40,450 bases of DNA, from IMG/VR virus record IMGVR_UViG_3300025849_000079, positions 1 through 40,450 of that record; one strand, 5' to 3'. Numbering within the stretch: the stretch's first letter is position 1; every line of letters begins with the position of its first letter. A program made the position numbers and the translations under genes. The notes below the pieces were generated by a model that was not told the DNA's origin, ran no database searches, and saw only the letters and a program-made list of their open reading frames with translations. Origin of the DNA: a virus. Below, piece by piece: positions 1-40,450 of this stretch.

Positions 1-2329
1 TGTTCAGTGGATATGACACCACGTTTTCCTGTAATGGGTTTGGTCGTTTGAGATAACAGAATTTAATCTTGTCACCATTCTTGACCAGTTCGAACCTCTT
101 ACCCAGACCCTGCTTCTTGACTTGTTTATTAAACAAGAGTGCACCACGAACATGGATCGGGGTACCCTTACTGTAGACGGTCTTGGTGTTGTGCCACTTG
201 GTTATGTTGGTGACACCACGAGGGAATGAAATATCTTCGGGGGGCATTTTCTTGAATGCTTTCTTGAAGTCGGCAATGTGTGCTTGGGTAGCAGTCTCAT
301 CTGAGTTGATGATAATACCGAACGTTTCCTTGAATGCATTACGGACAACCTGCGGTGTACTAGATTTGATTGCTTCGATACCCATCATCTTTAACTTGGG
401 GGTCTTGTACTGGACACCCTCGTTGTTGTGGACGTTGAGAATGTATCTCTTCTTGGCAGTCCAGATCCCACGAGAGGCAATCACCTCACGTCCCATCTCC
501 ATACGGTTATCATATGCACCAGTGACTTTTGCCATAGTATCGTATGACTTTACCAGAAGTTTCTCGAAGTGGTCTGCACAGATCTTGTCAAGAAACTTAA
601 CTGGATCTTTGGGGTTGAACTGGTCAACCAGTGCACCCATTCGAATGTAAACGGAGTCAGTGTCAATCGCAACAACGTAGTCTTCGTCAGTCTTGAGAAT
701 TGTCTGCATCTCATCATTGACGGCACGTTCTGCCCACTTGATTGCCAACTGACCCGCAAGGGTGATACTCTCTGCCACACGTTGATCAAAGTAACGGAAG
801 TACTTGTTACCTAGTGCACCATAGAGGGAGTTCATAAGAATCTTGATTGCCATCTGCTGATTGTTCAACGAGGTGATCTTGTACTCAAGTTCTTTAGTAG
901 GATTGTTTTGGTTCTCTTGCTCCAGACGTAGCATCTCATTCTTCACAAGTCTACGTTCTGAGTAATACTTCTTAATGATCGTGGGAATAACACCCTCACG
1001 TGCGTGTGTGAATCTTACACCAGTAGGTGCGACAGAGTAACCGTCTTCACTGATAGTGGCAGATCCATCAAGAAACTTATCAACACTCACGTTGTTAACG
1101 AACCCGTCCATGACAGTTTCGGGTGACATGTTGTATTGTACAATGATGTTAGGATACAGGGAGTTCAAGTCGAACGAGGTAACCCAGTCATGAGATCCAA
1201 CCTGTGGTTCTTTAACGTAACCGCCTGGATATGGAGTCTTGGGTTTCTCTACCTTGGGTGGTACCGCAACCTTCTGCTTACATAGCAAACGGTAGATGAT
1301 AGCATCCCAGATAGCAGTCGTACCCAGAGTGTCGGTATAGTTCACACCACCACGGTATGCCATGGTAAGCACCAGAGTAATTAGATCTAACTTCTCATCG
1401 ATCTTGTGAACCAACTCCACGTCCTTGATGTTGTAGTCAATAAACTTCTGGTAGTCTTCCTTGTACAGAGTGAACAGGTTGCCATGCTCTTCATACGAGA
1501 GTTTGTTCTCACCAAGTTCTACGTGGGCAATGTGATCCAGTCTGTAGGATGCTTGTAGGTTGTAGGTAAACTTCTTGTAGACTTCAAGGTAGTCAAGTAC
1601 CTCGATGCCTTCGATGTTATAGAACTGGTTCTGCTTACCATTCATAAGTAGGGTGCGTTCTTTGACGTTGCCCCACGGAGACCATTGCTTGACACGTTGG
1701 TCACCAAGGATCTTGAGAGTCCTGTTGATTAGGTATGGCATATCGAAGAACCGTACGTTCCAACCAGTGATTACATCTGGAGAGTGATGTCTCCAGTGCT
1801 CAAGGAATTTAGATAGTAGGTCATGCTCAGAATCACACTGCACAAACAATACATCGTCACGAGAATTCTCGTAGTGCTCCAGACCCCAGACACGGTAGAT
1901 GCCATCGTTCTGTCGTAGACAAATACTAATGACAGGATACTCTGCTTTGTCTGGTTCGGGGAATCCGTCCTCTGACTCAACCTCAATATCAAGATTGTTT
2001 ACACGGATCAGAGATCTGTCGAACTTGATGTCATTGGGGTATTGCTCTTGGATGTACTGTGCAATGTAGTTGGTGTTACCGTAGATAGACATGTTGCTCA
2101 CATGTTCGTATCTTTTGTAGAAGTCGGTTGCCTCCTTCATGTTCTCGAAGGGGATTGCTTCTACCTTGTTGCCATCCAGAGTAGACCATGACATAGAGGA
2201 TCCACCAACTTTAGATGGGATGAATAGGGTAGGTTCAAACGGAACTTTGCGTTGGGCAGGTTGCCCGTTCTGGTATCCACGTACCAGTAGGTTGTTTCCA
2301 TAACGAGAAACGTTGGTGTAAAAATCCAT
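1..2329 (-). CDS. 43: DNA polymerase gp43 (family B), 3' end cut by window edge
   Basis: This is the replicative DNA polymerase of the phage, with an N-terminal 3'-5' proofreading exonuclease and a C-terminal polymerase domain. I translated it by hand from the ATG at 2329 and it stays open to base 1, giving 776 residues. Exo I shows as NNLDIEVE, with D114 and E116 close to T4 D112 and E114. Polymerase motif A is FDLNSLYPNI near residue 390, motif B is NSLYGALGN near 500, and motif C is the catalytic IDTDSVY near 555. Compared with T4 gp43 (898 residues) the spacing before motif C is some 60 residues shorter, so only a few dozen C-terminal residues are likely missing. The start follows an AAGGA ribosome site 5-6 bases upstream, and a perfect early promoter lies just before it. 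Family identity is certain. Confidence 0.97.
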   Translation of the reverse strand, partial: MDFYTNVSRYGNNLLVRGYQNGQPAQRKVPFEPTLFIPSKVGGSSMSWSTLDGNKVEAIPFENMKEATDFYKRYEHVSNMSIYGNTNYIAQYIQEQYPNDIKFDRSLIRVNNLDIEVESEDGFPEPDKAEYPVISICLRQNDGIYRVWGLEHYENSRDDVLFVQCDSEHDLLSKFLEHWRHHSPDVITGWNVRFFDMPYLINRTLKILGDQRVKQWSPWGNVKERTLLMNGKQNQFYNIEGIEVLDYLEVYKKFTYNLQASYRLDHIAHVELGENKLSYEEHGNLFTLYKEDYQKFIDYNIKDVELVHKIDEKLDLITLVLTMAYRGGVNYTDTLGTTAIWDAIIYRLLCKQKVAVPPKVEKPKTPYPGGYVKEPQVGSHDWVTSFDLNSLYPNIIVQYNMSPETVMDGFVNNVSVDKFLDGSATISEDGYSVAPTGVRFTHAREGVIPTIIKKYYSERRLVKNEMLRLEQENQNNPTKELEYKITSLNNQQMAIKILMNSLYGALGNKYFRYFDQRVAESITLAGQLAIKWAERAVNDEMQTILKTDEDYVVAIDTDSVYIRMGALVDQFNPKDPVKFLDKICADHFEKLLVKSYDTMAKVTGAYDNRMEMGREVIASRGIWTAKKRYILNVHNNEGVQYKTPKLKMMGIEAIKSSTPQVVRNAFKETFGIIINSDETATQAHIADFKKAFKKMPPEDISFPRGVTNITKWHNTKTVYSKGTPIHVRGALLFNKQVKKQGLGKRFELVKNGDKIKFCYLKRPNPLQENVVSYPLN

Positions 2330-2352
2330 AAGTAATCCTTCAATAATGTTTC

Positions 2353-2381
2353 ATTATAACAAATAGGTGGGGCAATGTCAA
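2353..2381 (-). promoter_or_regulatory. Early sigma70-type promoter for gene 43
   Basis: On the minus strand TTGACA (2381-2376), a 17-base spacer and TATAAT (2358-2353) match the bacterial housekeeping consensus exactly. The transcript would start near 2346, about 17 bases before the gene 43 ATG. The TGA stop of the upstream methyltransferase (2380-2378) lies inside the -35 box. Confidence 0.85.
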
Positions 2382-3628
2382 GGTTTTATTACGTATATTG
2401 GTTCGATAAAGTTTAACTTCTTATCGTCCTCTACTCTGTAGTGATCTGACATGTCACTTGAATTTGGTCTCTTGGATATCATCATACCTACAACATAGTC
2501 TATGCCATATCGGTCTATGATATCTTTCTCAATATAATTACGTTTACCATTAACCACAGGGTCAACAATATTAATCATAACTTTCTTGCAGTGCTTCTTC
2601 ATAGCATCCATAACAGGATAGAAGAATGTGTCTCTCCACTGGTCGTACTGGTTGTATCTTTTCCAAGACTGATCGTCTTCGGATGCAGATCCTTCTGCAT
2701 ACTTCTCGATTCCAAAATAAGGGGGTGAAGTAAACATTAGATCATATTGACCGTCACATATATTATCCCAGTCCATATCTTCGGCAGGTTTGTTATATAT
2801 GCGTACCCTCTTAGATCCAGTCACCTCGAACCAATCACCATGATCGGTGAAGGTAGTTTCTACAGGAAACAATGGTGACTGCAATAACTCTTCGTATGCA
2901 ACACACTGCTTCTTGTATAACTCATATGATTCGGTGTTGGGATCACATCCAAGATACTCTGAGGTATTATTAGATGTATAGAAACCCGCAAGTCTGTCAC
3001 CCCATCCACAAGAGATGTCGATTACTTTCCTCGCACCTTCGGTCTCGTATATAGTTTTAGCAACAGATGGTTTGAACTGTGTAGCAACATATCCAGAGAG
3101 TCTGAACATAGCACGATACTTTTGCTCATCAATCGGAGAGGTTTCTCCTTTGAACTCACGGAACAGATACAACATCATAGAATGAAATCTTGAAGAGTAT
3201 GGATTGTCCCATGCATATTGAGATGATGCGGCGGTAGCATGACCACAAGTGTAACGATTATCACAGTGGAAATGATTACTCACATCATTGAAGTTATGAC
3301 CGCATGACATAGCATACTTAACTTCTACCTTCTCATCAAACTTATTACGTACAGTAGTAGGATCCAGATTCTTCTTGAGATTGGACTTGCTGTTACTGTT
3401 TAATAGTTTATTGAATGAGTCCGACATCTCATTTATAGTCGGTCTCTTGATAGGTAATGGGGGTTTGTGATTATTGACATAATCCTTCACCTGCTCCATA
3501 AACCAAACTGATCCAGTATGCTGATCATCTGGATGTGTATTACGTGCACGTATGTCCTGCCATTCCTTATGAGTGAACATAGGAACTTTGTATGGATTGT
3601 TACAGTAATCTATAATATTATCTTTCAT
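2378..3628 (-). CDS. DNA methyltransferase, TSPPY type
   Basis: This protein of about 416 residues is a probable S-adenosylmethionine-dependent DNA amino-methyltransferase. The SAM-binding motif I reads DISCGWGDR near residue 200 and the catalytic motif IV reads TSPPYF near 298. SPPY is usual for N4-cytosine enzymes, while N6-adenine enzymes normally have DPPY or NPPY. Motif I precedes motif IV. A His/Cys-rich stretch (residues about 105-132, with two CGH triplets) could bind metal. The longest reading frame begins at an ATG at 3637, but that ATG lies in the -10 box of the promoter; the next in-frame ATG at 3628 sits almost exactly at the expected transcription start, so I choose 3628 and suspect a leaderless message. 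No restriction partner is visible. It may modify phage DNA against host nucleases. Target base and site are unknown. Confidence 0.8.
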   Translation of the reverse strand: MKDNIIDYCNNPYKVPMFTHKEWQDIRARNTHPDDQHTGSVWFMEQVKDYVNNHKPPLPIKRPTINEMSDSFNKLLNSNSKSNLKKNLDPTTVRNKFDEKVEVKYAMSCGHNFNDVSNHFHCDNRYTCGHATAASSQYAWDNPYSSRFHSMMLYLFREFKGETSPIDEQKYRAMFRLSGYVATQFKPSVAKTIYETEGARKVIDISCGWGDRLAGFYTSNNTSEYLGCDPNTESYELYKKQCVAYEELLQSPLFPVETTFTDHGDWFEVTGSKRVRIYNKPAEDMDWDNICDGQYDLMFTSPPYFGIEKYAEGSASEDDQSWKRYNQYDQWRDTFFYPVMDAMKKHCKKVMINIVDPVVNGKRNYIEKDIIDRYGIDYVVGMMISKRPNSSDMSDHYRVEDDKKLNFIEPIYVIKP

Positions 3629-3635
3629 GGTGACC

Positions 3636-3664
3636 ATTATAACAGGTTAGACAGTAAATGTCAA
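3636..3664 (-). promoter_or_regulatory. Early sigma70-type promoter for the methyltransferase
   Basis: TTGACA (3664-3659), 17 bases, TATAAT (3641-3636) on the minus strand. The stop codon of the upstream glycosyltransferase-like gene (3663-3661) is embedded in the -35 box. The predicted start of RNA is at 3629-3630, immediately at the ATG at 3628. Confidence 0.85.
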
Positions 3665-4470
3665 GGGACAATATGAAATAATTTATGTCTCGTCCAAGGT
3701 TCATTTTGTTGCTCATCACTATATGAATGATGGTTTTGAGTCACCTTCAATTGTTTTGACATTACTTGGGTTGTTGGTGTATACCATTCATTCTTTTCTC
3801 TATATGGATCATATTCATTGAATGGTTTTCGTACATCCCAACCAAGATGTAGAGTGTCACAATGGTGCCACGGATGTACCGCAGTTACTTCCCTTCCCCT
3901 ATACTTTATTTCTTCGAGTTGTAGATATCTTGTAGTATATGTCTGAAACAATCTATTGAGAACACAGTAGGGCCCACAGTTGATTGGGAAGTCTCGTTCT
4001 GATAACAACTCATATTGATATTGGGCGGTCTGTTTTTCAAATCCATAACACCCCATAAACAATCCAATGTTTAAATACAGGACATCCATCTCAATAAGTT
4101 TCTTGAAGTATTCGATGTCACCACCATTATACCAAGTGTCGTGTTCGAGTACAAGGAACATCTCATCCGTCTCGGATTGCATACGCATAAGTTCCCAGTG
4201 AGAACACATACCTGCCATCTCTGTTAGAGAATGCATGGGGATGTCTTTACCACCAAAGATTTTTGAATCTCCTTTCATCAAAGACTTTTCCCAGACGTAT
4301 CTGTTCTTATGTTCTTCGAATTCGGGGGAGTCTGGTGTTATAGCATCGAACGTACGTATCTCAAGGATACCTGCGTCTGTTAAAGGTTTGAAGGATTCAC
4401 GAGATAACTGTGCGTATTCTTCAGAGACTGGATCGTCTTTTATTATAATTTGATAAGCAATCATACTCAT
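3661..4470 (-). CDS. Glycosyltransferase-like protein
   Basis: This 269-residue protein resembles nucleotide-sugar glycosyltransferases of the A-type fold. The N-terminus (AYQIIIKDDPVSEEYA) looks like the first strand and loop of a GT25-like enzyme, and the segment FLVLEHDTWY near residue 105 has the acidic pattern and position of the metal-binding DxD-type motif. Other features are a conserved-looking Cys-Gly-Pro-Tyr turn and a His-rich C-terminal half (AVHPWHHCDTLH). There is no signal peptide or membrane span. It follows a tiny membrane protein and a 9-bp hairpin. An AGGATA ribosome site precedes ATG 4470; a second in-frame ATG at 4464 is possible. It could decorate phage DNA, virion protein or host surface. 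The family assignment rests on motif pattern only, so treat the substrate as unknown. Confidence 0.5.
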   Translation of the reverse strand: MSMIAYQIIIKDDPVSEEYAQLSRESFKPLTDAGILEIRTFDAITPDSPEFEEHKNRYVWEKSLMKGDSKIFGGKDIPMHSLTEMAGMCSHWELMRMQSETDEMFLVLEHDTWYNGGDIEYFKKLIEMDVLYLNIGLFMGCYGFEKQTAQYQYELLSERDFPINCGPYCVLNRLFQTYTTRYLQLEEIKYRGREVTAVHPWHHCDTLHLGWDVRKPFNEYDPYREKNEWYTPTTQVMSKQLKVTQNHHSYSDEQQNEPWTRHKLFHIVP

Positions 4471-4485
4471 TATATATCCTATAGA

Positions 4486-4509
4486 TTAGAGGGACTTGCA
4501 TCCCTCTAA
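4486..4509 (-). other. Stable intergenic hairpin
   Basis: A perfect 9-bp inverted repeat, ttagaggga (4486-4494) and tccctctaa (4501-4509), with a 6-base loop lies between the stop of the 37-residue gene and the ribosome site of the glycosyltransferase-like gene. No U-run follows on either strand, so it is more likely an RNA processing or stability element than a classical terminator. Confidence 0.6.
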
Positions 4510-4518
4510 ACTTGTCAA

Positions 4519-4632
4519 TTAGACCAGTGGTGCTATAGCAATTGCCATGGTAAACATAGTAACAACTAGTAACATCACACTCCCAACTGACTCACTTCGA
4601 CTGAAGCGTTTTACAGTTTTGCTTGGGTTCAT
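4519..4632 (-). CDS. Mini membrane protein, 37 residues
   Basis: This short open frame has a strong GGAGGA ribosome site seven bases before the ATG. The first 15 residues are polar and basic (MNPSKTVKRFSRSES), followed by a single hydrophobic segment of about 20 residues rich in Val, Met, Ala and Ile that ends in PLV. The charge pattern suggests a single-pass inner-membrane protein with its N-terminus in the cytoplasm. It lies 19 bases downstream of hsp20, and a 9-bp inverted repeat spanning the hsp20 stop ends right at the ribosome site. Function is not recognised. Size and topology would also fit a holin-accessory, superinfection or membrane-remodelling peptide, but nothing in the sequence decides. 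Confidence 0.65.
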   Translation of the reverse strand: MNPSKTVKRFSRSESVGSVMLLVVTMFTMAIAIAPLV

Positions 4633-4641
4633 GATTTTCCT

Positions 4642-4675
4642 CCACGAAAATTTATGAAATACTTATTTTTCGTGG
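4642..4675 (-). other. Inverted repeat over the hsp20 stop codon
   Basis: ccacgaaaa (4642-4650) and ttttcgtgg (4667-4675) form a perfect 9-bp stem with a 16-base loop that holds the hsp20 stop codon. The 3' arm in the message ends within the GGAGGA ribosome site of the 37-residue gene. It could couple translation of the two genes or reduce read-through. Both are inference. Confidence 0.5.
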
Positions 4676-5053
4676 TCGCTTCTCATCTGGCACGACAACC
4701 TTCAGACTGACTGACAGGATGCCATCGACATGTGAAGCACCGTTTACTTCTACGTACTCGGATAGTCGGAATTGTCGTTTGAACTGTTTTTGTGAGATTC
4801 CTTGATGGACATATTCCCTATCACGTTTCTCATGTTTTCCAGAAACCGACAAGGTTCTTTCTTTCTGTTCAATTTCTATTTCGTCCTTCGTAAACCCAGA
4901 CACAGCAAGTTCGATGAGGAATTCTCCCTCTGCGACCTTTACTATATTATGGGGTGGGTAGTTGTCGTGAGAACTCCTACCGATGAAGTCCAGTTCGTTT
5001 AGTAGATGTTCAAAACCTACAAAAGTTTGTGGTGGAAATAAAGTTTTAGTCAT
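4652..5053 (-). CDS. hsp20: Small heat shock protein, Hsp20/alpha-crystallin family
   Basis: This 133-residue ATP-independent chaperone holds unfolding proteins in a refoldable state. The alpha-crystallin domain runs from about residue 35 to the C-terminus: NIVKVAEGEFLIELAVSGFTKDEIEIE, then LSVSGKHEK, then the late-domain ILSVSLKVVVPDE stretch with the conserved G-x-L-type core. The C-terminal tail RPRKISIS carries the I-x-I motif used for oligomer contacts. Length matches IbpA-like proteins. hsp20 is common in cyanophages and other marine T4-like phages and is thought to help virion assembly or host protein stability. The promoter is of the late class (TATAAATA at 5122-5115), and the leader holds a ROSE-like thermometer hairpin that pairs with the AGGAG ribosome site. 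The ATG at 5053 follows AGGAG by six bases. Confidence 0.95.
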   Translation of the reverse strand: MTKTLFPPQTFVGFEHLLNELDFIGRSSHDNYPPHNIVKVAEGEFLIELAVSGFTKDEIEIEQKERTLSVSGKHEKRDREYVHQGISQKQFKRQFRLSEYVEVNGASHVDGILSVSLKVVVPDEKRPRKISIS

Positions 5054-5109
5054 AGTTTTCTCCTATTAAATAGCAAGTTAAATGGATACCCGACCTATTC
5101 GGCATATCC
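5054..5109 (-). ncRNA. ROSE-like RNA thermometer in hsp20 leader
   Basis: The predicted 56-base leader has two hairpins. The first (5109-5084) begins at the likely 5' end: GGATA pairs with TATCC and CCGA with TCGG around a short loop. The second (5076-5060) pairs TTGCTAT with ATAGGAG across a TTA loop, leaving one G opposite G. The sequence UUGCU opposite AGGA is the signature (UYGCU) of ROSE elements, which mask the ribosome site of small heat-shock genes in proteobacteria and melt on warming. Sequence and pairing are seen; thermal control is inferred. Confidence 0.6.
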
Positions 5110-5114
5110 GACTG

Positions 5115-5122
5115 TATTTATA
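5115..5122 (-). promoter_or_regulatory. Late promoter of hsp20
   Basis: TATAAATA on the minus strand matches the T4 late consensus recognised by gp55, which is encoded in this window. Transcription would begin near 5109, the first base of the leader hairpin. Confidence 0.75.
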
Positions 5123-5150
5123 CAAATTAGAATCTTAAAAACAAACTAAT

Positions 5151-5681
5151 TTAAAAATAAATACTTGGATCTGGATCCCCTTCGACCCCGAAGGAAAAAC
5201 TGACCCGACTGTCGTGGGGTATCACTTGATGGTGAGTCCCACGAGGCAACCATACATAGTCGCCTGGATTGAACCAGAATGGTTCATCGTTATTATGACC
5301 TTCCACTCGCATTTCAACGGATGCCAGAACTTGTACTAAAAACACGTCCATGGTATCACAATGCCAAGGGTAAGAGTCAGAATTCTTTCCAATGCCAGTA
5401 AAGGCAATGTTTGTAATTTTGTTTCCGTGCAGGGAAAATACATCCTGCATCTCTTGCTCGATATCACGAGCAAACTGTGGAGCAGACGGTCTATTATGAA
5501 AACAGTTAAGACCTATCCTAAATTTTTTACTGTTGGAATCAACCAACTCATCGGGATGAGTGTTGAGTAAATCTATATGCTTATTCCAGTCATATACATC
5601 TTTTACCTCAAGGGGGAGTTTACCAAAGAAAGGTTTCTTCTCTGATATCTCTTCATCTTTATTATCAAATATACCAAACAT
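5151..5681 (-). CDS. Cupin/JmjC-like Fe(II) oxygenase-type protein
   Basis: This 176-residue protein has a C-terminal double-stranded beta-helix with the pattern of iron/2-oxoglutarate enzymes. WHCD near residue 120 gives the HxD pair, followed by VFLVQVLASVEMRVEG, then PGDYVWLPRGTHHQV with a further His near 158, and a closing RVSFSFG strand. The N-terminal third (FGIFDNKDEEISEKKPF) is charged. I choose the ATG at 5681 because the preceding gene ends at 5684, only two bases away; the frame can be extended to a TTG at 5717 but that would overlap the upstream gene. It may hydroxylate protein or cell-wall material, as JmjC-like cupins do, but the substrate is unknown. It differs from the two HxN oxygenase-like proteins elsewhere in the window by keeping HxD. 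Confidence 0.7.
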   Translation of the reverse strand: MFGIFDNKDEEISEKKPFFGKLPLEVKDVYDWNKHIDLLNTHPDELVDSNSKKFRIGLNCFHNRPSAPQFARDIEQEMQDVFSLHGNKITNIAFTGIGKNSDSYPWHCDTMDVFLVQVLASVEMRVEGHNNDEPFWFNPGDYVWLPRGTHHQVIPHDSRVSFSFGVEGDPDPSIYF

Positions 5682-5683
5682 AT

Positions 5684-5848
5684 TTACTGAACCCAACAAA
5701 CAGGATAGACACACCAATAAGGATTAAAGACACCTAACATCCATGCAATAAGGATCCATAACGGAACCTTTACCCAGAGTTTATTCTTAGACCATTCTCT
5801 AAACTTAATAGCATAAGGTGCTAACTTTTCAAATATCCACTGACTCAT
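5684..5848 (-). CDS. Tryptophan-rich mini membrane protein, 54 residues
   Basis: The frame starts with ATG overlapping the regA stop as ATGA and ends in TAA two bases before the cupin gene, so it is placed as an ordinary operon gene. The N-terminal half is basic and amphipathic (MSQWIFEKLAPYAIKFREWS). A hydrophobic segment (VPLWILIAWMLGVF) follows, then an aromatic tail with two Cys (PYWCVYPVCW). Seven of 54 residues are Trp, which is extreme. It is probably an inner-membrane or membrane-surface protein. I do not recognise a family. Confidence 0.65.
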   Translation of the reverse strand: MSQWIFEKLAPYAIKFREWSKNKLWVKVPLWILIAWMLGVFNPYWCVYPVCWVQ

Positions 5849-6255
5849 TTATTACCTATATTATATTTAGGACATAGTTCCCATTGATCTTTATCTTTGA
5901 AACCAATGATCTTGATAGTCCTCATAGGTGCACACTCTTTTGCAACTTCTTTATTCTGGATCTCCACGAGTCCCCAGTCTTGTAGTAGTGTTGCGATTGT
6001 GTTCCTACGTTGTACATCACCGTCTTCGAGATTAGACTTCTTACCGTCTAACATGAAGAGTTCTTTGAAGTGTACAATGAAGTATCGACCTTGCTTGTGT
6101 AGAATATGACAAGACTGAAATAGTTTGTTGTCACGTCTACTGGCAATACCAATACGAGTTAATGTTTCTTTTACTTTGAGGAAGTCATCTGGTTCTGCGA
6201 GAGTAACCTCAAGCATCAACCCCGAATTCCATTCCACGATATTATTTTCTTCCAC
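5845..6255 (-). CDS. regA: RegA translational repressor
   Basis: RegA binds ribosome-binding regions of phage early mRNAs, including 44, 45 and regA in T4, and switches off their translation. The 136-residue protein aligns with T4 RegA over its length: EVTLAEPDDFLKVKETLTRIGIA, then QSCHILHKQGRYFIVHFKELFMLDG, then IATLLQDWGLVEI and the closing ELCPKYNIGNK. The RNA-contact helix and loop segments are conserved. There are about 10 extra N-terminal residues compared with T4 (122 residues). It overlaps the end of gene 62 by 14 bases and its TGA overlaps the next ATG. As in T4, regA sits directly downstream of 62, which fits autogenous control of the replisome operon. Confidence 0.96.
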   Translation of the reverse strand: MEENNIVEWNSGLMLEVTLAEPDDFLKVKETLTRIGIASRRDNKLFQSCHILHKQGRYFIVHFKELFMLDGKKSNLEDGDVQRRNTIATLLQDWGLVEIQNKEVAKECAPMRTIKIIGFKDKDQWELCPKYNIGNK

Positions 6256-6643
6256 CTTTATCCACCTTATTAATTATTATGTTAAGTTGATCAGTGGAGA
6301 GTAGTGGCATAACTTGGCGTGCTTTATCCATGCTGTAACCATAATACTCTTTCACTTTCTCAATATTATTTTCCAAATCAGATTTAATCCATTTAGAGAA
6401 ACGTTTTCGTTTCCTAACTATATTTATAAGAAAATGATATTGTAACTTAGCATCAAGGTGGTGATACCGATTCATCTCATTTGCGATTGCAACAGTATCG
6501 GGGAAGTAAGAAAGACTTCTGTTTGTAACAAATGGTACATACATCTTTTCGTGTTCGGGTAACTCCATGATATTCTTCTTAGTATCATTGATACTCTTGA
6601 GGAAATCAAAAGGGGATAAAGTCGTCTTGTTTGCACCAACCAT
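6242..6643 (-). CDS. 62: Clamp loader small subunit gp62
   Basis: gp62 forms the 4:1 clamp loader with gp44 and helps load clamp gp45 onto primer-template DNA. This 133-residue protein is shorter than T4 gp62 (187) but has the pattern of marine phage gp62: SPFDFLKSIN near the N-terminus, VPFVTNRSLSYFPDTVAIANEMN, and RKRKRFSKWIK near residue 80, equivalent to the RGKRYGKWAK of T4. Its place directly upstream of regA also supports the call. The ATG at 6643 has AGGA eight bases before it and overlaps the sulfotransferase by 38 bases. The separation from gene 44 by three inserted genes is unusual, since 44 and 62 are adjacent and translationally coupled in T4. Confidence 0.88.
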   Translation of the reverse strand: MVGANKTTLSPFDFLKSINDTKKNIMELPEHEKMYVPFVTNRSLSYFPDTVAIANEMNRYHHLDAKLQYHFLINIVRKRKRFSKWIKSDLENNIEKVKEYYGYSMDKARQVMPLLSTDQLNIIINKVDKGGRK

Positions 6644-7268
6644 TGATGTAGTCCTTTAAATAAAAATTACGAAGTTTAGTCATATGTTCGGGGTCAATCG
6701 CACCGTTGTATAACTTCAATTTGGTCTTGTTCTCATGTAGACTTATTAAGTCGTCTCTGTCAGTCTCAGTTGCATCTTGTAGGAATGCAAGTAAATTGGG
6801 TAACTCGTCAATATGATAGACCATATCATAATCTTGAGGTAGTCCCATATAGTAGGTTTGAGTATAGAAGTGGTTGTCTCTATACTTACCTTGTTCTAGA
6901 TCATCAATCACTTGATCTAACTCTAAAGCAATATCGGGAAGAAACTTACCCATCTTGATATAGTATGCTCGTGAGTCCATGATAAACTCACACGCAGACT
7001 TGAACCTATCAATCGGATCACGCCTTACTGCAATACGATAAGAACCCTTGCGGAAAGGTATGTCGAACATATCACATTTCTTTGATACGTTTATGATCCT
7101 TTCGGTAAGGGGTTCAGCCAAACGATGACCACAGACCCTTCGGTATGCTTCCTTTAGAGTAGACATTCCATTCTTGGGACACATACGCACATCAATATTA
7201 TTAGGAAAGTATAGGATATTATCCTCTCGCCCAATCTCAATACTGCCGTTCATATTCTTAGTAGTCAT
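6606..7268 (-). CDS. Sulfotransferase-family protein
   Basis: This 220-residue protein has the two PAPS-binding signatures of the carbohydrate (Sulfotransfer_2) group. The 5'-phosphosulfate loop reads CPKNGMSTLKEAY at residues about 29-41 and the 3'-phosphate motif reads RIAVRRDPIDRFKSAC at about 78-93, with the expected R-D-P-x-x-R-x-x-S pattern. Such enzymes transfer sulfate from PAPS to sugar hydroxyls. The ATG overlaps the dCMP deaminase stop (ATGA), so it is a coupled operon gene between cd and 62. There is no signal peptide, so it would act in the host cytoplasm. A sugar on phage DNA, on host lipopolysaccharide precursors or on virion glycans made with the nearby glycosyltransferases could be the acceptor; that is inference. 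Confidence 0.75.
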   Translation of the reverse strand: MTTKNMNGSIEIGREDNILYFPNNIDVRMCPKNGMSTLKEAYRRVCGHRLAEPLTERIINVSKKCDMFDIPFRKGSYRIAVRRDPIDRFKSACEFIMDSRAYYIKMGKFLPDIALELDQVIDDLEQGKYRDNHFYTQTYYMGLPQDYDMVYHIDELPNLLAFLQDATETDRDDLISLHENKTKLKLYNGAIDPEHMTKLRNFYLKDYINGWCKQDDFIPF

Positions 7269-7711
7269 AATTGTATCACATTTATACCAGATTTTTGTAG
7301 AAATACGATACCATCATCGCATCTCAAATGTTTAGTTTTATAATATACTTTACTTATACCACTCTGATAGATTAGTTTAGCACAATCTAAACAGGGTGCT
7401 GTAGTAGTATATATGGTAGCATTATAGCATGATTCCGAGGACATTGCAACCTTTGTGATTGCATTAGATTCAGCATGAATTACTGTATCATATGTTACCA
7501 GATCATTTTTCTTCTCATCAAAATGTTCGCACTTGTTGTCCCAACCTGCGGGTTGTCCATTGTAACCAATAGATATAATCCTATGGTCTTTTACAATGAC
7601 ACAACCAACCTTGAGTCTTTGGGCATGAGAAAGATAGGCATAGTTCATTGCCGTTCTCATGTGTGCGAAATCCCATTTGGTAGGTTTATTCCTCTTTAAT
7701 GAAAATACCAT
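7265..7711 (-). CDS. cd: dCMP deaminase
   Basis: The enzyme converts dCMP to dUMP and supplies thymidylate synthesis for phage DNA. The zinc-dependent cytidine deaminase motif is complete: HAESNA gives the zinc His and the catalytic Glu, and APCLDCAKL gives the PCxxC zinc ligands. The conserved GYNGQPAGWDNKCEH segment is shared with T4 Cd and ComEB proteins. Length (148) is close to ComEB enzymes and shorter than T4 Cd (193). It overlaps the MazG gene by 26 bases and the sulfotransferase by four. The start at 7711 is the only ATG that keeps the N-terminal helix. Confidence 0.94.
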   Translation of the reverse strand: MVFSLKRNKPTKWDFAHMRTAMNYAYLSHAQRLKVGCVIVKDHRIISIGYNGQPAGWDNKCEHFDEKKNDLVTYDTVIHAESNAITKVAMSSESCYNATIYTTTAPCLDCAKLIYQSGISKVYYKTKHLRCDDGIVFLQKSGINVIQL

Positions 7712-8009
7712 CTACCATTTTTCCTTTACGATCTTTAATATCAGCATAGGCAACTGCGAGGCAATGTGCCAGAGGTAACCCATTACGTTTAGCAATGTTA
7801 ATTAACACCACCATGATGTCACCTATATCATCTGCCACGTCACGTTCTTTACATACGTTATCAGATAACTCACCGACTTCTTGGATCAACTTACATACTT
7901 GATCTTTATCAGTAGCACCCTCTATCAAGTTACGATCTTGGTGCCATTGCTCAACCTTACTAATCAGTTCTTCTAAAGCAGATGATGGAAACATATCTGT
8001 CTGTCTCAT
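7686..8009 (-). CDS. mazG: MazG-like nucleotide pyrophosphohydrolase
   Basis: This 107-residue all-alpha protein has the MazG metal-binding layout: KLIQEVGELSDNV near residues 41-53 gives the ExxE pair, and DVADDIGDIMVVLINIA near 58-74 gives the ExxD-type acidic partner. These enzymes hydrolyse NTPs or dNTPs to monophosphates, or act on ppGpp-like alarmones. MazG-type genes are frequent in marine cyanophages, where they have been proposed to change host nucleotide pools. Here it forms a nucleotide cassette with dCMP deaminase. Its ATG overlaps the gene 44 stop (TAATG). Confidence 0.85.
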   Translation of the reverse strand: MRQTDMFPSSALEELISKVEQWHQDRNLIEGATDKDQVCKLIQEVGELSDNVCKERDVADDIGDIMVVLINIAKRNGLPLAHCLAVAYADIKDRKGKMVDGIFIKEE

Positions 8010-8947
8010 TATTTAATCTCCACGTTTGCCATGATCTCAGTCATACAGGCAACTAAGTTAAGTTCGTGATCTGCCACGAACGCATTTTTGTATTGATAGT
8101 CTGCGAGAATCAACACAAGTTGGGGAATACTGGCGGGTGCCACGTATTCATACATGCCATCATAGATGCCACGAAATATTGATGCGGGTTCCATGTCCAT
8201 ATTCTCTACTACCCATCCACGCATCTTCTTAAAATCTTTGCTCTTTAATGATCGGAAAAGGGCACTATAGTTATCATTTATATCACTTATGATACATCTA
8301 AGATTCAATGTACCACCAATAGAATGACGTTGCAACTCATTAAGTACACGTCTCCAGTCGGGAGCATGTTTCATAATCAACTGTGCAAGAGTATCTTTAT
8401 TATACTCGACACCCTCACCCTTCAGTATCTCATCCGCACGGGTCATGAACTGTCCACACAATCCTGCCATAACTTTCTTAGAGAAGTTAAACTCGTAATT
8501 AGAACAACGAGAGTGTAGGGGTTCGATCACTTTGTTCTTGAAGTTACATGTCAGAATAAACCGACAGTTCTTACTGAACTCTTCGATGAAACCACGCAGT
8601 GCGGGTTGAGTTGATTGGGGATTAAGGTAGTCTGCTTCGTCAAGGATTACGACCTTATAACCGCCAGAGAGGGAGACGGACGAAGCAAACTGTTTGATCT
8701 TGCCACGGAGAGTATCAATGTTACCCTCTTCAGAACCGTTGATGACTATATAGTCAAGACCCAGTTGTTCGCACATGGCACGTGCGATTGTAGTTTTACC
8801 AGTACCTGCGGTACCAGAGAGTAGCATGTTCGGTAACTCTTTACCGTCAACTACTGCTTGAAATGTGTTCTTGAGATTATCGGGTAGGATAGTCTCGGAT
8901 ATTTTTTGGGGACGATACTTTTCGACCCAGAGAAATTCATCTCGCAT
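8009..8947 (-). CDS. 44: Clamp loader ATPase gp44
   Basis: gp44 is the AAA+ subunit of the clamp loader. It opens clamp gp45 and closes it on DNA using ATP. In 312 residues I see the N-terminal box WVEKYRPQKI, Walker A SGTAGTGKTT at about 43-52, Walker B VVILDEADYL near 98-107, sensor 1 ILTCNF, and the SRC arginine-finger motif HSRCSNYEF near 146. The length is close to T4 gp44 (319). It is the first gene after an early promoter whose -35 box contains the panD stop. A near-perfect inverted repeat overlies that promoter. Confidence 0.97.
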   Translation of the reverse strand: MRDEFLWVEKYRPQKISETILPDNLKNTFQAVVDGKELPNMLLSGTAGTGKTTIARAMCEQLGLDYIVINGSEEGNIDTLRGKIKQFASSVSLSGGYKVVILDEADYLNPQSTQPALRGFIEEFSKNCRFILTCNFKNKVIEPLHSRCSNYEFNFSKKVMAGLCGQFMTRADEILKGEGVEYNKDTLAQLIMKHAPDWRRVLNELQRHSIGGTLNLRCIISDINDNYSALFRSLKSKDFKKMRGWVVENMDMEPASIFRGIYDGMYEYVAPASIPQLVLILADYQYKNAFVADHELNLVACMTEIMANVEIK

Positions 8948-8969
8948 AGATACTCCATAATTAAAAAGT

Positions 8970-9004
8970 GTTTCTTATACTATACATTGTACAGCATAAG
9001 AAAC
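8970..9004. promoter_or_regulatory. Inverted repeat at the gene 44 promoter, operator-like
   Basis: gtttcttatac (8970-8980) and gcataagaaac (8994-9004) match as inverted 11-base arms with one mismatch around 13 bases. The dyad covers the -10 box, part of the spacer and the expected RNA start, the usual place for a repressor site. Confidence 0.5.
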
Positions 9005-9014
9005 GTTTTGTCAA
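8986..9014 (-). promoter_or_regulatory. Early sigma70-type promoter for gene 44
   Basis: TTGACA (9014-9009), 17 bases, TACAAT (8991-8986) on the minus strand. The panD TGA stop (9013-9011) lies in the -35 box. RNA would start near 8979, about 31 bases before the ATG. Confidence 0.8.
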
Positions 9015-9385
9015 TGTGTTTGTGTAGGTATTGTGTTACCAATACGACAGATAGTATTATCTGCTGTTACATACACCAGTTTAGGCATTACTACCCAATC
9101 GTCTGGTATATTTTCATATACACAGATGATGAGGTTATCACCTACCTCTGCCTTTCTTGCACCTGCTCCATTGACGGAGATGATGCCAGAATCTTCTTCT
9201 GCGAGAATGGCATAGGTTTCCCACCGTTCACCGTTAGTGACATTGTATACAAAAATATGTTCATACTCTTTTATACCTGCCGCTTTTAGTAGACCAATAT
9301 CAATAGCAATGCTACCATCATAATCTAACTCAGTTCGGGTTACGGAAACCCCGTGCAATTTTCCTGTCAGAAATTGCTTACTCAC
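9011..9385 (-). CDS. panD: Aspartate 1-decarboxylase PanD
   Basis: PanD converts L-aspartate to beta-alanine, the precursor of pantothenate and coenzyme A. The enzyme is made as a proenzyme that cuts itself between Gly24 and Ser25 to form a pyruvoyl group. Starting at GTG 9385 the protein has 124 residues, near the usual 126, and numbering matches E. coli PanD: Lys9 and His11 in GKLHGV, Tyr22, the cleavage pair Gly24-Ser25 in YDGSIAID, Arg54, Tyr58 in ETYAI, and Asn72 in ISVNGAG. All known active-site residues are thus present. The longer reading frame begins at GTG 9430 inside the upstream gene; the GTG at 9385 lies two bases after that gene's stop. No clear ribosome site is visible, so coupling to the upstream gene is likely. 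It is placed between clamp gene 45 and clamp-loader gene 44. Confidence 0.9.
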   Translation of the reverse strand: MSKQFLTGKLHGVSVTRTELDYDGSIAIDIGLLKAAGIKEYEHIFVYNVTNGERWETYAILAEEDSGIISVNGAGARKAEVGDNLIICVYENIPDDWVVMPKLVYVTADNTICRIGNTIPTQTH

Positions 9386-9387
9386 GA

Positions 9388-9612
9388 CTATTGCTGATCG
9401 TTTTGTAACTGCTCCACGAGTTGAATACACTCGATAGATTGGTCACGCAACTGCCCAATAGTAGAAAGTTCTTCTCCTTTAAAACCACCACGTTGTACAA
9501 CTGTATCAATTACTGCTACAGTAGAACGTGCTACACGGTTTGCGAGATCCTGCAACACTGCCAGACGTTCGTCTACCTGTGGTGCTTCTGTTTTTGCTTC
9601 TTGTTTTGCCAT
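9388..9612 (-). CDS. Small conserved-looking protein downstream of gp45
   Basis: The 74-residue protein starts at ATG 9612, six bases after GGAG, which itself overlaps the end of gene 45. The frame can be read further upstream but that would overlap gene 45. The N-terminus is charged (MAKQEAKTEAPQ) and the rest is predicted helical, with VLQDLANRVARSTVAVIDTVV and a final LRDQSIECIQLVEQLQNDQQ that could pack as a helical pair. There are no catalytic motifs or membrane segments. Its position between 45 and panD/44 suggests co-expression with the replisome. Function not recognised. Confidence 0.7.
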   Translation of the reverse strand: MAKQEAKTEAPQVDERLAVLQDLANRVARSTVAVIDTVVQRGGFKGEELSTIGQLRDQSIECIQLVEQLQNDQQ

Positions 9613-9613
9613 G

Positions 9614-10297
9614 TTATTCTCCATAAGTTGATGCTTCAAGTGCGATAAAATATTCAATAGACGATTGCTTACTTGCAAAGTGTGAGATCCTCTTAGAAGA
9701 TACCCCCACCATGAAGTCTTCATTGACTATCTTTAGGTTGTTAACGTTTATTACAAAGTTGAAATCAACTCCTTCATCATAAACTCCTTCTACAAAAGTG
9801 AAGAAACTATTAGACGTTGCATCGTCTTTGTCAATTACAGTTAACTTGACAGATCCACCACTCTTACCGTTTGGGGTAATCGAAATAAGATCATGACCAA
9901 GGACTGCACTTGCACGTTTCAATCTACTTAGTGTATCAGTATCTAAGGTAAACTGCACTTCTGGTTCTGGCATGATAACATCCTTTGTAGGGGACGATAA
10001 CATATCGATGTCAGAGAAGAAGTACTTATTACCACGTAAACCCGTGGAATCAGAGATCACCACGTGCTTGTCTTCGAACTTCAGAGATGGGTTGTCTACC
10101 AATCCCATGATGTTCAAAAATTCATGTAAGTCATAAATACCAAACTCATTGGGTATAGACTCATCCAGTGATGCTTTCGCAAGGATGTTCTTTGCCATTG
10201 AGATGGTCTTCAGTTCGTTGCCTTCACGGAACACAATATTACTATTAATGTTTGCAAAGTTTTTTAGTACTCCAAGAGTACGATCAGATAATTCCAT
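9614..10297 (-). CDS. 45: Sliding clamp gp45
   Basis: gp45 forms the trimeric ring that tethers gp43 to DNA and, in T4, also activates late transcription with gp55 and gp33. The 227-residue protein matches T4 gp45 (228) in length and in pattern: MELSDRTLGVLKNFANINSNI at the start, FGIYDLHEFLNIMGLV, a central EVQFTLDTDTLSRLKRASAVLGHD, and the end FASKQSSIEYFIALEAS, equivalent to NYVVALEAD in T4. It has its own early promoter and a leader of about 30 bases with an AGAGAG ribosome site. Confidence 0.96.
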   Translation of the reverse strand: MELSDRTLGVLKNFANINSNIVFREGNELKTISMAKNILAKASLDESIPNEFGIYDLHEFLNIMGLVDNPSLKFEDKHVVISDSTGLRGNKYFFSDIDMLSSPTKDVIMPEPEVQFTLDTDTLSRLKRASAVLGHDLISITPNGKSGGSVKLTVIDKDDATSNSFFTFVEGVYDEGVDFNFVINVNNLKIVNEDFMVGVSSKRISHFASKQSSIEYFIALEASTYGE

Positions 10298-10331
10298 AAT
10301 AAATCTCTCTAGTTTTAGTTAATATACGGTC

Positions 10332-10360
10332 ATTGTAACACAAAGGAATCGACATGTCAA
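10332..10360 (-). promoter_or_regulatory. Early sigma70-type promoter for gene 45
   Basis: TTGACA (10360-10355), 17 bases, TACAAT (10337-10332) on the minus strand, four bases after the gene 46 stop. RNA would start near 10325. Confidence 0.82.
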
Positions 10361-10363
10361 CCC

Positions 10364-12085
10364 CTATGCTACTTTTAATTTGGAGAAGTTTTTCTCCTTC
10401 ACAAATTCTAACTTGCGTTGGAACTGTGCGTCTTCCAATTCTGCTTTGTGTGAGATAACAAACACGTTGGTCTCTTCTCCCAAACTATACAGGATCTTCA
10501 TTAGATTGTCAACCCCATCATCATCCAGAGATGAATCAAAAGTTTCATCAAGTATGAGTAAGTTGGTTGCCACACTATTCTTCATCTTAGCAATCTGTCT
10601 CCACGTAAATAGTAGGGACAAATCGATACGTTGTTTCTCACCTTCAGAGAAAGAATCATAAGAGAAGTTGTCACGGAAACGTGAACGTATGGTCTCTTGG
10701 AAACTCTCATCCAGATCAAAGTGGACGAAGAAATCTAATATCTGTAAGTACTGGTTAGTCAACTGATTGATGACAGGTATGTACTGTTTAATAATTTTGG
10801 TCTTGATACCAGTATCACGTAGCAACTCACTTGCCACTTGATTGTATGAGTACTGCTCATTAAGTTTGTACTTGGCATCTTGTGTCGTGTGCAGTTCATT
10901 GGACAACGTTTCGAGACTATCGTTTGCTTGTTTAAGATCACCAGTGTTATCTGATAGACCGTCAATCTCTTTACGTATTCTATCTACCTGCTTGTATGTG
11001 CGGGTGATAGTGCTGTTGTTATTGTTAACCTCGTTCTGCCAGTTACGTATTGCTTCTGCCATTGCAGTCAGTGATTCTTGTATTGATTCATACTCATCAT
11101 TCTTGACCTTTGCTTTGGACATAGCATCGTTAAGATCTTTGGCACGTGCTTTTGCTTTTGCCACTTTATCTTTACGAATAGTCTCATCTATATCTTGGTC
11201 ACATGACGGACACGTCTCGTTCTCTTCGAAGAACTTTGCCTCCTTAACTACAACCTTTGCCTGTGCTTTAAAGGTAGATAGGTATTCGTTTAGATCCTTT
11301 GACTTCTTACTTAGATCTGTAATCTGTTTAGTCAATGGTGGTTCTTTGGATGTAATATCATCAGATAGTTTTGTATTACGTGCTTGTAGAGTCTCCACCT
11401 CTGCCTGTAGTACTTCTATCTCTGTCTCTTTGTCCTTACGGTATGTTGCATTGACGGCAGATAAATCACGAAGATACTTCTTCTGTGAGTTAATCTTAGT
11501 CTTGACCAGTTCTATCTGGTGACTGTTGGATTGCATTTCACCCTTGAGTATTGACATCTTCTCCTTTAGGATGCCGTTCATCTTAGAGAATATATTGATG
11601 TCGAGTAGATCCTCAATCACCTCACGTCTTGCACCCCCAGATAACTGCATGAAAGGAACGAATGAACTTGATCCCAAAACAACAATCTGGTGAAACGATT
11701 TGTGAGTCAACTTGAGTATGTTCTTCTCAAGCATCTGCTGATACTCTTTGGCATGGGATGCTTGGTTCATCATGTTGCCACCAACCCATATCTCAAACTT
11801 GTTAGGTTTAATCCCACGTACAATCTTATACTCTTGCTTACCAATAGCAAACTCTACTTCTACTTCTGTGCCTTTGGCATTGATTGTATTGACCAACTGT
11901 GGTTTAGAGATCTTACGGTGTGGTTTGCCAAATAGAGCAAACGACAGTGCGTCCAACATAGTGGACTTACCTGCACCGTTTTGACCTACAACCAGAGTGG
12001 TTGGAGATGCGTCAAAATCTATGTTGGTAAATGCATTACCAGACGATAGAAAGTTTTTGTATCTAAGTTTCTGAAATTTTATCAT
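10364..12085 (-). CDS. 46: Recombination endonuclease subunit gp46 (Rad50/SbcC-like)
   Basis: gp46 is the ABC-type ATPase partner of nuclease gp47. Together they resect DNA ends for recombination-dependent replication and degrade host DNA. In 573 residues: Walker A GQNGAGKST near 34-42, long coiled coils from about 170 to 430, a zinc-hook CPSCD near 291, the ABC signature FSEGEKQRIDLSLLF near 480, and Walker B LLILDETFDSSLD. Length equals T4 gp46 (560) closely. The predicted transcription start from its promoter falls at or within one base of the ATG, so the message may be leaderless. Gene 46 is separated from 47 by a Mom-like gene. Confidence 0.97.
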   Translation of the reverse strand: MIKFQKLRYKNFLSSGNAFTNIDFDASPTTLVVGQNGAGKSTMLDALSFALFGKPHRKISKPQLVNTINAKGTEVEVEFAIGKQEYKIVRGIKPNKFEIWVGGNMMNQASHAKEYQQMLEKNILKLTHKSFHQIVVLGSSSFVPFMQLSGGARREVIEDLLDINIFSKMNGILKEKMSILKGEMQSNSHQIELVKTKINSQKKYLRDLSAVNATYRKDKETEIEVLQAEVETLQARNTKLSDDITSKEPPLTKQITDLSKKSKDLNEYLSTFKAQAKVVVKEAKFFEENETCPSCDQDIDETIRKDKVAKAKARAKDLNDAMSKAKVKNDEYESIQESLTAMAEAIRNWQNEVNNNNSTITRTYKQVDRIRKEIDGLSDNTGDLKQANDSLETLSNELHTTQDAKYKLNEQYSYNQVASELLRDTGIKTKIIKQYIPVINQLTNQYLQILDFFVHFDLDESFQETIRSRFRDNFSYDSFSEGEKQRIDLSLLFTWRQIAKMKNSVATNLLILDETFDSSLDDDGVDNLMKILYSLGEETNVFVISHKAELEDAQFQRKLEFVKEKNFSKLKVA

Positions 12086-12091
12086 ATGCGT

Positions 12092-12120
12092 ATTATACTA
12101 TACTAATTAGTATTTGTCAA
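12092..12120 (-). promoter_or_regulatory. Early sigma70-type promoter for gene 46
   Basis: TTGACA (12120-12115), 17 bases, TATAAT (12097-12092) on the minus strand. The -35 box lies within the last codons of the Mom-like gene, and only six bases separate the -10 box from the ATG at 12085. Confidence 0.85.
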
Positions 12121-12633
12121 GTCCTTTATTTCCCAGTCCTGTTTTATGTCTTTTCGATATATCTTAGAGAACACATTAAATGGTATGTCCATATATCCGT
12201 TTGCTCTTTGGGTCATCGATCCATGAAAGTTCATATTACATGCTACGTAAATAGTCCCGTCATGCATTCTACTATCAACAGATGTACAGATGTAGTCTGC
12301 TCCAGTCATCTTCATGGTACGGGACACAAACCACGAAGTGATGTTATACTCTTCACTGTCTACGGCAAGTCTTGATAACTCATAGTAATTAGAATAGTCG
12401 GAATCTTTGCATCCATAGTAAAACCTACACCATTCTTCACCACACCTTTTTTGACAATAAGATGTATATTGTACAGCACCAATCAGATCATCACCATTAA
12501 ACAACCCATAGTATTTGTAATCACGTATAACAGCATCATGCTCATCATATATTTTTCCAAGGTAATGGTGTTCTTCTATAATAGACTTTGCCATCCCCTT
12601 ACTAATTGGACGTACATCAAAGTTAGACTTCAC
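12103..12633 (-). CDS. Mom-like / GNAT-fold DNA modification protein
   Basis: This 176-residue protein resembles the Mu Mom family and related GNAT-fold proteins of phages. I see FDVRPISKGMAKSIIEEHHYLGKI at the start, a central strand GLFNGDDLIGAVQYT with the hydrophobic pattern of GNAT strands, and ELSRLAVD at 85-92, a signature seen in Mom-type proteins. A Cys-rich patch (YCQKRCGEEWCRFYYGC) is present between them and could bind metal. Mom in phage Mu adds a carbamoylmethyl group to adenine and protects DNA from restriction. The gene overlaps gp47 by four bases and sits between 47 and 46. Assignment is by motif pattern; a generic acetyltransferase is the alternative. Confidence 0.6.
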   Translation of the reverse strand: MKSNFDVRPISKGMAKSIIEEHHYLGKIYDEHDAVIRDYKYYGLFNGDDLIGAVQYTSYCQKRCGEEWCRFYYGCKDSDYSNYYELSRLAVDSEEYNITSWFVSRTMKMTGADYICTSVDSRMHDGTIYVACNMNFHGSMTQRANGYMDIPFNVFSKIYRKDIKQDWEIKDLTNTN

Positions 12634-13688
12634 ATGATTTCCATATTCTGTGCTTCGGTCATGAGTGTAGATATTTCTAACTTGATTCGATCTTTATCAA
12701 GGTCTGTGCTTACTGCGTCAACATATTCATTTACAAGTGTAGCAGTATCGTCAACCTGTAGGTTGTCACTCACATTCTCACCAAGGAAGTCTTTGAAGTC
12801 TTCGGCAATCTTTAGTTCGTGGATCTTCTGATCCTGTACACGACCTACAAACTTCTCGAAGTCCAGTACATCACCCTTGTTTACCACGATGATCTTTACA
12901 AACTTTTCGTCAAGGTAACGGAGATCTTTAAACTTCTTAGGTGGTCTACGTGAATCATAATAGATCTTTTCGTAAATAGTAATAGGATTGTGTATTGCTT
13001 CTAACTCTCTTGTTTTGGTATCAAGTACATGGAAGTGTTTAGGATCATCACAATCACTCCAGAAGAACTCATACTGAGCACCCAGATAATGAATGTTTCC
13101 CTGTGATGACTTGGCATGGAAGTGTCCAGACAATACGGACTCAAACCTATTAAACACAGAGGCGTCCATACCATCCTTACAGATTTGACCACGTGCCATC
13201 TCAAACCCTGCGAGTTCCAAATGAGCACCTACCCATTGCGAGGAAGTATTCTCAAGGAAGTCAAGAGTCTGTTTCTCGTTCTCTGGATTGATCCACGGCA
13301 CGAGTGCCATCTTGAATCCATCATAGTCCATGTCAGTGGGTTCCATAATGAGATTCACTTCGTTCATATAATGCCCCTGCAATTCTTTCAGAGCATTTAG
13401 TTCGTTGGTGTTCTTATAGTAAACATCATGGTTACCCAGAATGATATCCATAGTAATACCATACTCACGTAACTTCTCAAGGAAGATCTTACGGTTGTGT
13501 GACAATGCTTTGAAGTTTACAGTCTTGCGGTTATCATAGTAGTCACCCAGATGGATGATCTGCTTGATATCATTTTCTAACAGATACGGGAAAAACACTT
13601 CTGAATAGAAACGTTCTTGGTAACCCATAAAGATGTCAGATGAATTTCGAGCACCACAGTGGGTGTCATTTAATATTGCTATTTTCAT
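12630..13688 (-). CDS. 47: Recombination endonuclease subunit gp47 (Mre11/SbcD-like)
   Basis: gp47 is the Mn2+-dependent nuclease partner of gp46. The five phosphoesterase motifs are visible: NDTHCG near residue 7, HLGDYYDNR near 46, LGNHDVYY near 84, the later GAHLELAG near 155, and SGHFHA near 187. The length (352) is close to T4 gp47 (339). The C-terminal half carries the gp46-binding region and is rich in Asp and Lys. It has its own early promoter, and overlaps the downstream Mom-like gene by four bases. Confidence 0.97.
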   Translation of the reverse strand: MKIAILNDTHCGARNSSDIFMGYQERFYSEVFFPYLLENDIKQIIHLGDYYDNRKTVNFKALSHNRKIFLEKLREYGITMDIILGNHDVYYKNTNELNALKELQGHYMNEVNLIMEPTDMDYDGFKMALVPWINPENEKQTLDFLENTSSQWVGAHLELAGFEMARGQICKDGMDASVFNRFESVLSGHFHAKSSQGNIHYLGAQYEFFWSDCDDPKHFHVLDTKTRELEAIHNPITIYEKIYYDSRRPPKKFKDLRYLDEKFVKIIVVNKGDVLDFEKFVGRVQDQKIHELKIAEDFKDFLGENVSDNLQVDDTATLVNEYVDAVSTDLDKDRIKLEISTLMTEAQNMEIM

Positions 13689-13727
13689 GGATTATAATAA
13701 ATTACCTATTTTCATTTAAGTATACCC

Positions 13728-13756
13728 ATTGTACCACAGTATAACGGGTTTGTCAA
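13728..13756 (-). promoter_or_regulatory. Early sigma70-type promoter for gene 47
   Basis: TTGACA (13756-13751), 17 bases, TACAAT (13733-13728) on the minus strand. The -35 box begins only five bases after the CCA end of the upstream tRNA. RNA would start near 13721, leaving a leader of about 33 bases. Confidence 0.82.
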
Positions 13757-13761
13757 GCGAT

Positions 13762-13837
13762 TGGTCGATCTACAAGGACTCGAACCTTGAACACAAGTTT
13801 AGAAGACTCGGATGATATCCAGTTTCACCATAGACCG
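13762..13837 (-). tRNA. trnR: tRNA-Arg (anticodon UCU)
   Basis: A full 76-base cloverleaf folds by hand on the minus strand. The acceptor is CGGTCTA with TAGATCG (one G-T pair), the D stem is GTGA with TCAT, and the anticodon stem is CGAGT with ACTTG around loop CTTCTAA. That gives anticodon TCT, reading AGA. The variable loop has four bases, the T stem is CAAGG with CCTTG around TTCGAGT, then discriminator A and an encoded CCA. It lies between gene 55 and the gene 47 promoter. Confidence 0.93.
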
Positions 13838-13848
13838 TATTCAACCGC

Positions 13849-14448
13849 CTATACCATATGGTCACTAAGATCAGAATCAACGTTGACTGCACGTCTCTTG
13901 CGTTGCTTCTTCTCTTCTTGTGCGTATTCCTTGAACTGTTTGTCTGCTTCTTTTACGGTATCAATACGACTACGTAATAGTTCGACATAGTGTTGGTTCA
14001 CTTCCTGTCCTTGATCTGGAGAGTTAGGTATAGTATTATCAATGAAGTGTTCAATACCTGCTTCGGATATAAACTTCATCTTGATATCCTGTTGCTTCTT
14101 CTCCTTCTGGATCCTACGCAGGAATGCGTACCATGAGATCTGAGTAAAGTATGCGAATGCATTTGGGTTACCAGATCGAGTGGCAGTCTCAATGTTGTAG
14201 TTCTCAATTGCCTTCAGACAATTCTCTACGGCATCCATGACCATCTCTTCTCTATAAGTGTATCTTACAAAGTTAGATTTGTGTGAGAGTCCCTCACAGA
14301 TTTTAAGGAAACATGATGCGATGTAGTCTGGAACAATAGGATGCTTTTCACCCTTGTCCTTAGACTCCTTGACCTTAGTGCAGTAATCGACCACTGCAAG
14401 TGAGAACTCCTTGTTGTTTACGTAATGGGGTTTATCTTTTGGTTTCAT
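13849..14448 (-). CDS. 55: Late-transcription sigma factor gp55
   Basis: gp55 is the small sigma-like protein that directs host RNA polymerase to TATAAATA late promoters. The 199-residue protein shares with T4 gp55 the start PHYVNNKEFSLAVVDYCTKV, the middle YREEMVMDAVENCLKAIENYN, and AFAYFTQISWYAFLRRIQKEKKQ, which corresponds to the region 2 helices that contact the -10 sequence. The C-terminus is basic. Five TATAAATA sites before structural genes in this window are its likely targets. An early promoter drives it, and AAGGA precedes the ATG. Confidence 0.95.
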   Translation of the reverse strand: MKPKDKPHYVNNKEFSLAVVDYCTKVKESKDKGEKHPIVPDYIASCFLKICEGLSHKSNFVRYTYREEMVMDAVENCLKAIENYNIETATRSGNPNAFAYFTQISWYAFLRRIQKEKKQQDIKMKFISEAGIEHFIDNTIPNSPDQGQEVNQHYVELLRSRIDTVKEADKQFKEYAQEEKKQRKRRAVNVDSDLSDHMV

Positions 14449-14470
14449 TGTAGTTTCCTTGTTTTAATAT

Positions 14471-14499
14471 ATTATACCAAATCAGTCTGCACTTGTCAA
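14471..14499 (-). promoter_or_regulatory. Early sigma70-type promoter for gene 55
   Basis: TTGACA (14499-14494), 17 bases, TATAAT (14476-14471) on the minus strand. The -35 box is within the last codons of the cytidylyltransferase gene (stop at 14482). Confidence 0.85.
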
Positions 14500-14904
14500 G
14501 TGATTACAGACTCTTTCTCTCAAATCAGACGTAGAAAATCTATGATCCCTCTTATTAAAGTATATCTCTATACCTCGACTTGCACATATGGCACGTCCTG
14601 TGAATGTACCCGACTTATATTCGGCACCTATGATACGCACATCAAGTTGTAGTGCGGATAAGATGTCTTCCAGATCTTGCTCTGTAACGTAGGGAATGAT
14701 TTCGTCAACATACTTCACAGCATTCAACTGAGAGTATCGTTCGAAGATTGTTTGAATGGGTTTGTTTTTGTTAGGTCGGTCTATACTTGGATCTACCTGT
14801 AGACCACATATAAGGTAGTCACACTGATCCTTTGCTTCTCTAAGCATTGATATATGACCTGCGTGTAACAGATCAAATGCCGAACATGTGAATCCTACTT
14901 TCAT
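14482..14904 (-). CDS. Cytidylyltransferase-like nucleotidyltransferase (TagD family)
   Basis: This 140-residue protein has the class I nucleotidyltransferase fold of glycerol-3-phosphate cytidylyltransferase. GFTCSAFDLLHAGH at the N-terminus carries the HxGH motif (His14, His17), and RFSTSDLRERV near residue 122 matches the late signature equivalent to ISTT. QVDPSIDRPNKNKP and SQLNAVKYVDEIIP are also family-typical. Such enzymes make CDP-activated alcohols or sugars. It may feed the glycosyltransferases in this window, but the substrate is unknown. The ATG overlaps the stop of a 56-residue gene (ATGA). Similar genes are frequent in cyanophages. Confidence 0.85.
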   Translation of the reverse strand: MKVGFTCSAFDLLHAGHISMLREAKDQCDYLICGLQVDPSIDRPNKNKPIQTIFERYSQLNAVKYVDEIIPYVTEQDLEDILSALQLDVRIIGAEYKSGTFTGRAICASRGIEIYFNKRDHRFSTSDLRERVCNHLTSAD

Positions 14905-15071
14905 ACAACAGAACCTATCAATTTAAATGCTCCCAACATACCAAAGAATACGACTGCTTGTACTATAGTAGCATATGCGATTTGACGCATAGGGTGGATT
15001 TCAGTCAACTTCTCTATCCAAGACTCACTTGGTGCTAAATTGACTACTTGTAGTATCTTTTCTTTCTTCAT
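14901..15071 (-). CDS. Mini membrane protein, 56 residues
   Basis: The frame begins at ATG 15071 and its TGA overlaps the cytidylyltransferase ATG, a good sign that it is translated. The first 30 residues are amphipathic and charged (MKKEKILQVV, then SWIEKLTEIHPMRQ), followed by one hydrophobic segment from about 31 to 56 (IAYATIVQAVVFFGMLGAFKLIG). No ribosome site is obvious, since the 30 bases upstream are nearly all A and T. It is probably a single-pass membrane protein of unknown role. Confidence 0.6.
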   Translation of the reverse strand: MKKEKILQVVNLAPSESWIEKLTEIHPMRQIAYATIVQAVVFFGMLGAFKLIGSVV

Positions 15072-15091
15072 AAAAATAATTAAAATATCGC

Positions 15092-15120
15092 TTGACAGAT
15101 TGAAAAATCTGTGCTATAAT
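15092..15120 (+). promoter_or_regulatory. Antisense sigma70-type promoter (plus strand)
   Basis: TTGACA (15092-15097), 17 bases, TATAAT (15115-15120) on the plus strand, opposite to every gene here. RNA would start near 15127 and run antisense to the Sm-like gene and uvsW. The spacer contains a 7-bp hairpin with a GAAA loop (acagatt and aatctgt). Confidence 0.65.
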
Positions 15121-15153
15121 AAACTTAACGTTTGCCCCCCAGTGAATACATAA

Positions 15154-15585
15154 TTAATGAATCGTTGGAAACTTCAAAACGTTGCTCTTTCCACCATCAG
15201 AATCACCACTGACTTTTTCTTCCCATTCTTCCCATGGATTATATGGTTCTGAATTACCTGCTTCGGTTAAGTCTTCTTCGTCATCAAACACATACATCTG
15301 CTCTATACCATCAAGATATTGTTTTACCAACTGATTGATAGGATTTGCGATACCCATGATCTTATCAACCTTAATCAATACGAATCTATCTGGATCATCT
15401 TGGTAACACATAAACAAACGAAATGTCCATATACGTGATGTATCATCATTCGTATGAAATTGAATCTGAAGAGGTGCTCTAACAATAAGATCTTCATCTG
15501 TCTCTTCAACAATCTCACAGATAATCTCTTCACCAGAGACTAACTTTAATTGTTTAATTTTCTTAACGTTATAATGCATCATCAT
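15154..15585 (-). CDS. Small acidic protein with Sm-like N-terminus
   Basis: The protein has 143 residues (141 if the third Met is the start). Residues about 8-38 (IKQLKLVSGEEIICEIVEETDEDLIVRAPL) have the strand-turn pattern of LSm/Hfq proteins: a hydrophobic strand, a G-E turn, then D-x-x-hydrophobic-V. The C-terminal 45 residues are strongly acidic and disordered-looking (FDDEEDLTEAGNSEPYNPWEEWEEK). It overlaps uvsW by 17 bases, so it is coupled to it. An RNA-binding or anti-repressor role is imaginable but not shown. A perfect antisense promoter lies just beyond its 3' end. Confidence 0.65.
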   Translation of the reverse strand: MMMHYNVKKIKQLKLVSGEEIICEIVEETDEDLIVRAPLQIQFHTNDDTSRIWTFRLFMCYQDDPDRFVLIKVDKIMGIANPINQLVKQYLDGIEQMYVFDDEEDLTEAGNSEPYNPWEEWEEKVSGDSDGGKSNVLKFPTIH

Positions 15586-17095
15586 TTTCCTTGGGGAGTT
15601 GTGTCCCTTTTAAATCTATAGGATAGACCTTATATCTAAACCCTTCCTTAGTATATATCTTAATCCTTTCGGCACTATGTTTAAGAGTAAAGTTCTTGTA
15701 TCCTTTAGTATGAAAATCGTCTGCGATATCATATAACTTAGTTACTTGCCCGTTGTCTGATTGTCTGAGTCCTCGTCCGATTGACTGAAGTACTTTGACT
15801 TGAGATTTTGATGGAGTCCCAAACACAATATTATGAAGGTTGCGAATATTAATCCCAGTGCTAAAAGTCCCCAAAGAAGCGACAATAATTGCATCATTTT
15901 CTTTCTCCACTATTCCTCTGATTTTTTCACGGTCAGATGCATCGACCTCACCAGAAACATAGAATACCTTTCTTCCTTCTTCTACTGCCTCTCTGATCAG
16001 TTCGACTAATACCTTGCCGTGCTTTTCCACGAACTGAAACATCACAAGTGTGTTGCCTTTAAGGTCAACTGTCAACTTAGTAATGAATCGGTTACGTGCT
16101 TCGTTTGTTACAATGTAATCAATTTCTTCTTGGTAAGTTCTACCGTTCATCATGTGACATACATCATTATGATAACGCAGTAGTAAAACTGAAATATCCA
16201 GTTCTGCAAGTTGTTTATCTTTCTGCAATTGTGCGGTGGTAGTCACCGTGTTTACCTTACCGAATAAACCTTCGAGCACAAGTTTGTTGGTCTCTGTGCC
16301 GTCCAGTGTTCCTGTCGTGCCATATCTATATCTGGCATTGACACACTTATCCATCATAGTAGATAGTGACTTTGCTTTGAACAGGTGTACCTCATCTCCG
16401 AATATTGCTTCGAACTGTTCAAAGAAGTCCGTGCCAAACTTGTAGATAGATTGCCATGTAGAGATAATGATAGGACAATCCGTTGTCTTATCTTTACCAG
16501 AATATATCCTGTGACAGTTAGTCTCTACATCATATCCATAGTCTTCGAAGTCTTTATACATCTGCTCCACCAATGATGTAGTAGGTACGATGATTAAAGT
16601 TTTCTTAACGTTCTTTTTTTCCTTGACATATCGCATTAAATTGTATATAATAAAACTCTTGCCACTGCCAGTTGGAGATAGTAGTAAACATCGTTTCTGT
16701 TCGATACCATGTGTTACTGCTTTGTACTGATACTCTCTTAGATCAAACGGCATCTTCCAATCTTTCATAATCTTTATGAGTGACTGGTGATCTACGTTAT
16801 TAGTCTGTGAGGGTATACCATATTTGGTATTGTCTACAATTTGTAGTGGATAGAATCGATCAGCACAAAACTTTTTCAAGTGATGATACAGACCCACGTT
16901 CATTTGTTTGGTGACCATGTTATATAACTTAACACGACCATCCCAAACCTTACGTTTGAACGCTGGCATATAACGATGGCCTGGAACGAAGAATGAGAAA
17001 TGTTCCCTCAACTCTTGTTCTTGACCTGCGTTAGATTCTATTGCCATGTACGAGTGGTTTAATAATCTCACTCTTATGGTATTATCAATACCCAT
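15569..17095 (-). CDS. uvsW: ATP-dependent helicase UvsW
   Basis: UvsW is a RecG-like superfamily 2 helicase. It unwinds R-loops and branched DNA, switching replication from origin-dependent to recombination-dependent mode. In 508 residues I see the N-terminal UvsW domain (about 1-100), Q-motif-like LREYQYKAV, Walker A LSPTGSGKSF near 137-146, motif II FGDEVHLF, motif III TGT, and motif VI QSIGRGLRQ near 445. Length equals T4 UvsW (503). It is TAATG-coupled to uvsY. In T4 uvsW is expressed late. A perfect antisense promoter lies within the gene. Confidence 0.96.
   Translation of the reverse strand: MGIDNTIRVRLLNHSYMAIESNAGQEQELREHFSFFVPGHRYMPAFKRKVWDGRVKLYNMVTKQMNVGLYHHLKKFCADRFYPLQIVDNTKYGIPSQTNNVDHQSLIKIMKDWKMPFDLREYQYKAVTHGIEQKRCLLLSPTGSGKSFIIYNLMRYVKEKKNVKKTLIIVPTTSLVEQMYKDFEDYGYDVETNCHRIYSGKDKTTDCPIIISTWQSIYKFGTDFFEQFEAIFGDEVHLFKAKSLSTMMDKCVNARYRYGTTGTLDGTETNKLVLEGLFGKVNTVTTTAQLQKDKQLAELDISVLLLRYHNDVCHMMNGRTYQEEIDYIVTNEARNRFITKLTVDLKGNTLVMFQFVEKHGKVLVELIREAVEEGRKVFYVSGEVDASDREKIRGIVEKENDAIIVASLGTFSTGINIRNLHNIVFGTPSKSQVKVLQSIGRGLRQSDNGQVTKLYDIADDFHTKGYKNFTLKHSAERIKIYTKEGFRYKVYPIDLKGTQLPKENDDAL
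16623..16651 (+). promoter_or_regulatory. Antisense sigma70-type promoter inside uvsW (plus strand)
   Basis: TTGACA (16623-16628), 17 bases, TATAAT (16646-16651) on the plus strand inside the uvsW coding region. RNA would start near 16658 and be antisense to the N-terminal third of uvsW and then uvsY. Confidence 0.55.
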
Positions 17096-17541
17096 TACCC
17101 ACCTGCTTCAAACTGTCTCCACCTTATCATATTACCAATAGTTTGATGTCTCCATTTGAGATTATCAACTATATCTGTCAATGTACTTATAATGGTTTTA
17201 TAGTACTCAATCTTCTCTACAGATCTTTGTATCTCTGGATCTGCATTATAGTAGTACTCCATCTCACCTTTAAGTATCTTTAGTCCATTAAATGGATCTG
17301 GTTCCCAACCACTGGCAAGGATCTCTTCTTGAGACATCTTACCATTGTAGTACAACCACTTCTGTTTCAATAAAGTCAACTGTGCATTCTCTGCACGTTT
17401 ATGTTGCAACTTAGTTAGTGATAGGTACTGCAAGTATTTGGCATGTAGGTTGGGGGTGTTCATAGACACATCATCTAATTTGTGCTGTCCAATCACACAG
17501 TCTTCTTTCCACTCTTTCAATATGCTTTCAAGATCTAACAT
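17095..17541 (-). CDS. uvsY: Recombination mediator UvsY
   Basis: UvsY loads recombinase UvsX on single-stranded DNA coated with gp32. The 148-residue protein follows the T4 UvsY plan (137 residues): LESILKEWKEDCVI and LDDVSMNTPNLHAKYLQYLSLTKLQ at the N-terminus, LLKQKWLYYNGK, and the closing IRWRQFEAGG equivalent to MRAFEAGK. It has a GAGGA ribosome site and follows an extremely AT-rich region. In T4 uvsY is next to uvsW and near origin ori(uvsY). Confidence 0.93.
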   Translation of the reverse strand: MLDLESILKEWKEDCVIGQHKLDDVSMNTPNLHAKYLQYLSLTKLQHKRAENAQLTLLKQKWLYYNGKMSQEEILASGWEPDPFNGLKILKGEMEYYYNADPEIQRSVEKIEYYKTIISTLTDIVDNLKWRHQTIGNMIRWRQFEAGG

Positions 17542-17559
17542 TATATTTTCCTCATTCTG

Positions 17560-17619
17560 TATTATATATTATTCTATATCATATAGACTATATTATATAT
17601 TATTCTATATTATATATTA
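17560..17619. repeat. AT-only region with 20-bp direct repeat upstream of uvsY (candidate unwinding element)
   Basis: These 60 bases have only a handful of G or C. The 20-mer tattatatattattctatat occurs perfectly at 17560-17579 and again at 17591-17610, 31 bases apart. Within each repeat there are self-complementary TATA tracts and, on the minus strand, TATAAT hexamers, though no TTGACA stands at the right distance. Its place beside uvsY recalls the T4 ori(uvsY) DNA unwinding element. Confidence 0.6.
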
Positions 17620-17624
17620 CGAAA

Positions 17625-18260
17625 TTATCCTCGTTGGATATGCTCTACGCAATCCTCCCACCAATCAGTAAGAGGTCGCATTCTGTCAGAAGTATCTGCC
17701 ATGACATAACTTAGAGTAATTCTTTTACAATTCGTTCTTGCACAATGGTATACATGTTCATTTTCTTCACGTGCACCAAAGTACCCTGCTTTACACGACC
17801 AACCCACCTTGTCTTGCATACGTACTTTCTTACCTTCTTTGTCGAGGTACTCAAAGTAACCGTCACCAGTCTCTGACCAAGTAAAGATCAGATTATGACC
17901 AACTGCATTCTCATTCGTATGCCATGCGATAAAACCATCGGGTGGATACATCTGAGACAATGCACTGTGACTTACTCCAAGTTCAAGAGAGAGTCTGTCG
18001 TTAATATCATTATACACTATTTTGTATTGAGAGTCAAGTCCGTTATAGTGATCTGGTTTTAAACAATAAGAACATGCGTTCTTGGGACTACCGTCATGAT
18101 CTTCCATGATAGACTCAAGAAACTCATCTCCAGTCCAGTAGTCTGGGTTGTCTCCATTTAATTGATTATTAGTCAACGCAATCGGTTGATTTAAAAAGAA
18201 GTATTGGAACTCTTCAAGTATCGATTGTACTTGGGGATTCATAATATTAACGTTCTGCAT
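17625..18260 (-). CDS. 2OG-Fe(II) oxygenase-like protein, HxN variant (paralogue 1)
   Basis: This 211-residue protein has the beta-helix core of 2-oxoglutarate/iron oxygenases such as prolyl hydroxylases. MYPPDGFIAWHTNENAVGHN carries the first metal His114, but the usual HxD is HTN, so Asn116 stands for Asp. The second metal His is likely His172 in VYHCARTNCKRITLSY, with Arg180 as the 2-oxoglutarate anchor. GWSCKAGYFG lies between. It is a clear paralogue of the protein at 36535-37233 with the same core. It is coupled (TAATG) to the tail-tube-like gene upstream. Loss of the acidic ligand could mean a different metal chemistry, as in halogenases, or loss of catalysis. Confidence 0.7.
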   Translation of the reverse strand: MQNVNIMNPQVQSILEEFQYFFLNQPIALTNNQLNGDNPDYWTGDEFLESIMEDHDGSPKNACSYCLKPDHYNGLDSQYKIVYNDINDRLSLELGVSHSALSQMYPPDGFIAWHTNENAVGHNLIFTWSETGDGYFEYLDKEGKKVRMQDKVGWSCKAGYFGAREENEHVYHCARTNCKRITLSYVMADTSDRMRPLTDWWEDCVEHIQRG

Positions 18261-18751
18261 TATTTTATCTCGAATGAACTAAATCTAAATCCTACTGTGA
18301 ATGTTGGGTATACTACATCACCTGTGTTTGATGTCATAGTTATCTGACCGATATTGGTAGGTAAACAATCAAAGTATTTAATTTCTACGTTGTTGTTATT
18401 ATGTGATGTGAGAATAATAAGAGTGATATCAGAATACGTTTGTGTCTTGGCACCACCTATTGTATTACTCTGTCCTTCATTGACGATACGTTCCAACCAA
18501 CTCTGCATCTCTTTATATGACTTCATGTCTTCATCAAGAATAACTTCAAGTGATAGTTCAGAGTATGTGATCTTATCACCTGCCAATGGTACAGATGTAA
18601 CACGTGCTACAGGTAGTTCTACTGGGTTGGCATTTGCGCCTGGATGTGTAACCGACTGAGCAAAGAACTGTAGGTTCTGATATTCTTCCCCAGATACAAT
18701 AAACTTGAATCCTGTAGGTTGTAAGTAATTTTTGTTTGTAGTAAGTGCCAT
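18260..18751 (-). CDS. Tail-tube-like protein, gp19 paralogue
   Basis: This 163-residue protein has the tail-tube fold pattern of T4 gp19: NYLQPTGFKFIVSG, FAQSVTHPGANANPVELPVARVTSVPLAGDKITYSELSLEVILDEDM, and YKEMQSWLERIV, then a final VYPTFTVGFRFSSFEI. It is similar in plan to the gp19 gene at 24195 but divergent. Proteins of this fold also form tube initiators (gp48, gp54) or a tail terminator, so it may act at one end of the tube. It has its own late promoter after the gp23 terminator. Confidence 0.75.
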   Translation of the reverse strand: MALTTNKNYLQPTGFKFIVSGEEYQNLQFFAQSVTHPGANANPVELPVARVTSVPLAGDKITYSELSLEVILDEDMKSYKEMQSWLERIVNEGQSNTIGGAKTQTYSDITLIILTSHNNNNVEIKYFDCLPTNIGQITMTSNTGDVVYPTFTVGFRFSSFEIK

Positions 18752-18773
18752 AGTAACCTCTTAATTATACCTC

Positions 18774-18781
18774 TATTTATA
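18774..18781 (-). promoter_or_regulatory. Late promoter after gp23
   Basis: TATAAATA on the minus strand, about 22 bases before the ATG of the tail-tube-like gene and just downstream of the gp23 terminator. Confidence 0.75.
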
Positions 18782-18794
18782 CAAGTTATAAAGC

Positions 18795-18824
18795 AAAAAA
18801 AAGGGAGACCGAAGTCTCCCTTTA
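18795..18824 (-). terminator. Rho-independent terminator of gp23
   Basis: On the minus strand AAAGGGAGAC, a TTCG tetraloop, GTCTCCCTTT and a run of further Ts form a classical strong terminator 20 bases after the gp23 stop. Confidence 0.95.
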
Positions 18825-18844
18825 AAACAAATACTAAAGTATTC

Positions 18845-20167
18845 TTATGTGAGGATGTTGTCCACACGGAAGATACGGTAGTACTGGTTAGTCTTAGCAG
18901 TAGCAAGACCAGATGCAGGAGTCGCACCGACAAATGGGTTTGATGCCATTCCGTAACGAGTCTTAAATCCGATTTTTGGTTGGAAAGTATCTTCCCCAAC
19001 TGCTTTAACCATTTGCAAAGGAACGTATGGGCAGTAGAATAAACCTGCGTCATATGCGTTAGTACCTTTGTAACCAACAGTGATGTAATCTGCTTGAGCA
19101 TATGGATCGATATACACTTTGATACGTCCGTTTAGAGTACCTGCAAAAGTGTTACCTGTGTCATCAACCTGTAGGTTAGTAGACATAGCAGGAGTGTAAT
19201 CAAGCATACCAGAAGCAGAAAGAGCAGTAGCAACATCTGAAGAACAGATTACTACGTTACCTTTACCACGTCTTGTTTCTTTAGCGATCACGTTACATTC
19301 ACGGTCAATTTGTACTACAAGACCTTTGAATTTCTCAGCAGACCAACGTCCGTCAGCATCTGAAGAAAGATCAAAGATACCGTTCTTAGTTACGTTTGCT
19401 TGAAGAGCACCAGTTTTTGCTTGACTATTGATAGTACGGATAACTTCACGGTTAATTTCCGCAAGGATCTCAGTACTAAGAATGTTAGCAAGTTCAGTTT
19501 CTGCATCCAGACCATGAATTGCTTTAAGGTCTTGAGCAAGTTCTAAACTGTACTCTGCTTTAAGAGCACGACTCTTAGCAGTAACAGTTGCTTTTTCAAT
19601 GGTGAAACCCATTTCTTCAAAAGCAGCGCCACCACTTGAACCATATGCTTCCATATTAGCAGTAGTATCACCAGTTCCTGTTCCACCTGCACGTAGTGCA
19701 TCAGCACTGTCACCAGCGGGAGCAATCCCGTTGAATCCAGATACGTTATCTGAATCGTGAGTACCAACACCAGAGAAGTTAGTCTCTGCTTCGTTGAATA
19801 ATGCTTCACGTGAAGATGTAGCACCTGCACCATAACGTGCCTTCATCGCAAAGATGAGACCAGTTGGGCCAGACATAGGTTGTACACCACATACGTCATA
19901 TGCCATTAGGTTAGGCATTGCACGGCGTACAAGTGAAATTAACACAGGATCCCAAGTTCCGATTGAACCAGTATTAGCACCTGCTGGCGCTGCTTCGTTC
20001 AACCCACCGAAACCGTTGTGTTGTGAGCGTTCTTCCATCATTGCGATCTCTTGGTTTTCCAAGATAGCGGCAGTGACAGCTCTACGCTGGTGGTCTTTAA
20101 TCTCGCCAGCAGAACTTTCGTTCAGTACTGGTGACCACTTTTCGATTAATTTATCGTAAGAGTTCAT
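18845..20167 (-). CDS. 23: Major capsid protein gp23
   Basis: gp23 builds the hexamers of the head and is cut by protease gp21 during maturation. The 440-residue protein shows the T4 pattern: an N-terminal delta segment with many Glu and Lys, TGLIFAMKARYG near 108-119, an insertion-rich middle with Gly/Ala/Ser, AEYSLELAQDLKAIHGLDAETELANILSTEI near 205-235, and FKTRYGMASNPF near the C-terminus. The cleavage site after a hydrophobic-x-Glu pattern is plausible near residues 60-65 (GLNEAAPAG). It lies downstream of scaffold gene 22 with an AAGGA ribosome site. Confidence 0.98.
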   Translation of the reverse strand: MNSYDKLIEKWSPVLNESSAGEIKDHQRRAVTAAILENQEIAMMEERSQHNGFGGLNEAAPAGANTGSIGTWDPVLISLVRRAMPNLMAYDVCGVQPMSGPTGLIFAMKARYGAGATSSREALFNEAETNFSGVGTHDSDNVSGFNGIAPAGDSADALRAGGTGTGDTTANMEAYGSSGGAAFEEMGFTIEKATVTAKSRALKAEYSLELAQDLKAIHGLDAETELANILSTEILAEINREVIRTINSQAKTGALQANVTKNGIFDLSSDADGRWSAEKFKGLVVQIDRECNVIAKETRRGKGNVVICSSDVATALSASGMLDYTPAMSTNLQVDDTGNTFAGTLNGRIKVYIDPYAQADYITVGYKGTNAYDAGLFYCPYVPLQMVKAVGEDTFQPKIGFKTRYGMASNPFVGATPASGLATAKTNQYYRIFRVDNILT

Positions 20168-20181
20168 AATTGTTTCCTTAA

Positions 20182-21222
20182 TTATAGTGTTTTAGATGTT
20201 TTTCTAATTGCAGTGAGATATGAGTCCATTGCACTTGAAGTTTCCAGAATTTGCTCTGGTTCCTCATCTACAATTTGCACATCTTCCACTACGGTTTGTG
20301 AGAAATATTGTTCTTTGATAGTCTCTACCTTAGAGGCAAAGTCATCAGAAAAATCAATGCTCTCACATAGACCTTTCAATTTCTCGATTTGGGTGTCTGC
20401 CAAACCACGACTTGCTTCTGTGATGATAGCATCACGTTTCAACAATTCGAGTTCTTCTGACAATTTAATAGACTCACCAGTTTGCTTGTTAAGAGACTCT
20501 TCGAGTTCCTCAACTTGCTCTGCTAATTCGTCAACTAAATCTACCTTGGACTCTGGCACTTCGATGTGGGATTCTACGAATAGATCCTTCATCTTAGTCA
20601 TAAAGTTCTCAGCAATCTCAGTCCTAAGACCGTTCTGTACTGCAACCTTATTATCTTCCATCCAAGATTCAACTACGTAGTTTAAATAAGAATCTACTTT
20701 CTCAACAAGTTCGGACTTAATAGTCGTTACTTCTTCAGCAAGTTCTTCTTTATATTGTGTTTCGATACGAGACACTTCTTCAGACAACTTTGATTTCAAC
20801 GATGCTTCAAAGATGATTGCTGTTTTGCTCTTGAATTCATCGGATAGAGTTGCCTCTGATTCCATGATTCCTTCGAGTTCAGCAGTTGTATCAATTGGAG
20901 ATTCAGCAAGTGCTTCGTCTTCAAAATCTACATCTTCACCCATGACTTTACCGTATGATGCTTGTAGGTCTACTTTCTTCATAGAATTAAGTTTACCGTA
21001 CATAGCAGAAATCATACCTGCCTTAGTTTTAGGAACAGGTGCTTTCTTAACTGCATCCGCTGCCTTATCTACTGAAGCAATAGAATCTACTTCAGAGGTA
21101 GGTTGAGCATCAACCGCACCACTGGATCCTTTTGGTTCAGATTTTTCTTCGAGGTTTTCCTCCACAATGTCGTTAATTTCTTCATCGTGAAGCGCAACTT
21201 CGACTTTTTTTTCTTCAGTCAT
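20182..21222 (-). CDS. 22: Prohead scaffold protein gp22
   Basis: gp22 forms the internal core on which the prohead shell assembles and is then degraded by gp21. The 346 residues are highly charged, rich in Glu, Lys, Ser and Ala, and helical, with long heptad-like coils at about 130-180 and 215-260 (VDELAEQVEELEESLNKQ). The C-terminus (SAMDSYLTAIRKTSKTL) matches the T4 gp22 end, which contacts gp23. AAGGAG precedes the ATG. It is longer than T4 gp22 (269). Confidence 0.93.
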   Translation of the reverse strand: MTEEKKVEVALHDEEINDIVEENLEEKSEPKGSSGAVDAQPTSEVDSIASVDKAADAVKKAPVPKTKAGMISAMYGKLNSMKKVDLQASYGKVMGEDVDFEDEALAESPIDTTAELEGIMESEATLSDEFKSKTAIIFEASLKSKLSEEVSRIETQYKEELAEEVTTIKSELVEKVDSYLNYVVESWMEDNKVAVQNGLRTEIAENFMTKMKDLFVESHIEVPESKVDLVDELAEQVEELEESLNKQTGESIKLSEELELLKRDAIITEASRGLADTQIEKLKGLCESIDFSDDFASKVETIKEQYFSQTVVEDVQIVDEEPEQILETSSAMDSYLTAIRKTSKTL

Positions 21223-21232
21223 AATTGACTCC

Positions 21233-21892
21233 TTACATATTAGATTTGATTAACGAGAGGAAATTTTTGAACTCTCGAATTTGTACAGCAGAACTGTATG
21301 CCTTCGGTGCCTTCTTGATTTCTGTCTCCATATCTTCAATTACTTGAGGTTCCAAAATACCGTTATTCCAAACCCAATCTACACCTTCCATAATACCATT
21401 AACAAAAGCATCTGGTGCAGATGGGTCTTGAACAATGTCCACAGTACTCAAGATGAAATCATCTTTAACGTACGCAACACCGTTTCGGTTCTCCAAGCTT
21501 CCCATACCACGAGTTGACACACCCAATTGTACACCACCTTCAAGCAAACCTTTTACGATCTTACCCATTGGAGTATCCAATATTTGTGCCTTTCCGATCA
21601 CATCATTTCCCTCTAACTTGAGGTCTGTGATGAGATGCGAAACCTTGTCCAAGTTAACCGTAGGGCCTTCGGGATGATTTAGTTCCCCAACCGCACGTTT
21701 CTTGCTAACTTGCGTTTGAACGTACTGGTTTACTGCCCTTTCCATAATTGGTTTAGGGTAAACACGTCCGTTCCTGTTCTTTTGATCTGCTTGAGCAAAG
21801 ATACCTTCGATGACATATTTCTTATCACCGTTCTCTTTCTTCTCAATCAGACATTCTAAATTTGTTTCTGTAAATTCACTGATTAGTTTCAT
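21233..21892 (-). CDS. 21: Prohead core protease gp21
   Basis: gp21 is the serine protease that cuts scaffold and capsid proteins at maturation. The 219 residues show the herpes-assemblin-type fold: GIFAQADQKNRNGRVYP near 30-46, the catalytic His73 in GELNHPEGP, Ser126 in QLGVSTRGMGS, and DIVQDPSAPDAFV near 155. Length matches T4 gp21 (212). The ATG overlaps the stop of the upstream gene. Confidence 0.95.
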   Translation of the reverse strand: MKLISEFTETNLECLIEKKENGDKKYVIEGIFAQADQKNRNGRVYPKPIMERAVNQYVQTQVSKKRAVGELNHPEGPTVNLDKVSHLITDLKLEGNDVIGKAQILDTPMGKIVKGLLEGGVQLGVSTRGMGSLENRNGVAYVKDDFILSTVDIVQDPSAPDAFVNGIMEGVDWVWNNGILEPQVIEDMETEIKKAPKAYSSAVQIREFKNFLSLIKSNM

Positions 21893-22116
21893 TTCATTTT
21901 ACCGCCAAGTTCGTTTACAGTAATTTTTAAATTCTTCTTTGCCTCTGCTTCAGTCTTGTAAGTGTCAAGTTTATCACCGTCAATAATAACAGTGAATCCC
22001 TTTATCTCCTTAACAATAGATACAGCAACCTTGGCAATCTTGCCACCTGCTTTACCAGAGAAGACAACTTTACCTTTTGGTGTATACTTCTCTCTTAGTT
22101 CTTTGAAACTTGGCAT
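21889..22116 (-). CDS. Small protein in the gp68 position
   Basis: This 75-residue basic protein (PSFKELREKYTPKGKVVFSGKAGG, then a beta-rich KVAVSIVKEIKGFTVIIDGDKLDTYKTEAEAKKNL) sits between gp67-like and gp21, where T4 has prohead core protein gp68 (141 residues). I see no direct sequence match to gp68. It overlaps gp21 by four bases and has a late promoter upstream but no clear ribosome site. A small prohead-core role is likely from context. Confidence 0.7.
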   Translation of the reverse strand: MPSFKELREKYTPKGKVVFSGKAGGKIAKVAVSIVKEIKGFTVIIDGDKLDTYKTEAEAKKNLKITVNELGGKMK

Positions 22117-22152
22117 ATATTAATTACTTGTTTTAATTAAAAGTTATACAGT

Positions 22153-22160
22153 TATTTATA
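22153..22160 (-). promoter_or_regulatory. Late promoter for the 21/22/23 block
   Basis: TATAAATA on the minus strand about 37 bases before the small gene upstream of 21. It would supply protease, scaffold and capsid messages, which end at the terminator at 18795-18824. Confidence 0.75.
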
Positions 22161-22188
22161 CAAATAAATATCTTAACAGAGAATTAAT

Positions 22189-22515
22189 TTAATCCTCGTC
22201 AACTTCGTCTACAACAACGTCATCTTCTTCGTCTACTACTTCGACTTCTACAGTCTCGTCATCGTCAAATGCGTCATCTGCATCATCAAGATCCATTTCT
22301 GGTTCTTCTGGTGCATCATTAAAGATAGTGTCAGCAACAGACAACCTTTCTGCTTCTAAAGCATCATTCATCTTGTCACCTAAGACATTATCAAAGTGCT
22401 CTTTAGCACGGTTGAAGTTTTGCTGTGCAATAGCATCGATAAAACTATCAATGTTACCTACATTAAGTGCTTCTGCGTCTACTGCTACTTCTTCGTTATT
22501 TTCTACTTCACTCAT
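22189..22515 (-). CDS. 67: Prohead core protein gp67-like
   Basis: The 108-residue protein has a helical N-terminal half (SFIDAIAQQNFNRAKEHFDNVLGDKMNDALEAERLSVADTIF) like the core segment of cyanophage and T4 gp67, and a very acidic C-terminal tail rich in Asp, Glu and Val. T4 gp67 is an internal prohead protein cut into small peptides that stay in the head. The position between 20 and 21 agrees. The ATG overlaps the stop of a 33-residue gene. Confidence 0.8.
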   Translation of the reverse strand: MSEVENNEEVAVDAEALNVGNIDSFIDAIAQQNFNRAKEHFDNVLGDKMNDALEAERLSVADTIFNDAPEEPEMDLDDADDAFDDDETVEVEVVDEEDDVVVDEVDED

Positions 22516-22609
22516 CGTTTTCTCCTACTTTCTCAAAGTCATCGAAACGGTCTTCTTGACCGTCCCAGTTTAAATCACTATGCTGTGCTACGTAATCTCT
22601 GTAACTCAT
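22508..22609 (-). CDS. 33-residue protein between gp20 and gp67
   Basis: The ATG overlaps the gp20 stop (TAATG) and the TGA overlaps the gp67 ATG by eight bases. It encodes a polar, aromatic peptide: MSYRDYVAQHSDLNWDGQED, then RFDDFEKVGENDE. There is no membrane segment. The coupling on both sides argues for translation. Similar tiny genes occur at this place in marine T4-like phages, but no function is known to me. Confidence 0.6.
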   Translation of the reverse strand: MSYRDYVAQHSDLNWDGQEDRFDDFEKVGENDE

Positions 22610-24126
22610 TAGTATTCTTCTTCTTCATCGGATCCACCCTTGGCATTCTCTGCCTCGACTTGATCCTTCATTGTTTCGATATCCTCTTCGGACATCATCA
22701 TTACGTTCTTCATAACCCACTCACGTGAGAAGTATTCACCAACGTATTGACTTAACTGATCAAGAGTACTTAGTCTTTCTCTAAGTAACTCAGAATCCTT
22801 TAATTCGGTGAAGTGATTGTCACGGATGAAATCAATCTGAATATCATTCTTCCATGTCTGCCAGTCTTCGGGGGTGATAATACCCTTCAGTATAAGTTGT
22901 TTCTTCAGAATATTAGTAAACATTGTTGAGAAACGTTTACGTAATCTGTCGATAAACTTCTGGAACTTCACTTCGTCCCTGCTAATCTCAGTACTTCTAC
23001 CAAGACTAAACTGCGTCTCTTGCTCCAAACGAGCAATAGGTACGTTCAATGAACGATACAGTCTCTTCTGGAAGTAGACAATATCGTCTATCTGTCCAAG
23101 GTTATCACCGCCAGGTAGTGTACTAATCTCAGTACCTCTTCCACCTTCTCTACGTGGTAACCAGAAATCTTCAAGCATACTCATATGCTTACGGTCATCT
23201 TTTAAATTACCAGTACTTGCATCGTATACTAACTTGTTACGATAACGAGTCTGGATCTCTTTCATATGTTGTTCTGCTTTGTTTGCAGGTAAGTTACCAA
23301 CATCTATATAAAAGATTCTACGTTCTGGTGCACGTGCGAGACGATAAATCACCAGACTGTCTTCCATCATACGCAACTGGTTGATGGGTTTAATTGCTTT
23401 ATGCAGGTAAGAGACTACACTCTTACGTGAAGGATCTGTCAAACCAGATGTAACATATGATACTGAATCTGGTGTTAACTTAACTGCCGACTGTGTCTGA
23501 TTCTTTTCTTGGAATACGTAGAACTCTTCTGTCTTGTCTACAACCTTCGCACCAGTCCTGTTATCCTTCTTATACTTTACTTCTTTTACTTTACGTATCT
23601 TAGTAGCATCAATAGGTCGGATCTCTTGGATCCCTGCTTTCATATTACCTTCGTTTACTACAAGGTGGTGAACCAAACGTCCATCCACATACCACGATCT
23701 ATATATGTCGTGACCTAATTCGTTGAAGTTCAACATACCACAAATGTTGTCGAACTCTTCTGTCATTAACTTCTTGATCTTATCAGAAGTTTCTACACCG
23801 TCAAGATTTATGAGAACAGGTGCTTCGTTCTCAGATCCACTAATGGATTCGTTTACAATGTCTTCGATTGCGGCGTCAACTTCTGGATGAGTTGCGACAC
23901 CACGATACTTCATGATCATCTCAGCATTGTCTTTAGCATTGTCACCATTTATGTCAATGTATTGACCATAGTGACTACCAGACGCAGTAACATAACCCGC
24001 ACCATCGTCATCCGTCTTTGGGACGATTGATGGGAGTTTTTCATTATCTTTACCTGCGTCCTTGTTCTTAGAACGAACAAGTTCGAAACCAAAGAGTTTC
24101 ATTATGCTATTGTTATCGTCTGCCAT
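22609..24126 (-). CDS. 20: Portal protein gp20
   Basis: gp20 forms the dodecameric vertex ring that starts head assembly and through which DNA is packaged. The 505-residue protein has the T4 pattern: YGQYIDINGDNAKDNAEMI, YRGVATHPEVDAAIEDIVNESI near 95-115, ALVIYRLARAPERRIFYIDVGNLP near 255-280, NLKDDRKHMSMLEDFWLPRREGGRGTEISTLPGG, and SLNVPIARLEQE. The acidic C-terminus is typical. The length is near T4 gp20 (524). A strong hairpin lies just upstream. Confidence 0.97.
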   Translation of the reverse strand: MADDNNSIMKLFGFELVRSKNKDAGKDNEKLPSIVPKTDDDGAGYVTASGSHYGQYIDINGDNAKDNAEMIMKYRGVATHPEVDAAIEDIVNESISGSENEAPVLINLDGVETSDKIKKLMTEEFDNICGMLNFNELGHDIYRSWYVDGRLVHHLVVNEGNMKAGIQEIRPIDATKIRKVKEVKYKKDNRTGAKVVDKTEEFYVFQEKNQTQSAVKLTPDSVSYVTSGLTDPSRKSVVSYLHKAIKPINQLRMMEDSLVIYRLARAPERRIFYIDVGNLPANKAEQHMKEIQTRYRNKLVYDASTGNLKDDRKHMSMLEDFWLPRREGGRGTEISTLPGGDNLGQIDDIVYFQKRLYRSLNVPIARLEQETQFSLGRSTEISRDEVKFQKFIDRLRKRFSTMFTNILKKQLILKGIITPEDWQTWKNDIQIDFIRDNHFTELKDSELLRERLSTLDQLSQYVGEYFSREWVMKNVMMMSEEDIETMKDQVEAENAKGGSDEEEEY

Positions 24127-24152
24127 ATCCTTACCTTCAAATTAAAATAATA

Positions 24153-24176
24153 CGTAGGGGGAAAATCCCCCCTACG
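24153..24176 (-). terminator. Terminator after gp19
   Basis: On the minus strand CGTAGGGGG and CCCCCTACG pair around a short T-rich loop, followed by a TATTATTTTAATTT tract. It lies between gp19 and gp20 and would end the sheath/tube transcript. Confidence 0.8.
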
Positions 24177-24194
24177 CATATATTTAGTCAACCA

Positions 24195-24722
24195 TTAACT
24201 GGTTGTACTTGACTCCCAGTACTGTACTTGGAACGTAACTTGGAACTCTTCGATAGTATCGACAGTGTCGTAGTTAAGATCAATTGCAGTAATGTTGGTT
24301 GGGAAGCACGAACGGAATGCGTAAGTTTTAATTACGAGTCCGTCTTTGTCTAACTGATCAACGGATAGGTCGGTCTGATATTCAGCAGGATCATTGAAAC
24401 CAGTATTCTCGTTATGAGAATTGATTCCGTTCATCCACCGTTCCATTGCATCACGTACCTCAAAACCTGTATCGTTAATCACTGTTACAGTCCACTCTTC
24501 GAATGTTCTGTCACCAGCGATCTTCAATTGCCTACCACGGAATGGTACTATAACTGGAGCTACAGTTGAAGCAGGAAGTTGAGCACCCTTTACCATGAAT
24601 GATGTTAATTCAGCATCACCCAAAGCATATGCAGGGAAGTTTACCTTACAGTTGAAGAGGTTAGGACGTGCGCCACCACCTTTGAGTTTAGATTTAAAAT
24701 CATCTACACCTAAAATTGCCAT
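24195..24722 (-). CDS. 19: Tail tube protein gp19
   Basis: gp19 stacks as hexamers to make the inner tail tube. The 175-residue protein (T4: 163) shows LFNCKVNFPAYALGDAELTSFMVKGAQLPASTVAPVIVPFRGRQLKIAGDRTFEEWTVTVIND, the typical loop-strand pattern of the family, then RDAMERWMNGIN and a final FQVTFQVQYWESS. It follows gp18 by 11 bases. Confidence 0.95.
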   Translation of the reverse strand: MAILGVDDFKSKLKGGGARPNLFNCKVNFPAYALGDAELTSFMVKGAQLPASTVAPVIVPFRGRQLKIAGDRTFEEWTVTVINDTGFEVRDAMERWMNGINSHNENTGFNDPAEYQTDLSVDQLDKDGLVIKTYAFRSCFPTNITAIDLNYDTVDTIEEFQVTFQVQYWESSTTS

Positions 24723-24733
24723 GTCTAATCTCC

Positions 24734-26551
24734 TTATGCGCCTACCGTGCCAACAATCTCTTCGAAGTCTACACCAGTTCTAACAGCAACAAAGTTCAAT
24801 TGAACGAAGTTGATAGAACGTGCAGGTTTCACAAAGATGTTTGCCACGAATTGGTTATTGTCAATTACTTCTTGATTGTTGTTTGTGTCATCACATACAA
24901 CTCTAAAGTCAGTAATACCTCTTCGACCTTTTACTCGTCTGAGGAAAGGTTCTACAATGTTTGTAAACTCTGCACGAGTAAACTCGTCATTGAATTCAAA
25001 CATTACATTTTTAGCAGCTTCACCAATTGACTTCTCGATTGCAATGAACAATCTACGTACGTTAATACGGTCAAATGCAGAAGGTCTGCTTTCCAACGTT
25101 TTATCACCAAACAGAATCAATCCAGAGCCAGGAATATTGGCAATTGGGTTAACACCTGCTTTATACAGTAGATCACGTTGGGTTTGGTTTGGGTTGGCAA
25201 TGATGTCAGTAACACCACGATAGTTACCACGTCTCTGACCCGCAGGTGAATACCATGGGTCTGCGATAATATCACTTGCCGCCATCAATCCTGCTGTACT
25301 TGAACATGCAGGTATATTGATGTATTTGTCGTTATACTTATCAAAGACTTTTAAGTAGTTGTTATCTACAACCAAGTAAGAAGACTTTGTTAATCCGTCA
25401 ACGAAAGTTACTGCGTTTGCTGATTGTTGACTGTTAGTTTTACCCACAACACCATTCTTGTCCACAGATGCTACTACGATACAATCCTTACGGTCAGTTG
25501 CAATGGACGTTAAGTCATTTACAATTGTTGCACCGTTAGAGGCAGTACCATAAGAAGGAGCGATTAGGAAGTCAATCTCTGTAGTAAGTTTGTCTTCGAA
25601 GAGGTCGTAACCTGCTAAGAAATCAGAATTACCAAGAGTTGCACCGTCATGTCCACCACCTAAGTTAGTAGTCATTACTGCGTCAGTAAGAGCAACACCT
25701 AAACCGTAGTTTCGGGCAGCGTCCAAAGATGGAACGGTTCCCCAACCAGCGGCACTGTCGAGGTTCAATGCAGAACCACCGAATGCACTATCGTCACCGA
25801 AGTAACCAGACCAGATGTATTGTGAATTTGAATTCAATACGTCTGCGATATAGTTAGGTGAGTTATCTGGAGTAAGTGCGCCTTTAGCAACAGAAAGATA
25901 TTCAAACTTCTCAAGGACAGAGCCTGGAGTTCCAGAAATATCACCAGTACGGTCTAAGACCACTACGTGTACTTCATCGTTTGATGCACCGTTTTTACTT
26001 GCATAAGATGATGTTCCAGGCTTCCCATCAAAGTTTGAGGCATATGCCCAACCAGTGAAGTGTTCTGCAGCGGCAGAATCAGAAGCAGGACAGAAAGATA
26101 CAGTTAAAGCATCTCCAAGTACGCCTGGATATTTTGCAATCCAAGTACCAGATGAGAGTTTAGAAGCACCTTCACCTACAGCAGAAGAAACAGTATCTTC
26201 CCAATGTGCGAGGTTATTTACAAGTAATCGAGTTCCCCCTGCGGAGTCATTAAGTGTAGTAGTTGCACTGTGAGCATTTTGTGCCCCTGCGCCTACTTCA
26301 CGTGCTACTTGTAGTGTTTGTGAGTATTTTAAAAAATACGCAGCGGAATGAAAATCCACTGAGTTCGTGTCGTTTGGACTTGCGAACGTAGTAACCAGAC
26401 CAGTCTCATCGGCGATCAAAGTTCTTTCGTGCACGGGGCCCCAACGGAAATTTCCTACGAAACCACCACCAGAAGAACCAACAGCCGGCACTATTGCCGT
26501 CTTGTCAATCTCACTGATATTGATCCGAGGAGAAGCAGGTTTAACAGCCAT
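24734..26551 (-). CDS. 18: Tail sheath protein gp18
   Basis: gp18 is the contractile sheath subunit. The 605 residues (T4: 659) begin PRINISEIDKTAIVPAVGSSGGGFVGNFRWGPV, the typical first sheath domain, and end with the conserved core: WYSPAGQRRGNYRGV near 450, NPIANIPGSGLILFGDKTL, and RINVRRLFIAIEKSI plus VEPFLRRVKGRRGITDFRVVCDDTNN. It has a late promoter about 70 bases upstream and an AAGGA ribosome site. Confidence 0.97.
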   Translation of the reverse strand: MAVKPASPRINISEIDKTAIVPAVGSSGGGFVGNFRWGPVHERTLIADETGLVTTFASPNDTNSVDFHSAAYFLKYSQTLQVAREVGAGAQNAHSATTTLNDSAGGTRLLVNNLAHWEDTVSSAVGEGASKLSSGTWIAKYPGVLGDALTVSFCPASDSAAAEHFTGWAYASNFDGKPGTSSYASKNGASNDEVHVVVLDRTGDISGTPGSVLEKFEYLSVAKGALTPDNSPNYIADVLNSNSQYIWSGYFGDDSAFGGSALNLDSAAGWGTVPSLDAARNYGLGVALTDAVMTTNLGGGHDGATLGNSDFLAGYDLFEDKLTTEIDFLIAPSYGTASNGATIVNDLTSIATDRKDCIVVASVDKNGVVGKTNSQQSANAVTFVDGLTKSSYLVVDNNYLKVFDKYNDKYINIPACSSTAGLMAASDIIADPWYSPAGQRRGNYRGVTDIIANPNQTQRDLLYKAGVNPIANIPGSGLILFGDKTLESRPSAFDRINVRRLFIAIEKSIGEAAKNVMFEFNDEFTRAEFTNIVEPFLRRVKGRRGITDFRVVCDDTNNNQEVIDNNQFVANIFVKPARSINFVQLNFVAVRTGVDFEEIVGTVGA

Positions 26552-26621
26552 AACATTTTCCTTTTATTTTATTCGTTGTCGAATTATAAGTTAAGCATAA
26601 TACGGATAATCTCAATACTTA

Positions 26622-26629
26622 TATTTATA
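26622..26629 (-). promoter_or_regulatory. Late promoter of tail sheath gp18
   Basis: TATAAATA on the minus strand. RNA would start near 26615, giving a leader of about 63 bases that is almost free of G and C. The site lies immediately downstream of the gp17 stop. Confidence 0.75.
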
Positions 26630-26642
26630 ACAATCGTTATCT

Positions 26643-28250
26643 TTAGAATTCACGGTCACCGACAGTGTCTATCGAATGCCACCCTTTGAACTCACCTTCT
26701 GTTATTAATCCATCATCTATCCCATCGTCAATAACACCGAAGGGTAGTACATCGTCCTTAATCGCTTGCATCTTTTCTTCAAACATCATCTGCTTTAGAT
26801 TGATGTCTGTCATATCAGCAAAGAATTGAGTAGATACAAAGTATCCAAACATAACCAAGTTCATCATTAGGTCATCATGGTTGCCGTCAGATGCTTGATA
26901 TGATTGTCCCTTACCAACAAAGGTAGAGATCTCAAGTATAGTATTCTCATCATATATTTCTAATTTATTACTCTCAAGTATATCTTTAATAGACGAACAC
27001 CCAAGTCTTTTAGTCTTGCGGTTTATCTCGATACCAAGTGCGTTTGCTTTTACTGCGGAAGATGTGTGAAGGTTTTCATACTCCAAATCATAATACAGTC
27101 CATTACAAACTACAGTTCCTTGATCATTTGCCTCAACAACAACCCATGCCTCGTTGTAGAGATTCGCATACTTATATATAATATTAGGAAAGAGCAAGGG
27201 AGAAATAGTATTGTTGCGATACGTCAACACCTGCTTGAATGGTCGTTCCGTAATATCGATCACGTTAAACGTGGAATAATCCTGTCCTCTTCCCTTCGAT
27301 ACGTCAACTGTCATGATGTATTCGTGATCCTTAACGGGTTCACTGTAACATAAAGCATCCCCAGATTCAAGTATTCTGTGAGGATTACGACCACGTAGAC
27401 CCATTAAAGTCTCTGCGTTTATTAGTGTGTCCCCAGTCCCAAAGAAGGTATTACCAAACTCTTGGTCAAACTGTAACTGAGATGTATTAGATATTGTTTC
27501 TGCTTTCCATTTCTCATCACGGCCAGGAACATCCCACCAATCTACTCTAAATGATTTGTATTCGTTGACTCCCTGTATTGCCCCTGTCCAGATCTTTTCG
27601 AACTGGTTTCCGATTCCGTTGGCAGTGGATGTGATGATAACTTTCGTATCCTTACCCGAAGATACAACTGGATAGGTTGAAGTATAGAACTCAGTTGCGT
27701 TTTCAACAAAAGCAAACTCATCGAGAAAAAGTAAATTAACAGACATACCACGAATAGAGGAACCAGAAGTAGCACTGGCAATAATTCGAGAATTATTACT
27801 AAACTCAATACTACCCTTGTTAAGTGCTTTTGTACCAGGCTGTAGGAAGAAGGGGAGATTCTCAAGCATGAGAGTAACCCTTGATAACATCTCACGTGCA
27901 GTGGCACCTTTGTTTGCAAGGATAGCAATTGTTTTTTCGGGGTGGAATAGTGCGTACCAGAGTAAGTATCCGACACTTGATATCGACTTACCACTCTGTC
28001 TACAAGCAAGTACGATAGCAAACCTATTCTTATCAAAGTGTTCGAACATTTTTTCTTGATAGTCATAAAGGTCAAATGATACCAGTCCTTTGTCAAGATG
28101 CACCACCTTTACATAGGTACGACAAAAGTATGCAGGATCCTTCATGCATTTCTGGTATTCTAATATATCTTGTTTTGTCCACTCTTCTGCTATCCCGTCT
28201 CTTTTTACGTTTGGATTGCCTAAGTAGGACTCTTTAGTCTGAATCGTCAT
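26643..28250 (-). CDS. 17: Terminase large subunit gp17
   Basis: gp17 is the packaging motor ATPase and headful nuclease. The 535-residue protein has Walker A-like ACRQSGKS near 82-89, Walker B LLFLDEFAF near 170-178, the coupling motif TSTANG near 209, and nuclease acidic motifs TVDVSKGRGQD near 312 and VVEANDQG near 370, plus a late Asp in SDGNHDDLMMNLVM. The frame extends to TTG 28256; ATG 28250 is preferred. It overlaps gp16. Confidence 0.97.
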   Translation of the reverse strand: MTIQTKESYLGNPNVKRDGIAEEWTKQDILEYQKCMKDPAYFCRTYVKVVHLDKGLVSFDLYDYQEKMFEHFDKNRFAIVLACRQSGKSISSVGYLLWYALFHPEKTIAILANKGATAREMLSRVTLMLENLPFFLQPGTKALNKGSIEFSNNSRIIASATSGSSIRGMSVNLLFLDEFAFVENATEFYTSTYPVVSSGKDTKVIITSTANGIGNQFEKIWTGAIQGVNEYKSFRVDWWDVPGRDEKWKAETISNTSQLQFDQEFGNTFFGTGDTLINAETLMGLRGRNPHRILESGDALCYSEPVKDHEYIMTVDVSKGRGQDYSTFNVIDITERPFKQVLTYRNNTISPLLFPNIIYKYANLYNEAWVVVEANDQGTVVCNGLYYDLEYENLHTSSAVKANALGIEINRKTKRLGCSSIKDILESNKLEIYDENTILEISTFVGKGQSYQASDGNHDDLMMNLVMFGYFVSTQFFADMTDINLKQMMFEEKMQAIKDDVLPFGVIDDGIDDGLITEGEFKGWHSIDTVGDREF

Positions 28251-28575
28251 GGTCAATCACTTTGGCATCATCCTGTAATAATCTTTGTAAGTCGGTAGTA
28301 GATCCAATGAATAGATTGTTATTGGTAGTTCCTTCGAGTTTCTTGGGATCGTCTTCCTTGGTGACATCCTTATACTTCTTATTAAGATCCATAAGTTTGT
28401 CATTGACATCTGAAATGTTTTTGATCATGCCCGAAAGAACTTCGAATGCACGGGGGTGTTCACTTTCACGTGCCACCTCTATCATCAACTCAAGAGATTC
28501 TCTACCCTTCTCGATCAAATCGTTATAGGTATCCCTCGAAGTTTCATAATCTTTATCAATGTTTTTTTCTGTCAT
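28234..28575 (-). CDS. 16: Terminase small subunit gp16
   Basis: gp16 recognises DNA and regulates gp17 in packaging. The 113-residue protein is shorter than T4 gp16 (164) but keeps the coiled-coil core, with LELMIEVARESEHPRAFEVLSGMIKNISDVNDKLMDL near residues 28-66. The HPRA segment is a marker of marine T4-like gp16. It overlaps gp17 by 17 bases. Confidence 0.9.
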   Translation of the reverse strand: MTEKNIDKDYETSRDTYNDLIEKGRESLELMIEVARESEHPRAFEVLSGMIKNISDVNDKLMDLNKKYKDVTKEDDPKKLEGTTNNNLFIGSTTDLQRLLQDDAKVIDHDDSD

Positions 28576-28647
28576 ACTAATATATCTACTATTCTGCCTT
28601 TCTTATATAGAGAGTAACCGTACTTGCGTTTTATATAGAACGAGTAA
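28576..28647. other. Short gap between gp15 and gp16
   Basis: The 72 bases carry two similar minus-strand sequences, CTATATAAAA and CTATATAAGA, 33 bases apart. They resemble but do not match the late promoter consensus. Nothing else is recognisable. Confidence 0.4.
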
Positions 28648-29421
28648 TTACTGGGCACTATCTAAGTACGCAAGGTTAAATCCATAATCACTATCCGCAC
28701 TCACCCCAGATGGTGTCAGTGTTGTCTGCATTGCAAGTTGGAAAGTATCACTAGCACCAATTGTATATATGTTATTGTTAACTGTTCGGATAACACCCTG
28801 TGTTCTGTCTGGCCCATAGAACGCAATCTTCATTACAAACGATAACGTGTAAATGATTGTTCTACGGTCTCCTACGGATCCTTCGAAGTCATCCGAGAAT
28901 GAAACTCCCTGTAAGGATATAGGAACATCTTCTTTTATCTCTGGGTGAGTCAAACCGAAAGGTTTAACTGCCACCGTATACTGTGGATTGAAATACGGTA
29001 GTATCTGTTCTACCATTTGTAATGCATCGTCTTGAGACTTGGCATATATGTTCACATCAAATGAAATATCATATGGCACCGATGTATAGAATAGATTGCG
29101 TTTGTTATTATTACCTGTAACTGCTGTAGAGAAGTTATTTGTTTTAGGTAACTGCCTTGCAGGATCATAGGTCATAGATGTAATCTCAAATGACATACGT
29201 GGTAATTTAATTGCAACTCTACGTTCGGATTCTTCTCCGTTACGCATCTCACTTAATCTTTCAATAAAGGATCTCTTAGGTGCATATGATAGAGGCACCT
29301 TAACTTGGGAGATAGTTTCACCCGCATTGTTTTGTCGCAAAACGTAAATGTTGTTGAATAAAGATCCGAATACCGATACGGCAGTACGAACTCTCTTATG
29401 ATAGAACCATGAACCGAGCAT
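28648..29421 (-). CDS. 15: Tail completion / sheath terminator gp15
   Basis: gp15 caps the tail tube and sheath and joins tail to head. The 257 residues (T4: 272) match in plan: FYHKRVRTAVSVFGSLFNNIYVLRQNNAGETISQVKVPLSYAPKRSF at the start, MSFEITSMTYDPARQLP, and DALQMVEQILPYFNPQYTVAV near 125, which is nearly the T4 DDMFQIVEQILPYFQPHF. TAATG coupling to gp14. Confidence 0.93.
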   Translation of the reverse strand: MLGSWFYHKRVRTAVSVFGSLFNNIYVLRQNNAGETISQVKVPLSYAPKRSFIERLSEMRNGEESERRVAIKLPRMSFEITSMTYDPARQLPKTNNFSTAVTGNNNKRNLFYTSVPYDISFDVNIYAKSQDDALQMVEQILPYFNPQYTVAVKPFGLTHPEIKEDVPISLQGVSFSDDFEGSVGDRRTIIYTLSFVMKIAFYGPDRTQGVIRTVNNNIYTIGASDTFQLAMQTTLTPSGVSADSDYGFNLAYLDSAQ

Positions 29422-31175
29422 TACGACACATCTCCAAATGGGTTGTTTTCTGAGAAGTCTAAGAAGTCACCTTCAAAGTTATCAAAGAAGTTTGCTTGTG
29501 GTGTTTCAGCAATTATAGTCTGTTGTATTTCTTGTAATTCTCCTACAAGACTTGGACTGTATACTGCATTTGACTCTGCACCAACTACCTGTCCAGTCGT
29601 AGAGAATGTGTGGAACTTGCCGTCTGTTGCTCCAACGTGTGCAAGATATAATCCATTATCTGAATCAGACCACTTGACAACTTCTCCTGTTATGGTATAC
29701 TCACTGTTGACCTGTGTAACTTTCTCATTACGTTTATAGTTACCACCCGTATACGGTGCGGATATTGTAACAGAAGGAGGAGTATTATAGTAGAGACCTA
29801 TGTTAGTAAGTTCAATACCACTCAACTCACCACTAGCATCAATAAGAGCATTCGCAGTGGCAGTTACTGGTTCGAAGTGTTGTAGTGTAGCATCGTATGT
29901 GCTATTAGGAGCATATGCCGTAGTAACAGTAGTTAGTGTTTGGTCATCTCCTACTGTAGCATATCTTGGTACAATAAGTTCTGCTTTAGTTCCTACCTGT
30001 ACACGGAACTCATCGATGAATCCTTCTAATGTTCTCCACTGAACACCATCAAGTTCACGAGCGGCAGTTGAACCAACAGCATAACCATTAGTGGTTACTG
30101 TATCAAATGTTACACCCGCAAGAGTAGTATCCAGTTTGAGATCAAAATCGAAATAGATTAAAATGTTGTTGGTGTCCACAGTAGCAATCAATATATGATG
30201 CCAGTTGCCTTCTGTGAATAGTATGTCGTTACCAGTGAGAGTGTTTAGTCCACCCCCATTGTTATTACCTCTACTATACACCAATCTACCTACACTGTCA
30301 ATACCCCAGAGATATGTTTGGTCATCATTACCATTACCGCCAGTTATGAACATAATGCTATTGTCTATTAGATCTGATACATAGACCCATGCTTCGACTA
30401 CACCACTTGCCCCTGTTTTATTATATGTTGTTTCAACACCACGTCCCCTAATAATATCAAGAGAAGATGTGCCAAACTTAGCATTGTTACCTGCGGGTGA
30501 AGCAATAGTTACTGTCGGTGCTGAAGTATAACCTCTACCACGGTTGGTAGTAGTGAATCCAGTTAGTTGACCTTCAACGTTAATAGATGGAACTGCGGTG
30601 GCAGTTGCATTTGCAATGGAGTCCATAGTCAGTCTATACTGATACGCACCCTCTACCTCTATATCATCGATACTTTCGATGTCTGTATCGAAGTCTTCAT
30701 CGTTGTACTCAAACAACTCACACTGTAGTCTGAATGTTGGTAGATTATTTAATTGATAGAACGGAGTCTCTGTTTCTACCTTGAAAATTTCAAATAGTGA
30801 CTTAGAGAATGGGATGTATATAACATCACCCTCACGTGGACGGAAGTTATACGAGTCGAGTTTATCACCGATTAGTTTCTTCCAACGTCTACGTGCAACA
30901 ACAAAGGTTGCTTGATCTCTTAGTTCTACGCCGAACTTAGAAAACAGATCACCTTCTCCACCGAAACCATCTACGTTTTCAATATAAGTCTCGATCTTAT
31001 ACGCATCACTAAAGCGTGATGGTACGTCATCAAGAAACGTTTTGTCAACGTTAACAAGTTCTCGTGGAAGGTAATATACGTCTTGACCATAAAACTGTAA
31101 GGACTCTATTACGAGGTCTTCATACAGGTTCTGTTCGGTACGTACTTCCTTTGAAATCCATGGGTTTGTTGCCAT
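29421..31175 (-). CDS. 14: Neck protein gp14 with inserted lectin-like domain
   Basis: gp14 forms the neck with gp13. The first about 190 residues match T4 gp14 (256 residues): EQNLYEDLVIESLQFYGQDVYYLPRELVN, DLFSKFGVELRDQATFVVARRRWKKL, and REGDVIYIPFSKSLFEIFKVE. The C-terminus FDNFEGDFLDFSENNPFGD also looks like gp14. Between them, residues about 248-393 hold a concanavalin/LamG-like domain (VEAWVYVSD, EGNWHHILIATVDTNNILIYFDFD, IDEFRVQVG), flanked by Gly/Thr-rich linkers with repeated SAPTVTIASP and TPPSVTISAP strands. The protein is thus more than twice the T4 length. The insertion may bind sugar at the neck, acting like whiskers. Confidence 0.9.
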   Translation of the reverse strand: MATNPWISKEVRTEQNLYEDLVIESLQFYGQDVYYLPRELVNVDKTFLDDVPSRFSDAYKIETYIENVDGFGGEGDLFSKFGVELRDQATFVVARRRWKKLIGDKLDSYNFRPREGDVIYIPFSKSLFEIFKVETETPFYQLNNLPTFRLQCELFEYNDEDFDTDIESIDDIEVEGAYQYRLTMDSIANATATAVPSINVEGQLTGFTTTNRGRGYTSAPTVTIASPAGNNAKFGTSSLDIIRGRGVETTYNKTGASGVVEAWVYVSDLIDNSIMFITGGNGNDDQTYLWGIDSVGRLVYSRGNNNGGGLNTLTGNDILFTEGNWHHILIATVDTNNILIYFDFDLKLDTTLAGVTFDTVTTNGYAVGSTAARELDGVQWRTLEGFIDEFRVQVGTKAELIVPRYATVGDDQTLTTVTTAYAPNSTYDATLQHFEPVTATANALIDASGELSGIELTNIGLYYNTPPSVTISAPYTGGNYKRNEKVTQVNSEYTITGEVVKWSDSDNGLYLAHVGATDGKFHTFSTTGQVVGAESNAVYSPSLVGELQEIQQTIIAETPQANFFDNFEGDFLDFSENNPFGDVS

Positions 31176-31178
31176 CTT

Positions 31179-31940
31179 TTATCCTATGAAGAACATCGGG
31201 CCGACATCTTCTTCTTCTCTAAACTTAGTCATTATCTGTTCTATCTCTTCTTTGGCATCATCATAAATCTGCCTTCCCGAAATAGTAACACCGCCTGGCA
31301 ATTGCATACCCTCAAACTTAGACATGTTCTGTCCCCACTGCTTCTTGATAAGTGCAGTAGTATAAGTCTTCAAGAACTTATGATTCCACAATGAATTCAA
31401 TGGTGAGTTCGTTGCTGTATCTGGATCCAGATCTCCATATACTTCAAAGATTACATAGTTGCCTATGACAAAATCTTTGCCGTCATGATAGAAATGAACA
31501 CGGTCTTTCTGTCTTTCGAACGTTATTAATGGTTCACCACTTAATTTCATATCAAGTAATGATAGATGTTGTTGCATCTGTTCGTAGTATGCCATATCAC
31601 CGCTAAATCTATTTAGGTCTGCGATATCATTCAATCTCATCTGATACTTAATATCAAAGAAGTTGGTAGATGCGGATGCCATATCCACACGGAACATACG
31701 AACTACGGTAAGAAGATCCTGCCCAAGATCAATATATTTGTTATCGATATCTGCTTGAGTGATCTGGTGTTTAATATAGAAACGTCTCTTTCCATCTGGA
31801 TGATATTCACGAAACCATTGTAAACCTTCGTCTACACGATCTTCTATCTGCTCATCTGCCACGTTGATCTCCAGTACAGGTGATCCCAGTGCTCTCAAGC
31901 AATAGTCAATTAGTTCGTCTCTTGTGTCTGGAGTTGCCAT
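31179..31940 (-). CDS. 13: Neck protein gp13
   Basis: gp13 completes the head by binding under the portal, with gp14 and gp15. The 253 residues (T4: 309) start DELIDYCLRALGSPVLEINVADEQIEDRVDEGLQWFREYH and include the conserved MAYYEQMQQHLSLLD and LWNHKFLKTYTTALIKKQWGQNMSKFEGMQLPGGVTISGRQIYDDAKEEIE segments. AAGG precedes the ATG. It is followed closely by gp14. Confidence 0.94.
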   Translation of the reverse strand: MATPDTRDELIDYCLRALGSPVLEINVADEQIEDRVDEGLQWFREYHPDGKRRFYIKHQITQADIDNKYIDLGQDLLTVVRMFRVDMASASTNFFDIKYQMRLNDIADLNRFSGDMAYYEQMQQHLSLLDMKLSGEPLITFERQKDRVHFYHDGKDFVIGNYVIFEVYGDLDPDTATNSPLNSLWNHKFLKTYTTALIKKQWGQNMSKFEGMQLPGGVTISGRQIYDDAKEEIEQIMTKFREEEDVGPMFFIG

Positions 31941-31950
31941 ATTTCTTACC

Positions 31951-33804
31951 TTAGTTTAGTAGTGTACCACTTGAATTGTACACGTTAATTCTATAATGTG
32001 TTCCTTCTTGACCATCAAGTGTATCTGCGTTCAGACCACTTGTGTTTGTGTCAACTGTTTTAATTGCTGTTAATAGTTCGGCAGGTGTTGAGTATGTCTC
32101 ACTAAATGAGAATGCACCAGTCGTTGCGTTGTATGCAAGATCACCACCTGCGGAAAAGAATCCTCTAACCTCACCTTGATCTGCTGTTATCGCACCTGTT
32201 CCACTATTATAGTTAACACCAGCGGATGCACTTATTGCACCTCTTGCACGAGCAGTAGTGTGATACAGATTACTGGATCCCTCACTGAGAGCATCTGTGT
32301 CGTGGTTGGATATGCTTGATACCGTACCAGTTACATTACCTGTGATATTACCAACAAAACTCGATGCCTTTACTGGTTTGTTGAAATCAAAACGAGTGTT
32401 ACCATGATCCCATTTCAATACTGGAATAGTACCAGATGACCATGCACCGAATGTTAATCCTGCACCGTCTGTAAGTGCGGATGTTGTTGCACTGTCTGCA
32501 ATGACAATGTTCTTATCCCCAACTGTCAACGTACCAACACTTAGAGTTGTTTGATCTCCAGTGACGGTTAAGTCACCCGATACAAGCACGTCATTAAATG
32601 TCACATTATCTGTAGTTCCTACTGCCTGTCCAATACTGAACTGACCACTACTGTATGAAACACCAGTACCTGCACTTAAATGTGCACGGACTTCTGAGGC
32701 ACTCGGCCCTGTGTATGTAATTACACCAGTAGAGTTATTGTAGGAAAGTGATCCATCACCACCTGCATCGGTAACAGAGATTGCATTTTTAGCAGAACTA
32801 TCTGCCATTGCGTCTGTGTACTGAGTAATCGTTGTACTGATTGCACCATTGGATATATTAATACCAGTACTTGCACTAATAGCAGATCTGATATTTGCGT
32901 TTGTTACTTTAGTATATGCTAATACACCTGTACCAGATGTATATGCAATAGAACCAAATCCTGTACCACTATTGGTTGCACTTACTGCTCCACGTGCACG
33001 GGCAGTGGTATGATAGAGATTAGTCCCTTCTGATAAATCGGATGTTGAGTTATCACCAAAGTCTGAATCAAATCGTGCAGTTGTGTAATATAGGTTATCT
33101 GAATGTTCTGAGATATCGTTTGTTTGTAATGATACCGAACCAACATTACCATTAACACTTAATACTGGTGCCGCTGCCTGTGAGAATGATATAACACCTG
33201 TAGTGCTATTATATGCTAAATCTCCACTAACACTAATCGCACTACGTGATCTACCAGTAGTATGATAAAGATTACTTGAACCTTCTGTAAGATTGTCTGT
33301 TGTTTTGGTACCAAGTCTTGTATCAAATGCTGTATTTACACGAGCAGTTGTATGATAAAGATTCGTATTTTCTGTTAGATCTGCTGTAGTATATGGATCA
33401 AGTGTAAGTACATCTGTAAAGTTACCCGCACTTGTCGATACTGTAAGTGTACCATTACTACTGTCAAAGTCAAGTCCAGATACACCTGCAACTGTAGCAG
33501 TGGCAATACCTGTTACTTGTCCTTGAGCATTGATTGTTAGTCGAGGCACAGTTGTAGCATTACCTACAGTCTGTGCAGTTACTTGGTTGTCAAGATTAAG
33601 AACACCGTCCGTTGCGGTAATACCCGTCCCACCAGAGATCTCTCTCAGTGTTGCAATAGCAGAAGTGCCAGAAGAGTCTGTTGTTTTGAAAAAGACTCTT
33701 CCATCATTAGTATTGAGTGCTAACTCACCTAATGAAATATTTGATGTGGTAGGGGACTTACCCTTTACCGCACTTCTTTTAATCTTTAGAAGTGTGTTCG
33801 ACAT
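31951..33804 (-). CDS. Fibre-like virion protein with YHTTAR repeats
   Basis: The 617-residue protein starts LLKIKRSAVKGKSPTTSNISLGELALNTNDGRVFFKT, a common first domain in marine phage fibre proteins, in which GELA introduces a structural head. The rest is Ser/Thr/Gly/Asn-rich beta structure. At least five copies of NLYHTTAR or NLYYTTAR are visible, several followed by AIS or AVS and LAYNSTTGVISF. Near residue 415 is a module GDLTVTGDQTTLSVGTLTVGDKNIVIADSA also found in the next gene. It is probably a trimeric fibre or a baseplate-linked structural protein. A hairpin of CCCCTGT and ACAGGGG lies just before it. Confidence 0.8.
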   Translation of the reverse strand: MSNTLLKIKRSAVKGKSPTTSNISLGELALNTNDGRVFFKTTDSSGTSAIATLREISGGTGITATDGVLNLDNQVTAQTVGNATTVPRLTINAQGQVTGIATATVAGVSGLDFDSSNGTLTVSTSAGNFTDVLTLDPYTTADLTENTNLYHTTARVNTAFDTRLGTKTTDNLTEGSSNLYHTTGRSRSAISVSGDLAYNSTTGVISFSQAAAPVLSVNGNVGSVSLQTNDISEHSDNLYYTTARFDSDFGDNSTSDLSEGTNLYHTTARARGAVSATNSGTGFGSIAYTSGTGVLAYTKVTNANIRSAISASTGINISNGAISTTITQYTDAMADSSAKNAISVTDAGGDGSLSYNNSTGVITYTGPSASEVRAHLSAGTGVSYSSGQFSIGQAVGTTDNVTFNDVLVSGDLTVTGDQTTLSVGTLTVGDKNIVIADSATTSALTDGAGLTFGAWSSGTIPVLKWDHGNTRFDFNKPVKASSFVGNITGNVTGTVSSISNHDTDALSEGSSNLYHTTARARGAISASAGVNYNSGTGAITADQGEVRGFFSAGGDLAYNATTGAFSFSETYSTPAELLTAIKTVDTNTSGLNADTLDGQEGTHYRINVYNSSGTLLN

Positions 33805-33820
33805 ATGTCAACCTCGTTAA

Positions 33821-33838
33821 CCCCTGTATATACAGGGG
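33821..33838. repeat. Perfect 18-bp palindrome between fibre genes
   Basis: cccctgtatatacagggg is a perfect palindrome. In RNA it gives a 7-bp stem with an AUAU loop, without a following T-run. It may terminate or process transcripts, or be a protein site. Confidence 0.6.
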
Positions 33839-33847
33839 GATTATTAA

Positions 33848-35872
33848 TTAATACGTACCACCGTCCAGTGTGGATACAGTTACAGCACCAGAGGTTACTG
33901 TGAATTGGTCACTATCATATGATGCGACACCTTTATTCGTTATTGTTGCCAACTCTGCTGAGAATGTATGAGTACCAGCGCCATCGTTATATGCAAAGTC
34001 AAGACCTTCACCGACTGCAATTGATGTACCCATAACATCTTGGATGTACTCACCAATGGCAGTTCCGTTTCTGTACAACTCACCAGTTGTATTGAAGTCT
34101 TTGTTTACTTCCCACTTATCACCACTTACAAGATACTGTAAAGTAGCAGAGGCACCGTTAATTGTAATACCTGCACCGTTAGCGGCAGTTGCATCAGCGG
34201 CACTATCAGCAAGAACGAGGTTCTTGTCATTGATAGTCATAGTAGTTGAGTTGACTATTGTCTCAGTACCTTGTACTAAGAGGTCACCTTGAATTATGAC
34301 ACGACCACCTGCACTATCTCCACCTTTTGGATCTAGTATAATGTCATTTACAGAAGACGGTGTAGATATTACATTACCGTTAAGAGTAAGATCATCTACT
34401 GTTACGTTTGTTAGTCCTACCAGATTAGTAATCGTACCACCAAGTGATACGTCTGTGCTACCAATAACAATGCCATCATTGGCAAGGTCTGCGTTAGCAA
34501 CAGATCCAGATTTAAGACTTACTGCACCAGAAGATAATGTAAAGTCATTGGTGTCGAATGATGCAATACCTTTATTGGTATATGTTGCATCTTCACCCAG
34601 AACAGTAATAACTGATCCTGCGTGAGTTACATCGACACCTTCTCCACCAACGATAGAGATCCCATGACTTGATGGTGTTAGTCCTGCACCTGTGTCAGTT
34701 GTTATAGTTTTTAGTACTGCGTCATTAAGAGAAACTGCTCCAGAGGATACTCCGAAGTCTGCGGTTGCGAATGAGGCAACACCCTTTGCACTTACGGTTG
34801 CGTCTGCTATTGTCACCGTGACATTAGCGCCAGAACCACTTGTTGTGATACCTTGTGAACTATCACCTATAATACTAAACGAATGACTTGTTGGTGTTGT
34901 GCTACCAGAGTTTGCACCTACACCTTTAACGACTGCATCGTTAAGACTTACTGCACCACTTGAAACTCCGAAGTCTGCCGTAGCAAAACTTGCAACACCT
35001 TTGGCAGATGTTGTGGCAGTTGCCATAGAGTAAGTTGCAGTATTTGTACCACTATCATACGCAAAGGATATTCCGTTGCCCGAAGAGGCAAACGATAATC
35101 TTTGTGATGCAAGTGGTATTGTATCTCCCTGTACATTTAGGGAAGTACTGATTGATGCTGTACCAGCGGCAGTTAACCTACCCTGTGCATCAACTGTGAA
35201 TGTTGGAATAGCAGTAGCAGATCCATAGTCTCCTGCTGTTACAGATGTATCGTCAAGATCGATGGATACTGCGTCATTAGTTACCGCAGTTGTAATTCCA
35301 CTAAGACCATTAAACAATAATGTTCCAGAGGCGGCATTGAATGTATCTGTAGCAGATCCGTCACCGATAGTAAATGTCTGACCTGCGGTCACTGCATCTA
35401 CGTATGCTTTAGTGGCGGCATCCGAGTCGGCAGTAGGTGTACCAACTTGTACAATACGTTTGCCAACTACATCTACAGTTGTTCCGAAAACAACAGAGTT
35501 GACTGTAGTAGTACCTGTACCATTAGGTGCAAGTATTAATCCACCATTTGTATTTGTAGTAGATACTGTGTTACCGTTCAAGGTTATGTTATCTACGTTC
35601 AGTACATCGATCTTACTGTTTGCATCTACAAGGATTGCACTGTTCGGGGTCAGTGTTCCTAATGCATGATCCAGTTTAGACGTGAAGTACTTACCACCAA
35701 TTACTTCGTGGTTTACAGCATTTCCTGCTACTTCGGTGCCAGTACCGATATATAGACGATCACCACCATTGGAACCGTTATCGGCAAGAGATGAATATGC
35801 TAATTCACCCTGCCCAAGTGTTGTCGGGTCACCCGCAGTCCCCGATCTTTTAATTCTTAATATTGATGCCAT
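33848..35872 (-). CDS. Fibre-like virion protein with KGVASF repeats
   Basis: The 674-residue protein starts SILRIKRSGTAGDPTTLGQGELAYSSLADNG, the same GELA head domain as its neighbour, followed by DGSATKAYVD-like segments (DSDAATKAYVDAVTAG) typical of fibres. The middle and end carry four copies of a repeat of the form KGVASFATADFGVSSGAVSL (first copies near 35000 and 34780, divergent ones near 34560 and 33920). A module near residue 520 (GDLLVQGTETIVNSTTMTINDKNLVLADSA) matches the next gene. It is overlapped by one base with the small gene upstream. A trimeric beta fibre is likely. Confidence 0.8.
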   Translation of the reverse strand: MASILRIKRSGTAGDPTTLGQGELAYSSLADNGSNGGDRLYIGTGTEVAGNAVNHEVIGGKYFTSKLDHALGTLTPNSAILVDANSKIDVLNVDNITLNGNTVSTTNTNGGLILAPNGTGTTTVNSVVFGTTVDVVGKRIVQVGTPTADSDAATKAYVDAVTAGQTFTIGDGSATDTFNAASGTLLFNGLSGITTAVTNDAVSIDLDDTSVTAGDYGSATAIPTFTVDAQGRLTAAGTASISTSLNVQGDTIPLASQRLSFASSGNGISFAYDSGTNTATYSMATATTSAKGVASFATADFGVSSGAVSLNDAVVKGVGANSGSTTPTSHSFSIIGDSSQGITTSGSGANVTVTIADATVSAKGVASFATADFGVSSGAVSLNDAVLKTITTDTGAGLTPSSHGISIVGGEGVDVTHAGSVITVLGEDATYTNKGIASFDTNDFTLSSGAVSLKSGSVANADLANDGIVIGSTDVSLGGTITNLVGLTNVTVDDLTLNGNVISTPSSVNDIILDPKGGDSAGGRVIIQGDLLVQGTETIVNSTTMTINDKNLVLADSAADATAANGAGITINGASATLQYLVSGDKWEVNKDFNTTGELYRNGTAIGEYIQDVMGTSIAVGEGLDFAYNDGAGTHTFSAELATITNKGVASYDSDQFTVTSGAVTVSTLDGGTY

Positions 35873-36096
35873 CAGTATTGGCCTCCGTTAACTTCTTGTT
35901 GATTTAATTCTGCCGTTGCTTCCCACCTTGCGGTGGTTTCATTATATACGAGCACTGCACCATTAACTAATCCTTCGATGTTAACATCTGCCAGAGCACC
36001 CACAGAACCACTTGATTGTGTAATCCTTCTTATAGGTTTTCCAACGATTACTCGTTTGACTCTCGTCTTTCCTCTAAGAGATACTGTAGTTGCCAT
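35872..36096 (-). CDS. Small fibre-associated virion protein
   Basis: A 74-residue protein: basic N-terminal half (SLRGKTRVKRVIVGKPIRRI), then GALADVNIEGLVNGAVLVYNETTARWEAT, the short beta motif often found in marine phage fibre proteins (D-V-x-I-x-G-L-x-x-G-A-V-L-V-Y). TGATG coupled to the following fibre gene. It probably attaches to or extends the fibre complex. Confidence 0.75.
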   Translation of the reverse strand: MATTVSLRGKTRVKRVIVGKPIRRITQSSGSVGALADVNIEGLVNGAVLVYNETTARWEATAELNQQEVNGGQY

Positions 36097-36100
36097 AAGT

Positions 36101-36460
36101 TTACCTTGTTACGGAAGGTGTGACTTTAATCTTACCCTCCAATATCCTTTCAATTATTGTTTGACTATTACTATCTTGATAAGATAGTTCTACGTCATAG
36201 ACATACCTCAATCTTGAATTGAGGGAATCGGTTTGGGAATTAGTTAATGCGAGAGTAAGAATACCATCGGTTGCAGGGGATGCAACTATTGTAGTGAATG
36301 AAGTAATCTCATCACTATCTGTAGAGTTGTAACTGCGTTTCATTTTAGCAAGGGCACTATGACCAGTCAAGTCCTTTTTAGAACCATCCTGCTCTTGCAG
36401 ATGTAACTCTATTGCTACGTCTGCCCCTTGATCAATTGTAAAATCTTCGTAATCTGCCAT
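36101..36460 (-). CDS. Small beta-rich virion protein (BppU/Ig-like)
   Basis: This 119-residue protein has the look of the N-terminal domain of baseplate upper proteins and of related small marine phage proteins: FTIDQGADVAIELHLQEQDGSKKDLTGHSALAKMKRSY, then ILTLALTNSQTDSL and RYVYDVELSYQDSNSQTIIERILEGKIKVTPSV. It starts a late operon with the fibre genes. A TATAAATA late promoter lies upstream, bracketed by a 10-bp inverted repeat whose inner arm ends at the ATG. Confidence 0.75.
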   Translation of the reverse strand: MADYEDFTIDQGADVAIELHLQEQDGSKKDLTGHSALAKMKRSYNSTDSDEITSFTTIVASPATDGILTLALTNSQTDSLNSRLRYVYDVELSYQDSNSQTIIERILEGKIKVTPSVTR

Positions 36461-36520
36461 TCCAGTTTCTCAAACCAAAGTTGTTGTCTATGGTTTTATT
36501 TATATGTTTTAGAAACTGGA
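36461..36520 (-). promoter_or_regulatory. Late promoter inside a perfect inverted repeat
   Basis: TATAAATA (36504-36497) lies between tccagtttct (36461-36470) and agaaactgga (36511-36520), a perfect 10-bp inverted repeat. RNA started upstream would fold the arm over the start of the 36460 gene, while RNA from the late promoter (start near 36490) would lack the outer arm. T4 genes e and soc use this design to stay silent on early messages. Confidence 0.65.
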
Positions 36521-36534
36521 ACTGAGGAATATAT

Positions 36535-37233
36535 CTATTCTTCTGAACTTATTTCTTCTAATATGTCTTCACGTAATGCTTCGGATAGACTGTCTGTGCT
36601 GAATGTGAAAGATACTGTAACTCTCCAACAGTCTGTCTTGGCAGTATGGTACATTAATCTTTCTGGTTCACCATAGTGTCCAAAATATGCCGCCTTACAT
36701 TGCCACCCTTTCTTATCTGGCATTTCAACTATTTCTTTAGTTATGGGATCCAGATAGTTAAACTGCCCAGTACCTTCTTCTGACCATGTAAATATTAAAT
36801 TGTATGCCGCTGCATTAGCATTGTTATGCCATGATATGAAACCGCCTGGTGGGTAGTATGCAGTCAATGCACACGTCCTTACACCTAACCATTCCATAAT
36901 TTCTGTTTGCATCACACCTAACTCAGAAGTTCTTTCTAATCGTTTAGTTGGATGACACTCGTCACTAAAGAATTGATGTTCCCTTCTACTAACAGTTAAC
37001 TCATAACCATACATTTGATCTGGGAATCCTTCGTGCCTTTCTCCTTGTTCTACGATCTCATTTAAGTGACCTTCTCCTGTAAGGAAATGCCTCTGATCTT
37101 TATAGTCTTGACAGGTACGATGAAAATCATTTTGAAACGATTCTTTATCTTCTGTTAGAAAACGAGTATACCTATTCAGTATATTCAACAATTCCTTGTT
37201 CTTGACTTCTACATCTATCATGTGTTTGCTCAT
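36535..37233 (-). CDS. 2OG-Fe(II) oxygenase-like protein, HxN variant (paralogue 2)
   Basis: This 232-residue protein has the same core as the one at 17625: AYYPPGGFISWHNNANAAAYNLIFTWSEEGTGQFNYLD, with His136 and Asn138 where Asp is usual, GWQCKAAYFG, and YHTAKTDCWRVTVSF with His196 and Arg204. The N-terminal 110 residues differ from the paralogue. The ATG overlaps the stop of the glycosyltransferase (ATGA). As in many marine T4-like phages, such proteins are linked to structural modules and might hydroxylate virion or host proteins. Whether the Asn variant is active is unknown. Confidence 0.7.
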   Translation of the reverse strand: MSKHMIDVEVKNKELLNILNRYTRFLTEDKESFQNDFHRTCQDYKDQRHFLTGEGHLNEIVEQGERHEGFPDQMYGYELTVSRREHQFFSDECHPTKRLERTSELGVMQTEIMEWLGVRTCALTAYYPPGGFISWHNNANAAAYNLIFTWSEEGTGQFNYLDPITKEIVEMPDKKGWQCKAAYFGHYGEPERLMYHTAKTDCWRVTVSFTFSTDSLSEALREDILEEISSEE

Positions 37234-37967
37234 ATTATATGCCCATCCTTATCTAAACCACAAGAATAGTGCCGAATAATTATCTCACCCTCTGGACGTG
37301 GGCCTCTTGCCCAGTTCAGTGCGTTATAATAATTCCATCTAAGATCATCATTAATAATTCCATACTTGAGGTCTTTGTATTTTTCTTCCTTTTCAGTTAA
37401 CCACCACAATGAGAACTGATCCCATGACTGTAAGGATTTATTATATCCTTCGGGCCACCATCGACCATCCATTTGGTCTTTAGTTAACTGATCCCAGTCT
37501 TTCATAAACTCTTGAACTAAAGGTACGGTATTGTCGTATAGACAAATGCCACCGCATAACACAAACTTTTTTCGTCCTTCGGGTGTATCAAACTCTCGTT
37601 CTGCATAAACATATGATCTATCATCTGTTAGTTCAGAGAAGAGAACATCGTGTTCACTTTTTTCTAACTCATCAAAACAAATCTTAATGTCTTCATGTTC
37701 GCATTCCATGTCCACATCGAGGTACATCGTCAAGTCATACGGTGACTTCCACATACCTTCCAGTTTAGCACGGTAATGAGAAGAGCAATCGTGGATCTCA
37801 TCAAAGAGATCTTTGTCTTGTTCTTCTAACATCCAAGGTTCACAAAACAGGGTAATCTTGGCATCCTCATAATAATCAATAATGGATTCTGCCAGATTAA
37901 TAGCATATTTGTAGAAGTTGATCTTATTAGATGCAACTAAAACATATCCTTTACTTTTTTCACTCAC
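37230..37967 (-). CDS. Glycosyltransferase with DVD motif
   Basis: This protein of about 245 residues resembles GT-A glycosyltransferases. SKGYVLVASNKINFYKYAINLAESIIDYY is a first Rossmann-like unit; YLDVDME holds a DxD metal/nucleotide-sugar motif; then SELTDDRSYVY, LCGGICLYDN and a final WNYYNALNWARGPRPEGEIIIRHYSCG. I favour GTG 37967, eight bases after GGAG. ATG 37976 touches that site, and the TTG at 38009 is deep in the upstream gene. It shares an operon with a coiled-coil protein and an oxygenase, under an early promoter. Confidence 0.65.
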   Translation of the reverse strand: MSEKSKGYVLVASNKINFYKYAINLAESIIDYYEDAKITLFCEPWMLEEQDKDLFDEIHDCSSHYRAKLEGMWKSPYDLTMYLDVDMECEHEDIKICFDELEKSEHDVLFSELTDDRSYVYAEREFDTPEGRKKFVLCGGICLYDNTVPLVQEFMKDWDQLTKDQMDGRWWPEGYNKSLQSWDQFSLWWLTEKEEKYKDLKYGIINDDLRWNYYNALNWARGPRPEGEIIIRHYSCGLDKDGHII

Positions 37968-38448
37968 TTGAGTCATCTCCAATTGGTTCTGCCTTTGCCT
38001 CTTCTGCAAGATCTAACTCATACTGAAACAACATAATTGCATATAAGTTAACTTCAACCTTAGACTTAGCACGTCTTAGTTTTGCCTTCAGTGCTCTATT
38101 CTTAGAGTTTTTAATTTGTTCTGTTTCAAAGACTTCAAGTTTGTAATTGAAAAGTTCTTCTAACTTACGTGCACGTGCGTGTTCTGTATCACGTTGCTTG
38201 TCTTCTTCCTTTTCTGCTTTCTTACGAACCTTACGGTCTTCGGTATTTTTATCAATTGAATCTGTACCAAGTGCTTCGATAACTTCATTAAAGAGTTCAT
38301 TCTCTTTACCGTCCTTATCTAACCTACTAAGTAACATCACCTGTCGTGTTTGACGATTTACATCATCTTCCATCTCAAGTATACAATTCAGTTTTTCTTT
38401 CTCTTCGGTTTCCCAAAAAGCATTATCCATCCATCGTTTAAATGCCAT
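37960..38448 (-). CDS. Charged coiled-coil protein, unknown
   Basis: The 162-residue protein begins MAFKRWMDNAFWETEEKEKLN and is almost entirely helical and charged, with a long Lys/Glu/Arg coil at about 70-125 (RKVRKKAEKEEDKQRDTEH, then KLEELFNYKLEVFETEQIKN). The C-terminus is acidic. No family recognised. It is the first gene of an early-type operon, with an AGGAGA ribosome site and a leader of about 20 bases. It could bind a host protein or nucleic acid, but the sequence does not say. Confidence 0.75.
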   Translation of the reverse strand: MAFKRWMDNAFWETEEKEKLNCILEMEDDVNRQTRQVMLLSRLDKDGKENELFNEVIEALGTDSIDKNTEDRKVRKKAEKEEDKQRDTEHARARKLEELFNYKLEVFETEQIKNSKNRALKAKLRRAKSKVEVNLYAIMLFQYELDLAEEAKAEPIGDDSSE

Positions 38449-38474
38449 GATTAAGTTCTCCTGTTAACATCTAT

Positions 38475-38503
38475 ATTATATATCATTTTATTAAATATGT
38501 CAA
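38475..38503 (-). promoter_or_regulatory. Early sigma70-type promoter for the 38448 operon
   Basis: TTGACA (38503-38498), 17 bases, TATAAT (38480-38475) on the minus strand. It drives a coiled-coil gene, a glycosyltransferase and an oxygenase within an otherwise late structural region. Confidence 0.85.
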
Positions 38504-38507
38504 GCGT

Positions 38508-40450
38508 TTATGCTACTCTTACATATAATGTATAGGTATCGATTACTTCGGTACCCGAATTTAGGGTTGTCCCCACATAGTTACCAACAAAGTTACGTGA
38601 GTAATTACCCACGAAGTTTCTTGCATAGTCACCCGCAAATGTTCTTGAATAGTTTCCTATAAAGTCTCCAACGTATTCACCTGCAAATGTTCTTGAATAG
38701 TTTCCTGTAAAGTCACGGGCATAGTCACCTACAAATCCTCTTGTATAATCCCCAGTAAAATCTCCTACAAAATCTGTTTCCCTGTTTCTTGTATAGTTAG
38801 CAGAGAATGCAGAAATTCTTGTACGTGAGTATATAGACACACGGGTACGAGCAGATATACGAGTTGAGTTACGAGAGTAATTACCTACAAATGTTCTTGA
38901 ATAGTTACCCACATAGGAAGATATTCTGGTACGTGTTGATATACGTGAATATTCTCCTGCAAATGCACGAGAGTAATTACCTGTGAAGTCCCCAATGAAT
39001 GCCGAGATACGAGTACGTAATGAGGTTCTGGTATACTCTCCAAGGAAGTTACGAGTATAGTTACCAACGTATGAAGATACTCTGGTACGTGTTGATACCC
39101 GTGTGTACTCTCCTGCAAAATCTCTTGTGTAGTTACCAATAAAGTTACCTAAGAAGTTTGAGTTACGTACACGAGTTGATGTGCGTGTGTATTCTCCAAG
39201 GAATCCACGAGTGTAATCACCAGTGAAGTTACCTGCATAATTGGATACACGAGTTCTTAATGATGTTCTGGTATAATTACCCACAAATGTGCGTGTGTAG
39301 TTTCCAGTAAATTCACCTGCATAACTTGATACTCTGGTACGGGTAGAGTTTCTTGTGTACTCTCCCACAAATCCACGGGCATAATTACCTATGTAATCTC
39401 CTGCGAATCCTCTGGCATAGTTACCAACAAATCCTCTTGCAAAGTTTCCTACGTAATCTCCTACGTAATCGGTAACACGTGTTCTGCTATACTCACCTGC
39501 AAATGCACGAGAGTAGTTACCTACGAATGTACGAGAATAGTTTCCTGTGTAGTTACCTGCAAATGGTCGAGTGTATTCTCCAGATGTAGCAATCATCTCT
39601 GCAACGGTAGGTATATCTGCATGAGTAGTGTCATCTACACGAGGTTCCCAGAACTGTTGATGTGTATTGGTATCAGTTGAGTAATACAAATAACAACGAT
39701 GTCTTGCTGTGGTATTATTCGATTTCCATATGTAATCGAGGTAAACATCTTGAATTTTCTCACCTGCTATATTGTATATACCAGATTCAGCATCCATAGC
39801 ACCAGACTCAACTGTTGTTCCATATGGCCATACATGACCTACCAACAAGAACCATTCGTCATGATGTCCATTTTCGAAAATGTTTTTACCATACCAGAAG
39901 TATGGGTTTCCAGCCGGCCCGTAGGCACCACTGACATTTTTTCTATCTACACCATCACCATTAGCATTTAAACCAAAATATGCATCTCCGTTACCGAGAG
40001 TCTTACGTTTTACCCACACAGAGAATCTATATTTTTTAGTCTTGTCTATATTAAAATAATCACCATTCCAACCACCGTCTGCGTTTGAGTCAGCATCTTG
40101 TTGATCAATATCCCAGACAACATCTTGACCTTTCGGAGACTCATCTACCAAACGTGAGTTACCATCACCATTCTGAGGATAACCTGTAGTGGATCCAGTA
40201 CCTACTGCCCACTTTGGGAATCCAGAGTTGTTGGCAGGGGATAATTGATTAGAACGATCACTGTAACGAGTTCCAGTTGTACCTATAAATGTTACTAAAC
40301 TATCACGTGTTGATGTTCTGCTATAGTTACCTACGAAGTCTCTGGAATAGTTTCCAATATAGTCTCCTGCAAATCCTCTTGCATAGTTACCAATAAAGGT
40401 TCTTGAATAGTTTCCTGCATATGTTGATACACGTGCACGTGTTGAGTTAC
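38508..40450 (-). CDS. Tyr/Arg tetrapeptide-repeat virion-type protein, 5' end cut by window edge
   Basis: The frame is open to base 40450, giving 646 visible residues; an internal ATG at 40151 is not the start. The visible N-terminal part and everything after about residue 290 consist of four-residue units of the form x-Tyr/Phe-x-Arg/Gly, such as NYSR-TFVG-NYSR. In the middle (about 39600-40300) a non-repeat domain with KYRFSVWVKRK and DEWFLLVGHVWPYG looks like a lectin or carbohydrate-binding jelly roll. From 39362 to 38883 the tetrads form six copies of a 28- or 24-residue super-repeat. The C-terminus (GTEVIDTYTLYVRVA) is a plain beta strand. Similar FxGNYxR repeats occur in proteins from marine phages, but I know no structure. 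A fibre or an adhesive virion surface protein is the best guess. Confidence 0.85.
   Translation of the reverse strand, partial: NSTRARVSTYAGNYSRTFIGNYARGFAGDYIGNYSRDFVGNYSRTSTRDSLVTFIGTTGTRYSDRSNQLSPANNSGFPKWAVGTGSTTGYPQNGDGNSRLVDESPKGQDVVWDIDQQDADSNADGGWNGDYFNIDKTKKYRFSVWVKRKTLGNGDAYFGLNANGDGVDRKNVSGAYGPAGNPYFWYGKNIFENGHHDEWFLLVGHVWPYGTTVESGAMDAESGIYNIAGEKIQDVYLDYIWKSNNTTARHRCYLYYSTDTNTHQQFWEPRVDDTTHADIPTVAEMIATSGEYTRPFAGNYTGNYSRTFVGNYSRAFAGEYSRTRVTDYVGDYVGNFARGFVGNYARGFAGDYIGNYARGFVGEYTRNSTRTRVSSYAGEFTGNYTRTFVGNYTRTSLRTRVSNYAGNFTGDYTRGFLGEYTRTSTRVRNSNFLGNFIGNYTRDFAGEYTRVSTRTRVSSYVGNYTRNFLGEYTRTSLRTRISAFIGDFTGNYSRAFAGEYSRISTRTRISSYVGNYSRTFVGNYSRNSTRISARTRVSIYSRTRISAFSANYTRNRETDFVGDFTGDYTRGFVGDYARDFTGNYSRTFAGEYVGDFIGNYSRTFAGDYARNFVGNYSRNFVGNYVGTTLNSGTEVIDTYTLYVRVA
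38883..39362 (-). repeat. Six-copy 84/72-bp coding super-repeat
   Basis: Six in-frame units: 39362-39279, 39278-39195, 39194-39111 (84 bp each), 39110-39039 (72 bp), 39038-38955 (84 bp) and 38954-38883 (72 bp). The consensus of the long unit in tetrads is EYTR, xSxR, TRxS, xYxG, xFTG, xYTR, xFxG. The short ones lack one tetrad. Codons differ between copies, so the array is not a fresh duplication. Confidence 0.85.

Follow-up and report, generated by a model that had tools for sequence, protein, structure and literature searches.

The right-hand end of the window (the whole 40,450-nucleotide stretch of viral DNA analysed here, IMG/VR record IMGVR_UViG_3300025849_000079) encodes a protein dominated by Tyr/Arg tetrapeptides, which raises the question of what such a repeat builds and which of its periods evolution preserves. 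The gene order of a tail-fibre region, an insert resembling CBM and phage-fibre domains, an architecture common to the relatives and a strictly conserved period of four suggest that this ORF probably encodes the distal portion of a giant tail fibre with which a marine T4-like myovirus binds its receptor. The ORF is open at its 5′ end and runs off the right edge of the window; since relatives show a missing N-terminal domain and further repeats, its 646 residues represent an incomplete protein. Its parts are as follows:

38508..40448, minus strand: tetrad-repeat fibre protein, C-terminal 646 aa (from the ORF and its homologs)
40299..40448, minus strand: tetrads N-terminal to the globular domain, residues 1–50
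39585..40259, minus strand: jelly-roll/CBM-like globular domain, approximately residues 64–288, inserted among the repeats
38583..39554, minus strand: main tetrad array, residues 299–622
38826..39341, minus strand: stretch organised as 28/24-residue super-repeats
38511..38582, minus strand: conserved C-terminal tail, residues 623–646, ending ..(I/V)(E/D)TYTLYVR.A

Tetrads of the form x[YF]x[RG] made up 308 of the 646 residues (48%), in agreement with the sequence-only reading, which had put about half of the visible protein in this pattern with strict four-residue spacing. Within residues 301–622 the pattern occurred 61 times, compared with 16 (maximum 28) in 2000 shuffles, and all 62 Tyr and Phe residues fell in a single mod-4 phase. 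A skeleton of [YFSR] at position 2 and [RGST] at position 4 fitted 80 of the 81 in-phase tetrads. Autocorrelation was 0.16 and 0.31 at lags 4 and 8, versus 0.02 and 0.09 at lags 5 and 6, and odd lags were depleted, with self-identities of 0.01–0.03 against a shuffled value of 0.09. The protein thus lacks the period of the pentapeptide and hexapeptide beta-helices, with which a four-residue unit had already been judged incompatible. It also differs from collagen-like fibres, as Gly does not recur at every third residue (lag-3 identity of 0.03) and Pro is absent from residues 301–622.

A longer period is superimposed on the tetrads. Self-identity at lag 28 was 0.37 (z 17.8) in the repeat region and 0.51 within 38883–39362, the segment that had been read as six copies of 7 or 6 tetrads; starts of the motif R[TV]R[VIN][ST] were spaced 48, 28, 28, 28, 24, 28, 28 and 8 residues apart, which bears out the two copy sizes. 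The repeats do lie at 38883–39362, but the array is longer, extending to approximately 38583–39554 plus 40299–40448. Super-repeat copies were 65% identical as protein and 63% identical as DNA, and different codons were used at 47 of the 93 residues identical between copies. This equal divergence, with half of the identical residues recoded, points to old conservation at the protein level and not to recent DNA duplication, and indicates that selection acts on the protein level of the tetrad array. When the repeat region was compared to its counterpart in the relative L002 (85% identical), 25 of 27 substitutions fell at the ‘x’ positions 1 and 3.

The 28-residue super-repeat is real locally and in L002, yet the super-period peaks at 24 (with 8, 12 or 32) in four other relatives (L005, L016, L003 and L004). 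Across 112 related proteins (94,639 dense-repeat residues), 82% of the spacings between successive aromatics were multiples of four, where 25% would be expected without a register. Lengths of indels between relatives were mostly multiples of four as well; aromatic spacing is the preferred evidence, since the aligner itself favours the register. The consensus over these 112 proteins is [ND]-[YF]-[TASV]-[GR], with a simple grammar: R accompanies Y and G accompanies F, a YR tetrad is followed by FG in 45% of cases and FG by YR in 49%, and the residue after Gly is N, D or E in 89% of cases. Many stretches thus read as an octad, [ND]-Y-x-R-x-F-x-G, and super-units of 12, 24 or 28 residues occur elsewhere. 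Because relatives use these other super-units, the comparison indicates that the tetrad is the unit kept by evolution, and that the 28-residue super-repeat is local and lineage-specific and not a structural unit.

The scan of viral sequences recovered relatives of the fibre at 45 loci, usually as two neighbouring paralogs per locus; at one of these (L010, 9281–12794) a frame break splits the second paralog, which in a near relative (L032) is a single 1144-aa ORF. Complete members have a median length of 1115 residues, the shortest being 503 and the longest 3364, and follow a common plan: an N-terminal domain of ∼265 aa, a tetrad shaft, and a C-terminal YTLYVR.A or close variants, in which T640 and Y642 (numbered as in the 646-residue ORF) are invariant across 44 sequences. 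In giant members the shaft consists of hundreds of strictly spaced tetrads (Tyr-x-Arg/Phe-x-Gly), while in more distant relatives (L130, L131 and L137) the domain and tail are retained around a less strict repeat (Y-x-G/Y-x-R). What the data show directly is a conserved N-terminal domain in the relatives, a strict-register shaft, optional lectin-like inserts, a conserved tail and a fixed place in a fibre cluster. A full-length relative was found by tblastn in Phage C48C1 (WJE88074, OQ984149), with an open frame of 3364 residues, annotated as a 3348-aa ‘hypothetical protein’. This phage has the N-terminal domain, the tetrads, the jelly-roll, the C-terminal tail and the neighbouring cassette, and differs from the window copy in having more repeats and additional inserted domains. 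Within its frame, at residues 1834–2153, ∼75 residues comprising the end of the globular domain and tetrads are repeated almost exactly, either by recent duplication or through an assembly artefact. The N-terminal domain scan of genome contigs found no relative, and the tetrad repeat was not described in any of the literature searched.

Searches of Pfam, PHROGs and PDB sequences returned nothing significant for the whole window fibre or for a profile of the tetrad repeat; no Pfam match and no significant PHROG match tied it to gp34–gp37 or another named fibre family. The sole part matching other phage proteins was the inserted domain, which is common to the ‘virion structural protein’ of the Vibrio phage D480 group (33–38% identity), encoded next to long tail fibre genes and with no reported match to the tetrad repeat. 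AlphaFold2 modelled most of residues 95–285 at a pLDDT of about 60–90, as a beta-sandwich with VIA-align Z scores of 11.3–9 to the Douge central fibre, CBM22/16/4 and MAM domains. Among PDB neighbours the Douge central fibre, from a mycobacteriophage, scored highest (Z 11.3, with an rmsd of 3.0 over 147 residues); over the CBMs and this fibre, rmsd was 2.6–3.4 across 129–148 residues at a sequence identity of ∼10%. BFVD neighbours of the insert model were phage tail proteins. Matches to clostridial neurotoxin binding domains were also seen, and reflect a common lectin-like fold only. The predicted CBM-type similarity is confined to this domain, which is absent from most relatives and is thus a module set into the shaft; in the closest relative, L002 (1–2376), some 185 additional residues break it up in turn, as though another module had been inserted there. 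The N-terminal domain of a family member was modelled with a pLDDT of mostly 72–95. Its fold search gave a best Z of 3.3 and no BFVD match below E 2.6, which does not prove a new fold.

Downstream of the fibre, the window encodes a series of genes on the same strand:

37960..38448, minus strand: charged protein of 162 aa, encoded next to the fibre on its downstream side in loci extending far enough
37230..37976, minus strand: GT-A-type glycosyltransferase-like protein with an invariant DxD and weak GT2/GT8 Pfam matches in relatives
36535..37233, minus strand: possible 2OG-Fe(II) oxygenase-like protein, H136-x-N138...H196...R204 conserved
36101..36460, minus strand: LtfC/L-shaped tail fibre assembly-like protein
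33848..35872, minus strand: large neighbour, probably fibre/structural (phrog_15769, a PHROG without an assigned function)
31951..33804, minus strand: structural/tail-fibre-like neighbour

The four-gene cassette directly behind the fibre (a 163-aa protein, the GT-A-like glycosyltransferase, the possible 2OG-oxygenase and the LtfC-like protein) is near-constant, and in loci reaching that far the order continues through fibre genes to gp14 and gp13. The oxygenase label is suggested by the residue pattern. The partner glycosyltransferase is encoded by 282 IMG/VR stretches. When the 80 best of these loci were examined in reverse, a tetrad-repeat ORF lay upstream in 74 of the 76 with at least 900 bases upstream of the glycosyltransferase; in the divergent L131, L132 and L137 other large ORFs lie between the two. 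Among 50,697 phage records, C48C1 was the sole carrier of each of three cassette proteins; the same genome encodes the fibre and, just upstream of it, a tail fibre assembly chaperone. The protein is thus encoded in a tail-fibre region together with fibre assembly factors, in C48C1 as in the window. Pelagimyophages have a host recognition cluster, lying between VrlC and gp14, that includes tail fibres and glycosyltransferases (PMC7029224). As that cluster is described in the parts of the paper covered here, the fibre locus corresponds to it in neighbourhood, glycosyltransferase company and putative carbohydrate-binding domains; the large upstream ORF (phrog_358) may be VrlC. Fibre domains named in those same parts are YHYH, ConA, collagen, Mtd and YadA, and the Tyr/Arg tetrad repeat is not found there (PMC7029224).

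Several other structures could be proposed for the repeat. The idea of a new solenoid, raised from the sequence, would here mean a single-chain beta-solenoid with one coil of 24 or 28 residues, and the 646-aa model does show weak strand pairs at a spacing of ∼28 residues. We consider it unlikely. The two AlphaFold2 runs left the repeats at pLDDT 22–55 (∼45–55 in the 646-aa model and 22–36 in a second family member), giving the suggestion no support, and the super-period varies among relatives (28, 24, 12, 8), so that there is no fixed coil length. The inputs were monomers, for which low pLDDT is uninformative about a possible homotrimer, and the MAFFT alignment broke up the repeats with numerous gaps, making that part of the structure input weak; such models neither prove nor exclude an ordered oligomer.

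The same low confidence, along with an abundance of Tyr, Arg, Gly, Ser and Asn, would suit a disordered, flexible adhesive or condensing tether with Tyr/Arg stickers and Gly/Ser/Thr/Asn spacers. However, sticker–spacer proteins need neither a strict register nor a substitution-proof skeleton, whereas this repeat shows a depletion of odd lags and a skeleton that tolerates few substitutions; Thr, Val, Tyr, Phe and Ile, moreover, favour beta structure. The resemblance to phase-separating proteins seen in the sequence-only reading is therefore a poor fit, and a tether has a rather low probability. Neck proteins among the neighbours could instead point to an inner or non-fibre structural protein with a repetitive scaffold, such as a baseplate or head decoration protein, yet the lectin-like insert, the fibre-assembly neighbours and sizes from ∼500 to 3364 aa make this quite improbable. 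The alternative guess of a fibre on the virion fits both the gene context and the CBM-like insert common to annotated Vibrio phage virion proteins, and a receptor-binding tail fibre remains the preferred reading.

The best reading of the shaft itself is an oligomeric beta structure that would work like those of T4 gp5 and the long tail fibres, with no claim of family membership. The C-terminal triple-stranded beta-helix of T4 gp5 is built of VxGxxxxx octads (PMC4576200). Likenesses to it include a short in-register repeat, a hydrophobic-x-Gly-Asn/Asp motif, an alternating pattern and a place in a phage tail module. The unit of the tetrad shaft is instead four residues (often paired to eight), with Tyr/Arg and Phe/Gly replacing Val-x-Gly; its consensus, [ND][YF]x[RG], has no Val at the core position and does not reproduce the gp5 octad. 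By hhalign, the tetrad profile gave a non-significant P of 0.029 against gp5, better than the controls (0.16–0.99), and there was no further sequence link to gp5 or long-tail-fibre proteins. The repeat is also strongly basic (pI 10.2), a property that we regard as atypical of shafts and that counts against one. In L130 (4912–7119), an upstream neighbour with a PHROG match to baseplate hub/tail lysozyme carries gp5-like GNxTxxVxG octads, and the two shaft types are thus neighbours.

In such a fibre, large (Tyr/Arg/Phe/Gly) and small residues would alternate along unbroken amphipathic beta-strands that turn at Gly-Asn/Asp, and a stiff shaft would arise from the winding or stacking of two or three chains, on the model of the gp5 beta-helix. 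Attachment to the baseplate would fall to the conserved N-terminal domain, and registration or initiation of oligomerisation to the C-terminal tail; the CBM-like domain may bind host glycans. The number of tetrads would set fibre length: the gp5 helix rises about 0.6 Å per residue, and if a similar rise is assumed, 1400 repeat residues would span very roughly 80–90 nm. Conceivably, the neighbouring glycosyltransferase and possible oxygenase modify the fibre covalently.

Known phage shaft repeats comprise a handful of types (coiled coil, collagen, beta-helix and beta-prism). A strict tetrad repeat that lacks relatives in Pfam and the PDB and significant ones in PHROGs, present in proteins of up to 3364 residues, would add a shaft type as well as a length-tunable beta material. 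The fibre is also a marker for a common lineage of marine T4-like viruses, in which host recognition has yet to be studied. More tentatively, and with some doubt on our part, the shaft could represent a new fibrous fold: an oligomer with a four-residue quantum and a Tyr-Arg/Phe-Gly ladder core, forming fibres of extreme length in a widespread marine virus lineage and possibly modified by the adjacent glycosyltransferase and oxygenase.

Elsewhere in the window, the protein at 17625–18260 (minus strand) looks similar to that at 36535–37233 (minus strand). Both have a WHxN...YH...R pattern resembling 2OG-Fe(II) oxygenases, with Asn where Asp is usual, and neither had a convincing Pfam or PDB match. 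The gp13-like neck protein at 29421–31175 (minus strand) has 584 aa and far exceeds the length of the Pfam neck model; by eye, an inserted LamG/ConA-type domain seems to occupy the middle of the protein, which Pfam does not confirm. Lastly, the ORF at 12103–12633 (minus strand) of this T4-like marine phage encodes a Mom family protein (Pfam PF25680, E 2e-14), from a class of DNA modification that counters restriction.
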